Assembly (NCBI GenBank): GCA_947650365.1
Contig: OX393549.1
Coordinates: forward strand, 32,039,126-32,103,125
Origin: Chamaelirium japonicum
Taxonomy: Eukaryota; Streptophyta; Magnoliopsida; Liliales; Melanthiaceae
Direction: 5' to 3'
Length of the DNA stretch: 64,000 nucleotides
In this document: one piece after another, positions 1 through 64,000 of the stretch
How positions within the stretch are numbered: position 1 is the first letter of the stretch
How the letters are laid out: each line of letters opens with the position of its first letter
The notes under the pieces: generated by a model
Database searches by the model: none
What the model saw: the letters and a program-made list of their open reading frames with translations, nothing else
Told to the model about the DNA's origin: nothing
Translations under genes and position numbers: made by a program

Positions 1-861
1 AAGGGGGCTGGTTTTGACCGTTTTCAAAACCAAGGAAAAGATAGAGATAAAAGGAGAGATAAAGGGAGAGGTTTGAACTGGTCAAACCTTATCCGTTAGG
101 GCTTTATCCAAAGGATAGGCCGACCCTATATAAGGGCAATGAGGGAGAAGGGGGGCCAGCTATGCAAAAGGGGGAAACCCTAGCCGCCCCTCTCTTATAT
201 CTTCTCCTCTCCTCTCTCGTCTCTCTCCCTCGCTTGCGTTATTGAATGGTGACTCGTTTTCCTCACATGGTGTTTCGTAGAAGGAGAAGGCTTGTCATAT
301 GGAGGCACTCAAAGATCCATTGACGAAGGTTCGTGCATTGTGCGAGATTGGGTGAACTAGAAGGAGCTTCTCGAAATCTTTTGCTATCCAGATTTTGCGT
401 AGAAGGTCAGAGATGTTTCTGTGATTATGAGAGTTACAGAACTCCAAACGATGTGAAACCACTTGCAAAAGTTGTGCCTCGAAGCTCTCTAGATGCAATA
501 CAAATTTTAGCTCAATCAGAGTTTGGAGAGAAAAGTTATGTGGTTGCACCAAAGGTATATCGAGCAGATCCAAGGCCGTCTCTATCGACAAAGAAGAAAT
601 TTATCACAGTGAAAGAATTTGCACGGAGGTATGGCTTCTACATGTAGATCTAGTATAGAGATAAAATATGTATGCATGCATTCTAGATTATTCTTTTCGC
701 TAGATTGACGTTAGGGGGTCGTGTAATTCCCATGCTAGATTCATACACACACGTGTAGATCGTTTCGATAAAATTTTTGATATGTAATGCACACCATCCC
801 TAATCTTCGGACCTACACTTTGCTTCCGCTGCGGACCTCTACCATGGAATTATTTCCAACA
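1..861 (+). mobile_element. 3' part of a copia-type LTR (start outside window)
   Basis: The stretch has a TATA-like CCCTATATAAGGG near 125-137, a leader with AAACCCTAGCCGCCCC, and a 3' end of the form TTGCTTCCGCTGCGGA...TTCCAACA ending at 861. That tail is what Ty1/copia LTRs of the Maximus/SIRE kind usually show. No tRNA primer-binding site follows, so it looks like a solo LTR or the 3' LTR of an element lying to the left. The small open frame at 333-647 is not recognisable and is best read as LTR sequence. The family assignment is inference. Confidence 0.45.
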
Positions 862-2018
<1,157 letters not shown>

Positions 2019-2269
2019 ATAACAACTAAGAGTTGCTACTGGCATGCAGCAAGGGGCACAATAGAGAGGCCACTAGGTCGCTGTGAGCATCATGTAGAGT
2101 GTTCTCAATACTAAGAGCACAACAGAGACACTGTTTTGGGTACACTAGCGAGGAGAGTGTAAAGCAGAATACAGAGGAAAGTATCATGTACAAAAAGATC
2201 GACGGGCTACACCAGGGACAATACCAAGCACTACGAGGACAATGCTGCAGAGAGCGCATGTGCTATCTT
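2019..2269. other. unassigned spacer
   Basis: I see no gene, repeat boundary or RNA here. It is simply the sequence into which the TRIM at 2270 is inserted. Confidence 0.5.
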
Positions 2270-2668
2270 TGTCGGTGTTTGTTGTCCATGTGAAGGGCCG
2301 TGTGACGTTTGTTTAGTCCAATATCAGCAATGGGAGCGGGATGACGCCCCTTATGTACCCATCATGTACTCTTTTCTTCAAGAGGTTATTCTTTTGGAAT
2401 AATAAGAGAATTTCAATATGGTATCAGAGCCATGCCCGAGTCTCACCCTGTTGTGGGAGGGCCCGCCCTTTGTTTGTTGTCCACGTGCATATTCTCGTAG
2501 TGTCGATCTACACTTGAGGGGGCGTGTCGGTGTTTGTTGTCCATGTGAGGCAGCGTGTGATGTTTGTTTAGTCCCACATCGGCTATGGAGAGATCAAGAA
2601 GTTTCCTTAAATACTTTGTTGAGACTTTTCCCTACAGCTCATTTTGTGGGGTTAAGGGAATTTCAATA
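2270..2668 (+). mobile_element. TRIM (miniature LTR retrotransposon)
   Basis: Two direct repeats of about 145 bp (2270-2418 and 2525-2668) both start TGTCGGTGTTTGTTGTCC and end AGGGAATTTCAATA or close to it. Right after the first repeat is TGGTATCAGAGCC (2419-2431), the initiator-Met tRNA primer-binding site used by many plant elements. Right before the second is a purine-rich ACTTGAGGGGGCG tract. The internal part is only about 105 bp with no coding capacity, which is the definition of a TRIM. ATCT lies just outside both ends and may be the remains of the target duplication. The element depends on other elements for movement. It looks structurally complete. Confidence 0.85.
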
Positions 2669-2723
2669 ATCTAGCCCCCTCATAAAAGGGTGTATATCAG
2701 CTATAACTCGATCACTATTGACA

Positions 2724-3165
2724 TTTTTTTTTTTTTTCATTGAAAGGGGAGGTCACAACTGGACCCCCAAGAGGCGCCACATGCGCCTCGAGCCACCGGG
2801 ATCAACTTTGCTGTGTAGAGGACGGGATCGTGAAAAATCCAATCGAAAACTCCGCCACTAGCAGGCCGGGGCCAGATCTCCACAGTGGCTGTAACCGGCG
2901 AAGGCCGCTACCCCGCCGATTGCCGGCCCGATCCGAGTAGGAGAAAAGGGCCGCATTACGCCGGAGAGTTGCATGCAAAACGCCACTGCCGCCGGAGGGG
3001 AAGATGCCCCCTATCTACATGGAGAGGGAGGGGAAACCAGATCTCATCCCAGAAGCAGCAGGACCAGCCTAACCGAACCCCTTGCCTCCTCGGAGCAGCC
3101 GGCGGCAACTGAGAAGGCCAAGGAAGGGAGCTTCGAAACCCTAACACAAGGGACTAGTGACAGCT
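2724..3165 (-). mobile_element. possible poly(A)-tailed retroposon remnant
   Basis: A run of 14 T (2724-2737) is followed by GC-rich, leader-like sequence up to about 3165. On the minus strand this would be a retroposon with a poly(A) tail. I found no clear target duplication and no domain, so this is only a suggestion. No gene is recognised in the interval. Confidence 0.2.
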
Positions 3166-3178
3166 CGGCTGGTAAAAG

Positions 3179-3563
3179 AGCATCTCCAACAGACTCACCA
3201 AAGTGACTCCGTCACTCCTTTTGCGAGAGGTTCTGCCTCTTGTTTCGTTCCAATAGACTCGTTACTCCGCTCACTAGATCTGGTGGGCGAGCGCCACTCG
3301 CTAGTCGCTACAACATCCCCCCCCCCCCCTACTACATGCATGTCTCCAACATAAAAACAAATATAAAATCTTTAAAAAATTTAAAAACTTAGAAATTGTG
3401 AAAAAATGGAAAAACATTCAAGTACAGAGAGACTGACAGAGTTGGCTTTCAAGAATGGCTCCTTGCTCTGGTTAGGGTCCGCCAAACCCTCCCTCCTAAG
3501 AGGCGGGGTTCTCAAAAAAAAAAAGAATGGCTCCTTGCTTTAGGGAGGTTGACAGAGATGCTC
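3179..3563. mobile_element. PIF/Harbinger (Tourist-like) MITE
   Basis: The left end reads GAGCATCTCCAACAG and the right end CAGAGATGCTC, an inverted pair typical of plant Tourist-like MITEs. It is followed by TAA at 3564-3566, and an A-rich triplet precedes the left end. Length is 385 bp with no coding capacity. A poly(C) run sits inside at about 3318-3329. A second element with the same ends and nearly the same length lies at 35789-36177. Confidence 0.7.
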
Positions 3564-3566
3564 TAA

Positions 3567-4146
3567 GACATATACAATTCGTGACCTTGATCAAGGGTTC
3601 AAATAAATACTACAACATATTTCCTCACGTAATATACGTACGGTCCCTGACAAAGAGATCGATTTTGCCCAAGGATAGACAAGAGACCAGTTTCACCTAA
3701 AGTCCTTGGATTAACGGAGCAGTTTAGCCTACAGTCCCGATTTTTTCAAAATCCTGAAACCACCCACTTCTTTCTCCCTCTCTCGAGTAGCAGTGGCGGA
3801 GGCGGCACGAGCAGCGGCGAAGGTTACGTGCATGAGTAGCGGTGGTGGAGGTGAGAGGCCACATGCTCGGAGGGATTCAATTGTCAATTTTGGGGTCAAG
3901 GGTTCATCCCATGGCCTATAAATCATAGGGTTTATGGTTTGGTTTAGGTCTAGGGTTCGGTTTAGGTTTAGAAAAGAGTGGCATCAAATAAAAATTTGAA
4001 GTGCAGGGTGGGGTATTTTCGTCCCCATATTCCTCTATTCTTTATCCTAAAACTGATCTTTCCCCCTAAAAAAAAAAAAATCCCTCGCCCTCACCTAATC
4101 ATGCTTACAACGTATGCATACTCTATGTGCACCATGCGGGAAACAA
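3567..4146. other. unassigned spacer
   Basis: No gene or structural RNA is seen. There is a run of 13 A at about 4069-4081 and a TTTAGGGTTTA-like stretch near 3925-3970 that is too short to be telomeric repeat. Confidence 0.5.
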
Positions 4147-4154
4147 GTTGGCGC

Positions 4155-4412
4155 CAGTGTTTCTAAAACCGGACCGGATTGGGCGGTTCAACCGGTTTGA
4201 ACCGAAACCAAAACATGTTTCGTTTCGATCTTTGAATAAACTGGTTTATGTTAACCCAGGATTCAAGTCTTGCCATTGAAGAATTTAGTAAATATCTATT
4301 TAAAAAACCATATTTGCATGCGGTTCAAACGGTTGAACAACCGGTTTGATCCGATTTGGACCGAACCTAATGCCTTTTCGGTTCACCTTCCGGTTCGATT
4401 TTGAAAACACTG
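4155..4412. mobile_element. hAT-type MITE with perfect 8-bp TSD
   Basis: The ends are CAGTGTTTCTAAAACCGG and, inverted, CCGGTTCGATTTTGAAAACACTG. The 8-bp sequence GTTGGCGC lies directly outside both ends (4147-4154 and 4413-4420). An 8-bp duplication and CAGTG ends fit the hAT superfamily. The 258-bp interior is made of repeated GGTTYRAACCGG-like words on both strands and codes for nothing. It would need a transposase from elsewhere. Confidence 0.9.
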
Positions 4413-4652
4413 GTTGGCGCCAAATCATTAGTCAGCAGCCCCACACAGGTCGAGAAGGCTAGGATCCATATAGTGGGATCAGGAGATCTCGAGGGTCCAC
4501 TTGAAATCTATAGCAAGATCTTTCACTAATTATAGCTTTGTTTGTATGCTCTTAACTAACTTGGCTAATTAATAACATATTGCCAACTTTCCTTAAACAA
4601 TGGCACCACTTTTGAGTTTGGCAACTAAGATCTAAGTGGAACCACAAAGCAA

Positions 4653-5104
4653 ATTTTTTTTTTTTTTTGGTACATAGTGGGGCCCTATCCAAACCCATGA
4701 GTCACCACCACATGGCAAACAAGAGACAACCACCGGATCCGAACCAGCCAAGAGGAAGGACCCATCTGGGCCATAGGAAGTCGCCACACCATGGATCGAG
4801 AACGTCAACAAAGAGGCGGGGAGCGGGTATTGAGCGTGGGTTAGTGGGGAACTAGCCAGACCCATAAGTCGCCACCACAGGACGAACAACACATAGCCAC
4901 TGGATCCGAACCGCCCAAGAGGAATGGCACACTGACCCATAAGAAGTCACCACACCAGCGAGCGAAAATGCCAAACAGAACGAAAAAGGGTCCACCTGTC
5001 TCATAGAAATTCACCACACCATCGAGCGGAAGCACCGGGTATCCAACCCGGGTTAGTGCCCACGAGGAGCAGTACAACTCCCAACTGCCCAAAGCAGCAG
5101 TGGT
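4653..5104 (-). mobile_element. SINE-like retroposon with poly(A) tail
   Basis: The plus strand starts with a run of 16 T (4653-4668), so the element reads on the minus strand and ends in poly(A). The 11-bp sequence CCACAAAGCAA flanks it on both sides (4642-4652 and 5105-5115), the mark of target-primed insertion. The interior is a diverged dimer: blocks with AGTCGCCACCACA and GGATCCGAACC recur at about 175-bp spacing. Near the minus-strand 5' end, GGGTTGGATACCC resembles a tRNA B box, which suggests a tRNA-derived SINE. A truncated LINE tail is the alternative. Confidence 0.75.
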
Positions 5105-5115
5105 CCACAAAGCAA

Positions 5116-5505
5116 TCTTATTATATATTTTGGTATTCCAACTTGGTTGGTCTTTAATGGGGACATCATATTTAATTCACAACCTTACGTTAGGAGATAA
5201 AGAGCAAATAGGTCCAAGATGATTTACGAATATTATAATAACATTGATCATAATTATCAGTAAGTGGTTAGTGCTGCTTTTTATTTTAATCGAAATCCTC
5301 TTATTAAGATAGTAAAAGGAGACCAAGATGGCCCCTATCCCAGTATCCAGCTGTTTGTCAGAGTAATTCCCAAAAATGACCCTCAACTCCTGCGAGACGC
5401 TGAAACTGGCCCGAGTTGCTTTTATCATTACTTTTCTGACATTTTATATTCGTTGAGCAAAAATATCACCAATATATTACTTCGTGAAAGTAAACACCTT
5501 CGACA
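5116..5505. other. unassigned spacer
   Basis: AT-rich flanking sequence without recognisable genes. A piece near 5370-5395 (CCCAAAAATGACCCTCAACTC) is the inverse of words found at 33300-33325 on the other side of the large gypsy element. Confidence 0.4.
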
Positions 5506-5602
5506 AGAGTTCACCGACAGGAAGAAATACAGATGGTGGGGTTTCTGACTAGCTCCACTAAAGCACTATGAAAGCAAACTCTCGGCGACCTCCGATAAAA
5601 GG
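5506..5602. repeat. left copy of 97-bp duplication flanking the outer LTR element
   Basis: This segment (AGAGTTCACCGACAGG ... GATAAAAGG) is repeated at 33010-33107, directly after the right LTR, with about five differences. It ends exactly where the left LTR begins. Confidence 0.9.
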
Positions 5603-6349
5603 TGTGAGTGCAAATTTTGACCAACGCCCCGCGACGGGACCCACCAACCCTGCCTTGGGGGTCCACAGAGATGACAGCAGTACCCGCCAGTCCTGCCTGG
5701 GGGTCCACAGAGAATACAGCGGGACCCATCAGTCCTGCCTGGGGGTCTACAGAGACGCCAGCGGGACCCACCAGCCCTGCCTGGGGGTCCACAGAGACGC
5801 CAGCGGGATCCACCAGCCCTACCTGGAGGTCCACAGAGTTGATAGCGAGACCCACCAGCCCTGCCTGGAGGGTTCACAGAGACGATAACGGGACCCATCG
5901 GTCCCCCGCCGGAATCCAGACGACAGCTGTAGAAAATCGCTTTTTACCCCAGTTCCCGTCCAACGATTCTATAAATAGCAGACCCGACAAGTGTAAAGGG
6001 ATCGAATAACTGATTTCTAAATCAAACTTTCGAAAAATCCAGAGCTCTGACACCCATACCTATCGATTTTCTTTTCGAAGAGAGACCAGTGATACTCAGC
6101 CTGTTGAGGTCACTTCAGTGCAAATGTTAGTGACTTCAGGTTGCTCCTTATAGCACGGAGACGTAGGCTTCGGTTGAACTCCGAGATCACATCTCGTGTC
6201 AACAACATTTCGACGATTAAGAAGTTTAACTCAAAGACATTAATATTCGAACCTATACAAACCAGACAAACGTCCGATCAGACTCTCGACTCGATTCGAT
6301 TGACTGGTTGGGCGGAGTCTTCGGATTGGCACAAAGATCATCTCCCATA
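5603..6349 (+). repeat. 5' LTR of the outer Tat element
   Basis: It begins TGTGAGTGCAAATTTTG and matches 32349-33009. Six tandem 42-bp units (GGGGGTCCACAGAGACG... followed by GGGACCCACCAGCCCTGCCT) fill about 5650-5900; the right LTR has four. A TATA box, CTATAAATAGC, lies near 5969-5980. The next bases, TTTGACGCCATCTGTGGGAT, are the usual junction of Tat-type internal regions, where the primer-binding site lies. Confidence 0.88.
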
Positions 6350-6594
6350 GTTTGACGCCATCTGTGGGATAGATCGAGAAGCTCATTTTGCTCTACGACA
6401 ATATTAGATCGGTTGAGCAGACAACCGATCTTGATAACCATACTTCCCGGCCCCCTTAGTTGAGCAGACAACCGATCGGATGCCAGCGATCTGGTTGCTT
6501 CCTCCGCTTTCTCTAAATGGCAAAGACGAGGCATCAGGATCATCCAGAGGGAAGTAATACTCAACGGAACTAACCTCGTCCAGAAACTCGATCA

Positions 6595-8010
6595 ATGAGT
6601 CAGCGACTCAACTTCGGGTTGCCTTTTACCCGCCCCGACGCAGCAGTACATTCCGAAAATGGGAGATCGGTCGACCGACCGATCCCTCCGCCACTTCGAC
6701 AATCAGTTGAGCAAACTACTCCCGCACCAATGGAAGATCCTCCTCCAACTTATCAGATCTCGGTGCTTGACTTCTAGCTGCAGCAATTGGTGAAACAGAA
6801 TGCCACTCTCACTGCTAAGAGGGACGATATCAAGAAAACAGCCTCCGATGCTGGGGTTGTTGTTCCTATCCCTTCTCTAAATGAAGGGGTCAATCCGCCT
6901 CGACAATCCATCCACTCTGAACAACGCAGATCAATGGGCAATGCAACTCAAGGGATTAGTCGCCGCGAGCCCACCCCCTCTGCAGCTCCACGGAGGCAGA
7001 GCTTTTGGGATCGTATCGATGATCAATCTTCACAATCGTATTCGGGCCGCAACTGTATTAGGCAGGCATAGTCGAAACCCAACCTACAAGTGAGGCATCG
7101 GATGCAAGAGACTGCATCAAAAGATCGATTCTCTCCATCTCTCCCACTCCATCGAGATTCCCAAATCGATCTTCTTCACCAGGGCCACCCGGCGATATAT
7201 CAAGGTGAAAACCAAGACCTCTCGATCTTGCCCCTGGATCAACGACAAGGTCGGGGACTCCGTCTCAGGGAAGGATATTCTTCAGTCGGGTCTCTCCATT
7301 GAAGTCTATTTCAATCATCATTCCTAAAAAGCTGGAGAACGCTGACTCTACCGAAATTCAATTGCCTAAAGGGAGATCCAACTCTTCATATTCTGGCATT
7401 CAAACAAGCTTTGACGCCGCACGAAGAACAGAATAATGTACTCTGCCGGACCTTCGCCGGTAACCTCGACGAACCTTCTCTCGATTGGTATCACAACCTT
7501 CGAGCTGGATCAATTATCTAGTTCGGAGTCCTTGTGAATCATTTCATCCAGCACTATCAACTTAACCTTAAACCAGAGAAGAAGCTTGATTATCTATATC
7601 ACTGAGGATGGGAGCTGATGAGAGTCTTCATAACTTCACGCGAAGATTCCACAACGAGCATACCGCTCTCTCCGACCGACACCTTGATGACGAAGCCATT
7701 ATGTTGGCCTTCCAAAATGCTCTCCAATTCTATCTACACATCTACAATGTCTTCATCAGCAATCCTCCGCCTTTCCTCAGCATAATGTTCGATCGAATCC
7801 AGTGAGAGATAGAGGTCAAAGACAACCAAATCGCCCATAAGGGGCGCGAGTCCAGACGACAACCTGCAGAGAGGGAAACGCCTAAGCAATTGGCCAAAGC
7901 CCATAACGCAGAAGCACCAACACCTCCACAAGCCAAGCTACCAAGGAAAAATGATCGCAGATTACCTCTGAAGAAAACAATATTCACCGATTGGACCCTT
8001 CCGATCGAGC
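6595..8010 (+). pseudogene. gag region of the outer Tat element
   Basis: Pieces of a retrotransposon gag protein are seen, for example the stretch around 7608-7740 with the words FTRRFHNEHTAL and DEAIMLAFQNAL, which fit the Retrotrans_gag domain. A proline- and charge-rich N-terminal part precedes it from about 6595. It is a decayed fossil gene and only the family call is made here. Confidence 0.75.
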
Positions 8011-8153
8011 AAATTCTTGATCAAATTCAATATTAAGGTTTTCTTCGGCGGCCGAACCCTCTGCAACCAGACACCAAACTTACCGTCTATAGATCTGTTT
8101 ACTGCGACTTTCATCGCAGTCATGATCATCCAACCAGTCGATGCTTCCGACTA

Positions 8154-11100
8154 ATGTATCACTTGGAAGACCTGTTGCGTGAATGCCATCTCCTTGAGTT
8201 CGTCAAGAACAGATGTGACCAACGCCGACCTTCTTCAGCAAAAGGTAAGGAAGCCTATTGGGTCCACCGTATCTCGACTAGCTCATCGCTAGTCATTGTG
8301 CGAGCTAACATCTTCGACATCCATGATGCATTGAACCATCAAATGCTGATCAGGAAGGAAGTCGACCGACAAGTTCGTCGTATCTTCAATGTTCGCTCTG
8401 CAACAAACAAAGAAGACACTTGGGTCGAGAAACCCATCAAGGGCTTAGCTTGGGCATCTATCATATTCAACGACTCAGACCTTCAAGGAGTCCACACTCC
8501 ACAATGTGATCCCTTGGTATTGCGACTTATCATCGAAGGGAGTACCGTCAATCGGATCTTCATCGACACCGGCAGCTCAATCGATATTATGTTCTCAGAT
8601 TGCTTCAAGCGTCTGGGACATAAATATTCAAGCCTGGATGTCATCCCCACTGTCATTACCGGCTTTAACGGCGAGCAGAGCATGACCATGGGCGAATCCA
8701 GATTCACCCTGGACCTCAGCAGAGAGACTTGAGTCTCCGTACAGTTCACTGTCATCGAATGTACTTCTAACTACAACATCATTCTTGGGCAACCCTTTCT
8801 TCACCAGATCAATGTCATATCCTCCTCATACCATCAACTCCTCAAATTTGCAATAGGAGAGGGCATTATCTGCATTCGAGGTGATCAACAAGCTGGGTGA
8901 TCTTGCAAAGCTATCACAGCAAAGACGGATCGAAAAGTGGATCTCGTGCCACCAAAGCGTCCAAGAGAAGAAGCTAGCCCTTCTGCAAGCTAGCAATCAA
9001 AGGAACCCGTACTATCAGAACCTCCATTTGTCGAGTGGGAGGCTTCACCTTCAATCGAAGAGATCACCTGAGTAAACATTGGTAACGATGATCTCCTTTG
9101 AGAGACGTTCATCGGTACCAGTCTCAGTGACACAGAAGCGCGAGATATGGTATCCTTCCTCCAATCCAATATTGACATTTTCACATAGTGTTTTGAAGAC
9201 ATGCCCGGGATCAAACCGGATGACGCATGCCATCGACTCGCCATCAAAAAAGGAGCAAAGCCTGTCAAACAAAAGCTCTGGATGATTCACCCAGAGCGCT
9301 TGACTGTTGTTCAAGAGGAGATCAACAAGTTGCTCGCGGCAGGCTTCATCTGTGAAGTAGAGTACCTAACTTGGATCTCCAATATCGTCACGGTTCCTAA
9401 GAAGAACGGGAAGATTAGGATCTGCATCGACTTCACCAACCTCAACTAGGCTTGCCCTAAAGACCTATTCCCCCTGCCATGAATAGACAGACTCGTCAAC
9501 GCCATTGTTGGGCACGAGCTTCTATCCTTCATAGATGGACACTCAGGGTACAACCAGATTCCTCTACATCCTGGCGACCAAGAGAAGATATGCTTTGTAA
9601 CAGATAGAGACCTCTACTGTTATAATTTTATACCTTTTGGCCTCAAGAACGCTAGATCTACTTATCAGAGGTTAGTCACGAAGATGTTCGAAGAGCAAAT
9701 CGGTCGTAATGTCGAAGTCTATATCGATGATCTCCTTACCAAGAGCCTCGGTCGTGAGAATCATCTCTTCGATCTTGCAGAAACATTCCAAGTCCTCCGA
9801 AAGTATCGCATAAAACTAAATCCGGCCAAGTGTGCCTTCGGAGTTTAATCGGGTAAATTCCTAGGTCATCTGGTGACTAGGAGAGGCATTGAAGTGAATC
9901 CCGATCAGATTCAAGCAATTCTCGGAATGACCTCACCCTCCAATCGGAAAGAAGTGCAGCGCCTCACAGGAAGGCTAATGGCCCTCAATCGATTCATCTC
10001 TAAATCTTTGAACAAATGCAAGCCCCTCTTTGATAAACTACGGATAGCAGATACCTCAGGATGGGACCCAACTTATGAGCAAGCTTTCCAAAGTGTCAAA
10101 TACTATCTCGCCCGGGCTCCTATCCTCACGGCTCCACTGCTAAAAGAAGACCTTTAGCTCTATCTTGCTATCACTAATCAAGCCATCAACGCAAATCTGG
10201 TCAGCAGAAGAGAAGATGTTGAGCACCCCGTCTACTATATTAGCCATACTCTTCTTCCGGTAGAGACTTGCTATTCGAAGATCGAGAAAGTCATATTGAC
10301 ATTGCTTACAGCATCACGACGGCTCCGACCTTACTTCGTTTCTCACCCGATTACGGCCGTCTCAGAACATCCACTCAAAGACATCCTCGATAAGGCAAGA
10401 CGAGCTAGTCGAATGACTAAGTGGGTGATCGAGATGAGCTCTATCGGCATCCAATTCGAATCTCGTGTCTTTATCAAAGGGAAAGCTATTGCCAACTTTC
10501 TTGTCGACTTTCCGGTGGAGGATCCCATCACCCTGGAGGATGACGTTGAGATGCACATCGATGACGATGAAGAACCTTCACTCAATATCGATCCTGAGAC
10601 CTTCAATCCGAGCCCTGAGGCTCCCACTATTTTGCCAACTCGATAGAAGCTCTATACTGATAGAGCTTCAAGCTTGATCGGTTTGAAAATTAGGATAGTC
10701 CTGATATCCCCCGAGCTCGATCATCTTTAAAAGATTATTTTTCTCAGATTCAATGCTACAAACAACAAAGCCGAGTACGAAGCACTCATTTTTAGGTTGG
10801 AGATTACCGAAACCCTGGGAGTAGACCATATCACCGTCTATAGCGATTCCTAGCTAATAATCAGGCAGATCAATGGAGTCTATGAAGCACGAGGAGAGAT
10901 GATGCAGTACTATCTAGATTTGGTGCAGCAACACAATCAACGATTCCTGGACATCGAATTCGTACAAATTCCAAGAGCAAAAAATCGAAAAGTCGATGCT
11001 CTAGCCAACGCTGCTTCAGTGCTCGGAGACTCTCTTGAAGAAAGTCGAATTCAGATCGACTATCAAGAGTTGCCTAAAACTACCATTGAATAATAACTTG

Positions 11101-12410
11101 TTGCCATGACGAAAGACTCTGGGGGTTGGAGACGGCAAACCTTCACTCTTACTTTGGTAGATGGTCCTCCAGACTGGAGGCAACCAATTTTTGGCTTCTT
11201 CAAACAAGTAAAAATACCGAAAGATCTAACCCAAATTAGAAAACTTCAAAGGAAGCTTCCTTTCTATAGCCTCCGAGAGGAAGATCTCTACTTAAAATCA
11301 CATAGCGGAACACGTCTAAAATGTATTGGTCCCGAGCAGACAGAAGGAATTCTAGCCGAGATCCATTCTGGAGCTTGCGGTAATCATTCTGGCGTAAGAT
11401 CCCTCGAAGCCAAAGCAGAACTTCAAGGCTACTACTGGCCAACCATGGTGAAAGACACTACTCGGTTCGTTCAAAGATGTGATCCCTGCCAAACACACTC
11501 GAGTGATCCATCTCCCGGTAGATGGACTGCATCCCTTGACAAGTCCTTGGCCTTTTCATCAGTGAGGGTTGGACTTTCTGGGTCCGTTCCCTCCATCACC
11601 AAGCAAGAAGAAGTACTTACTATTGGCCACGGACTACTTCACCAAGTGGGTTAAGGCTATGCCACTCTTTCGAGAAACGGACAACGAGGTTATCAAATTT
11701 ATTAGACATAATATTTTCTCTAGATTTGGTACACCTCAAGTACTTATCGCCGACAACGGAGCTCAATTCGACTCAGATAAATTTTGAAAGTTCTATCTGA
11801 ACTATGAAATCAAACTCTTCTACTCCACTCCGAGGTACCTACAATGCAACAGTCAAGCCGAAGCTTCCAATAGAGCAATCCTCGATTTACTCAAAAAGAA
11901 GTTAGAGGACAAGAAAGGGTTATGGAAGAAAGTCCTGCCAGATATCCTATGGGGCTGTCGGACCACTCCTCGACGATCGACTGGATTTTTGCCCTTCCGC
12001 CTAACCTACGGGTCAGAAGCAGTCCTCCCAACTGAGGCCATCTCACCAACTTTGAAGGCTAAGGCGATTGAAGAAGGAATCAACAACAAACTTTGGATAA
12101 ATGATCTCGACTTCTCAATAGAGCTATGTGACCAAGCAACTATCTGTGTTGCCAACTATCAACAGAAGATCAAGCAAGCATATGATCGAAAAGTTAGCAG
12201 AAGACAGTTCCACATCGGAGATCTAGTTCTCAGAGCAGTCTTCTTCAACACAAAGGAGCGCGGCAGCGGAAAACTAGCTCCCAACTAGAAAGGACCCCTA
12301 CATCATCGAATCAGCCGGAGGCAAAAGATCATATCGCCTAATCTCACCAGAATGAGATAAGCTACTAAGGGCTTGGAATGTCAGACATCTCAAAATGTTC
12401 TACCCCTGAT
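8154..12410 (+). pseudogene. pol region of the outer Tat element: PR-RT-RH-aRH-INT
   Basis: Domains follow in order. Aspartic protease lies at about 8490-8760 (IDTGSSIDIMF). Reverse transcriptase lies at about 9200-9850, with the fingers motif VTVPKKNGKIRICIDF and the YIDDLL active-site region near 9720. The RT connection and first RNase H span about 9870-10640. A second, archaeal-type RNase H spans about 10740-11090 (NNKAEYEAL, ITVYSDS). Integrase spans about 11270-12290, with an HSGVRSLE...CDPCQ zinc-finger part, the catalytic core from about 11565, and the MPFRLTYGSEAVLP motif near 11989. All are fossil pieces with many breaks. Confidence 0.9.
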
Positions 12411-12483
12411 GTGAATCCTGTACTAAATGAATATTGTTTCAATTTCAATCTTGTCCATTTCAATTCTATATACTCATATAATC

Positions 12484-12775
12484 ACAAATAGTTTTGATGT
12501 TGTGAGATAACATAACTCTTAACTGACAGATTGACTAACAGTTTGTGTGTTCGTGCTGCGACATGACCCCTGACAGGCAGAAACAAATAGTTTTAACATT
12601 GTGAGATAATACAACTTTTAACTAGCAGATCGACTAACGGTTTGGGTGTTCATGTTGCAACATGACCCCTTACAGGCTGAAACAATGGTTTAGAAGTTGC
12701 GACACGATGCAACTTCTGACTGACTAATCGATAAATAGCTTGGGGGTTTGTGTTGTGACACCACCCCTAGCTGGC
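12484..12775. repeat. three tandem units of about 100 bp after integrase
   Basis: Three diverged copies share the words AATAGTTTTRAYRTTGTGAGATA, GACTAACGGTTTGGGTGTTC and ACATGACCCCTNACAGGC. They lie between the end of pol and the antisense ORF region of the outer element, where Tat elements often carry short untranslated spacers. Confidence 0.75.
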
Positions 12776-12905
12776 AGATATTCTTTCAATCATTCAAACA
12801 CAAACCAATTCATTCAGAACAATGAATATCAAAGAAACATTTCTTTCAAACATCAAAAACAAATTTTCAATTATTCAATGTTTGTAAGTACAAAAGGCAG
12901 GCATA

Positions 12906-15660
12906 TCAAGGCTTCTCAACACTGGTCGCCCTAGATCTATCTCCGCCGGAACCACCGCGAGCCTTGCTTGCCATGGATGCCTTTGAAGATTGAGCACCGC
13001 TGCTATGAACCAGCCTAAGGGATTCCATGGCTCTTTCAGCCGTCGACTTTAAGTTAGCCAAGTTGACGTTCAACTGTTCGATCTCCAGCGCGTGGGCCTC
13101 CTCTTTTGCAGCGAGCTCTGCCTTCAGCTGCTTTATATTCTCGGCAAGTTGGAAGAAGATACTCTCCACCTTGAAGAATCTGTTTTTAAAGCTTTGAAGT
13201 TCTTTATTGGCAGCTACGAACTTGGCCTCCATTTTTTTCTTCATATGTGCCTCACTGCGGCCAGACTGCTGACTCGAAGATAGCGTCACAGATAGCTTTG
13301 CCCTCTCATCATTAGCCTCCTCCAGGAGTGCATTCAAGTGGGAGATCTCGCCTGCAGATTCCCTTTCCCTGACTTTCTTAAAAACCCTACTGTTGAGCTT
13401 CAACAGGGCAGACATCTGCATAGTAATAAAAACAAGTCAGGAGCATCAGATAGAAGTACAATAACCTGAGACGAAGTCAAAACTACTCACTATAACTTCA
13501 AGCCTATTTGATGTCTCTTCGAGGGACGCATCTGGTAGGTTGCAGAGCTTCCGCAATGCCCCAGTTGGACGGTTGAGATCAACCTCGCCCAAGTCACGCA
13601 GCATAGGCTGCAGACTGCCAGGTGCACCTACATACAAAGCATTCAAAGTGCTCAGACATGTTCAATATTCAATTAAAATGAGAGGAAGTAAAGAATTAGA
13701 ACTTACTCTTGCCAATAGAGCCTCCGTGTGAGGGTTAAATCGGTCCCTTCCCTCGATCAGACCCCTTCCCCTTAGGGGTGGGAGTTTTCCTTGCAGGGAT
13801 AATGATCGGGACCTATTCGAACACATCCTTCTCCCCCTGACCCTCGTCTCCCTTCGGTTCGGGAGGAGACGAAGCTCCCCCTTCGCTATGTACCTTGCCT
13901 GCCCCATGGAAAAGGGCAGACATCAGGGCGTTGGCCTCTGCTGCCACCTTGGTCGCGTCACCTCGAGGCGCCAGCCTTGGTTTATCGGCTTCCAGACCTC
14001 CACACACTGAAGCCTGCCCCATCGAGGCCTCACCCTGCCAGAGACCTTCGGGTGGCGCCTGCGCAATGGGCGTCAGGTCATAGACCACGTCCCTCCCTGA
14101 GTACTTGACCATGATGCATGTAGGATGCTTCAGGGTCTCAAAGTGGTAGACGAGCGGCACCTTCTTGCCGTCGTCTACAGTGTCAATATCGTCCTCCATT
14201 TGATGAGCCTTAGCCTCGTCGATAGGAGGCACTTGACCAGCACCTAGCGGGGTAGGGGGCATATCTTCCCGATCTCTAGCCCTTTCTTCTTCGTCTTCTT
14301 CCTCCTCCTTGTTTTCTTCTTCTTCTTCATCTTCTTCCTCCTCCTCCTCTTCTCCGCCTTCTTCCCTTTCTTCCTCCCTCAGACCTTCCTCCTTCTCCTC
14401 TTCTTCCTCCTTCACCTCCTCCTCCTCCTCCTCTTCTTCTTCTTCTCCTCTTTCTTCTTTTCTTCCTTTGTCACTTTCCTCTTCTTCACCTGGCCTCGCC
14501 TGGTCACTACTAATTTTTCCTCACCAGGCCCCGAGCGTCTTCGCTTGTCGTACACCTTCTTATCTGCCCTAACATATCGAACCAACCTGCCTGTCTCGAG
14601 ATCCTCCTCGTAATCAGAGTACAGGGTGTCATTATCCTCGTACCTCACCGGCAGGCGATGCATTAGGTTGGTGTTGTCATGGCGGACCGGACAGTTCACA
14701 AACTGCTTTCATGACCTGGTTCCGCATGTCAGCTCCAGGAACAGGTTATCGATCAATCCGACCTGATCGGATGACCAACACAGATTGCCTCTCGGTCCGC
14801 ACCTCTCGACCTCCTTGTGGACTTGGCTGTGAGGGATCTCTGGCACTGAGAAGGGAGTCCATGCCCTCGAGACGGAGATTGGCTAGTCGATGTATAGCTT
14901 GCCAGAGGGGACCGTGTCGGTAATGGGGCGAAGGGCAGAGACGCTGTGCAGATTGAAAAAGGGGATGTCCTTCCTCGAAACCCACTGATAGTGGTAGAAG
15001 AAGTAGCCCAACTCAATCCTCGCTTGCTCGCCATCGGGAATACTGGAGTAGCAGACCTTCAGTTTATTCCGATGATCAGATTCTGCCCTGCAGAAGGAGT
15101 AAATGATCCTCCAAGCATTTCCAGTCAATTATCCGGGGTAAAGTCCGGACATGTTCAGCAACCTAGCGGCGAAGGGAAGTAAGGGCAGACGTAGTCCGTA
15201 ATTAAGTTGGCTGATAGTCACAATCGTGCCCATAATCTTCTCCTTGCTGGCAACCTCTATATAAACTAACCGAGTGTCGATATCGAAGGCAACCTGCACC
15301 CCGACAAGTGCTGGGCAATGGGCGCCTTCAGTCAAGAACCCGAGCAGCTTCTCCCACTTCGCCCTCTTCGCGTCAGTGGTCTTCCGACCGATACCATACT
15401 TGAAGACATGCTCCTCAGATAGAGGCTTCAGCGGCCTCAGTACGAAGTCAACCTTCGGGATGTGCTCCGGCTTGGTGGGTGCAGAGGCGAATCCAATAAC
15501 CAAATGCCTCTTGCCAAGGACGCCGAGGCTACCCTTGGCCTTGCCTTTTCCCACGATAAGGGCTCAACTGGGGCTTTCCCTTCATCGACGGCTTCACGTT
15601 GGGAGGGACTATATTCTTGGTGCAACTTGCAGAGACCATCGCGATAGAATGAGAGAGCAA
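12906..15660 (-). pseudogene. antisense extra-ORF region of the outer Tat element
   Basis: Several long minus-strand frames lie end to end, separated by what may be introns or decay. In reading order they are a globular part (about 15554-15129, with PKVDFVLRPLKPLSEEHVFK), a second globular part (about 15128-14883), a basic and Lys/Arg/Glu-rich low-complexity part (about 14700-13810), and a C-terminal coiled coil (about 13421-12906, with KAELAAKEEAHALEIEQL). Some Tat elements such as Grande are known to carry a gene in antisense between integrase and the 3' LTR. Its function is unknown. I recognise the position and architecture, not a named domain. Confidence 0.65.
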
Positions 15661-15832
15661 AGAAGTCAGAAAAATTCTAAACAGCGTGAGGAAAAATGAG
15701 CTCCGAGACAGGATTTATATGCCCCAAAAAACTAAGCGGGAAAACCTATACAACACATGACACCATCAGATTAGCGGATAGCGAAGTAACAGGGCAGATG
15801 AAACGATAGACCAGACAAAACGGCAGGCATAC

Positions 15833-17833
15833 TGTGGGCACCGAAATTAGCCTACGGATTGGACCCGACCCGCATGCGAACATGGCCCGCACACAACGGC
15901 CCGCATGCGAAACTTGGCCCACACACAACGGCCCGCATGCGAAACCTGGCCCACACAACGGCCCGCATGCGAAACCTGGCCCACACACAACGGCCCGCAT
16001 GCGAAACCCGGCCCGCACGCAACGGCCCGCATGCGAACTCAATTCGCGTGCAATGGCCCGACTCAAAGCAAACGGGTCCCACTGGACCCGCTACCCAAAC
16101 CCAAAAAGGGGGCCCACCGGCCCCCCCTCTTGAAAACCGTGCCCCCCTCCTCATGGAGAGGTGGGGCCGGCCCTAAAAGAAAGGGAAAAAGAAAAAGAAA
16201 AAGAAAAAGAAAAGAAAAGAAAAAGAAAAAGAAATCAAAACCGCCTCGATGCGGGGGGAGGTGGCGTGGACGTCTACGTAGCCGTAGATCCGCGACGATC
16301 CCTCGATCCAACGGATAAGATGACGTTGTGTCGCCATCCGATCCAAAAGTGCAACAAGAATAACAACTCAATCTTTAAAAGATCGAGTCACATCTAGCCC
16401 ATAACCACCCCAACTAAAAAGGAGGGGATCGGGTTTGTTTCCTTGAATAAAGGAACAGTATCTTGATGGTTATGGGGGGAGATATCGGATGAAACAAAAA
16501 AGATTTCAGCCATATCTCCCCCAACCGCCCCCCTTTGCCTATAAATAGAAGGGGTGGGGGAAGGCACAAAGGGTCCGAAAAGCTGAAGACGAAAGAGCGC
16601 TACGAAGAAGCTCCAACGCTTGAAGACCGAAGGCTTCACGAGGCATGGCAAGCATATCCTACGGGAGTCCTTGGCCCTTCAAGTCCTCATCAACGTGAAG
16701 ACCTTGCACTCGGAGATCAGAGCTTCGACTCCTCGCACGAAGAAGAAAGCGTGGAGAAGAAGACCCGGAGCCGTCATCACCCGATCGCTCCAACGATCTT
16801 CATCAGCTCCGAAGACGCCATAAGCAAAGGCCGGAGAAGAAGATCGAAGCCGACAACACCCGTCGTCTTCAAAGGCATCAACTCCTTGCACGAAGAAGAA
16901 AGCCGGGAGAAGAAGGCCTGAAGCCGGTGCTACCCCTGCCTCCTTCGTCAACGAAAACCGACGCTACAACCGTCGTGTTGAAGCCGGTACTACACCCGCC
17001 GTCTTCATCAACTAAAGTCGACGCTACAACCGTCGCACGGGGATCGGTGCTACACCCACCGTCTTCATCAACAAAAGCCGACGCTACAACCGTCGCACAA
17101 GGATCGGTGCTACCCCCACCGAGAAGCCAAGCCGACGCCACAACCGTCGAGGAAGCCGGAAGAATAAAGAAGCCCTGAAGAAGTAACGCCAGTCGTTCGA
17201 GAAGAAGATCGAGTCAAAGCTAAAGTCAAAGCTGACGCAAGAAGCCAAAGCAAACGCACCGGTAAAGCCCGCGCTAAAGCAACGCACGTGCCAAAGCCAA
17301 GCAACTACGACGGTCACGAGCAAAGCACCGCACGTTCTAGCCGATACGACGCGAAGTCCGGAAGAACTAAAGCATCGCAAGTCTCTACCCGTCTACGTTC
17401 AAGCGCAAGCGCCAAAGCAAAGCAAACGTCAGAGCCACGCCAAAGCTACGCCAAAGCCGAAAGCTAAAGCCAAAGCCGACGCAAAAAGCACGATCGACAC
17501 CGCGAACCGATGATCAAGGACGCCGAGGTCGAGCAAGGATCGAGGAAGACACGAAGACCGAGGAACGAAGCCCAAAGCCTCCCTAGCCGAGAAAGCGTGA
17601 AGCACGGACGGGACAAAATCGACGGCAGAAACTCCTTAGCCTCTCAAAAACCCTCACCCTGTAAAGACCTCTGTCCTGGGCAACCCCTTCAGAGCTCTCG
17701 CACGAATACCACATGGAGACGCGGATCAAAGGGACCCTCCAGAGGAACTCTCCCACAATCTCCTGATCAAAGAAAATTTGTAATCTCGTGTGATCCGCAA
17801 TAAAGACGACCCGAATCTTTTTCCGCGCCCACA
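15833..17833 (+). repeat. 5' LTR of the gag-pro element
   Basis: It starts TGTGGGCACCGAAATTAGCC and ends GCGCCCACA. In order it holds a 30-33-bp tandem array built on CGGCCCGCATGCGAAAC (about 15880-16040), a purine tract of AAAAAG units (about 16180-16236), a TATA box TGCCTATAAATAG near 16536, coding-like CGT/GAAGAA-rich sequence, a region of 50-60-bp repeats (CATCAACNAAAGYCGACGC, about 16920-17150), and a CAAAGC-rich stretch (about 17200-17490). Confidence 0.93.
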
Positions 17834-17905
17834 GATTTCTAGCACGCCCGGTGGGACCTCCTCTCCTTTCATCCGTACGTTTGAAGGAGTTGCTTCAAGT
17901 TCGCC
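17834..17905 (+). promoter_or_regulatory. primer-binding-site region and leader
   Basis: Directly after the 5' LTR is GATTTCTAGCACGCCCGGTGGGAC. The CACGCCCGGTGGGAC core is the usual start of Tat-type internal regions, where reverse transcription is primed. The gag start codon follows at 17906. Confidence 0.65.
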
Positions 17906-20900
17906 ATGGACGGAACGAATGATGATACATTTGCTCCAACAAGCCTCTCACCTATCGCCGAGTCTCCACTACTCCAACACGGTGATCCAGAAAACCCGGA
18001 GGATGTCATTCCCCCGGTAGTACGCGTCTACACTCGGCGTACTCAAACTCTTGCGGACTTCTTCACGCCAGAAACTGCTGCCGAAGATGCCCGCCAAGGC
18101 GCCAATGAGGCCTTGGTGCATGAAGAAACGAGCCTCAATCCTGGAACATCTGTCCAGAAATTTGGGGAGGACCAGCCCCAACCCCGAACCCGTTCGGGTT
18201 CTCTAGCGGACTTTGCACCTCCCTTGCCGGGGGCAAACATCCGTCATCAAGCAGAAACAAGTCAGCGTAACTACGTCTCCGACGATGATGGCGAGGGTGC
18301 GGGCATGCAACATCGGGACGTCCTGCGACATCATCCTCCGTCCGCTCTCCAGCTCCAAGTCATGCAAATGGGTGAACACATGGCTCAGCTCACCCGACTA
18401 ATGGAAGAGAACGATCGTCACATCAACACCTTGCTGCAAAGGCTGAGTGCCAGGGATGTTGCAATATTCGGCCAACCTCCTGCTTCTCCAGTAGCTGCTC
18501 CAGCCCCGTCTCCAACTCCTGCTCTTGCAGAAGTCGGCCCGGCAACACTAGCAACTACTCCTGCACTCTCCTCGGCTCCCGTGCCGGTCTCGGTGGCCGC
18601 GCAACCTTCAGTGGCAGCAACGATGAATGCCCAGCAAATACAAGCACTGGTGGCTGACATGATGCGTTCCCACGGCGGCAGCCTACCTCCGATCACGGCG
18701 GCATACTCAAAGCCTTACACCGCAAGGATCCAGCAGCTGCGCTTCCCTACCGGGTTCCAGCCACCAAAGTTTCAACACTTCGACGGAAAGGGGAACCCAA
18801 GGCAACACATTGCCCACTTCGTCGAAACTTGCAACAACGCCGGCACATACGGCGATGAGATGGTGAAGCAGTTCGTTCGCACACTCAAAGGTAATGCTTT
18901 TGACTGGTATGTTGATCTTCCTCCAGGATCCATTGACAGCTGGGATCAGATGGAAAGGGAATTCCTCAACCGCTTCTACAGCACTCGGCGCATCATTAGC
19001 ATGACCGAGCTTACTGCCATCAAGCAAAGGAAGGACGAATCAGTAATCGACTACATCGATCGATGGAGGAATCTCGCCCTGAATTCACGAGACCGTTTGT
19101 CGGAAGACTCGGCTATCGAGATGTGCACCCAAGGCATGCACTGGGGCTTACTCTACATCCTCAAGGGGATCAAGCCTCGGTCCTTCGAAGAACTCGCAAC
19201 TCGAGCCCATGACATGGAGCTCAGCTTAGCAAATCGCGGGGACTCGAAGACCAAAGACTTCCTGAAGGTGGAAAAGAAAGACAAACCGTCGGCACCCAAA
19301 TCAAAGCAAGTTAACGTCGCCGACATCGCCTCGGTCTTCAAGCCACTCAAAATCAGCGGTAAGCCGGATCAAGAAAAGGGAGCTGCCATACCACCGCCTC
19401 CATCCCAAAGACAGTCAAAGATGACTCTAGAAGAACTCAAGGCCAAAGAGTATCCCTTTCCAGACTCGGAAGTCTCCTCCATGTTCGATCAACTGCTACA
19501 AGAAAAGATGATCGAGCTTCCTCCTTCAAAAAGGCCCGAACAGATGCATCGGGTCAACGATCCGCTCTTCTGCAAATACCATCGGCTGGTTAGCCATCCT
19601 ATTGAGAAGTGTTTCATCTTCAAAGAAAAGATCATGACACTCGCAAAGCAAGGAAGAATTGAGATCGACTCCAGTGATGTTGCAACGGCAAACATGACGT
19701 CCATCACCTTCGGTTCGTTTCAACCAGTATTCGTTGCTACTCACCAGAGAAGGCCCAAGTTGCGCATCAATCGCCAAAGGCCAATTGCAAAGTTAGCCCC
19801 ACGACGAAAAGTCTCAAGACGACAACAGTACGCTCCTAAGCTCGCTGAGGAAGAAACGTCACTGCCCTGGGGGCAACCATCGCCTACATCGATGTCTCTC
19901 TCAAACAAAGCTATGTCCCAACGGAATCTCCAGACAAGGTACGAGCAAGGAGACCCGGAGGTCGGTCTGTTAGGCCAGCCCTCAGGTAAATTCGACTACT
20001 ACGTCCTCTATTCCAGACCTTCGCCTGTCTCAAAAGAAGAAATCGAGCCCACCGGCTGGGAGTCAGAAGGCGAACCACCAAGATCCCCAGAGGAGCAAGG
20101 CTCCCCGAATCATGGAGAACCGACAAATCTCCAGACAAGGTACGAACAAGGAGACCCGGAGGTCGGACTGTTAGGCCAGCCCTCAGGTAAATTCGACTAC
20201 TACGTCCTCTATTCCAAACCTCCGTCTGTCTCAATAGAAGAAATCAAGCCCACCGGCTGGGAGTCAGAAGGCGAACCACCAAGGTCCCCAGAGGAGCAGG
20301 TCTCCCCGACCCATGAAGAACCTACAGCTGCCATTCCAGACCTTCACCTTGGTAACGAAGAATCCACTGATGAAGATGCCTGGGTCATGTTGCCTCGCAG
20401 ACGAAGGCCATGGATGCCAAGAAGTCGCAAGCTCGATCGGGTAACAAGAAAGCTTCCGAAACGAAGAACTTATAAAAAGAAAAGCAAAGCTCCAGGAAGG
20501 AAGGCGTTCAAAGTACCACCGGCAGATCCTGATGATCTCCTCCTGCAAAACCCTCCAGAACCGACAACGTTGCAAGAGTTCTTCCCCGATTACTTCCTCC
20601 CAGCTAATCAGCAGCACGAAGCTTCCTGTTGCATGATTGAGATTCGCGTGGCGCCAGAAGAAAAAGATAGGATCAAGCCTTCTGAAGAAAGCAACACCGA
20701 CAACGAGGAGGATGATTCCGACAAAGCCATTACTGCTGCTTACGATGAGGCAATCCTGCATTTGCCACTCATAGAAGCACTACACCTCCCAGAGAAAGCT
20801 CGCCTAGCAATGGCCGAGGCTTTGACAGACCCAGACAGCTACAAAAGAAAGAAGAAAAATACCGAGAAGGACAAATCTATTGTCTCATGTAACGCAGCAA

Positions 20901-21100
20901 TAACTTTCTCGGACGAAGATCTGCAGCTCGGAACACGATTGCACAATCGACCCGTCTATGTCTCGGGATACATCAACGAGAAGCCGGTAAATCGAATCCT
21001 GTTGGACTGCGGCTCCGCCGTCAACATCATGCCTATCCAAACAATGCGCCAGCTCGGCATCACCACCGACCATCTCACACAAAGCCAGCTGGTCATTTAA
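17906..21100 (+). CDS. gag with N-terminal part of protease (retrotransposon)
   Basis: The long open frame of 1064 codons has a disordered N-terminal part, a Pro/Ala-rich linker (residues about 190-240), then the Retrotrans_gag domain (residues about 270-440, with FDGKGNPRQHIAHFVETC and WDQMEREFLNRFYSTRR). A basic linker follows, then two near-identical 71-residue repeats (residues about 672-815, each starting NLQTRYEQGDPEVGLLGQPS) and an aspartic-protease start (residues about 1020-1060, with ILLDCGSAVNIM). Gag would form the virus-like particle and the protease would process it. The internal repeat is a recent in-frame duplication. Codon use is GC-rich compared with the AT-rich surroundings. 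Confidence 0.85.
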   Translation: MDGTNDDTFAPTSLSPIAESPLLQHGDPENPEDVIPPVVRVYTRRTQTLADFFTPETAAEDARQGANEALVHEETSLNPGTSVQKFGEDQPQPRTRSGSLADFAPPLPGANIRHQAETSQRNYVSDDDGEGAGMQHRDVLRHHPPSALQLQVMQMGEHMAQLTRLMEENDRHINTLLQRLSARDVAIFGQPPASPVAAPAPSPTPALAEVGPATLATTPALSSAPVPVSVAAQPSVAATMNAQQIQALVADMMRSHGGSLPPITAAYSKPYTARIQQLRFPTGFQPPKFQHFDGKGNPRQHIAHFVETCNNAGTYGDEMVKQFVRTLKGNAFDWYVDLPPGSIDSWDQMEREFLNRFYSTRRIISMTELTAIKQRKDESVIDYIDRWRNLALNSRDRLSEDSAIEMCTQGMHWGLLYILKGIKPRSFEELATRAHDMELSLANRGDSKTKDFLKVEKKDKPSAPKSKQVNVADIASVFKPLKISGKPDQEKGAAIPPPPSQRQSKMTLEELKAKEYPFPDSEVSSMFDQLLQEKMIELPPSKRPEQMHRVNDPLFCKYHRLVSHPIEKCFIFKEKIMTLAKQGRIEIDSSDVATANMTSITFGSFQPVFVATHQRRPKLRINRQRPIAKLAPRRKVSRRQQYAPKLAEEETSLPWGQPSPTSMSLSNKAMSQRNLQTRYEQGDPEVGLLGQPSGKFDYYVLYSRPSPVSKEEIEPTGWESEGEPPRSPEEQGSPNHGEPTNLQTRYEQGDPEVGLLGQPSGKFDYYVLYSKPPSVSIEEIKPTGWESEGEPPRSPEEQVSPTHEEPTAAIPDLHLGNEESTDEDAWVMLPRRRRPWMPRSRKLDRVTRKLPKRRTYKKKSKAPGRKAFKVPPADPDDLLLQNPPEPTTLQEFFPDYFLPANQQHEASCCMIEIRVAPEEKDRIKPSEESNTDNEEDDSDKAITAAYDEAILHLPLIEALHLPEKARLAMAEALTDPDSYKRKKKNTEKDKSIVSCNAAITFSDEDLQLGTRLHNRPVYVSGYINEKPVNRILLDCGSAVNIMPIQTMRQLGITTDHLTQSQLVI

Positions 21101-21256
21101 GGGTTCAACCAAGGAGGACAGTCCACCATAGGGATCATTCGTCTAAAACTCTCCATCAGTCAACTTGACACGACGGTTCTTTTCCACGTCATTGACTGTC
21201 AAACATCATATCATCTTTTACTGGGAAGACCGTGGCTGCACGAAAACGGTGTCGTA

Positions 21257-22489
21257 GTGTCTACCTGGCACCAATGCCTCAAGTACTACGAGGAAGGTCT
21301 GGAGAAGTGCATCGTTGCAGACGACAAACCATTCAATGAGGCTGAAGCGCACCTCGCCGATGCCAAGTTTTACCAAGCAAAGGACCTTGTTGCAGAAGTC
21401 CTTCCAGCTAAAGCCCCTCGAACTCAGAAAGCTAAAAGGATGGAGCAGGAAGAAGCTCTGCCAACTCCAAATCCAGTACCACTATCTAAGGCGATACGCG
21501 AAGTCAAAGAAGTGCTAGCGCCGAGACGAATAATGCGCATCAGCTCCAAGCCAAGATCCATGAAGCACACTCCATTACCTGCCCAAGCTACGACAGTCTT
21601 ACGCCTCACGCCTCAGTGGCTTCGCAAAGATGAACCACCACCTTTTGCCTCGCCAAAAGGGATGGTCCAGCCGCTATCGGAAGCTAATGTCATCGCTCTG
21701 CAAGAGATGACACTGCCACTACCCAGCTTGGGGCAAGCTTCAAGTTCGCCAAAACCCATCAATCCCTTCGAATCCAGCCAACTCACATTCAAGCCAAAAG
21801 GAAGCTGGGGGCAAAATGCCGCCAAGCTGCTGTTCAAAGCTGGCTACGACAAAGATAGTGTTGCACATATGAGTACGCTCCGGCCAGCTCCAATACCACA
21901 CGGGATGACTAAGACTCAAGCCCATTTACTCCAGGGTGGCGAGCAGATCCCACCAAATCGGCGAGGCATCGGCTCTCGTCAAACCCCGATGGTCATCAAG
22001 ATAACAGGAGAGAAGACCTTCACCTCTAACTACATTGAGGTGAAGTTGGTGGATGAAGCGGAAGAGGGATCGTCAGCCTCCGATGCACGCTCCACCAATA
22101 TCATTCATCCCGCTACAAAGGGCGCCAAAAGAAGGCGATATCGAGCTCGGCGTCAGATCATACCTCAAAAGCAAAGGAAGAGCGTCAAAAACCAGGCAAG
22201 TCAAAACCCAATATCGGTATTCAAAAGACTTGGGCCAATCGGGCAAGCAAAGCAAAGGTCAGTATTCGACCGTTTGGGAAAGCCACCCACTGAGGTGAGA
22301 AAAATCATTCCCACCCAAACTCTGCAATTGTTTGGGTGCAATTGTGATATTCTGGAATGGCAGAATGATTCTGGAATATCACAATTGCACCCGAGCCCGC
22401 CGCTGACCCCGCAGACCCGACGGCAGAAAAAAAAAAAAAAAAAAAAAAAAAGGAAACACCAGAGGCTGTTGGTGAAAATTTCCATTTAA
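21257..22489 (+). CDS. post-protease linker ORF of the gag-pro element
   Basis: 410 codons. Upstream bases (about 21110-21256) still encode the second half of the protease with LLLGRPWLHENG, and the frame opens with VSTWHQCLKYY, the usual join between protease and RT in Tat elements. Conserved pieces of this linker follow (GWGQNAAKLLFKAGYD, YIEVKLV). Where RT should begin there is only a basic tail ending in a poly-lysine run over an A tract at about 22428-22451. The polymerase is therefore absent rather than decayed. Confidence 0.7.
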   Translation: MSTWHQCLKYYEEGLEKCIVADDKPFNEAEAHLADAKFYQAKDLVAEVLPAKAPRTQKAKRMEQEEALPTPNPVPLSKAIREVKEVLAPRRIMRISSKPRSMKHTPLPAQATTVLRLTPQWLRKDEPPPFASPKGMVQPLSEANVIALQEMTLPLPSLGQASSSPKPINPFESSQLTFKPKGSWGQNAAKLLFKAGYDKDSVAHMSTLRPAPIPHGMTKTQAHLLQGGEQIPPNRRGIGSRQTPMVIKITGEKTFTSNYIEVKLVDEAEEGSSASDARSTNIIHPATKGAKRRRYRARRQIIPQKQRKSVKNQASQNPISVFKRLGPIGQAKQRSVFDRLGKPPTEVRKIIPTQTLQLFGCNCDILEWQNDSGISQLHPSPPLTPQTRRQKKKKKKKKRKHQRLLVKISI

Positions 22490-23053
22490 CCCCCTATATA
22501 TATGCACAATCGGTTATTGGGATAGAGACGTGATAAATCTCCTATCCCATGAATCTAGACGGTGGGCATCCATATACGATGTAACCACGAAAAAAAAAGA
22601 GAACACGAAGAAAGTGGGGCCGCACCTCGTCGAATCTGTCTCCTCCCTGCGATATGCCAGACGCGTAGTCATCATCACATTCGGCCACAACAATCGGCTT
22701 CCACTATTGAGCTCCCGCACCGAAGAGGGGCAATAACCCTCCGTCGAGACGCATCGCGGCCGTCCTCGCGCTCCCGTCGCCTTCCTACCCTGGGACTCCG
22801 CACAGCGGCCGCCATCAACATTCGCACTATCCTCGAAGCAAAGGAAGTACGCGACAACAAGGCAGATGAACAAAACCCTAGAAGAGATCTTCGTCTCCAA
22901 ACCGCCAAAGCCCTTCGTCCTCCGCGCTAGCAAAACGATGGGGGAAACGAAATGGCGAGGGTCATTGTAAAGACCTAAATTCCGAGCGAACACGCAAGTC
23001 AAGTCCAAGCGCTACGCGTTTCCTGCGGGCGCACTCGAACTTGAGGGGGCATT
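22490..23053 (+). other. 3' untranslated part and polypurine tract of the gag-pro element
   Basis: No coding potential is recognised. The part just before the 3' LTR reads ACTTGAGGGGGCATT (about 23038-23053), the polypurine tract that primes plus-strand DNA. Confidence 0.7.
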
Positions 23054-25056
23054 TGTGGGCACCGAAATTAGCCTACGGATTGGACCCGACCCGCATGCGA
23101 ACACGGCCCGCACACAACGGCCCGCATGCGAAACTTGGCCCACACACAACGGCCCGCATGCGAAACCTGGCCCACACACAACGGCCCGCATGCGAAACCT
23201 GGCCCACACACAACGGCCCGCATGCGAAACCCGGCCCGCACGCAACGGCCCGCATGCGAACTCAATTCGCGTGCAATGGCCCGACTCAAAGCAAACAGGT
23301 CCCACTGGACCCGCTACCCAAACCCAAAAAGGGGGCCCACCGGCCCCCCCTCTTGAAAACCGTGCCCCCCTCCTCATGGAGAGGTGGGGCCGGCCCTAAA
23401 AGAAAGGGAAAAAGAAAAAGAAAAAGAAAAAGAAAAGAAAAGAAAAAGAAAAAGAAATCAAAACCGCCTCGATGCGGGGGGAGGTGGCGTGGACGTCTAC
23501 GTAGCCGTAGATCCGCGACGATCCCTCGATCCAACGGATAAGATGACGTTGTGTCGCTATCCGATCCAAAAGTGCAACAAGAATAACAACTCAATCTTTA
23601 AAAGATCGAGTCACATCTAGCCCATAACCACCCCAACTAAAAAGGAGGGGATCGGGTTTGTTTCCTTGAATAAAGGAACAGTATCTTGATGGTTATGGGG
23701 GGAGATATCGGATGAAACAAAAAAGATTTCAGCCATATCTCCCCCAACCGCCCCCCTTTGCCTATAAATAGAAGGGGTGGGGGAAGGCACAAAGGGTCCG
23801 AAAAGCTGAAGACGAAAGAGCGCTACGAAGAAGCTCCAACGCTTGAAGACCGAAGGCTTCACGAGGCATGGCAAGCATATCCTACGGGAGTCCTTGGCCC
23901 TTCAAGTCCTCATCAACGTGAAGACCTTGCACTCAGAGATCAGAGCTTTGACTCCTCGCACGAAGAAGAAAGCGTGGAGAAGAAGACCCGGAGCCGTCAT
24001 CACCCGATCGCTCCAACGATCTTCATCAGCTCCGAAGACGCCATAAGCAAAGGCCGGAGAAGAAGATCGAAGCCGACAACACCCGTCGTCTTCAAAGGCA
24101 TCAACTCCTTGCACGAAGAAGAAAGCCGGGAGAAGAAGGCCTGAAGCCGGTGCTACCCCTGCCGCCTTCGTCAACGAAAACTGACACTACAACCGTCGTG
24201 TTGAAGCCGGTACTACACCCGCCGTCTTCATCAACAAAAGTCGACGCTACAACCATCGCACGGGGATCGGTGCTACACCCACCGTCTTCATCAATAAAAG
24301 CCGACGCTACAACCGTCGCACAAGGATCGGTGCTACCCCCACCGAGAAGCCAAGCCCACGCCACAACCGTCGAGGAAGCCGGAAGAATAAAGAAGCCCTG
24401 AAGAAGTAACGCCAGTCGTTCGAGAAGAAGATCGAGTCAAAGCTAAAGTCAAAGCTGACGCAAGAAGCTAAAGCAAACGCACCGGTAAAGCCCGCGCTAA
24501 AGCAACGCACGTGCCAAAGCCAAGCAACTACGACGGTCACGAGCAAAGCACCGCACGTTCTAGCCGATACGACGCGAAGTCCGGAAGAACTAAAGCATCG
24601 CAAGTCTCTACCCGTCTACGTTCAAGCGCAAGCGCCAAAGCAAAGCAAACGCCAGAGCCACGCCAAAGCTACGCCAAAGCCGAAAGCTAAAGCCAAAGCC
24701 GACGCAAAAAGCACGATCGACGCCGCGAACCGACGATCAAGGACGCCGAGGTCGAGCAAGGATCGAGGAAGACACGAAGACCGAGGAACGAAGCCCAAAG
24801 CCTCCCTAGCCGAGAAAGCGCGAAGCACGGACGGGACAAAATCGACGGCAGAAACTCCTTAGCCTCTCAAAAACCCTCACCCTGTAAAGACCTCTGTCCT
24901 GGGCAACCCCTTCAGAGCTCTCGCACGAATACCACGTGGAGACGCGGATCAAAGGGACCCTCCAGAGGATCTCTCCCACAATCTCCTGATCAAAGAAAAT
25001 TTGTAATCTCGTGTGATCCGCAATAAAGACGACCCGAATCTTTTTCCGCGCCCACC
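23054..25056 (+). repeat. 3' LTR of the gag-pro element
   Basis: Near-identical copy of 15833-17833, with the same 30-33-bp array, purine tract and CAAAGC-rich section. It is followed by the second copy of the CATAC duplication. Confidence 0.93.
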
Positions 25057-25061
25057 CATAC

Positions 25062-25532
25062 GAAGCGCCAACTCTACCTCACACGATCGACAGGCAGACG
25101 ATCGGGTGAAACTTCAAAAGTTCGGCCAAAAGACTTCGCCCAATTGACAAGCAAATGATCGGGTGATTTTCCAAAGGATCGAGCAAAAAACATGGTTTTT
25201 TACCCGATCGCCCCAAGCTCCACCGGTTGAATTTGACCAATCGGACAAATTTGGCCGATTGGCCAAAAAGACTTCGCCCAATCGATAAGCAGACGATCGG
25301 GTGATTTTCCAAAGGATCGAGCAAAAAACATGATTTTTTGCCTGATCGCCCCAAGTTCCACTGGTTGAATTTGACCGATCGGCCAAAAAGACTTCGCCCA
25401 ATTGACAGGCACACGATCAGGTGATTTTCCAAAGGATCGGGCAACAAACATGTTTTTTTGCCCGATCACCCCAAGCTCCACCGGTTGAATTTGATCGATC
25501 GGACAAATTGGTCGATCGGCCAAAAGATTTCA
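25062..25532. repeat. GATCGG-rich minisatellite, left part (outer element 3' UTR)
   Basis: Units of about 120-150 bp share GACTTCGCCCAATCGACAGG, CGATCGGGTGATTTTCC, a hairpin-like GATCGGGCAAAAAACATGG...TTTTTTGCCCGATC and CCCCAAGCTCCACCGG. The array continues in register at 30836. Tandem repeats in this place, between the last ORF and the 3' LTR, are known from Tat/Ogre elements. Confidence 0.9.
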
Positions 25533-28400
25533 TGTCACGCCCCAGAAATCCGGAACCGATCCCTGGGGTGTGAATTGAGAAAAACCAAGGGATTTAGGGT
25601 TTGGTCAACTGTCTACTCCACTTAGGGTTTCTCACAGGGCTTCTACTCTCTCAAAAAAATATTTTAAAACATACTTTTATGAAAACCTTTTTTTTTTTTT
25701 TTAGGAAAAGTATAGAGATATAATTTTATCGACAAAGAGATGATTACGCTCGACCCTCAACCGGGCTATCCTATCAGCATGTGCGGCCTACCGGTGCCCC
25801 ACATGCTGACAGAAGTCCCTCTTAAGGGAGCACGAGACTCAAGCCTCTAACGGCGAGCCGAGTAGTCTCGCCCGCTCTCTAGCACTCGGGCACTGATTTG
25901 CATGTTCTATCTAATGGGCTAGTCGGTTGGCTCACTTTTTAACTTATATTTTCATAGTGAGCTACCCTAGGCTTGGGACCTTGAGAAGAGGCCTACCCAA
26001 AAAGAATACAGCTGTATCATTGTCAGACATAAAATATACCCTAAGCTAAATAATTCTTATCGAATCTAATTCGATTACAATGCCAGAAAGAAAAGGGACT
26101 ACGACAAGACATACAGAAACCTAAAACTTCACCGCCCTCCTAACTCCGCCGCTGGCCTCGTGCTGCGGCTACCCCTGAGTCTCCGAACCTGCAGAAGAGC
26201 CTACTCGTGGAAGGAGTAGTGCCCCAAACGGGGTCAGTCCAAACCACTGACTGGCAAGTAAACCCCACTCTAAGGGGGTGAGTGTGTGCGAGAGTGTCAT
26301 TATACAAAATCAAAGAAAACAATTACATATTTAATTAATAAAAAACACTCTAAAGAATTCTAGCAAGGTATGTGATGAATTCGCACCAACTATTATTTCT
26401 ACTACTCCCATATAATGTTACATTCATCTTCTAACCATAATATATGTATAGATAACTTGTACAGATTTTAACAGCATGCGTCATGGTATCAAACAAGTAT
26501 ATAAAAAAAAGAGTCTGATAGATGTGCTGGTGAATAGGATCATTTGTAGTCGTTTAGTATATACAAGTCTCAGCAACGATCCTTCTTAACTACATTAGAA
26601 ACTACATGACATACAATTCTACCTAAAATGTCAAAGCCAACATTCTGCTATTGTCTAATACTAACCAACACTCTAATCATGATTAATGATATATAATATA
26701 CAAGAATCATATATAGAAAATCACAAAATAGCAGTATGAAAGACTTAACCGAAAATAGCCTCAGAGCAAGTGAATACTTGCCTTAGGTTTTGTGAGATGT
26801 ATTTGCATGTCTCTGATTGTCCAATTTGATCTTTCTACTAGTTGATCTCTGCTCTGCCCTTCGTTTGATCATCATGGTCAACAACTGACATGTTATACAC
26901 ATTATATTATTAGTCTATTAATTTAAACGATGACATCTATAACGGGTTCAGGGCAAAATCGGGGGTTTGATTTATCATCCGCCCGAGATGCGATCGGGTT
27001 AGGTACAATTTTGGCAATCAAAGCAACCGGTTGGTTGAGCTCGGTGGCACCGTGTGCAAGGCCACGATGGAATCACTACTAACCCAAAACATGAGTTTAT
27101 TTCAACCCATTGACATATAATATAAAATTACCAAATTGCCCCCATCACCTTCCTCCAAGTCAAGTTAAAGAAAGGAAAGGGAAGCCTTAGCTGGCCTAGA
27201 GCCGCGTCGATCGATTCACGAGGGTTGCCACTGGCTCTTACAAAGTCGTCGGCATTATCGCCACCATGGGGTCAGTTGCATGCGCAAAAGCCTACACAGG
27301 GATTTAATACTTTCGGTCCGCCTGGGCGATCAAGACCGCATTGGCACAAATCATATTTAAACAATCATAAAAACATTATTAAATTGCTTAGCTCGATGGA
27401 TCAAAATTGACGACTCGAGGGTTCTCCTCATGGTAGGGTTTCCAATAGCCGGTTGTCGGATTAACATCGCAATAGGAGGTCGAGTGCCACATGGATGCCA
27501 ATCGTTGGCCTCCCGACCGGTGGCAACCTCAACAAAAAGAGGGAAAAAGAGGGGGGCTTGTTAGTCAGCTCGGGTGACTGTCAGCCCAAAGAGCATGTTC
27601 GGGCTTAATCCGTTTTTGTTAGCTGCATTGTCGCCGGCCATATGGCTGGGCCGGGCCGCGTCGAGACAAGCAACATGGGACATCCACGACCAAGTAATAG
27701 AGAACACACACAGGGGGGAGGAAGGGGGACCTATCTTGGGTAGTGAGATTCCTCCGCAGCTGCGAGCTCCTCCGCGCCACGCCTCCTTGTCCCAGTCGAT
27801 CCCTTAGGTAGGCCGCTACTAAACCGATAGAAGGGTACCGAGGTCATGGGGGTCCCCTTATCCGCGGCTGCGTTTTCCCACCGGCCACCTTGTGGCAGCC
27901 CAAACCGTAGAGAGAGAAGAGAGGAATTCGGAAAGAAGGGTGAGGAGAATGGGGGTTTGGGATTTGATTTAAAGATAGGGCAGATCGGGGTTGTTGGGGA
28001 GAGATAGGGATTGAAATCAAGTGAGAGAAAAGAGGGGGAAACGATTGGGGTTGAGATCAGATGAGGGAAGAGAGAGGGGAAGGTCGGGTCTGGGTTTAGG
28101 GCTGGGATTGAGGGAAGGGGGTGAAGGGGGTCGGGCTGAGGAAGGGGAGAGAGGGGGGTCGGCTTGGGGGTTTTAAAGGGGAGGGGAAGGGCGGAGGCCG
28201 GCGGGGTAGGGAGCCTAGGGGCGGTGGCGGCAGCAGGATTTGGGGCGGCGCCGTCGGCGGGAATCCGGGGCGGCGGCGCGGCAGTAGAGGGGGGCGGCGT
28301 CGGCGGGAATCCGGGGCGGCGGCCGGCGGCTTTGGGGAGAGGGCCGGGGTCGGGTTTGGGTTCAAGAGGGGGAGAAAGAGAGAGAGTGGAACCAGAGAAA

Positions 28401-28472
<72 letters not shown>

Positions 28473-28576
28473 GGGGATGGGTGGGGTCACGGGTTGGGGG
28501 TTGGGGGTTGGGATGGGTAGTGGGTTTTAGGTTTTGTTTTTCTCTTTTTTTTTTTTAAAAAAAACCCGGTCATTAC
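25533..28576 (+). repeat. gypsy LTR-like segment of about 3.0 kb
   Basis: It starts TGTCACGCCCC and runs to CCCGGTCATTACA. The next bases, TCCTACCCACCTTAATAGAA and TTTTCGTCCCGAAAAT, are words often seen at the ends of chromoviral (Tekay-type) LTRs. It holds a (GA)n tract at 28408-28467 and a G-rich part at 27950-28520. The exact 3' boundary is uncertain. Confidence 0.4.
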
Positions 28577-30183
28577 ATCCTACCCACCTTAATAGAATTT
28601 TCGTCCCGAAAATTAACCCCTAAAACTAAGGATACACAATCATCAATCTCTACTACCAAAGTGAAGAAAGACAAGAACAATGAAAGATGACTTACGGCTG
28701 GCATGAATATCCTTACTACTATCGATACTAAAAAGTTAAACCACTACGCCAATAATACAAAAAAAAGAGAAGAGGGTCACTTGTATGACTACTAACCTAA
28801 CGTATAATAACGAGTCACGTAATTATTAGGATGGAAGTGAACATCCAAATTCTCGCATCGCGAATACGAGTTTTGGCTTTCATTTTCCATTTTTTTTTCA
28901 TTACGGACTAAACCAAATCATGAGTTTTGATCATTAACCCTGCCTAGATAAGGGGCATCCCCCTTATCGGTTCTGCCGAGGGGTGTCCCCCTCGGTAGGG
29001 CAATTACCAAAATTCATAGATTCAGAAACTCAGACTGCACTCAACTGATAATATTGATAATAAAAGTATATTCATATATATGGGTGCCCATACACCCATA
29101 TATAATCTTATACTTTTAGTATCAAAACTATAATCGTAGGGATGTATACTACACATATGCGCCCATACCATATATTTAAATACACATTCCTAAATGACGT
29201 TACGAAATAAATGACTCAACTAATATACCTAAACTTAAATTCTTTAAGATTTCCTTCTAGAACAAATGCTTCTATTACTTATGCAATTACTACTATATGG
29301 CTTAGAGAATACTACATCCAAGATAACATAACTAAGTTACATACCCCCCGAGAGGAAGGAGGGAACAACGTTGAATCGAAAGCAAATATATTTATTGAAA
29401 CTCATAACACCTGCACTCCCAATGATGCTATTATGGCATGACTCGGAAACCTTCTAGAGGGTATACCATGGTCCACAAATCAGGTAAGGAAGGAAACTTA
29501 CTATCTGAGTAGATGACAATGAAATAAGAGAATAATTAACCTACTGACAGGAAAGAGCCAAAAACTAAGATACGACATAATAAACACTACACAGTTGGGT
29601 CACGAGTCCTTAAACTAAAACAACTCTGATTTAGTCGAAGAAGTTATCAATTAGAACCCTAATAGGCAACTAATACGAGATATTAAATCTTTACCCTAAA
29701 TAAATCAAGTTAGTTAGATAGAAATCTGACAGACACAGAAAAGCGAGAACAAGAGAACTGAGACAATTGCGAACAACTTGAAACAACTCAAGGTAAGACA
29801 AGACTAGTTAGATCTAGGTAAGACAAGACTAGTTAGATCTAGGTAAGACAAGACTTAGTATGACAAGGACAACGGAGAAAACTAGCACAAACTTGAACCT
29901 ATTGAATACCAATGAAAGTCGGTCAGAAGAAACTGAACCGATAAAAGTTTACTAGAACCGGTAAGAAATTAGAATCAAGACGGGGTAAAACGGCTAAACA
30001 AATACTGCTCGTAGGATCTTAACTGATAAAGCATTTCCAATTTCATAAATATAGAAAATTCCCTTGATATTGTCACTAACATCCTTCTCATATTCAGTTA
30101 TCGCAATTTTATCTTACGTCACTGCCATCTGGCCAGCGTACTTTTTCTCGCGAGTCTCAACCGGAATTGTATAACCAATTTTC
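28577..30183. other. non-coding interior of the chimeric insertion
   Basis: AT-rich sequence without domains. Short palindromic words occur at about 29075-29110 (ATATATGGGTGCCCATACACCCATATAT), and a 28-bp sequence with GACAAGACTAGTTAGATCTAG is repeated at about 29793-29850. I recognise no gene. Confidence 0.4.
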
Positions 30184-30349
30184 AAAGCCTCCGAAGAGTT
30201 AGTGCGTATGTATCCATCAAATCCTCCGAAAAGAAAGTGCGTAACCGCCAAAGCCTCCGAAGAGTCAGTGCGTATGTATCCGCCAAATCCTCCGAAGAGA
30301 AAGTGTGTAGCCGCCAAAGCCTCCGAAGAGTCAGTGCGTATGTATCTCT
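30184..30349. repeat. 66-bp tandem repeat
   Basis: Two and a half units beginning AAAGCCTCCGAAGAGT and containing GTGCGTATGTATC. The last unit runs directly into the truncated Cassandra LTR, so the junction fell within the array. Confidence 0.9.
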
Positions 30350-30835
30350 GGGAAGTTCTCGTACGGGCACGGGCAGAGCGGACAAAATCTTGTGTGTTTG
30401 GGGCGGATGTTACAAAATGGTATCAGAGCTGGTTCTCCTCGGGATGGGGGGGTCTAACCCTACACGAGGACGTGTAGCCCTAAGGGGGGTGGATTATGAC
30501 GACCAAGATCCAATAGGCCAATAGCCAAGAGCCAAGACTCCTGAGACGGGAATGCCAAGATGGATGAGGTGAGGTGAGGTGAGGTGAGGTGTACAAGGTC
30601 ATGAGTTAGCCCCACATCACCTGGAGAGAAGGAGATCCTGAGCTACTTATATAATTTTCCCTCCCAAACATAGAAGACGCGTTTTAAAACCGTGCGCCGC
30701 TACGGATTTCGTAAGAACTCTGTAGTTAAGCGTGCTCGGGCGAGAGTAGTACCAGGATGGGTGACCCCCTGGGAAGTTCTCGTGCGGGCATGGGCAAAGT
30801 GGACAAAATCTTGTATGTTTGGGGCGGATGTTATA
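30350..30835 (+). mobile_element. Cassandra element, 5' LTR truncated
   Basis: The end of a 5' LTR (TTGGGGCGGATGTTACA, ending about 30414) is followed by the primer-binding site TGGTATCAGAGCTGG (about 30418-30432), a short non-coding interior, a G-rich tract, and an almost complete 3' LTR (about 30493-30835). The 3' LTR carries the Cassandra hallmark, a 5S-rRNA-like segment at about 30675-30788 with the Pol III internal promoter words GTTAAGCGTGCTCGGGCGAG, AGGATGGGTGACC and CTGGGAAGTTCTCGTGC. A GGTGA repeat lies upstream at about 30566-30592. It is a fossil, not a 5S gene. Confidence 0.88.
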
Positions 30836-32205
30836 TTTCACCCAATCGACAAGCTGATGATCGGGTGATTTTCCAAAGGATCGGGCAAAAAACATGGTTT
30901 TTTGCCCGATCGCCCCAAGCTCTACTGGTTGAATTTGGCAGATCAGACAAATTTGACCGATCAGATAAATTTGGCTGATTGGATAAAAGACTTCACCCAA
31001 TCGACAGGCAAACGATCGGGTGATTTTCCAAAGGATCAGGCAAAAACCATGGTTTTTTGCCCGATCGCCCCATACTTCACCGGTTGAATTTGATCGATCG
31101 GACAAATTTGACCGATCGGCTAAAAAGACTTCGCCCAATCGATAGGCAGGCGATCGGGCGCCCCAAGCTCCACTGGTTGAATTTGATCGATTGGACAAAT
31201 TTGACCGATTGGCCAAAAAGACTTCGCCCAATCGACAGGCAGATTATCGGGTGATTTTCCAACGGATAGGGCAAAAAATATGATTTTTTGCCCGATTGCC
31301 CCAAGCTCCACTGGTTGAATTTGACTGATCGGATAAATTTAACCGATCGGACAAATTTGATCGATCGGACAGATTTGGCCGATCGGCCAAAAGACTTCAC
31401 CTAATCGATAGGCAGACGATCGGATGATTTTCCAAATGATCGGGCAAAAAATATAGTTTTTTGCCTGATCACCCAAGCTCCACCGATTGAATTTGACCGA
31501 TCGGACAAATTTAACTGGTCAAACAAATTTGGCCGATCGGCTGAAAAGACTTCACTCAATCGATAGGCAGACGATCGGGTGATTTTTTAAAGGATCGGGC
31601 AAAAAATATGGTTTTTTGCCCGATCGCCCCAAGCTCTACCGGTTGAATTTGACCAATCGAACAAATTTGACCGATCGACTAAAAAGACTTCACCCAATTG
31701 ACAGGCAGATGATCGGGTGATTTTCCAAAGGATCGGGCAAAAAACGTAGTTTTTTCCCCAATCGCCCCAAGCTCCACCGGTTGAATTTGACCGATCGGAC
31801 AAATTTGATCGATCAGCCAAAATACTTCATCGAATCGACACGTAGACGATCGGGTGATTTTCCAAAGGATCGGGCAAAAAACGTAGTTTTTTGCCCGATC
31901 GCCCCAAGCTTCACCGGTTGAATTTGATCGATCGGACAAATTTGATTGATCGGATAAATTTGACTGATCGACCAAAAAGACCACCCAATCAACAAGCAGA
32001 CGATCAGATCAGGTGATTTACCAAAGGATCAAAAAATATGATTTTTTGCCCGATCGTCCCGAGCTCCACTGGTTGAATTTGACCGATCGAACAAATTTGA
32101 TTGATCGGACAAGGTTGTCCGATCGGGCAAGTTTGTCCGATCGTTCAAAGATGACCGATCGGCAATCCTGACTGATCGATCAACAATCAACCTATCAATG
32201 AGTTT
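30836..32205. repeat. GATCGG-rich minisatellite, right part (outer element 3' UTR)
   Basis: About nine or ten units with spacing from roughly 90 to 175 bp. The length variation comes mostly from changing numbers of an 18-bp subunit, CGATCGGACAAATTTGAC. With the left part this gives about 13 units in 1.8 kb. A spacer of unique sequence (32206-32348) with GGAAGGGGTAAC at its end, the likely polypurine tract, joins it to the 3' LTR. Confidence 0.9.
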
Positions 32206-32348
32206 TTGTCCGGTCGGTCGCCATTGTCCTATCAGCTAGCACCGCTTCATGAGAACTCGATGACACCAACCCTTGACAGGGGATTTGGATTTTGCACTTG
32301 GATTCCAAGTCAGCCAGATCAGTCTCTATCTAACTTGGAAGGGGTAAC

Positions 32349-33009
32349 TATGGGTGCAAATTTTGGCCAATGCCCCGCGACGGGACCCACCAGCCCCGCT
32401 TGGGGGTCCACAGAGACGACAGTGGGACCCGCCAACCCTGCCTGGGGGTCCACAGAGACACCAGCGGGACCCACTAGCCTTGCTTGGGGGTCCACAGAGA
32501 CGATAGCGAGACCCACCAGTCCTGCCTGGAGGGTTCACAGAGACAATAACGGGACACACCAGTCAACCACCGGAATCCAGATGACAGCTGTAGAAAACCG
32601 CCTTTTACCCCGGTTCCCGTCCAAAGATTCTATAAATAGCAGACCCGACAAGTGTAAAGGGATCGAATATCTGATTTCTGAATCAGACTTTAAAAAATCC
32701 AGAGCTCCAACACCCATACCCATCGATCTTCTTTTTGAAGAGAGACCAGTGATACTCGGCATGTCGAGGTCACTTCAGTGCAAGTGTTAGTGACTTCAGG
32801 TTGCTTCTTATAGCACGGAGACGTAGGCTTTGGCTGAACTCCAAGATCACATCTTGTGTCAACAACCTTTCGACGATTCAGAAGTTTAACTCAAAGACAT
32901 CAATATCTGAACCTATACAAACCAGACAAACGTCCGATCGGACTCTCGACTCGATTCGATTGACTAGTTGGGCGGAGTCTTTGGATCGGCATGAAGATCA
33001 TCCCCCACA
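32349..33009 (+). repeat. 3' LTR of the outer Tat element
   Basis: It aligns with 5603-6349 over its whole length but has four instead of six 42-bp units, which explains the 86-bp length difference. The TATA box CTATAAATAGC is kept near 32630-32641. Confidence 0.9.
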
Positions 33010-33107
33010 AGAGTTCACCGACAGGAAGAAATACAGATGGTGGGGTTTCCGGCTAGCTCCACTGAAGCACTATGGAAAGCAAACTCTCGGTGACCTCCGA
33101 TAAAAGG
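33010..33107. repeat. right copy of 97-bp duplication flanking the outer LTR element
   Basis: Nearly the same as 5506-5602, starting directly after the right LTR end. After GATAAAAGG the two flanks diverge. Confidence 0.9.
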
Positions 33108-33489
33108 TTCAATGGCAAAGAGGAAGCAAGTGGTAGGATCTCTGATGACATTTAATTTGGTGAAGCCATGGAGAAATCAAACTCCCAGCTGCGATCTCTG
33201 ACGAAGGCCCCACAGCAAAGAGGAGCACAAATGGTGGGGTTTCTGGCGACTTCTAGGCAAAGCAATATGGAAAATAAACTTCTGGTTACCTCTGACAAGG
33301 AGTTGAGGGTAATTTTTGGAACACAAGTGGTGGGGTTCCCAGTAACGTCTGTGAAGCAATGGAAAAATCAAGCAATTATAAGGCTAATGAAAGGTCGACG
33401 ACTTGACGCAAAGATCTTACAAATTTTCGGGATGCAAAATTTTTTGCATCCGATTGATCCCAAATTTCTACCATTACTAGATAATGATT
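33108..33489. repeat. diverged tandem words around GGTGGGGTTTC
   Basis: The words ACAAATGGTGGGGTTTCTGGCGAC, ACAAGTGGTGGGGTTCCCAGTAAC and GAAGCAATGGAAAAATCAA recur at irregular spacing of 80-110 bp and also match the 97-bp duplication. This looks like an old minisatellite in which the outer element landed. No gene is seen. Confidence 0.5.
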
Positions 33490-35700
33490 AATAATGATTT
33501 AACATGGCAATGAAATAATTAAAAACTAATAATTTACACCATTTATGGATTATCAAAATGATTACCTCTTAGGACTTACATATGCCTATGCTTGTAGATC
33601 TGTTGATAAAGATGAAGGCGAAGATTTGATCTTGCTACCTTCTCGATTCAACGTCTATCCCATGCATGTAGCCGGCGATGGTAGACTTATGGGAGTCTTC
33701 TCCTTCCTCACAATCCTCATGATGACGCTTTCTAAAGACTTATGGGAGTGTATAAGTCTGAAGGGAGGAAGACCTTCTTCATTCTTTTCTCTCTTCTCTC
33801 TTTCTTTTTCTCCTTGGCCGAAATCTCCAAAAGGGGAGAGGGGGGGGGGGGGGGGGAAGGTTTCTTGCTGCCCTCCTATAAGTGGGACGGCTAGGGTTAG
33901 CCTCCCTCTCCCTTTTTTGGCCGAAATCCCCTAAAAGGGAATCCCTAACTTGGGGGGATTTGAGATCCCTTGGATCTCTACCCCCATAACCACCTGTGGA
34001 GTCACCTCATCATAGATTTCGGCTAGAGTATGCCCTTGGTAAAAATCCACATGAGGGGGGTTCCATAGGTGGCAGTTTTTACAAGGGCCAGGGGCACCCC
34101 CAGTTGTGGCACCCCCTTAAATGAGAAAGGTTGCACAATTAGTCCGGTTTGATTTCGATAATATCCTAACTCGCACCATGGCTTCTCATAGTCTAACTAG
34201 GCAACCAATACGAGAAAATAATTAATTAATTAAATAATTAGTTATTTACCAATATCTACCTGGGACAATTATGATAATGCCCTTGCACTCAGGGGCCTTC
34301 TCTTCTGTCCACCAGGATGTTGACCAGAGAGGGAGATAGAGTCGCACTCCATCCCCGGACACTTATGGTAACTCCTACATTTTAGAAAAGTCATCAAATT
34401 CCATTGGACTGTGCTGTGATGACTTCTCCTAGAATGTCCGAGGGCTAATTTAGCCTTTAATGACATTCATGACATTTCCAGAAAAAATCAACTTAGTCAA
34501 CCTTAGTAAAGTCCTAGTGATCTTAGATAACTTAAGGATCACACATGACTAATTAGCACACATTAGTATCCATGTCTTCATTCTACGAGCCTAGGACTCA
34601 CCAGGTGGGTCCCATTGAGGAACCCTAATCAAACTAGGTTTTCCTTTTAGAGGATATGAGGGAGGAACCACTTAGGTAAACCTAAGCTATATCTTATAAT
34701 CCACATACCTCTGGTTTTACTTGTCTCCGTGGTGTTAGCCACTATCAGTAAACCCTAACGGCATTGGGTTATATCCGCTTGGCTATAGTAGGTAGCTAGG
34801 AGTTGGAATCTTCAGAATCCTGATAAGCTTGGTTCCCACTGGTACCATGGCCTAGGCCACACCAGTAAACAATGTCTATAAGCACTACTAAGTCACTGCT
34901 ACATCCGAGGTTATTAGTAATTATACGAGTACCCTTTACCCTACTAAGCTGCATTAAAACCTTTCCAAGCCGATGTCCGTGCAACTAATTGAGATCAATA
35001 CCGACTTTCCCTCTTAGGTTAGTTCGCCCAATTGAATCCTGACTTCTCAATGCTTTGTGATCACCCCCTTGTGCATTAGTACGGCTGGCCAGTCTTAGTG
35101 ATCAGCCCTTTATGAGAATCACTCAACGAGACACCTAGTCCCTATCAAGGGATATGGAATTTGAAGGACTTCTTGCGTTCCCTAATGCCTAATGCTAATC
35201 ACCCAATCTATCTAGGTTTAGGTTTGCAACAGACCACACTGATTGGCAGGTCAAAGTAGAGAACATCAGGCCTAAGGTTCACAACACATCTTGGTAAACT
35301 AGTAGTAGAGGTCCTATGGTCTTGGATGATAGTAATTAAGATCGATTTTCTCTCTTGATTATGTTCAATGTATTCCGGTTACATCAACACATTCTAACCT
35401 AGTATCTCATACCAATGGCTAATATAGGTTAGCTCTCCCTAGGAGAAAGTCAGTGTGTTACAGTCTCTTATACTAAGTGTCCAGTCTAGCAATGACTGCG
35501 AATCTACATCAGTGTGTATGGTGACTCACATCTCCTGTATGTAGATCTTATTTACATACCCGAGTCACCTCAACTAGACTAATGTGGACACTAGTGGATT
35601 TATGCATCTCATGCACAGTATTGTGTAAGTTTTAGTGAAGTGATCCTAATCAAGTATCATCACTGCTGGAATTGGCATGTAGGTTACACCAATCCCAACA
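33490..35700 (-). mobile_element. copia-type LTR, minus strand (left boundary uncertain)
   Basis: On the minus strand the segment starts at 35700 with TGTTGGGATTGGTGTAACC, typical of Maximus/SIRE-type copia LTRs, and near 33880 has CCCACTTATAGGAGGGC with AACCCTAGCCGTCC, the promoter and leader type also seen in the LTR at 1-861. It holds an 18-bp poly(G) run near 33841-33858. I found no domain, no primer-binding site and no certain right-hand end, so it may be a solo or cut LTR. Confidence 0.45.
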
Positions 35701-35788
35701 GAGATATCTAGTGAGAGTTACTAGGGAATCCAATATGAACTTAATTTCTTTTCATGAGACTAAGTGGGAGTTGACCAGGTCTCGATTA

Positions 35789-36177
35789 GAGCATCTCCAA
35801 CGGTGCTTGCTATTACACATGCATTGCTAAAGTATATGCTAAGCATATTCTTTTATTTTGTTGTAATAGCAGGCCATCCCTCCAATGTCAGTTGTATTTT
35901 CACCCTCAAATCTTAGGCGGACGGCCACGATAGACATGAGAGAACGAGACGGATGACCACGATATACGGAGGAGAGAGAGAGAGAAGGAGAGAGAGAGAG
36001 AGATATATAGAGAGAGAGAGAGACTTCACAAAAAATAGCGGCTCCACTATATTCTTCACAATTTCGGTATATATACCAGCCAAAAGGTCTCCCTGCATTT
36101 TTGTAGGGAGGTATAACAGACGGTTGGAGGTCCCCGTCCGCTATATATGGCAATATGGCGGATGATTGACGATGCTC
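35789..36177. mobile_element. PIF/Harbinger (Tourist-like) MITE with TTA duplication
   Basis: The ends are GAGCATCTCCAACG and, inverted, GACGATGCTC, with TTA directly outside on both sides (35786-35788 and 36178-36180). The 3-bp TTA/TAA duplication is the mark of PIF/Harbinger elements. It is 389 bp long, has no coding capacity, and contains a GA-rich stretch (about 35972-36023). Confidence 0.88.
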
Positions 36178-36239
36178 TTAGTTGTTTAACAAATAATTTA
36201 TGGAGTTGGTGTCATAATGGTGGAATAACATCATTGTTA

Positions 36240-36870
36240 GGGTCTGCCCAATTCATCTTGTTTAAAGCTTCATAAGTGGAAGGAGCTCATTCTTGATTGG
36301 TATTCCAATCATATGCACCATGTTTTGAGCAATCTCTGGCATATTAGGGGGGATCTTCTTAGACTTGATTGGGCAGAGGAGAGAATGAGCTGAATTGAAG
36401 TGTCTCCCTTAAGCTTCAGTTGGAAGTCTTGCGCTTGGAAGAGGAACATGAATGTCATAAAAATCTAGGTTGAGATGGGATCTTGAGGGCGACAAAAAAT
36501 GCTAAATTCTTTCCTAAAACTACGTCGATACGACTTAGGAAAAATTTTGTCTTTGCTTTGGAGGTGTCAAATGTACATCATTTGTTCCTCGTTTATAGTA
36601 AAAATCTTTTGAGCTCCAGTAACGATTGGGTGAACCACCTTTAAAATATCTTGTGTTCTTTGTCTTTGTTAGTTCTTCTATTTACTCTGTGATTGATCTC
36701 CCAACAATACTTTCGTCGGGTTTTTACTAAGGTCCCATTTGATAGACTGAAGGTGGGATCTTTTACTCCTAACTCTCTCTTATCTGATCAAGTAAATTAT
36801 TGGAGGCTCCTTTTGAGGAAGCAGAAGTTAAGGCGGCTACGTTCCAATTGAATGAGAAATAAATAATTAA
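36240..36870 (+). mobile_element. LINE (L1-type) ORF2 fragment
   Basis: Translated pieces resemble the segment between endonuclease and reverse transcriptase of plant L1 ORF2. The clearest is LEAPFEEAEVKAATFQLN near 36805-36860, which matches the conserved EEEVKKAVFQLNPDKAPGPDG region and stops there. No single frame is open across the fragment, so it is dead and truncated at both ends. Confidence 0.5.
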
Positions 36871-37280
36871 CTTATTAAAATAACATCGTAACGTGGTTGG
36901 AGTCCATGCAGAGAAACGTGGCTAACTCAACTCTGTACACGACCAACTGATACTCACACGCTTGGAGGGCAATGGGTCCCACACTCAGGCCTCTGTCCCT
37001 AGAAGCCCATGAAAGAGGTGCAGCAGGGATAAACTAGCATCTGATATACTGACGTAAACACCGATCTAGTGAATGATATAGCGCAAGCGCCATATGTATC
37101 ACATATGACCGGTGGCACGCCCAACATGCCTCCTAAGCCTCCAATAAAAAAAATAAAACATCCGGCTCAAGCAGAAAGTAGCGTAACCAAGTAACCTAAA
37201 TAAGATATTACATTATTTAATAAGATAATCAACTATTAAATTATAAATAATATATTAAAATATTTAATGTTTAACTTACC
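36871..37280. other. possible C-terminal continuation of the PMD pseudogene
   Basis: The minus strand of about 37150-36890 has exon-like base composition between AT-rich stretches and would be the place of the next PMD exons, but no frame gives a convincing match. Confidence 0.25.
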
Positions 37281-38310
37281 TCACTTTCAGTCAGCAAATC
37301 CAATAACATCCGGTACAACGGAATGCTGTGGTGGGGGTATAACTCGTACCGCTGGTGGGGGATGTTGTGGTGGGTACTCATGGGCCCAAATATGAAACAA
37401 TATAAAAAATATGTAAGATACTAAACACTTTATATAAAACAAAATAAGTATAATATATTATAATATTTTTTATCAGTAGTAAGGGTGTGCAACCCACTAG
37501 CTGGTGTGCAACACCCATCGCAAACTGACTCAGGCTAGAGTATAAAAATACCAGAATGGCTGCACCCCAGGCATATTGGGAAGTGATAGTCAAGTCCTAA
37601 AAAAAATAAAAAACTAGCATGCATAAGATTGCCAGTTACATCTAGAAATAGGCATAAACCACACAGTACTAACAAGTATGCACGTGTGTACCTCAATGTC
37701 TTAAATAATAAATATATATATATTATTAGTATGTCATTTATATAAGAATATTAATATATATTAAATATAATTAATAAATAAAAACTAACTGTCTCAGGAT
37801 GTACCAGCTTTTGAGGTCCTAGTCTAAACTGAGTACGAAAGCTTCTCAGCTAGATGTATTCTTCCCCCTGTGATGGCGGAAGCGGTACAACTCATAAGCC
37901 GTCGTGGATCAGTTGACGGTAGTCAAAAGGTCGGGTGGCATGAGGTATAGTCATAGGGAGGCCTGTGATGGCCAACCCTATAATCTGTTGAGTGTCTTGC
38001 AAAGTGATCGATATCTCTCCAAAAAAAAAATAAAATGTATGAGTAGCCGGCTACCAACGCTTAGCTAGTGTATAGTATAGACACATGTCGGTGCTAAGCT
38101 ATCGGATATGACAGAACCAACCGAACCTGGCTTACTCCAATAACTGTACGGGAGCCAAATAACTCCCACTCGTCAAGAATTTATTTGAATATAAGATTAT
38201 AAACATACCTCAATATGCTCGAATACTGCAGTAGCATGATGTGCAGCTTGGGACAGAAGCACTTGGTTCGTGGTCAGGCCCCCTGGAAGTTGTCCATCAT
38301 TTTGCTCCAT
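37281..38310 (-). pseudogene. plant mobile domain (PMD, MAIN-like) pseudogene
   Basis: Reading on minus, exon 1 is 38310-38209 (ATG, 34 codons, MEQNDGQLPGGLTTNQ..., donor GTATGT). Exon 2 is about 38143-37790 (118 codons, phase 0 at both ends) and holds the PMD core word GEISITLQDTQQIIGLA. Exon 3 is about 37699-37464, with RAYLLVLCGLCLF and then SQYAWGAAILVFLYSSLSQF after a frame change. A further piece (IWAHEYPP) lies near 37370. Exon 2 has five in-frame stops (TAA, TAG, TAG, TGA, TAG), so it is not functional. PMD proteins (MAIN/MAIL1 in Arabidopsis) act in silencing and genome stability, and the domain is also carried by transposons. This copy could be either a host duplicate or transposon cargo. 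Confidence 0.75.
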
Positions 38311-38474
38311 TAGGCTAAGAGCACCTCAAGATTTATACGGAGAGCAACCCCGTTCCCCCCAACCACACCGAGTCCATAGGCTACCAACAAAGAGAAGCAG
38401 AGAGAAAGGGAGAGCAGAGGAGAGGAGGAGAGAAGAGAGAAAATGTTTACGCCAAATGAATTCTACTGACTTAA

Positions 38475-38527
<53 letters not shown>

Positions 38528-38530
<3 letters not shown>

Positions 38531-38923
38531 GAATGGGATGCTGCCTATCAAAGCGGCATTTTTTGCTGCTTTGAAACATTGTTTGACCATCCTAGAAGTT
38601 TTGGAATTTGATGAAATTTGGTGAGGGTGTTGTCTAGGGTAAGATGATCATCCTCACAAATTTTCATCAAATTCCAAAACTTCTAGGGGGTTCAAATGGT
38701 CGAAGCAAAATCAGTCGTCTGCAGTCACCGTTAAAATCTGCAGCATTTTTCTTTGACCATTTGACCCTCTTAGAAGCTTTGGAATTTGATAAAAATTTGT
38801 GAGGATGATCATCTTACCCTAGACAACACCCTCACCAAATTTCATCAAATTCCAAAACTTCTAGGATGGTCAAACAATGTCTCAAAGCAGCAAAAACGCT
38901 GCTTTGATAGGCAGCATCCTGTT

Positions 38924-38927
<4 letters not shown>
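38528..38927. mobile_element. fold-back element F1 in (TA)n
   Basis: 400 bp. The first about 178 bp and the last about 178 bp are inverted copies (GATGCTGCCTATCAAAGC ... GCTTTGATAGGCAGCATC) at more than 90% identity, leaving a loop of about 40 bp. There is no coding capacity. TA tracts touch both ends, as in the rice Micron elements, which insert into TA microsatellites. Confidence 0.85.
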
Positions 38928-38986
<59 letters not shown>

Positions 38987-38989
<3 letters not shown>

Positions 38990-39263
38990 GAGGGATACTC
39001 TTACTCATGGCCTCTTACTCATATAGTTACCTATGATCCGGGCCATCCATTAGATCCCGACGTACGGTTCAGATGGGGAGTTAAAGCAATAGTGTTCGCA
39101 TTAAAAGCCCGTATTAAAAACCTTTATTAAAAGCCCGCATTTAATGCGGACACCATTGCTTTAACTCCCCATCTAATCTGAACCGTACATCGGGATCTAA
39201 TAGACGGCCCGGATCATATGTAACTATATGAGTAAGAGGCCATGAGTAAGAGTATCCTTCCCC
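38987..39263. mobile_element. fold-back element F2 in (TA)n
   Basis: 277 bp with inverted arms of about 120 bp, starting GGGGAGGGATACTCTTACTC and ending GAGTAAGAGTATCCTTCCCC. The sequence is unrelated to F1. TA tracts lie on both sides. Confidence 0.88.
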
Positions 39264-39282
39264 ATATATATATATATATATA

Positions 39283-39399
39283 GGCTTAAATGCGGTCTGT
39301 GCGGTACGCACCCGCAGCCGTCCGATGCGGTGCACCGCACCGCGCCACATGCATCAGACGGCTACGGATGCGGACCGCACAGACCGCATTGAAGCATGC

Positions 39400-39401
<2 letters not shown>
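39283..39401. mobile_element. fold-back element F3 in (TA)n
   Basis: 119 bp with inverted arms of about 50 bp built on ATGCGGTCTGTGCGGT and its complement. It is GC-rich, unlike its AT-rich neighbours. Confidence 0.85.
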
Positions 39402-39465
<64 letters not shown>

Positions 39466-39467
<2 letters not shown>

Positions 39468-40365
39468 GAAATGGGTTCCTGGTACATTGTACCAGAGTAT
39501 TGCCTGAGACAGTGCTCCGTATGCTGCCAAGTGGAATAGGGGACCAGCTGTACTCCATACGGGTGCGAAACGTGCGAAAATTCTTTATTTGCGAAACCCA
39601 GCCGTAGCCGTCCGATCAACCGATCGAACGATCGGTGTTCACCCCGCCCACCGACCGCAGCTGTTACTGTGCCGGGCACAGTAACAGCGATTTCGGTGGG
39701 TGGGGTGAACCCTGGCCGTCCGATCGGCATGAATCGAACGGCCAAATATCTCTCTCGCCGGTTAAAATGGTTAACCGTTCGATCGAACGATCGAACGGGT
39801 GAGATCCCGTGGGACACCATCAAATAGGACAAAAGGTAGTGGGTTGGGTGAACCCTGGCTGTCCGATCGGCGTGAATCGAGCGGTCAAATTTCTCTCCGG
39901 TCGGTTAAAATTTTTAACCGTTCGATCGAATGATCGAACGGGTGAGATCCCGTGGGAAACAATCAAATAGGACAAAAGGTAATGATTACAATCATTACCT
40001 TTTGTCCTATTTGATGGTGTCCCACGGGATCTCACCCGTTCGATCATTCGATCGAACGGTTAACAATTTTAACCGGCGGGAGAGATATTTGGCCGTTCAA
40101 TTCACGCCGATCAGACAGCCAGGGTTCACCCTACCCACCGAAATCGTTGTTACTGTGCCCGGCACAGTAACAGCTGTGGTCGGTGGGCGGGGTGAACACC
40201 GATCGTTCGATCGGTTGATCGGACGGCTACGGCTGGGTTTCACAAATAAAGAATTTTCGCAGGTTTCGCACCCGTATGGAGTACAGCTGGTCCCCTATTC
40301 CACTTGGCAGCATACGGAGCACTGTCTCAGGCAATACCCTGGTACAATGTACCAGGAACCCATTT

Positions 40366-40368
<3 letters not shown>
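39466..40368. mobile_element. large fold-back element F4 in (TA)n
   Basis: 903 bp, nearly one long hairpin. The ends are GGGAAATGGGTTCCTGGTAC and its complement, and the centre near 39985-40010 is a perfect palindrome around AAGGTAATGATTACAATCATTACC. The left arm holds a tandem copy (about 39700-39830 and 39835-39965) of a segment present once in the right arm. Words such as CCGTTCGATCGAACGATCG are themselves palindromic. No protein is encoded: the frames crossing both arms are mirror images of each other. Confidence 0.9.
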
Positions 40369-40449
<81 letters not shown>

Positions 40450-40451
<2 letters not shown>

Positions 40452-40632
40452 AGATATGATTTATGCCATCTATGATGGCGTAAATCGTTTACGCCATCTC
40501 AAATGGCGTAAACCAGTACGCCATGACAGATGGTGTAATTCAAAGGGTACTTAGGGTATTTAAAATTAACACTCCATCTTTATGCCGTCTGTCATGGCGT
40601 AAACGATTTAAGCAATCTAAGATGGCGTATTG
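40450..40632. mobile_element. small inverted-repeat element F5 after the last (TA)n
   Basis: TTTATGCCATCTATGATGGC at the left is answered by an inverted GGCGTAAACGATTTAAGC...GATGGCGTA at 40595-40632, with further TGGCGTAAA words inside. A GTTTACGCCA word also lies left of the whole array at about 38446-38455, so F5 could be the remaining half of an element that was opened by the TA tract. Confidence 0.6.
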
Positions 40633-40930
40633 TTCTTGTTTTTACCATTCCTAACGTTTTGTTCCGTTTATTATAAAATTAATATTTTATATTCCGTTTT
40701 GAAAAATTTCTGTACAAAAAAATATAATGAAGAAAAACAAAAAAAAAAGAGCATTCTTGATTTCTTTTGTATGCTCGTATTATGTTATTTAACCTGATCG
40801 ATCCCATGAGTTCAAAGATATATACATATCAAGAGATTTTTTTTCTTTTGATGAGGACAAGTTTATCTTGGTTAGAGTGACGCTTGTAAGTGCCATTGAA
40901 GAGAGAGACCATGGTTTGGAGCCTGCCAAC

Positions 40931-41393
40931 TAGGACTGCAAATGGGCATGATTTGGATCATGTCATCGCAAGCTAGGGCTTGCCCCGAACTTGTGAGGGT
41001 GTGCCCTGGCCCAAATTTAAAATTTTGGGTTAGGCCTCAATCCCGCCCGAAACTTATTTATGAAGTCTAAGCTAATCCCTAGCCCAAATTAAGCCTAAAC
41101 CTCTAGCATGGCAATGCCTACTTTTTGTTTTGGGCCGGGTTAGCAGTTGGCCATACCCGGCTCATAATACAGTCAGGCCTAAATGTTTGAGCCCAGTCCG
41201 GTCCAAAGCCCGAATTATTTCATTCTTAATTTTTATAAACAATACCTACAAAATTCTCCATACTGTGCTTTAGAATCTACCAAAAGTTTGAGCTCAGTCC
41301 AGTCCAAAGCCTAACTTAACTCCGTCCAAACTAGGCTCAAATTGTACCTGACCCAATGTGTCTTGGGTTGGTCCGAGCCCATTTACAGTCCTA
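40931..41393. mobile_element. hAT-type MITE
   Basis: The ends TAGGACTGCAAATGGGC and, inverted, GCCCATTTACAGTCCTA enclose 463 bp rich in GCCC/GGGC words. This is the pattern of the common plant TAGGGNTGYAAAYGGGC family, usually placed in hAT. The flanking 8-mers (CTGCCAAC and CCACCACC) match only partly, so the target duplication has decayed. Confidence 0.65.
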
Positions 41394-41413
41394 CCACCAC
41401 CTACAGGCGCACA

Positions 41414-42250
41414 ATGTTTTTTTTTTCTCCTCCACCAAAGACCAAGCCTTGTATTTTCCCATAGGTTCACCACTTTGTTATACGCCATGCAGTGTAAGAC
41501 AAGGCCGGAATCGGTCCTACGACTGCGCCGGGAGAGAAACAATGGTGTTAAACACTGGGATACAACCGTAGTTGTTATCACATGAGGTTATCACTATATG
41601 ACCTGCGAATCTTCATTGACAAGAGCTCGAAGAATAGAACGGAACTGATCATCCCAATAGCCCTCCACGCCTGTCAACCTCGTCTCTTGAGCAAGCCAGT
41701 GGAAGGCCGAGTTGGATGTATGAGGTATCCACCGGACAGACACATCAGGCACTTGCATCCATAGTTGGTGGCATGACAATATTAAGGAACTCAAACTCCT
41801 GAACTTGTACTTATCCACCACTAGAGCCTCTCTCGCCTGCACCGCATCAGTCAACACAACAATCCACCCACGTCGTCTTCTGGCCAACTCTTTGAACGCC
41901 CCATGCATCAGCATCGCCCACAGCTCAGCCAGGAGACAGGATTCAACCTTGCATAGAAAGGCTCCAACTGCCATCGCAAGTCTTAGTCGAGACACTAGGA
42001 CCCACGCCCCACTAGCCAATACCCTTTTTTGCGAGAAAGGCACCATCAGTCCAGATAAAGAACTCGTTCTCCAGTTACCCGGCCGACAATCCACCTGGAA
42101 TCACCACCTCCCAGACATACCTGTGAAGCCCCACGAGACCTTGACGAATAACTGAATGCTTGTAATATGCATCAGAGACTTCTCTAAAATTTTCGCTGAA
42201 GGGCACGCTCAAAACACACGATGAAGATCCTCCTTCGGTTCCTGACTCAA
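41414..42250 (-). mobile_element. LINE 3' fragment with RNase H domain
   Basis: On minus, the frame 42094-41594 reads as a reverse-transcriptase-associated RNase H (RVT_3 type): ASGAWVLVSRLRLAM, AELWAMLMHGAFKELARR, VVLTDAVQAREALV and VRWIPHTSNSAFHWLAQE, the last being the usual HxxRxxNxxAxxLA region with Arg replaced by Thr. A TDGAF word upstream near 42045 in another frame shows a frameshift. After the stop comes a 3' UTR ending in an A-run (T-run 41414-41423 on plus). Plant L1 elements often end this way. It is truncated at its 5' side near 42250. No target duplication was found. Confidence 0.65.
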
Positions 42251-42770
42251 CTACTTTATAATCACTGGATTAGGAGTCCAATGGCATCCCAATAGTCTAG
42301 AAGAGAAATGAGAATGCTATTTGGTATGATGGGTTTCCAAATAAAATTTCTATCCTGAATTGGCAACGGATCACAATCGTTCCTTTGCCTATCGATCTGG
42401 GCTGACTGAGATTTACCAATCATTGAGCTGGGATAGGGCCGACCCTGAGCATGGGCGTCGTGGGCGATCGCCCTGAGTCCCGCAATCAGATGGGGCCCTG
42501 AATTTTTTTTAATGTATATTCTAGGCCAAATTGGGCATCTAGCGATAGGAACTGAGAAAGGGTTCAAAGCAGGCCGGCCCACGTCGGACATAGGCCCCCA
42601 ATCTTTGGACTTTTGCCTTGCATTTGAGGCCAAAACCCAAACAAATAGTTGTAGGCTCTACATGGGGCCCAACGTGCAAAAAATTTATGTCATTTACCCA
42701 TTAAAACTGCTCATTCTCGAAAAAATGAAGCGTTAGCGTTGAAAATATACACAGTTACCAAAAAAAATCT

Positions 42771-42774
<4 letters not shown>

Positions 42775-42826
<52 letters not shown>
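42775..42826. repeat. (CT)n microsatellite
   Basis: About 25 uninterrupted CT units. Confidence 0.95.
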
Positions 42827-42830
<4 letters not shown>

Positions 42831-43678
42831 ATTGTGATCTGTTTTTTGACCGTTTATGGCCCGCCGTCCTCGACTCCTTTAAGTTCTCTTGTATGTGCTC
42901 CCCCTCTCGCTCTTGCTATTAGGCAGTGTGACCACCCACGGACACTGGATGGACGATGGTCCCACATCCGCAGGTGACAGACACCAGTCTCTCCTTATGT
43001 GTGTGTTTGTGACTGGTGACTAGCGACTACTCATGGCTGCCGGCTTAGCAGTAGCGATGGCCAGCCCCCCCTCTCTCTCTTGCGTGCGTGCCTTGGTGCG
43101 TTCTCCATGTGTGTGTGTTTGTGATTGGTAACCAGCGACCGTTCTTGGTCGGCGACTTTGCAACAGCGGGCTTCTCTTTCACTCGCTCTTCATGTGTCGG
43201 TTTATGACAGGGTCGTCTCGAATCCGACTTTGATCATTGATTCGCTAATTACTATTCACTCAAGTCCAAGATAATTTTAGTTTTAATTTCTTTTATATAA
43301 GTTTGTTGTCTGAAATTAATTATGTTAATTTTAATTCAACATGGTATATAAAGTAATACTTTGCTTCTATTGATTTTTCTTTTTTTTACTTTTATGTTAG
43401 TTTTATGCCTATTAGCATGTATAAAAATAGCTCTATTTTTAATCTTCGTCCTAAGCCCCAAAAATCTTTGCTGAGAACAACGGGTTGGTTGTGCTGAGAC
43501 ACACTGGGGTGGGAAAAAATTACAAAAACCTTTACATTAAATATCATGCTCTCTCGATGCATCCCGGATGATAGCACATGCTAACTGAGCCACCTGGCCC
43601 ACCTCCTCTCTCACTCTCAAAATAAATTTTTTCAGCAAACCCTCCAACATGAACCGCTGATATACATCAAGTAGTTCA
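42827..43678. other. unassigned spacer
   Basis: No gene is recognised. Two related segments (about 42965-43035 and 43100-43160, sharing TGTGTGTGTTTGTGAYTGGT) show an old local duplication. The 3' half is AT-rich. Confidence 0.4.
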
Positions 43679-43686
43679 TGTTGGAG

Positions 43687-44305
43687 TAGGACTGCAACTT
43701 AGGCAGGTTGGGTCGGGTTGGGAATTCAACCCAAGCCCAACTCAAGTACTAAAACCCCCAACCCTAACCCAGCCCAACCAACCTCCAACCCGAGATGCCC
43801 AGCCCAAGCCCAACTCAAGCAAAAATTTCTATGCTCGGGTTGGGCTTGAGTTAGCCCAAGTTGGTAGGACAGTTCGGGTTGCGCAGGTTCGAGTATATTT
43901 ATTGTTTAAAATTTTATCCTTTGAAGATCAAATCTAAAAAGAATTTATACTTGCTAACACTACCATATAACTCTTTTTGCATTTCTATTCATGCAATTTA
44001 CTAGATCATTAGATAATGTCTTTATTTGATAAGCAAGAAGCAAATAAATAATATGGGATTGGGTGAAACAGATGATTGTGACAGCAACCCCTCAACATAT
44101 GACTACCTATATATCATAGACTCATAGATATGCATGGGTACTCGGGTTCGGGTTGCTCGACCCCGGCCTCAACCCGAGCCCGACCCATATTCAACTCGGG
44201 TTGTATTTTTCAAGCCTAACACAACCCAATCTTCAAATACATCAACCCTAATCCATCCAAAATTCGGGTTGAGCTCGGGTCCAACCCACCCAAGTTGCAG
44301 CCCTA
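43687..44305. mobile_element. hAT-type MITE with perfect 8-bp TSD
   Basis: The ends are TAGGACTGCAACTTAGGCAG and, inverted, CACCCAAGTTGCAGCCCTA. TGTTGGAG lies directly outside both ends (43679-43686 and 44306-44313). The interior (619 bp) is full of AACCCRAGCCC/GGGTTGGGYT words on both strands and has no coding capacity. Its ends resemble those of the element at 40931-41393. Confidence 0.9.
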
Positions 44306-44313
44306 TGTTGGAG

Positions 44314-44837
44314 GGTTTGCTACCCTTCTTGTCAGGCCCCCCCTCCCGTGGGCACGACTCCTTTCCATTGATTATCTTGCCCCCCCCCCCCCCCCCCATC
44401 AATTGATACTATTTGGAGAGTGACATGTGTCAATCCAAAAACCAACGAGCACAATCTAGGCCATGGGATGAACCCAAGGGGGATGCCACCACCTCCGGTC
44501 GCCGCCCGACCCACCACATGCAGCTGCCGGCCTACCATTGTCCTTGTCGGCCGCTGTCACCGCCACCTCCGATGGCCAACCTTGCTGATAGTTGGCCACC
44601 ACCACCGTCGACGACCACCGGCCACCCACCCCATCAGGCGATGGGTGGTGGTTGGCGATCGGCAAGAGTGATTGCCAACGGCGGCGGGTGGTGATCGGCG
44701 GTTGGCAAGGGTGGTCACTGGCTGGCAAGGACGATGATTGTAGGTAGCCATAGGTGGTGGGCGACCGGAGGTGGTGGCTTTCCTACTTGGGTTCATACTA
44801 GGCTGTGGCTGTTGGTTTTTGGGACATCCCTCTTGGA
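44314..44837. other. GC-rich spacer with inverted words
   Basis: A poly(C) run lies at 44381-44397. GGGATGAACCCAAGGGGGATG (44463-44483) is answered in inverse by CATCCCTCTTGGATTCATCC (44825-44844). This suggests an older element of 400 bp or more into which the Mutator-like element inserted. The interior is CACC/GGTGG-rich and without a convincing gene. Confidence 0.35.
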
Positions 44838-44846
44838 TTCATCCTT

Positions 44847-44928
44847 GAGGTTTTTACCGAAATGGCCACCAACTCTCAACTATTGTTGAGAATGGACCCC
44901 CTCAAAAAATCTGCACGAAAATGGCCAC
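44847..44928 (+). repeat. left terminal inverted repeat of the MULE
   Basis: 82 bp, matching the complement of 56259-56340 with one mismatch at base 55. It contains an internal palindrome, TCTCAACTATTGTTGAGA. In Mutator elements the ends bind the transposase and carry the promoter. Confidence 0.96.
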
Positions 44929-45124
44929 TGAAAATTCTTTGGGACCTAACTACCCTTTTACTTTACTACTAAAACCCTAGCTCCCATTGAGTCGCCCTTC
45001 ACTTCCCTCATTTGGACGGCAGCTTCCTCCACCTCTTTCGATGGCAACTGAGAGACGGACACCCATTTCAACGGCGATCATCAAATCCCGTGAGTCTTCC
45101 TTCACTTCACCCCCTTTCGACGGC

Positions 45125-45757
45125 TCCTACACTTCACCCCCTTTCAACGACTCCTATACTTCACCTCCATCCTTTGCGATTTTTTTCATATATGTTTGAT
45201 TAACTTCTTCATTGTACCATTTGATTACTTTTGATTTCATTAACAACAACAACCAATCGAGAAAAAGGAATGAAATCAACAAAAAGTAGTTGAATATTAA
45301 CAGCATATTTTAGGACGAAAGATGGACGAAAGATGGACGAAAAATGAACGAAATTGATAAAATTGGCTATTCATCATTATGGTTAGGACGAAAAAGGGAT
45401 GAAATCGACAAAATTAGCTGAATTTATATTATATTGGTCGTGATGAGTCCTACACTTCACCCCCTTTCAACGACTCCTATACTTCACCTCCATGCTTTGT
45501 GATTTTTTTCATATATGTTTGATTAACTTCTTCATTGTATTTGATTACTTTATAATTTCATTAACAACAATAACCAATCGAGAAAAAGGAACGAAATCAA
45601 CAAAAAGTAGTTAAATATTAACAGCACATTTTAGGACGAAAGATGGACGAAAAATGAACGAAATTGATAAAATTGGCTATTCATCATTATGGTTAGGACG
45701 AAAAAGGGATGAAATCGACAAAATTAGCTGAATTTATATTATATTGGTCGTGATGAG
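45125..45757. repeat. 323-bp tandem duplication in the MULE 5' region
   Basis: Two copies (45125-45447 and 45448-45757), each beginning TCCTACACTTCACCCCCTTTC. Each holds several GACGAAA words (for example GGACGAAAGATGGACGAAA), the same heptamer that builds the 91-bp arrays further right. It lies between the left end and the transposase start, so it is likely promoter or leader DNA. Confidence 0.88.
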
Positions 45758-45989
45758 TCTAGTATGTATTGGTCGTGATAAGTCTAGTATGTATTGGATA
45801 CGTATGATTAATTTTTGGTATCAAATTTGGTATTGTTGAGTTTTGATATTGTGGTTCTATGCTTAAAATAGTAACATCACATTGTAGGATGAAAAAGTGA
45901 TGAAATCGATAAAATGATTCATATTTGATATCAAATTTTATATTGCTGAGTTTTGATATTGTGATTATATGCTAACAGGGATTTGAAAT

Positions 45990-48826
45990 ATGGATTCAAC
46001 ATTACCGATACTTTGTTGTTACGATGGAGAATTGTTATATTTGAAAGAAAAATACGAGTACAAGGGTGGAAGAACTAAAAGTATCATTTTATCTACAAAA
46101 TCGGATTTGACTGTCTTCTTCAGGAAATTTATAAGATTACAAATGATAGTCTCAAAGAGTATGAAATCACAATGAAGGTTTTATATCCAAGTACACTTGC
46201 ATGTCCTCCTGCCGAAATTGTGGATGATAATGATGTTGCAGTATTTATTGCCCATAACATCCGAGCCAATAATAGCAATGTCCCATTGCTGATAAGCAGA
46301 GTGCTGAAAAATCCGAGATCTATTGACAGGTCGATTGAAATCGAACAACTCGGTAGTAAGAGGAAGTTGAAAGAAACGACACAGGTGTCTCGTAAAACAT
46401 CTTGTGTAGTTACCCCTCCCGTTGACTTAAAAAATATCTCGACGTCATCGGAGCTTTGTTGTTCGATATCGTCATCATTCGGTGTTGGAGATTTGCATAC
46501 GGATGAAAAGATTGATATTAATTATGGCGAAGATTTCAGTTTTGTACCATGCACACTAGATGTCAGTCAACGTATTGAGTACAAGAGTATGGAGAAACCT
46601 GAAGACAACCCTCTATTATTTGACATTGTTATGAATGACAGAAGGTATGAATAATTTTTTCAAATATCTTATATTGTAATTCTGATGATTAATTAGTTCA
46701 TGTACTTATATGTTTTTAAATAATATATGCCCAGTAAGGTGAATATAGATGACGATCAGCAGGGATCAAGAAGAGATGCAAAATTATCTATAGATCTTAA
46801 CCAAAAGCCTACTGGTTGTCATGTATTGGAGGAATTATTCATTGACACTCCTGCGGATATGGTAGTATCTCCAAAGCACACTCAACAGAATAGTCAGCTG
46901 AAGGATAAGGATATTATCTGTAAGCAAGAAGGAAGTAAGACTGAAAAACAAAGAAGTAAGAAAGAAGTACCACTGAGACATAGCCAGAAAGAGTGTTTTG
47001 CCAGCAGTAGTTGGATGGAAAACGATGAACGTAAGTCTTCAATACCTGATTCGGTTTTGGTTTATGAAGACAAATACGTACCTAACGAATTCCCTATTGC
47101 TGTTGAAGTAAAAGATGATTATCAACAACTTTATCCTAATCAGATGTTTATAGATAAAGACACATTGATCAAGATGGTACAGAAGAATGCTTTATTTACA
47201 AACACTGAGTACAAGGTGATGAAGTCCAGCAGAACAAGATATGCATTAAAATGTAAAAGAGAAAATTGCAGTTGGAGATTACGTGCAAGTAGACAAAAAG
47301 GGTGTGATGTTTTCAAAATTACTTTCCTAGGCCTACACAACTGCTCATTGCCGCAGCGTGGAATTGATCATCGACAAGCTACAAGCAAGTTGATATGTGA
47401 TTTTGTGAAAGCTCGAATAGAAGCACATGTATTGTACTCTCCCAAAGCAATTATATGTGATGTGCAATAAGAATTTGGTGTGCAGATCACTTATCGAAAA
47501 GCATGGCTGGCAAGGGAGATGGCAATTGCTCTTTTAAGAGGCTCATACGAGGACTCGTATGTAATTCTTCCAGCATATTGTCATGAAGTTGCACAAAATA
47601 ATCCTGGAACCATCACTAATATTTTAAGGGAAGGAGACAGATTTAAGGCTGTTTTTATGGCTCTTGGTCCATGTTTACGTAGTTTTCAAAGACAAAATCT
47701 AATACCAGTAATAGCCGTTGACGGATTTCATTTAAAAGGCAAGTACAAAAGTACTTTATTTATTGCAACCACTTTGGATGGAGATAATCATATATTTCCC
47801 GTGGCTATTGGGATTGGTGAATCGGAGAACAATGAAAGTTGGAATTGGTTCTTAACACAACTGCGGGACAGCTTGGGTCAAGTTAATGATTTGGTTATTA
47901 TATCCGACCGACACAAGGCTTTATTGGCTCAAGTTCCTATTGTCTTTCCGGATGCTGTACATGGTTATTGTGCGTTCCATATTTCGCAAAACATGTATGC
48001 CAAATTCAAACAACAAAGATTATACTCTTACTTTTATACAACTGCAAAGGCAACAAGAGAATCAAAGTTTCATCAAGTGATGGAAACTATAAAGCACATG
48101 AATGAAGATGCACATGACTGGTTACGAGAAATTGAGCCAGCAAAATGGACTACAGCGTATTTCACACGCAGAAGGTATAATATTATAACCACAAATAGTT
48201 CTGAAAGTTACAATAGTGTTCTAAAAGATATCAGAGAACTATCCATCACTATGATTTTGGAGCAATATCGGTTAAAGCTCCAACTTTTATGGTTTAAACG
48301 AAGAAATACGGCAACAACTTTGATAACAAAACTAACAAAATGGGCAGAAAATCAGCTAGCCGGAGATATGGATAGAGCTCGTGGCACAGCGTGTCATCCT
48401 ATTAATCTCGATGAGTATATGGTCAGATCTATACAATATTGTGATCATATAGTTTTAAGCAATCGAAAATGCACATGCCGTAAATTTGATGTGATGGCCA
48501 TGCCATGTTCACATGCATTAGCCGGAATTGCACAGTATAAGATGGATCCTTATCTATTTTGTGCACACTACTATACAGCGGATAACTACAGGGCAACCTA
48601 TGCAGAATCTATATATCCAGTTGCTGATAAAAGTGAGTGGAAGACCCCAGAAAGTATTCAATCAGCTAATAAACTAATCCCACCCATTGGAAAAAAAACA
48701 GCGGGAAGGCCAAAGAAAAAAAGAATTCTCTCACAGGGTGAGGAACGCCGGACTGTCAAATGTGCTAGATGTAAACGTTCTGGACATAATAAAAAATCAT
48801 GTAACTTTCCTATTATTACAGAGTAA
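45990..48826 (+). pseudogene. MURA-type MULE transposase, nearly intact
   Basis: Start ATG is at 45990. Exon 1 runs to 46644, the intron is 46645-46734 (GTATGA...CCCAG), and exon 2 is 46735-48826, about 900 codons in all. Domains in order: N-terminal MULE-type domain (YDGELLYLKEKYEYKGG); MuDR DNA-binding zinc finger at about 47107-47345 (CKRENCSWRLRAS...HNC); MULE DDE domain at about 47690-48000 with first Asp in AVDGFHLKG and second in IISDRHKAL; SWIM finger near 48465-48530 (CTC...PCSH); CCHC knuckle near 48755-48800 (CARCKRSGHNKKSC). I see one frameshift in exon 1 near 46121-46126 and one in-frame TAA at 47468-47470. The enzyme would cut and move the element. Confidence 0.92.
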
Positions 48827-49020
48827 AGGTATCATGTTTTTTTACTTGTTCCCTTTATAACTTTACACATACTTCTTCCAGTCATTATAACATGTCTGAC
48901 TGAATTATTGAAATCACTATGATTACTTGTTATATATGCATATTATGATATATATTCTTGTTTTTAATTTCTGCATTTTTTTTCAATATTTATAAAACTT
49001 ATTGAATGACATGATTATAC

Positions 49021-49292
49021 AGGTATCGTACCTATGGCAAATAAATACTATGTGGTATCGTTCATTCCGTTCCTTGGAGGAGGCTGAAGGTCACTTATCC
49101 AAGTTCCAAAGCGAGCATCTCCCTCCTGATAAACATCATGATATCCCTTTGGATAGCAAGCGTCATGCACCTTCGGATTGCGTCTCTTTTGTCCCTCCCG
49201 CTCCTAAGTTTACCACTCGGGAGTGTGGGTTTTGTATGTTAGGAGCACTTTTGGCTATGATGGTCTTTCTATTTATATTCATTGTAATATGA
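49021..49292 (+). CDS. small membrane-tailed ORF with partial viroplasmin-like piece
   Basis: Downstream of the transposase, a CAG at 49019-49021 could be a splice acceptor and is followed by a frame of about 90 codons ending at 49292. YRSFRSLEEAEGHLSKFQ resembles the end of the viroplasmin/RNase H1 N-terminal hybrid-binding domain. In the next frame at 49034, MANKYYVV resembles that domain's start, so the domain looks partial. The C-terminal 20 residues (from GFCMLGALLAMMVFLF) form one hydrophobic segment, like a tail anchor. It may be a third MULE gene or a captured host fragment. Expression is unproven. Confidence 0.4.
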
Positions 49293-49995
49293 ATGAAGGT
49301 GATTGTAATGATATGTGAGGGGGAACTCTATTGTAATGATATTTCTGGAGTATTGCATGTCTCGAATGTTGTAATGTAATGACATATCTTAAGTTTGTAA
49401 TGTAATGACATTTCTTAAGATTTTGCATTTAAGAAGTTATTCAGTTTGAAAACTGATCTTATTTGGTATTTCTTCGCATCCTCTATTTGGAGTTCATGGC
49501 GCAGGAAAAAAGTACAAACTGATCTTAGAAGAACATTGGATATCTTCTGCTTCTCCTATTACATAGAGAGAAAATATCATAGAGAGTGGAAAAAATTTAT
49601 AGATTGAAAAAAAATTATAGAGAGAGAAAAATAAGGAGAGGTAGTCTCATGTAAAAATATTATAGAGAGTGGAAAAATTTATATAGAGAGAAAAAAATTT
49701 ATAGATTGTTATAGAAAGAGAATCAATATTATAGAGACAAAAAATTATAGAGAGAGAAAAAAATTATAGAGAGATAAAAATTATAGAGAGAAAAAATTAT
49801 AGAGAGATAAAAATTAGAGTGAACAAAAATTATAGAGAGAGAAAAAATAGACGAAATTTATAGAGAGAGAAAAAATATAGAGAGAAAAAAAATTATAGAG
49901 ACAAAAAAATTATAGAGACAAAATTATAGAGAGAAGAAATTATAGAGAGATAAACATTAGAGTGAACAAAAATTATAGAGAAAGAAAACATAAAA
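49293..49995. repeat. AT-rich 3' region and TTATAGAGAGAGAAAAA low-complexity repeat
   Basis: From about 49560 to 49995 the sequence is made of irregular copies of ATTATAGAGAGAGAAAAAA. It lies between the transposase side and the first 91-bp array. No gene is seen. Confidence 0.8.
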
Positions 49996-50034
49996 GAAAT
50001 TTGTGATTTCGTCCAATTTTCGTCCAACTTTCGT

Positions 50035-50930
50035 CGACGAAAACTAGAAGAAATTTGTTATTTCGTCTGATTTTCGTCACAAAGCCCATAGCCACTCTCG
50101 GCCAGAACTGACTGTGCTTTTTCGGCGACGAAAACTAGACGAAATTTGGTATTTCGTCCGATTTTCGTCACACAGCCCATAGCCACTCTCGGCTAGAACT
50201 GACTATGCTTTTTCGGCGACGAAAACTAGACGAAATTTGGTATTTCGTCCAATTTTCGTCACATAGCCCATAGCCACTCTCGGCCAAAACTGACTGTGCT
50301 TTTTCGGCGACGAAAACTAGACGAAATTTGGTATTTCGTCCGATTTTCGTCACACAGCCCATAGCCACTCTCGGCCAGAACTGACTGTGCTTTTTCGGCG
50401 ATGAAAACTAGACAAAATTTGGTATTTCGTCCAATTTTCGTCACACAGCCCATAGCCACTCTCGGCCAAAACTGACTGTGCTTTTTCGGCGACGAAAACT
50501 AGACGAAATTTGGTATTTCGTCCGATTTTCGTCACACAGCCCATAGCCACTCTCGGCCAGAACTGACTGTGCTTTTTCGGCGACGAAAACTAGATGAAAT
50601 TTGGTATTTCGTCCAATTTTCGTCACACAGCCCATAGCCACTCTCGGCCAAAACTGACTGTGCTTTTTCGGCGACGAAAACTAGACGAAATTTGGTATTT
50701 CGTCCGATTTTCGTCACACAACCAAAAGCCAGTATCTGGCAGAAATGACTGTGATTTTTTTAGGACGAAAACTAGACGAAAACTCGACGAAACATAGACG
50801 AAATTTGTTATTTCGTCCTGATTTCGTCTCACAGCCCAAAGACAGTCTCGGTTAGCCTGATTGTGTAATTTTTCTTCGACGAAACATAGACGAAATTTGT
50901 TATTTCGTCCGAATTTCGTCTATATTTTAA
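50035..50930. repeat. 91-bp tandem array A (GACGAAA/TTTCGTC)
   Basis: About eight regular 91-bp units and two diverged ones at the right. Each has GACGAAAACTAGACGAAATT, ATTTCGTCCGATTTTCGTC and a spacer with CATAGCCACTCTCGG. GACGAAAT...ATTTCGTC can pair as a hairpin. Two unit types alternate (CCGATT with CCAGAAC, CCAATT with CCAAAAC), giving a 182-bp higher-order repeat. It sits between the 3' ends of the two convergent genes. Confidence 0.95.
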
Positions 50931-50974
50931 CAGGTTGTATGAGCAGTCTCTGGTAGGTTTCACTGTGATGCAAA

Positions 50975-51440
50975 TTACAACAAATTACAAACAACATATC
51001 ATTCTAACTTCCAACAAATTACAAACAACATATCATTCCATTACAAACAACATATCATTCCATTACAAATTTCACTGTGATCCAACTTCCAACAAATTAC
51101 AAACAACATATCATTCCATTACAAACAACATATCATTCCATTACAAATTTCACTGTGATCCAACTTCCAATAAATTACAAACAACATATCATTCCATTAC
51201 AAATTTCACTGTGATCCAACTTCCAACAAATTACAAACAACATATCATTCCATTACAAATTCCAACAAATTACAAATAACTTTGATCCAACTTTCAACAA
51301 TTACAAACAACATATCATTCCATTACAAATTCCAACAAATTACAAATAACTTTGATCCAACTTCCAAATCATCGAGTCATTCCTTCAGTTATAGCCCTTC
51401 CATTACAAATTACAACAAAGTACAACATATTACAAATTAC
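50975..51440. repeat. ACAAATTACAAACAACATATCATTCC tandem repeat
   Basis: Irregular repeats with a main word of TTACAAACAACATATCATTCCA and the longer word TTTCACTGTGATCCAACTTCC. It lies just downstream of the Ulp1 gene's 3' end and could include its 3' UTR and poly(A) signals. Confidence 0.85.
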
Positions 51441-51535
51441 AAATTCCAACAAATAACAAGTTCTTTGATGCATCGAGTCATCCCAATCGTCATGGCCCTT
51501 CAATCTACATATTTATACAAAATTTGATATGCAAT

Positions 51536-54500
51536 TCACCTTCGAAATGAGGTCATATCAAGCTACAAATTTAAACAATTAGATTGCAAGTGTAATTATT
51601 GAATATTATAACTGACTGAATATTACATTGCAAACAACTGAATATTATACCTGACTGAAATCGATCTTTTTGTTGCAGCTATAATAATTGGCAAAACATA
51701 TCAAAAATACGCCACAATCAAACCTATATAATATATAAAATTGTTAGTTGTATAAAAGGACTAATATTTTATTGTCAGCATTTCGTAATAAAAACTTACC
51801 CATTGTTTTGCCTAGGATGATCTTTACCATTCTTGCTTATCCATTTTGCACCCTGTAATGCATTTTCATCTCCCAAAAAATTTAAAAACATTGGTAGAAT
51901 TTCTAAAAATGCTTCTACCTTTTTCCTATACTTAGAAACAGGGTCACTATAAAGAGAGTCTATCAAAACTAATTGCCTATCCTGCATATGAAGAATCCCA
52001 AGATACCAATGTTGGTTTTCTTCATTGATAGGGATTATTACGTATGAACACTTCCATAACGGAATGATATCCCCTTTATCATCTTTGAGAGGACAACCGA
52101 ATTCTTTGGGCTACCTATATGATGCAATGAAGGCATACATAAGGTGATCTTTATCTAGGTTGCTTTTATCGTAACTTTGTACAAAGTCCTTCCAATCCTT
52201 ATAGCATGTTTGACATAATATCTGCAATTCAAACATGAATAATAAATATTTATTGAATTGTGAGAAAAATTTTTATACAAATACTATTAAGAATGAGAGA
52301 TATACCCAAGAATATGTCCTAGCCAAAGAAATGGTGAATGTTGTACTGGTCTTATTCCTTAACTTGCGCTCTTCAAGTAAGTACATATATACATCAATGT
52401 GCTGCAACAATATAAAGTTTTAAACGATTGAATATGACATATCGAGATATATCAAAAAAAATAATTGATATAAACTCACCTCGCTCATCACCCATGATGT
52501 GCGCTCATATAGTTTGTTAATTAAGTAAGGGGTTATAAAGAACCCATCAATTACAACTTCAGGCCTATATTGACAATGATACAATTAATTACTAAGAGGC
52601 AAAATATGTTATCATTCAAAAATAGATTATATAGTGACTATACTTACAAATTATTTCTGTTGTTATCAAGAAAAGCTATCATTGTCTCTCTCTCTTCAGA
52701 CGAAAGTCTTCTTATCGATTTTTCCACTTCAACGACCTCCTCTTCTTGTATTTCCTTACGGAGAATTTTTTTCTTTTTGTAGGTGGTGTATGGAGAGCTT
52801 ATTTTTCGACCCGGTTTCTTCAACCGCTGTGATGTTAAACCTTTGAATGTAACCCTCTCCACCACCACCTCGTCTCCCTCCTCATCATCCTTCTCCTTCT
52901 TCTCCTTCTCCTTCTCCATTTTATCCTTTTCTTTTTTCTCCTCCTTCACCTTCTCCTTCTCCTCCTCCTCCTCCTCCTCCTTCTTCTTCTCGTTCTTCTT
53001 CTCCTTCTCCTTCTCCTCCTCATCCTCATCCTCCTTCTTCTTCTCATTCTCCTTCTTCTCCTCCTCCTCTTCCTCCTCCTCCTTCTTCTTCTCCTTATCC
53101 TCCTTCTTCTCCTCCTCATCCTCCTTCTTCTTGTCATTCTCCTTCTGCACATACCGTTAAAGATAAACATATAGTTAATGCATACGTATACAAAAAGCAA
53201 ATAATTATAGAATACATAGGAATCGTTATTGGTTTACCTGACTCTTTGCAATGATGCATAATAGTTCTCCAACTCTCTCCTCAAGTGAGGAGATCTTCTT
53301 TTCATATTTCTCCTCAATTGAGGAGATCTTCCTTTGACATTCCTCAAACTTCTCCTGAAGTGAGCATAATTTTTTTTCAAATTTCTCCTCAAGTGAGGAG
53401 AATCTTTCCTCAAACTTCACTTCATCGGATCTGTCAAAAGCTTCCGGTGCAGTCAACAACAGCTGATTGCCTTCGAAGGGAGAAGCCTCAGCATCAAATA
53501 GATTTTGCAGCAGATCATTTGTCTTCTCCTCTTCTGTGAGAGTCAGCTCTTTCAAAATCTGAGCCTATTAATATATTCAGACAAAAAAATTAATAATTAT
53601 ACGATGCATCTATTACTTTAATCTAAGCAATTAAAAACTCATATACTTACTTTATTTGAATTCACAATATCATTTATTCTTTGGTGTGACGCTACTCTTA
53701 TGTCATACCAATTGAGTAATCCCGGCCATCTTGGATGCTCAAGCATCATGGCACATACACTCCCCAGTTGGGGAATCCATTCGAATGCCCATGCCTGTAG
53801 CAAATAATTAAAGAAAAATTAATACAAATATCAAACAATAGATACTATGAATTGTTTATGTATAGAATAATACCTGTAAAATGTACATGCATCCAAAAAT
53901 ATTATACTTTGGTGGCCACTTAGTAACATTTACTGCACCTTCAAGCCCAGATATAATATTGCTATAACAGAGGTTACCCCAAGGGTAGCTATTGAAACCG
54001 TCCAGATCATCCACCAATCTCAAATATCTTTCCGGTACGTTGACATTCTTGTTGCTCCCAAGAATGACACTTTCCAAAAGAAGTACCAAAGAAAGTTTTA
54101 TTGCATCATCTGGAACTGCAGTTGCTATGATTGAAGCCATTAAGGAGGCCTGAGTAGCCCCGCGTGGAAAGTATCTGCTTCTCAAGTTGTCTGACCCTAT
54201 CTCTAGCATCGAAGGAGGAGGCCCAAGACCAAACCGGAGTCCAGAAACTAAAAAAAACTCCAACGGAGATAAGGAAATAGTCTGGCCATCCAAATCAAAC
54301 TTCAGACCACCTAAGTGTCTTTGCCACAAATAATGAATGACACTTGGGGAAATCATAGCTCGTGCACCGCGTCTCCAATCAAATAAGAAACCAAAACAAC
54401 TCCTTTTCATCATATCCATCATATCTGTAGAATTGGTTTTTGTATCCATTGCCTTGAAGTGCTCCTCAATTTCATTAAGGTATTTAATGCTGTTCCTTGC

Positions 54501-54689
54501 AGAAGCTTTATCAAAATACCTTAATCTTTCACTTAGCTCCGTGCCCACTTTCTTTTCTTCAACATTCTCTCCCTCTTCTATCTTTCTTTTCTTTTTCTTT
54601 ACTTCAATAGGTTGTGTAATTATAGAAGAAGCAGGGTCCCTATCACCACTTCCACGAGAACGCCCACGACCACGGTGTCTCTTCACCAT
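51536..54689 (-). CDS. DUF1985 / Ulp1-like cysteine peptidase of the MULE
   Basis: Nine exons with GT-AG borders and consistent phases: 54689-53874, 53794-53651, 53564-53238, 53144-52648, 52564-52480, 52401-52306, 52221-51800, 51723-51651 and 51562-51536, 828 codons plus stop. The N-terminus is basic. Next comes a DUF1985-like domain (residues about 70-320; ISLSPLEFFLVSGLRFG, YPWGNLCYSNI), a coiled coil (exon 3), a Lys/Glu-rich stretch (exon 4), then the C48 peptidase. Active-site residues are visible: His in NQHWYLG, Asp in VLIDSL, Gln and Cys in PRQNNGFDCGVF. Ulp1-type enzymes cleave SUMO or related conjugates. The one lesion seen is an in-frame TAG at 52113-52111. The start ATG sits right behind a splice acceptor. 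Confidence 0.88.
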
Positions 54690-54896
54690 CTGTAAACAAA
54701 ATATATATATGATGAAAATTTGGATGATATGTGGACGAAACAATACATAAAATATGGACGAAACTACTATTAGTTATTCTCCAAATACGAAAATACTGTA
54801 AGCTTTGTTTGAAGAGAATTGATCTCTCAGTTTCTAGATTGAACAAAATATCCTTCCATTAGTCCATGGATACAGATAAAGAATTTGTCAACTGAC

Positions 54897-55830
54897 TGTG
54901 ACTTTTCGGCAACGAAACATAGCCGAAATTTGTAATTTCGTCCAATTTTCGTCCAACTTTCGTCACACAGCTCAATGCAAGTCTCGGGCAGAACTGCCAG
55001 AACTGACTGTGATTTTTCGGCGACGAAAACTAGATGAAATTTGTTATTTCGTCCGATTTTTGTCACACATGCCATAGCCAGTCACGGCCAGAACTGACTG
55101 TGCTTTTTCGGCGACGAAAACTAGACGAAATTTGTTATTTCGTCCAATTTTCGTCAAACAGACCATAGCCAGTCTCTGCCAGAACTGACTGTGCTTTTTC
55201 GGCGACGAAAACTAGACGAAATTTGTTATTTCGTCCGATTTTCGTCAAACAGACCATAGCCAGTCTCTGCCAGAACTGACTGTGCTTTTTTGGCGACGAA
55301 AACTAGACGAAATTTGTTATTTCGTCCGATTTTCGTCAAAACAGACCATAGCCAGTCTCTGCCAGAACTGACTGTGCTTTTTCGGCGACGAAAACTAGAC
55401 GAAATTTGTTATTTCGTCCGATTTTCGTCAAAACAGACCATAGCCAGTCTCTGCCAGAACTGACTGTGATTTTTCGGCGACGAAAACTAGACGAAATTCG
55501 TTATTTCGTCCGATTTTCGTCAAACAGACCACAGCCAGTCTCTGCCAGAACTGACTGTGATTTTTTGGCGACGAAAACTAGACGAAAATTGTTATTTCGT
55601 CCGATTTTCGTCACACAGGCCATAGCCAGTCTCGGCCAGAACTGACTGTGATTTATCGGCGACGAAAACTAGACGAAATTTGTTATTTCGTCCGGTTTTC
55701 GTCACACAGGCCATAGCCAGTCTCTGCCAGAACTGACTGTAATTTACGGCGACGAAAACTAGACGAAAGTTGTTATTTCGTCTGATTTTCGTCTCACAGT
55801 TTAAAGCCAGTCCCTGGCAGAAATATAGTG
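54897..55830. repeat. 91-bp tandem array B (GACGAAA/TTTCGTC)
   Basis: About ten units of 91-103 bp in the same orientation as array A and clearly homologous (GACGAAAACTAGACGAAATT, TTTCGTCCGATTTTCGTC, CCATAGCCAGTCTCTGCCAG). It lies upstream of the Ulp1 gene, between its start and the right end of the MULE. Confidence 0.95.
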
Positions 55831-56258
55831 CTAAGGATTTGGGTCTATAGAGCATACCTTGGCAAATCCGACGAAGCCTGAAAGACGAAGCCTCAGTGAC
55901 GAAGCCTCAACGACGAAGCCTCAGCGACTGTTGACGTTGACGCCGGTCCGACGAACCCTCGACGACGGTTGATCGTGACAAACCCTCGACAATGAACCCT
56001 CGAAGATGAACCCTCGACGACGCAGCCTCGGCGAAACCAAGTTACCCAGCCACGACGACGCAGCCGGTTGAGTTGGAGGTTGTCGGACGCAGCCTCGACG
56101 AAGGTTGTTTGTGACGAAAACAAGACGAAAGGCTCGATTTTCTCTCAAAACTCGTAAGAAACCAAGTTACCCAGCCGAGATAGGTTTTTACAGTGGTAAG
56201 GGTCAATATGTCTTTTTACCTGTTTAGTGTCACCGTGCGACCTGTTTCCCACGTGCTG
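55831..56258 (-). promoter_or_regulatory. right subterminal region, probable Ulp1 promoter and leader
   Basis: It contains a CGACGAAGCCTC/CGACGAACCCTCGA-rich stretch (55870-56100) and a 21-bp direct repeat, AAACCAAGTTACCCAGCC (about 56035 and 56159). The placement before the minus-strand gene makes it the likely promoter region, by analogy to MuDR where promoters lie at the ends. Confidence 0.45.
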
Positions 56259-56340
56259 GTGGCCATTTTCGTGCAGATTTTTTGACGGGGTCCATTCTCA
56301 ACAATAGTTGAGAGTTGGTGGCCATTTCGGTAAAAACCTC
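56259..56340 (-). repeat. right terminal inverted repeat of the MULE
   Basis: Complement of the left repeat with one mismatch, followed by the second TTCATCCTT. Confidence 0.96.
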
Positions 56341-56349
56341 TTCATCCTT

Positions 56350-56833
56350 TGATCCAGATGGGTCGTTGATTTTTGGGGCATCTTTCTTGGGTTTATCACA
56401 TGGCCAAAATAGTTGCCGTTGATTTCTTGATCATCACGTGTCGCTCTCCAGATAGTTATCAGTGGAGAGTAGTCAAATCCCCTCCGTCATTGCTGACGTC
56501 AATACTAAAGCGACTCGAGTTCAAACATTACGACGTGGGTTGTGCCTGTTCGGATAAATTTGATTAAGTGGCGCGTTATTATTGGTCAGTCATGCAACGG
56601 GTTTTACATGCCCACGCGCTGGCTCGTCCCACGGACATCAGAAGTCACGGAGTGACTGAACCCTCCGAGCCGGGGCCCCGAACGACCCGATCCGCGACAA
56701 GGAAAGAGATACATCAAGGTGAGGCCTGGTAGGCCCGCTCTCCTTCCTTCCCACAATAACGGAGTAGAGGACGGCCACGCTGCACGCCAAAGCTGCCGTA
56801 TATTAACGCCGTGAATGCTTGTCTTTACCCAAA
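56350..56833 (+). promoter_or_regulatory. upstream region of the cytochrome b561 gene
   Basis: About 480 bp of moderately GC-rich single-copy-looking sequence lie between the MULE and the MITE at 56848. A possible TATA-like word is CCGTATATTAACG near 56798. I cannot define the transcription start. The MULE ends 822 bp before the start codon. Confidence 0.35.
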
Positions 56834-56847
56834 GAAAATTAAAGAAT

Positions 56848-57016
56848 AGGATAAATTACACATAGACCCCCTGTAGTTTGATTGATTATCACTTACACCC
56901 CCTCTTTTTTTAACCATACAAATACCCCCTACGGTTTTATATTTGTCGGGTTTTAAACATGAGGGGTTTACGTGCTAATCTGACGAACTACAAGGGGTCT
57001 ATGTGTAATTTATCCT
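56848..57016. mobile_element. fold-back MITE in the gene's leader or promoter
   Basis: AGGATAAATTACACATAGACCCC at the left is matched in inverse by GGGGTCTATGTGTAATTTATCCT at the right (169 bp total). GAAAATTAA occurs just outside, directly on the right (57017-57025) and five bases away on the left (56834-56842), and may be a 9-bp target duplication. It ends 146 bp before the start codon of the cytochrome b561 gene. Confidence 0.75.
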
Positions 57017-57162
57017 GAAAATTAATGTCGTGAAGGAGGACAACCTACGTCTTGGTGAGAGACTGGTGGTGGCTGGATCAGGACGGGAACTTTGAGTCTT
57101 CGAGAGAGCGAGAGATCGGGCTGAAGCTCTGTGAGGTGGAGGAGGGTCGAGAGGAGAGGAGA

Positions 57163-57309
57163 ATGGGAGGGTTGGGGGTGACGGCGGCGCCGTTCACGTA
57201 CGCCTCGCACGCGCTGGGGGCGGTGTCGGCGCTGCTGGTGCTCGTATGGTGCATCCACTTCCGCGGCGGACTCGCCTTCGAAGCCACCAACAAATCCCTC
57301 ATCTTCAAC
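57163..57309 (+). CDS. cytochrome b561 (ascorbate ferrireductase type), exon 1
   Basis: The exon encodes 49 residues, ending ...HFRGGLAFEATNKSLIFN at a GT donor (57310). It matches the N-terminus of plant CYB561 proteins: a hydrophobic first transmembrane helix (HALGAVSALLVLVWCIHF) followed by the conserved RGGLAFE and NKSLIFN words, after which the family continues with VHPVLMLIG. These are six-helix, two-haem proteins that move electrons from cytosolic ascorbate across the tonoplast or another membrane. The ATG at 57163 is in good context (GGAGAATGG). No continuation was found up to 64,000, so the first intron exceeds 6.6 kb or the gene is cut off. This is the only clear host gene in the window. 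Confidence 0.85.
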
Positions 57310-58309
57310 GTAATTATCCCCAACCCCCTCCTCCTCCTCCTATCTTTCGTTGACTCTTCCTACCATCCAAATGAAGTACTGTTCGTGCTCCAATTATGGG
57401 GGTGTTTGCTCGAATTGGGATTTGATTGGCTTCAGTCGCTCAGGGTTTTTAAAATTTTATTCAATCATTTTAGGGTTCTTATGCTTTGTACTCATGTTGG
57501 AGGATATTTAACTTCAATTACTTCTGAGCATGATTTTCAGGATGACCATGTAATCATAATATTCCATTCTATATCTAGAACTTCTCCAATGTATATAAAT
57601 AATCAGGTGCAATGATCCATCAAGAACTTGGTGACTTTACCTATAGAAATCCAAATTCGAAGTAACCCAAAAGCTAATGTCTTCCGATGATCCGAATAGC
57701 TGACATACCGGAAGCTAATTTCTTTCGATGATCCTAATAGCCGATTCGTTTGGCAACAATACCCTTTCGATTGGTTACTCCATGAAAAAATGGAGGTTCT
57801 TGAATCAACGTCTCTTCATGTTAAATTTACCAAACTATTATACGAAGATTAAAAGCAAAAAAATCGGAACCGGTAAAGCCTTGTTACCTTAAAAGTGGGA
57901 TAGTACCTTGGAGTTCATGAACTCAAAGTTCTCCAGGACTTTGGTCAAAATCCCCTCGCACCTTGAATTGGATCATCATTGTCATGGGTGGCTGGGTCGA
58001 AGGCGGTTGTTGGTGGGCGATAATAGCGGCTGATGGGCACCTGTGAACTTTGAAATTCCATCCGACAGTCCCCAAATACAAGTAGCAAGTGATTTGAAGT
58101 TTCACTCCAAAGTTCCCATACGACTAACTGAGTACTTCAAAGTTCTCAAAAGTTCCCCACAACTAAACCCCCGTCTATAAATGCTCAATATGCTAGTATT
58201 TGGGATAAATTAGTGACCGTCAAGTTAAGAAACATAACTAGAGTTGTCTTATTTAATGACAATTCAAATGAGGAAAAAATTAGTATGAGAGCAAATTCTA
58301 TTACAAACA

Positions 58310-58440
58310 TATAAATTTGAGAGAAAATATAAGTTATCTTATGTATATACTGAACCATAGGGTCATTTTTTATAAAAAGATTATGTGTAAATTACTACAA
58401 TACCACCCATACACACAAGAAGAATACTAGAAGCACCCAC
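58310..58440 (-). repeat. LTR-like segment related to 63692-63830
   Basis: Words TTTGAGAGAAAAT, ATGTATATACTGAACCATA and GATYATGTGTAAAYTRCTRC match, in the same order and direction, the segment beginning at 63692. Together they may be the two LTRs of one old minus-strand element. Confidence 0.35.
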
Positions 58441-60167
58441 ACCAAGATTACTGCTCACAATCTCATGTAGAAAATAAAAAAAAGACCCCTGAATAGTCTT
58501 TAATTTTCGGCACACCTCAAACTCGTAGAGATAACACCAAGAGTTTGTTAGTAATGGCTTCTAGGCCTGATGATGTTCTTGTGGATGAAGCCATACTTTC
58601 CACAACCAATCTCTGAAATAATGAAATGCCGATGAAGATTGATGGGACACAAGAAATAGATGCAATCACCAATAAGAAGCAAAAGATGTGGTCTAGCGGA
58701 GACCAGAGAAGGGTTTGGGGGTAACGGGGTATGTGAAGCAAGTAGACCAATCAATTTTGATTGATCCACATGCAACCACACAGGTAGGGAAATTAATTAA
58801 TTGAGCAACCATGTTTGCTAAGAGCAAATTGGTGGCACACTTAAATAAAACATTGCAATCACGATTTCTGATGGACGATTTAAAAAACCAATGTTAGTTT
58901 ATTTCATTCAATTCATTTCTAGTTGTTTTATTGATAACATGATGGTGTAAGAACATCTACCTATGAAAATTTTGTGGGTAATGGAAAAAACAAAAATCAG
59001 TTCTTAATGTTGATGGAATTATTTGAATTTAGGATATGTTGTAGATATTTTGTAGATCTACAACTTTGTATAATCAAATTTTATTCCCCTAAAATGCTAC
59101 TTTGCATAATCAAATTCTATGTTTAGACTGTTATGCATATGCACAACGTACATGGAAGTACATGCTATGCAGAGCCCCATAACCCCAGATAGTGTAAAAA
59201 TGTAATTTAAGCGTTTCAAAGTGTGTATCTATACTTGATTTATGATTGTTCGGTGGTCCTTTAAAAATCCCATTATTTAATCAATATTTTCATCGTTTCT
59301 ATAAAACTGCAATATTTCAACAATGTCGAAATAATATTTTTAGATTCTGCAGTGCCAAAATATTGGTCGAAATTTATATCTCAAACCTTGTGTGCAAGTA
59401 TTTTTTTCAGTGAACTTCTCTTTCATATGGTTACATGAGCTATCGTTGGCCTTGTGTTGCCTACTGACGTGAACCTGATTCCGATTATACCAAGGCATGA
59501 CCTTGAGTTTCAAGCTCACAAGCATGACCCACACCCATTCGACATTTCATTATACTAAAAGAGTTGCACTTACATGTAAACCAGTCTAGGTACTCATCAG
59601 GCTACATCCTACCCTCAAATTCCTTGACTTTGTTATTAATGCTTGGTCCCATTTTGATTCACCTCGCCAATGATATCCCTTTGTCAGTCTCAAATTCTGA
59701 TCTTCTCGCTTGCATTCATTTTGATTAACATTGCCAACGTCACCCCCTATGGTATTTTTTAAGGTGGCTACATTCAACCTAGTGTGTATTCTTCATGGAA
59801 AACATGAATTTTGAAGGATTGGGCTTTGGCTTACCAACAAGAAGGTTTCTGAAAGATATTAACCGACCTGATTTGTTGTTGCTCATGTGCTTTTACTGAC
59901 AGATTTGCCTTCTACACTCCAAGATAACACAACTTCAAGAAAAAAAGGAGTAGAACTTAATGGAGAAGTGGGAGAAAGAAAGAGAAATATGGAGAAATAA
60001 TTAGAGAAAGGAGAGATCATGTGTGAGAATGGGAGAGATGTAGTGAACATGTGAGAGAATGAGAGATATAAAGGAGAGAGATGTGTTCGGTGAAAGAAAA
60101 GAGGCCAAAATAGTGTGAAAGGGGAGATCAGTGTGTTAAAAGAAGGGGGGGGAGAGATGGAGATAAA

Positions 60168-60169
<2 letters not shown>

Positions 60170-60219
<50 letters not shown>
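60170..60219. repeat. (AG)n microsatellite
   Basis: About 25 AG units inside a longer purine-rich, GAGA-containing stretch (about 59940-60270). Confidence 0.95.
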
Positions 60220-60223
<4 letters not shown>

Positions 60224-60688
60224 CGGGTTAGAGGGAGACATATAAAGAGGGAGATAAAGGGGCACATGAGGGGTTGTATATATAGAAAAAGGATGCTCGC
60301 AGGGGGGTGCATCATGGTTCACGTAATGAAGGAAGGATCCCCACAGGGTTTTATATCGTGTGATCTCCGATTTGGGGTACCAAAAGTTTCTCCATCCTAA
60401 TCTCTCTCTTTCTTCCCGTATGGAATTAGAGCAAGTTCCTAATCTTGCCTTGCCCTATGTGGGTATCAAACCCCCATAGCTAACTGGTTGTCCCGAGTTG
60501 TAACCCACTAGCATGACCGACCAACCTAGTGGGCCTTATCTAGTGACTGGTTAATTTAGTAAGGCAAACTGGATGGGGATAAGATTCAGTCTGAAAAGAA
60601 TGACAACAGGGGGTTGTTAAGTTAGACTATTAGCTTTAAAATTCAGTAAATATAGATTAGTTTATATTCAATTTTCAAACTGTAGTAT

Positions 60689-60991
60689 GATTTTTATTTC
60701 AGTGTTATTAGTTTATTTTATGTTTTGTGGTATCCATGAAAGAATAATACCAATAGTTATAATCAAATTACATTTGATGAAGGAAAAACCAATGTCTCTC
60801 TTTCTCACCGTGGACCTTGCGAGACCCACTACCACCACAAAGGCGCACACACACACACAATATCTCACCACCGTGATTTTAATTTCAGCATTATTAGTTT
60901 ATTTTATGTTTTTTGGTACCCATAAAGAATAGTGCCAATAATTATAATCAAATTGCATTTGATGAAGGAAAAACCAATTGCACGTGTCTCA
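60689..60991. repeat. 186-bp tandem duplication, second copy split by a MITE
   Basis: Copy 1 begins at 60689 (GATTTTTATTTCAGTGTTATTAG) and copy 2 at 60875 (GATTTTAATTTCAGCATTATTAG). The end of copy 2 (CACTGTGGACCTTGCGAGA and CTCACCTCCGTGAT) lies after the MITE at 61751-61835, so the MITE is younger than the duplication. Confidence 0.85.
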
Positions 60992-60999
60992 CTCCTCTC

Positions 61000-61099
61000 C
61001 AGTGTAGTCAAAGCATTAAGGCGGACTCAAGGCGCTCAACCTTACTGGCGCCTGAGGTGAGAGGCGAGGCGAGCACCTGATTAAAATAAAGCGTGCAAA

Positions 61100-61138
<39 letters not shown>

Positions 61139-61736
61139 TATAATATAACTAGTTGAAACAAGTGCTGGCAGCTCCTTATGCTAGGATTATTTTTCTACGA
61201 GCCATGGGATGAGTTCGGATCTCTTCCACTCGGTATCCTCAGTCGGTGGGCTCGATGCACATCAAAGTCGCAGCAGTTGGCTGGAGTACGCTTCACTTTT
61301 GGGTCGCCTGCCATCGTGTGGTTTTGATGCGCATGGGTCCATCGACCAACTGAAGAAGATCTGAACTCCCATGGGATGAACCCTAATCTTTAGGGAGATG
61401 CCACGTAAAGTTGGCAACCCAAAAGTTGGCAAACTAGTTGGCTACCTAGCATTTCATTTTTTCTTATAACCTTATATGGTCAATAGGTTAGAGCCAAAAC
61501 TGAATCACAACTGTCCGACTGGTGAATCACACTTAGCATGCAAAAGAACGGGTGTGATTCAGGTTTGGCTTCAATTTAAACTATTAATTAAATGAAGCGA
61601 GCGTCTTCATCGCCTCACACCTGGAGCGCCTTGCTCCGCCTTATATTCCTGTTACCGTCTTGATTCAGGCGAGGTGCCCTAGCCACGCCTCGCCTCTCGC
61701 CTCAGGCGGGCGCCTCGGGTCGCCTTAACTACACTG
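61000..61736. mobile_element. hAT-type MITE with perfect 8-bp TSD
   Basis: The ends are CAGTGTAGTCAAAGC and, inverted, CCTTAACTACACTG. CTCCTCTC lies directly outside both (60992-60999 and 61737-61744). Both ends are followed inward by GGCGCCT/AGGCGAGGCG-rich stretches on opposite strands. It contains a (TA)n run at about 61107-61134. Length is 737 bp with no coding capacity. Confidence 0.9.
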
Positions 61737-61770
61737 CTCCTCTCTCTCTCACTGTGGACCTTGCGAGATC

Positions 61771-61771
<1 letters not shown>

Positions 61772-61804
<33 letters not shown>
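61772..61804. repeat. poly(C) run
   Basis: 33 C in a row. Such length is prone to sequencing or assembly error, so the exact length should not be trusted. Confidence 0.9.
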
Positions 61805-61805
<1 letters not shown>

Positions 61806-63678
61806 CGCCCCTGGGGCCAAATATCTCACCTCCGTGATCCATTCATCCCGCGCCCCTATTTCTTTTCATACCGCGCATCCATGGGTCCCACTCATGCAAC
61901 CATGAATGCATTGTGATTCTAGGGCCCGTCCACTTCTCGATCCGCGATACCCAGCAAGTGACAGTACAATTCTCACACACAAGAGGAATCTTATTCACAC
62001 TATTAGAAATTATGAAAATACCATCACACTAATAAGAATCACGAGGATGGAGTACAAAAGTCTTAGCGAGTAAAATTGAGGTAAAACATGCAGAGTCTGG
62101 CTATGATCTTTTGAATCTCTACTATAAGAGTGCAAAAATTTGGAACTTTGTCCCGTGGATATAGGCCTTATTGTCGCCGCCGTCAACTGGATCTTTGTCT
62201 CCAGTGTGTCCTAACTCCGTCTCCACATAACCAAATTCTTTTGGCCTCGATCTCTGTGTGTTGCACGAAGCGACATTGACCTTCGTCTTCTCCACATAGG
62301 TTATCAGGCATACCACAAAGTCGACCCATGACCTTCATCTCTCCTCCACAAAGAAAGCTCACATAATCCCTGAAAAGGGTTGTTCATGGTGGACAAGGCT
62401 CCTCGTGTATCTTATGGATATATCATGAAGATTGAGGAAATCCCAATGATCTCTTCAGGAAGATGTAGACGAAAGCTCACAAAAAATCTCTCTAGTCTAC
62501 TCATTCTCTTCATATGCTTTAGAAAATTAATGCAGAATGCATACCCATTTATAGTCTAAAAGAATGCTCAAACATCCAGGATTTGATATCCAAGAGTTCA
62601 AATTAGAATTAATCAGTATAACAAAAACTTGATGGCGGACCAGGTCGTCTCCGAAGTTAGATTGGTCTGGCTTCTTGCAAAAAACCTAATATGAGGTAGA
62701 TTAACACACTCCAAAGTGTGTTGACCGATCGGAGGCCCGAGTTGCCCCATTATCTATTGTGACTCTGGTCCGACGGCTCCAAGTAGGAGTTTGATCAATC
62801 TGTGAACTTGAATTGATTTTTTTGTGATCATCCAGATTGGTTTGTAAAGGAATTCCACTGGTATTCTTCCAGGAATGTGAAGTTCTCTGAATAGTCTACT
62901 GGATTGACTATCGCTCAGTCAGTATGCATCTTGAGCACCTCTTTATGGACCAATTGAATGTTTGACTTTGATTCACCAGAGGGTCCGACTGTTCTGCATC
63001 TAGAGCATGATTCCATGCTTGATTATAGAGAACCATTTCGGCCAATCCGTCGGCTAACCCCGGCCGTTCTGATTGTCTGTAGGCCGAGTAAAGTTTTTTC
63101 ACGGAATCTTTTAAAACACTTTACAATTTTTTCTAAGTAATATAAAAATATTTTACAATAAAAACACTTGGTAATTGTTGATTTAAAATATTTTTTCCTT
63201 TTAAAGTATTTCCTTAAATTTTTTTTTTTAAATATGTAATGCATGAAAACTCTTTGTTTGTGTGCTCTAAGTTAATGGACTGAACCAGATCTAGGTCTCT
63301 AGGTTCACAATACCTGAACCTAATGAAGAATCGCTTGGCAAGTTGATACGAGTTCTTGAAATTAGCTAGAAAATTTACAAGCTCTCAATTTGAGCTCTTC
63401 ATCAGCTATGTGACTCGAACACTCAAAACTCTTTTTATAACTTGGCTATGGAATTTGCCAGTCCGAAGAATTCACAACTCTCGCAAGGTTGCTTTGGTTT
63501 CCCATCTTCTTTTGGTGCTTTCACAGGTAATGGCTGAAGAGGATGAATGAGATAGCAAGTCAAAACGATCCTCACCCTGCACGAGATCGGATCACGTGAT
63601 CCTCACCTCCTTGAGGTCGCTGATAACGTGGAGGTCCTCGAGGAGCTTGAGGACAAGCTGCTTGATCATGATCTGATC

Positions 63679-64000
63679 AGGGTTCTGATACCATGTCAAT
63701 TTGCGAGGAAATGTCTATATAATTGATGTATATACCAATCCATATGGATACCTCTCTTTATATAAAGATCATGTGTAAACTGCTGTGATACTACTCATCT
63801 ACGCACACTCAAACGAAAATTACGTTAATATCAGTAGATGTTCGAATAAATTCTCACAGTTAGATTTCCTAAGATTTGAAAGCACATGCTATTTCTTGGA
63901 CCCGACGTCCCTTCACATTGTTTTCTTTTGTTGCACGACATAGTTTCTTGCTGCAATATGATAAGTGTTACTGATTAAAACTTTACAACAACAATTTGTG
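63679..64000 (-). mobile_element. LTR with primer-binding site, minus strand, runs off the window
   Basis: On minus, LTR sequence ends TTGACA at 63692 and is followed by TGGTATCAGAACC (63691-63679), a Met-tRNA-type primer-binding site. The next 150 bases (to about 63530) look like an old gag start with a leucine- and aspartate-rich frame, as in copia elements. It is a broken fossil. Its other LTR may be the piece at 58310-58440. Confidence 0.5.

Follow-up and report, generated by a model that had tools for sequence, protein, structure and literature searches.

A recently bursting TIR-MULE family of Chamaelirium japonicum with GACGAAA arrays and a DUF1985/C48 peptidase gene of probable VANC/KIU-like function

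Structure of the element and its two genes

The window, i.e., the whole 64,000-nt stretch of Chamaelirium japonicum DNA that was analyzed, contains a MULE of 11,494 bp (positions 44847-56340), within which a transposase gene on the (+) strand and a gene for a DUF1985/Ulp1-type peptidase on the (−) strand converge (Table 1). The word TTCATCCTT directly flanks both ends of the element as a perfect 9-bp duplication, and a search of both strands found no further occurrence of it in the window besides these two plus-strand copies. The ends themselves are inverted repeats of 82 nt that are 99% complementary, with the sole mismatch at end position 55; in two sister copies taken full-length (copies A and B), the two arms match at 82/82 positions. 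The 9-bp target-site duplication, the domain set of the transposase (see below), and the long terminal inverted repeats (TIRs) identify the element as a MULE, specifically a TIR-MULE. The original prediction was thus accurate regarding the perfect duplication, the 82-bp inverted ends with one mismatch, and the two convergent multi-exon genes, namely, a transposase gene of two exons and a peptidase gene of nine exons with its catalytic words. The terminal inverted repeat also contains ACGAAAA and CCGAAAT, which are related to the word GACGAAA described below.

Table 1. Coordinates of the element's features in the window
Feature	Position	Strand	Remarks
Left target-site duplication, TTCATCCTT	44838..44846	n/a	Word search
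Left terminal inverted repeat, 82 bp	44847..44928	+	81/82 to right arm
Left subterminal GACGAAA cluster	45314..45703	+	7 copies, 11-bp spacing within groups; upstream of transposase
Transposase exon 1	45990..46644	+	Frameshifted in the window copy
Transposase exon 2	46735..48826	+	DBD_Tnp_Mut, MULE, and SWIM domains; TAA lesion at 47468-47470
Central array	50007..50920	n/a	91-bp units with GACGAAA pairs as palindromes; flanked by the 3′ ends of both genes
Peptidase exons 7-9	51536..52221	-	C48 catalytic core, His/Asp/Gln/Cys words; TAG at 52113-52111, TGA at 51538-51536
Peptidase exons 5-6	52306..52564	-	
Peptidase exon 4	52648..53144	-	Lys/Glu-rich repeat region, copy-to-copy length variation
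Peptidase exon 3	53238..53564	-	Coiled-coil-like peptide repeats, copy-to-copy length variation
Peptidase exon 2	53651..53794	-	
Peptidase exon 1	53874..54689	-	DUF1985 domain
Right array	54936..55822	n/a	91-bp GACGAAA units; upstream of peptidase gene
Right terminal inverted repeat, 82 bp	56259..56340	-	81/82 to left arm
Right target-site duplication, TTCATCCTT	56341..56349	n/a	Word search

Pfam analysis of the 915-aa transposase of one sister copy (L010) revealed MULE (75.7 bits), DBD_Tnp_Mut (31.4 bits), and SWIM (22.2 bits) domains, all above their cut-offs, and the pieces of the window transposase matched the same three domains. A CX2CX4HX4C knuckle can be read directly from the sequence at the C-terminus of the L010 protein. 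The transposase coding sequence measures 2747 nt in the window and 2748 nt in 24 of the 29 sisters examined, with the remaining five measuring 2747 (two), 2760 (two), and 2727 nt (one).

The peptidase gene runs through nine exons from 54689 to 51536 on the (−) strand, with all eight introns bounded by GT-AG. Its DUF1985 domain scored 46.7 bits in exon 1 of the window and 48.3 bits in exons 1-2 of copy B (cut-off, 35.1). The C48 domain, which spans exons 5-9, reached 64.7 bits with exons 3-9 of a sister (L049), above the cut-off, and 31.8 bits with the window's own piece, and its His, Asp, Gln, and Cys align with those of SENP2 (1tgz) and Ulp1 (1euv). A PMD match (32.6 bits) fell under its cut-off of 34.9, DUF287 gave no match at E 0.01 in exons 1-2 of copy B and exons 3-9 of L049, scanned separately, and a sequence search of the DUF1985 exon against solved structures returned a best E of only 1.9. 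A single-sequence AlphaFold model had a mean pLDDT of 37.6 and was not usable. Of the predicted MULE with a transposase and a Ulp1-type SUMO protease, the MULE, the transposase, and the C48 gene hold; "SUMO protease" is for this gene a family name only, its substrate and activity being putative at most.

Exons 3-9 of this gene are in frame without an internal stop at 28 of 29 sister loci, and the C48 catalytic words are likewise present in 28 of 29; the frame is disrupted in copies A and B, the only sisters taken full-length. Differences in the length of exon 3 are multiples of three in 29/29 sisters and those of exon 4 in 28/29, compared with an AT-rich non-coding repeat that is off a multiple of three in 8/29, although this is weak evidence of constraint because exon 4 consists largely of 3- and 6-bp units. 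An apparent fast divergence of exons 2-3 in young copies (25/451) was discarded, since a MAFFT comparison reduced it mostly to length differences in exon 3. In a protein search for DUF1985 relatives (84-100% identity), 126 of the 142 scored, out of 697 candidates, had no stop in the matched stretch.

Sister copies and the age of the window copy

We searched the 1.52-Gb genome, in which the window lies on contig C1, with the 82-bp end and with both genes; all copy counts are lower bounds. The end yielded at least 42 matches, 40 of them at 99-100% identity, including the window's own two (best 40 of 884 candidates scored). The best 40 of 443 candidates for the transposase and the best 40 of 243 for the peptidase were all 99-100% identical, the window's own copy included in each, and 29 of the 39 listed sisters, the best-scoring ones, were examined per gene. 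Among the sister end pairs sampled, 10/10 carried a perfect 9-bp duplication; copy A also has one and copy B does not, which gives 12/13 with the window. The outcomes set to refute the original prediction, a lack of other copies with similar ends or the same lesions in all copies, were not seen among the copies examined. Similar ends are numerous, as above, and sister copies without the lesions, whose existence it had suggested, were found among the 29 sister loci examined, so that the lesions are not common to these sisters. It had also held that most copies of such elements are decayed, which does not apply to most of the copies examined here: 24 of 29 sister transposase genes are intact, a share that is not a census, since the examined copies are the best-scoring ones.

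The window copy itself carries four lesions. The three named earlier (the frameshift and TAA in the transposase gene and the TAG in the peptidase gene) are all there, but the claim that there are only three does not stand, as a TGA ends the window's last peptidase exon, whereas 29/29 sister loci, as well as copies A and B, have no stop at that codon. The window's transposase gene differs from those of the 29 sisters by 0.67-1.45% (median, 0.70%), compared with 0-1.31% (median, 0.106%) among the sisters. Relative to the sister majority, the window has 19 substitutions, 15 of which are of the C-to-T type (11 in CHH, 4 in CHG, and 0 in CG context). The plant substitution rate is about 7e-9 per site and year, which roughly places the sister median at ~0.1 million years and the divergence of the window at ~0.5 million years, both being dates of sequence divergence rather than of insertion. 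We therefore rejected "recently moved" for the window copy, which is an older, dead member of a recently bursting family; because it is diverged and broken, the earlier descriptions "almost intact" and "recently moved" suit its sisters better. A search of the assembly for an empty site of the window insertion returned none; its hits were the insertion's own two flanks plus ten partial matches, all weak.

Polymorphism among the sisters gave a ratio of nonsynonymous plus stop to synonymous changes of 60:21, versus a neutral 2.67:1; this is near neutral, and selection as a reading of the polymorphism was dropped, with no purifying selection seen. We also looked at the DUF1985 exon beside the 39 listed sister transposases: its protein identity to that of the window is 93-94% in 32 and 97-98% in 6, with none listed beside 1. 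The sister transposases are 98.5-99.3% identical to the window's at the DNA level (n = 29), despite these mostly 93-94% identical neighboring exons; we kept this contrast as a lead only.

GACGAAA arrays and their turnover

The non-coding DNA of the element is dense in the word GACGAAA. Specifically, the non-coding part of the element (6,260 bp) holds 90 copies of it, the coding part (5,234 bp) a single one, and the remaining 52,506 bp of the window 8; the total of 99 compares with 9.1 expected and was reached in 0/100 shuffles. Tandem Repeats Finder (TRF) placed 91-bp arrays, which were absent from the original prediction, at 50029-50781 (8.3 units) and 54994-55822 (9.1 units). The occurrences in the element lie on both strands (48 plus and 43 minus), paired head-to-head, and their spacing is regular. 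Every one of the 43 same-strand neighbors within 20 bp has a spacing of precisely 11 bp, across 12 different linkers of 4 nt; extending the limit to 40 bp adds five same-strand pairs at 22 bp and single pairs at 23, 32, and 33 bp. Head-to-head distances under 60 bp are only 14, 25, 36, 47, and 58 bp, i.e., 14+11n. In copies A and B, 33/33 and 41/41 pairs within 20 bp are likewise spaced at 11 bp. The 11-bp pairs do not count as independent observations, since array units are duplicated from each other, but several different sequence contexts show the same spacing. Across the genome, where spacings of 11 and 12 bp were compared, there are 8,100 GACGAAA pairs at 11 bp (6 in the reversed control) and 326 at 12 bp (23 in the control). 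A spacing of 11 bp is about one helical turn. A role of helical periodicity is reportedly treated by Sasaki et al. 2022 (EMBO J).

The arrays change in length between close relatives. The distance from the transposase to the peptidase falls exactly on a 4774+91n ladder in 16 of the 32 copies in which both genes were placed and within 10 bp of it in 14 more, where the chance of falling so close is 21 in 91; two of the 32 are off the ladder (4119 and 4754), and the window's own distance, 4759, misses it by 15. Both edges of the array are fixed, lying 1158 bp past the transposase gene in 19/30 loci and 844 bp ahead of the peptidase match in 25/30 loci (window included in both). Together, the 91-bp steps and the fixed edges imply gain and loss of units among copies that elsewhere differ by ~0.1%.

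Genome-wide, one 22-base word of the arrays has 1,536 exact matches (0 in the reversed control). Within its first 100 places (C1 to 57.69 Mb), it lies no more than 3.4 kb from 11/11 DUF1985 relatives of the family, window's included, and in this listed part of C1 it is near 0/3 other DUF1985 types, the nearest being 15 kb away (Fisher p 0.003 assuming independent copies, which these copies are not). The same part of C1 has 20 array-word clusters, 11 with a scored DUF1985 relative and 9 with none. Because any family-specific repeat adjoins its family's genes, this adjacency is weak as proof of function.

Possible function of the second gene

We compared the element with known systems by their published descriptions, as far as the excerpts available from these sources extend. 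VANC proteins combine DUF1985 with variable peptide repeats; VANC21 binds a 9-bp motif, YAGTATTAY, which is dense in the non-coding DNA of its own family and arrayed in one orientation, the target regions evolve as tandem repeats, and the erasing step after binding is called an open question (PMC5735166, Hosaka et al.). The present element resembles VANDALs and their VANC genes in being a MULE whose second gene has DUF1985 and tandem peptide repeats (exons 3 and 4) and whose non-coding DNA is dense in a short motif with unit numbers that change between close relatives. It differs in its 82-bp near-perfect TIRs, whereas VANDAL TIRs are degenerate, and in Arabidopsis such ends are found together with VANC genes (PMC10398659). 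It also differs in its motif, GACGAAA in both orientations head-to-head versus the one-way YAGTATTAY, and in having a C48 domain and no DUF287 match.

VANC genes that carry Ulp1 are termed KIUs and are stated to recognize motifs in KIU-carrying VANDALs (2026 review, PMC13317346), and KI-MULEs have an Ulp1-type gene opposite the transposase gene (PMC2528002). With these Kaonashi elements ours shares a C48 gene opposite the transposase gene and a motif recognition that is stated for KIUs and predicted here, but KI-MULEs are described as non-TIR and this element has TIRs; the comparison is one of descriptions. Capture of Ulp1 by MULEs is frequent, and melon and grapevine have TIR-MULEs that carry a ULP gene in one orientation or the other, so the pairing of a TIR-MULE with a ULP gene is not new; unlike here, the part of the source available makes no mention of motif arrays or DUF1985 for those elements (PMC2528002). 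SENP2 and Ulp1 share the C48 catalytic region with its His, Asp, Gln, and Cys, but the relationship is remote (E 6e-8), and here the domain is in the same gene as DUF1985 with a substrate that is only putative. Given the near-perfect TIRs, the lack of a DUF287 match, and the head-to-head motifs, we did not file the element as a VANDAL or a KI-MULE. No description of a TIR-MULE with a DUF1985-Ulp1 gene and helically phased arrays was found in the literature surveyed, which is available in part, thin in subscription journals, and without Sasaki et al. 2022.

We favor, at a probability of about 0.6, a recently bursting MULE family with a VANC/KIU-like anti-silencing protein that acts via the GACGAAA arrays. 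The VANC system of Arabidopsis is characterized by DUF1985, peptide repeats, and motif arrays that change rapidly, so the second gene, by analogy, most likely works as a VANC/KIU-like anti-silencing system; array binding, anti-silencing, and SUMO as the substrate are what we infer. The transposase would cut and insert the element via its 82-bp ends, leaving 9-bp duplications. The DUF1985 half and the coiled-coil repeats of the second protein may recognize GACGAAA words placed about one helical turn (11 bp) apart and clustered at the left, center, and right of each copy. The array-bound protein would then strip silent chromatin from its own family, allowing the transposase to be expressed, and the erasure could consist of the C48 domain removing SUMO from silencing factors. 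Against the VANC/KIU-like reading, we counted the near-perfect TIRs, the head-to-head motifs, the absent DUF287 match, the 9 of 20 array clusters without a scored DUF1985 relative in the listed part of C1, the neutral-like polymorphism (60:21), and the disrupted peptidase frames in copies A and B. Against SUMO as the substrate, we counted the doubt raised in a review of plant ULPs, which places Kaonashi-type proteases far from true ULPs, describes them as barely expressed, and considers action on SUMO unlikely (PMC6117577). A DNA-addressed SUMO protease, in which the DUF1985 half would read helically spaced GACGAAA and the tethered C48 domain would desumoylate silencing complexes on the family's own copies, is accordingly only a tentative version of the proposal and, as it stands, unlikely.

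The arrays could instead bind the transposase or host factors. In En/Spm-type elements, subterminal repeats are transposase-binding sites. If the arrays were such sites here, the DUF1985/C48 gene would be a captured passenger with no role in silencing, and we hold this to be doubtful. Clusters of GACGAAA do lie near both element ends, and the end repeat itself contains the related ACGAAAA and CCGAAAT, but a dense central array sits between the genes, ~5 kb from either end. The frequent capture of Ulp1 by MULEs (PMC2528002) agrees with a passenger; the in-frame exons 3-9 of nearly all sisters (28/29) and the stop-free matches of 126/142 scored DUF1985 relatives, which include identities as low as 84%, argue against one. 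Less probable still are promoter or enhancer repeats used by a host factor, with the peptidase acting elsewhere, e.g., on the transposase: clusters upstream of both genes would suit such repeats, but the central array is at the 3′ ends of both. That the arrays are functionless by-products of slippage or unequal exchange is the least probable alternative, since the 91-bp steps in unit number between sisters and the copying of units from each other (which makes 11-bp pairs non-independent) are as expected of it, but not an 11-bp spacing kept across 12 linkers, head-to-head values of only 14+11n, and the near absence of GACGAAA from coding DNA.

On the favored VANC/KIU-like reading, a bursting family that combines near-perfect TIRs with a VANC-like gene and arrays tests whether the degeneration of the ends is needed. 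Its near-identical copies with differing array lengths form a natural dose series in which array size can be set against protection from silencing. The erasing step, so far missing, has a specific candidate in the C48 domain, whose catalytic words are present in 28/29 sisters. If true, a DNA-addressed SUMO protease would explain how silencing is erased once a VANC-type protein has bound, and such erasure would occur in a recently bursting element that retains long inverted ends.

The terminal repeat and a small frame beside the transposase gene

Within the end repeat, two 6-bp inverted arms (CTCAAC/GTTGAG) are separated by 4 nt, and two CGAAA-type words are also present. Among the matches listed from a genome search with this repeat, we found an inverted pair of ends only 6.2 kb apart, which is probably a copy with an internal deletion. 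On the 3′ side of its transposase gene, the element has an 80-aa reading frame whose C-terminus is hydrophobic. The first stop of this frame occupied an identical position in 28 of 30 loci, the window included, and the frame may represent either a third small gene or a 3′ UTR.

Features of the element and related loci (C1, contig of the window; C2 to C4, other contigs of the same genome, G000; positions without a prefix are those of the window)
Feature	Location	Strand
End repeat	44847-44928	
80-aa reading frame	49050-49292	+
Inverted end pair	C1:82082658-82088897	
GACGAAA pairs, 12-bp spacing	C3:34189817-34193519; C1:87390161-87391742; C2:67153731-67155091	
GACGAAA units, ~0.5-kb period	C1:4987786-4989953	
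Second DUF1985 type	C1:52422682; C4:8820652; others	
DUF1985 exon of 318-type copies (example)	G000:C2:25177365-25178180	

GACGAAA clusters and a second DUF1985 type

Compact clusters of GACGAAA pairs with 12-bp spacing occurred elsewhere in the genome, among the matches listed; in each, the left part carries plus-strand words and the right part minus-strand words. These apparently belong to a different, phase-shifted element type, which is perhaps non-autonomous. The GACGAAA units with a ~0.5-kb period had no DUF1985 match nearby among those listed in the genome searches. A second DUF1985 type (profile 9-138) has open frames of mostly 330 aa; at its three places within the stretch of C1 that the listing covered, the array word (an exact 22-base word from the element's arrays) was absent within 15 kb.

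DUF1985 exon types among sister copies

Of 39 sister transposase matches, 32 adjoined a DUF1985 exon with just 93–94% protein identity to that of the window, and six adjoined one with 97–98%. Although the sister locus L025 has the 98%-type exon, its transposase differed from the window's at 41 sites, more than the median of 20 sites for young 354-exon copies. Right ends of ten young copies showed 23–26 differences from the window per 570–667 sites; outside the array, six such copies showed just 8–9 per 408–422 sites. It is possible that the DUF1985 exon has been exchanged as a module between subfamilies.
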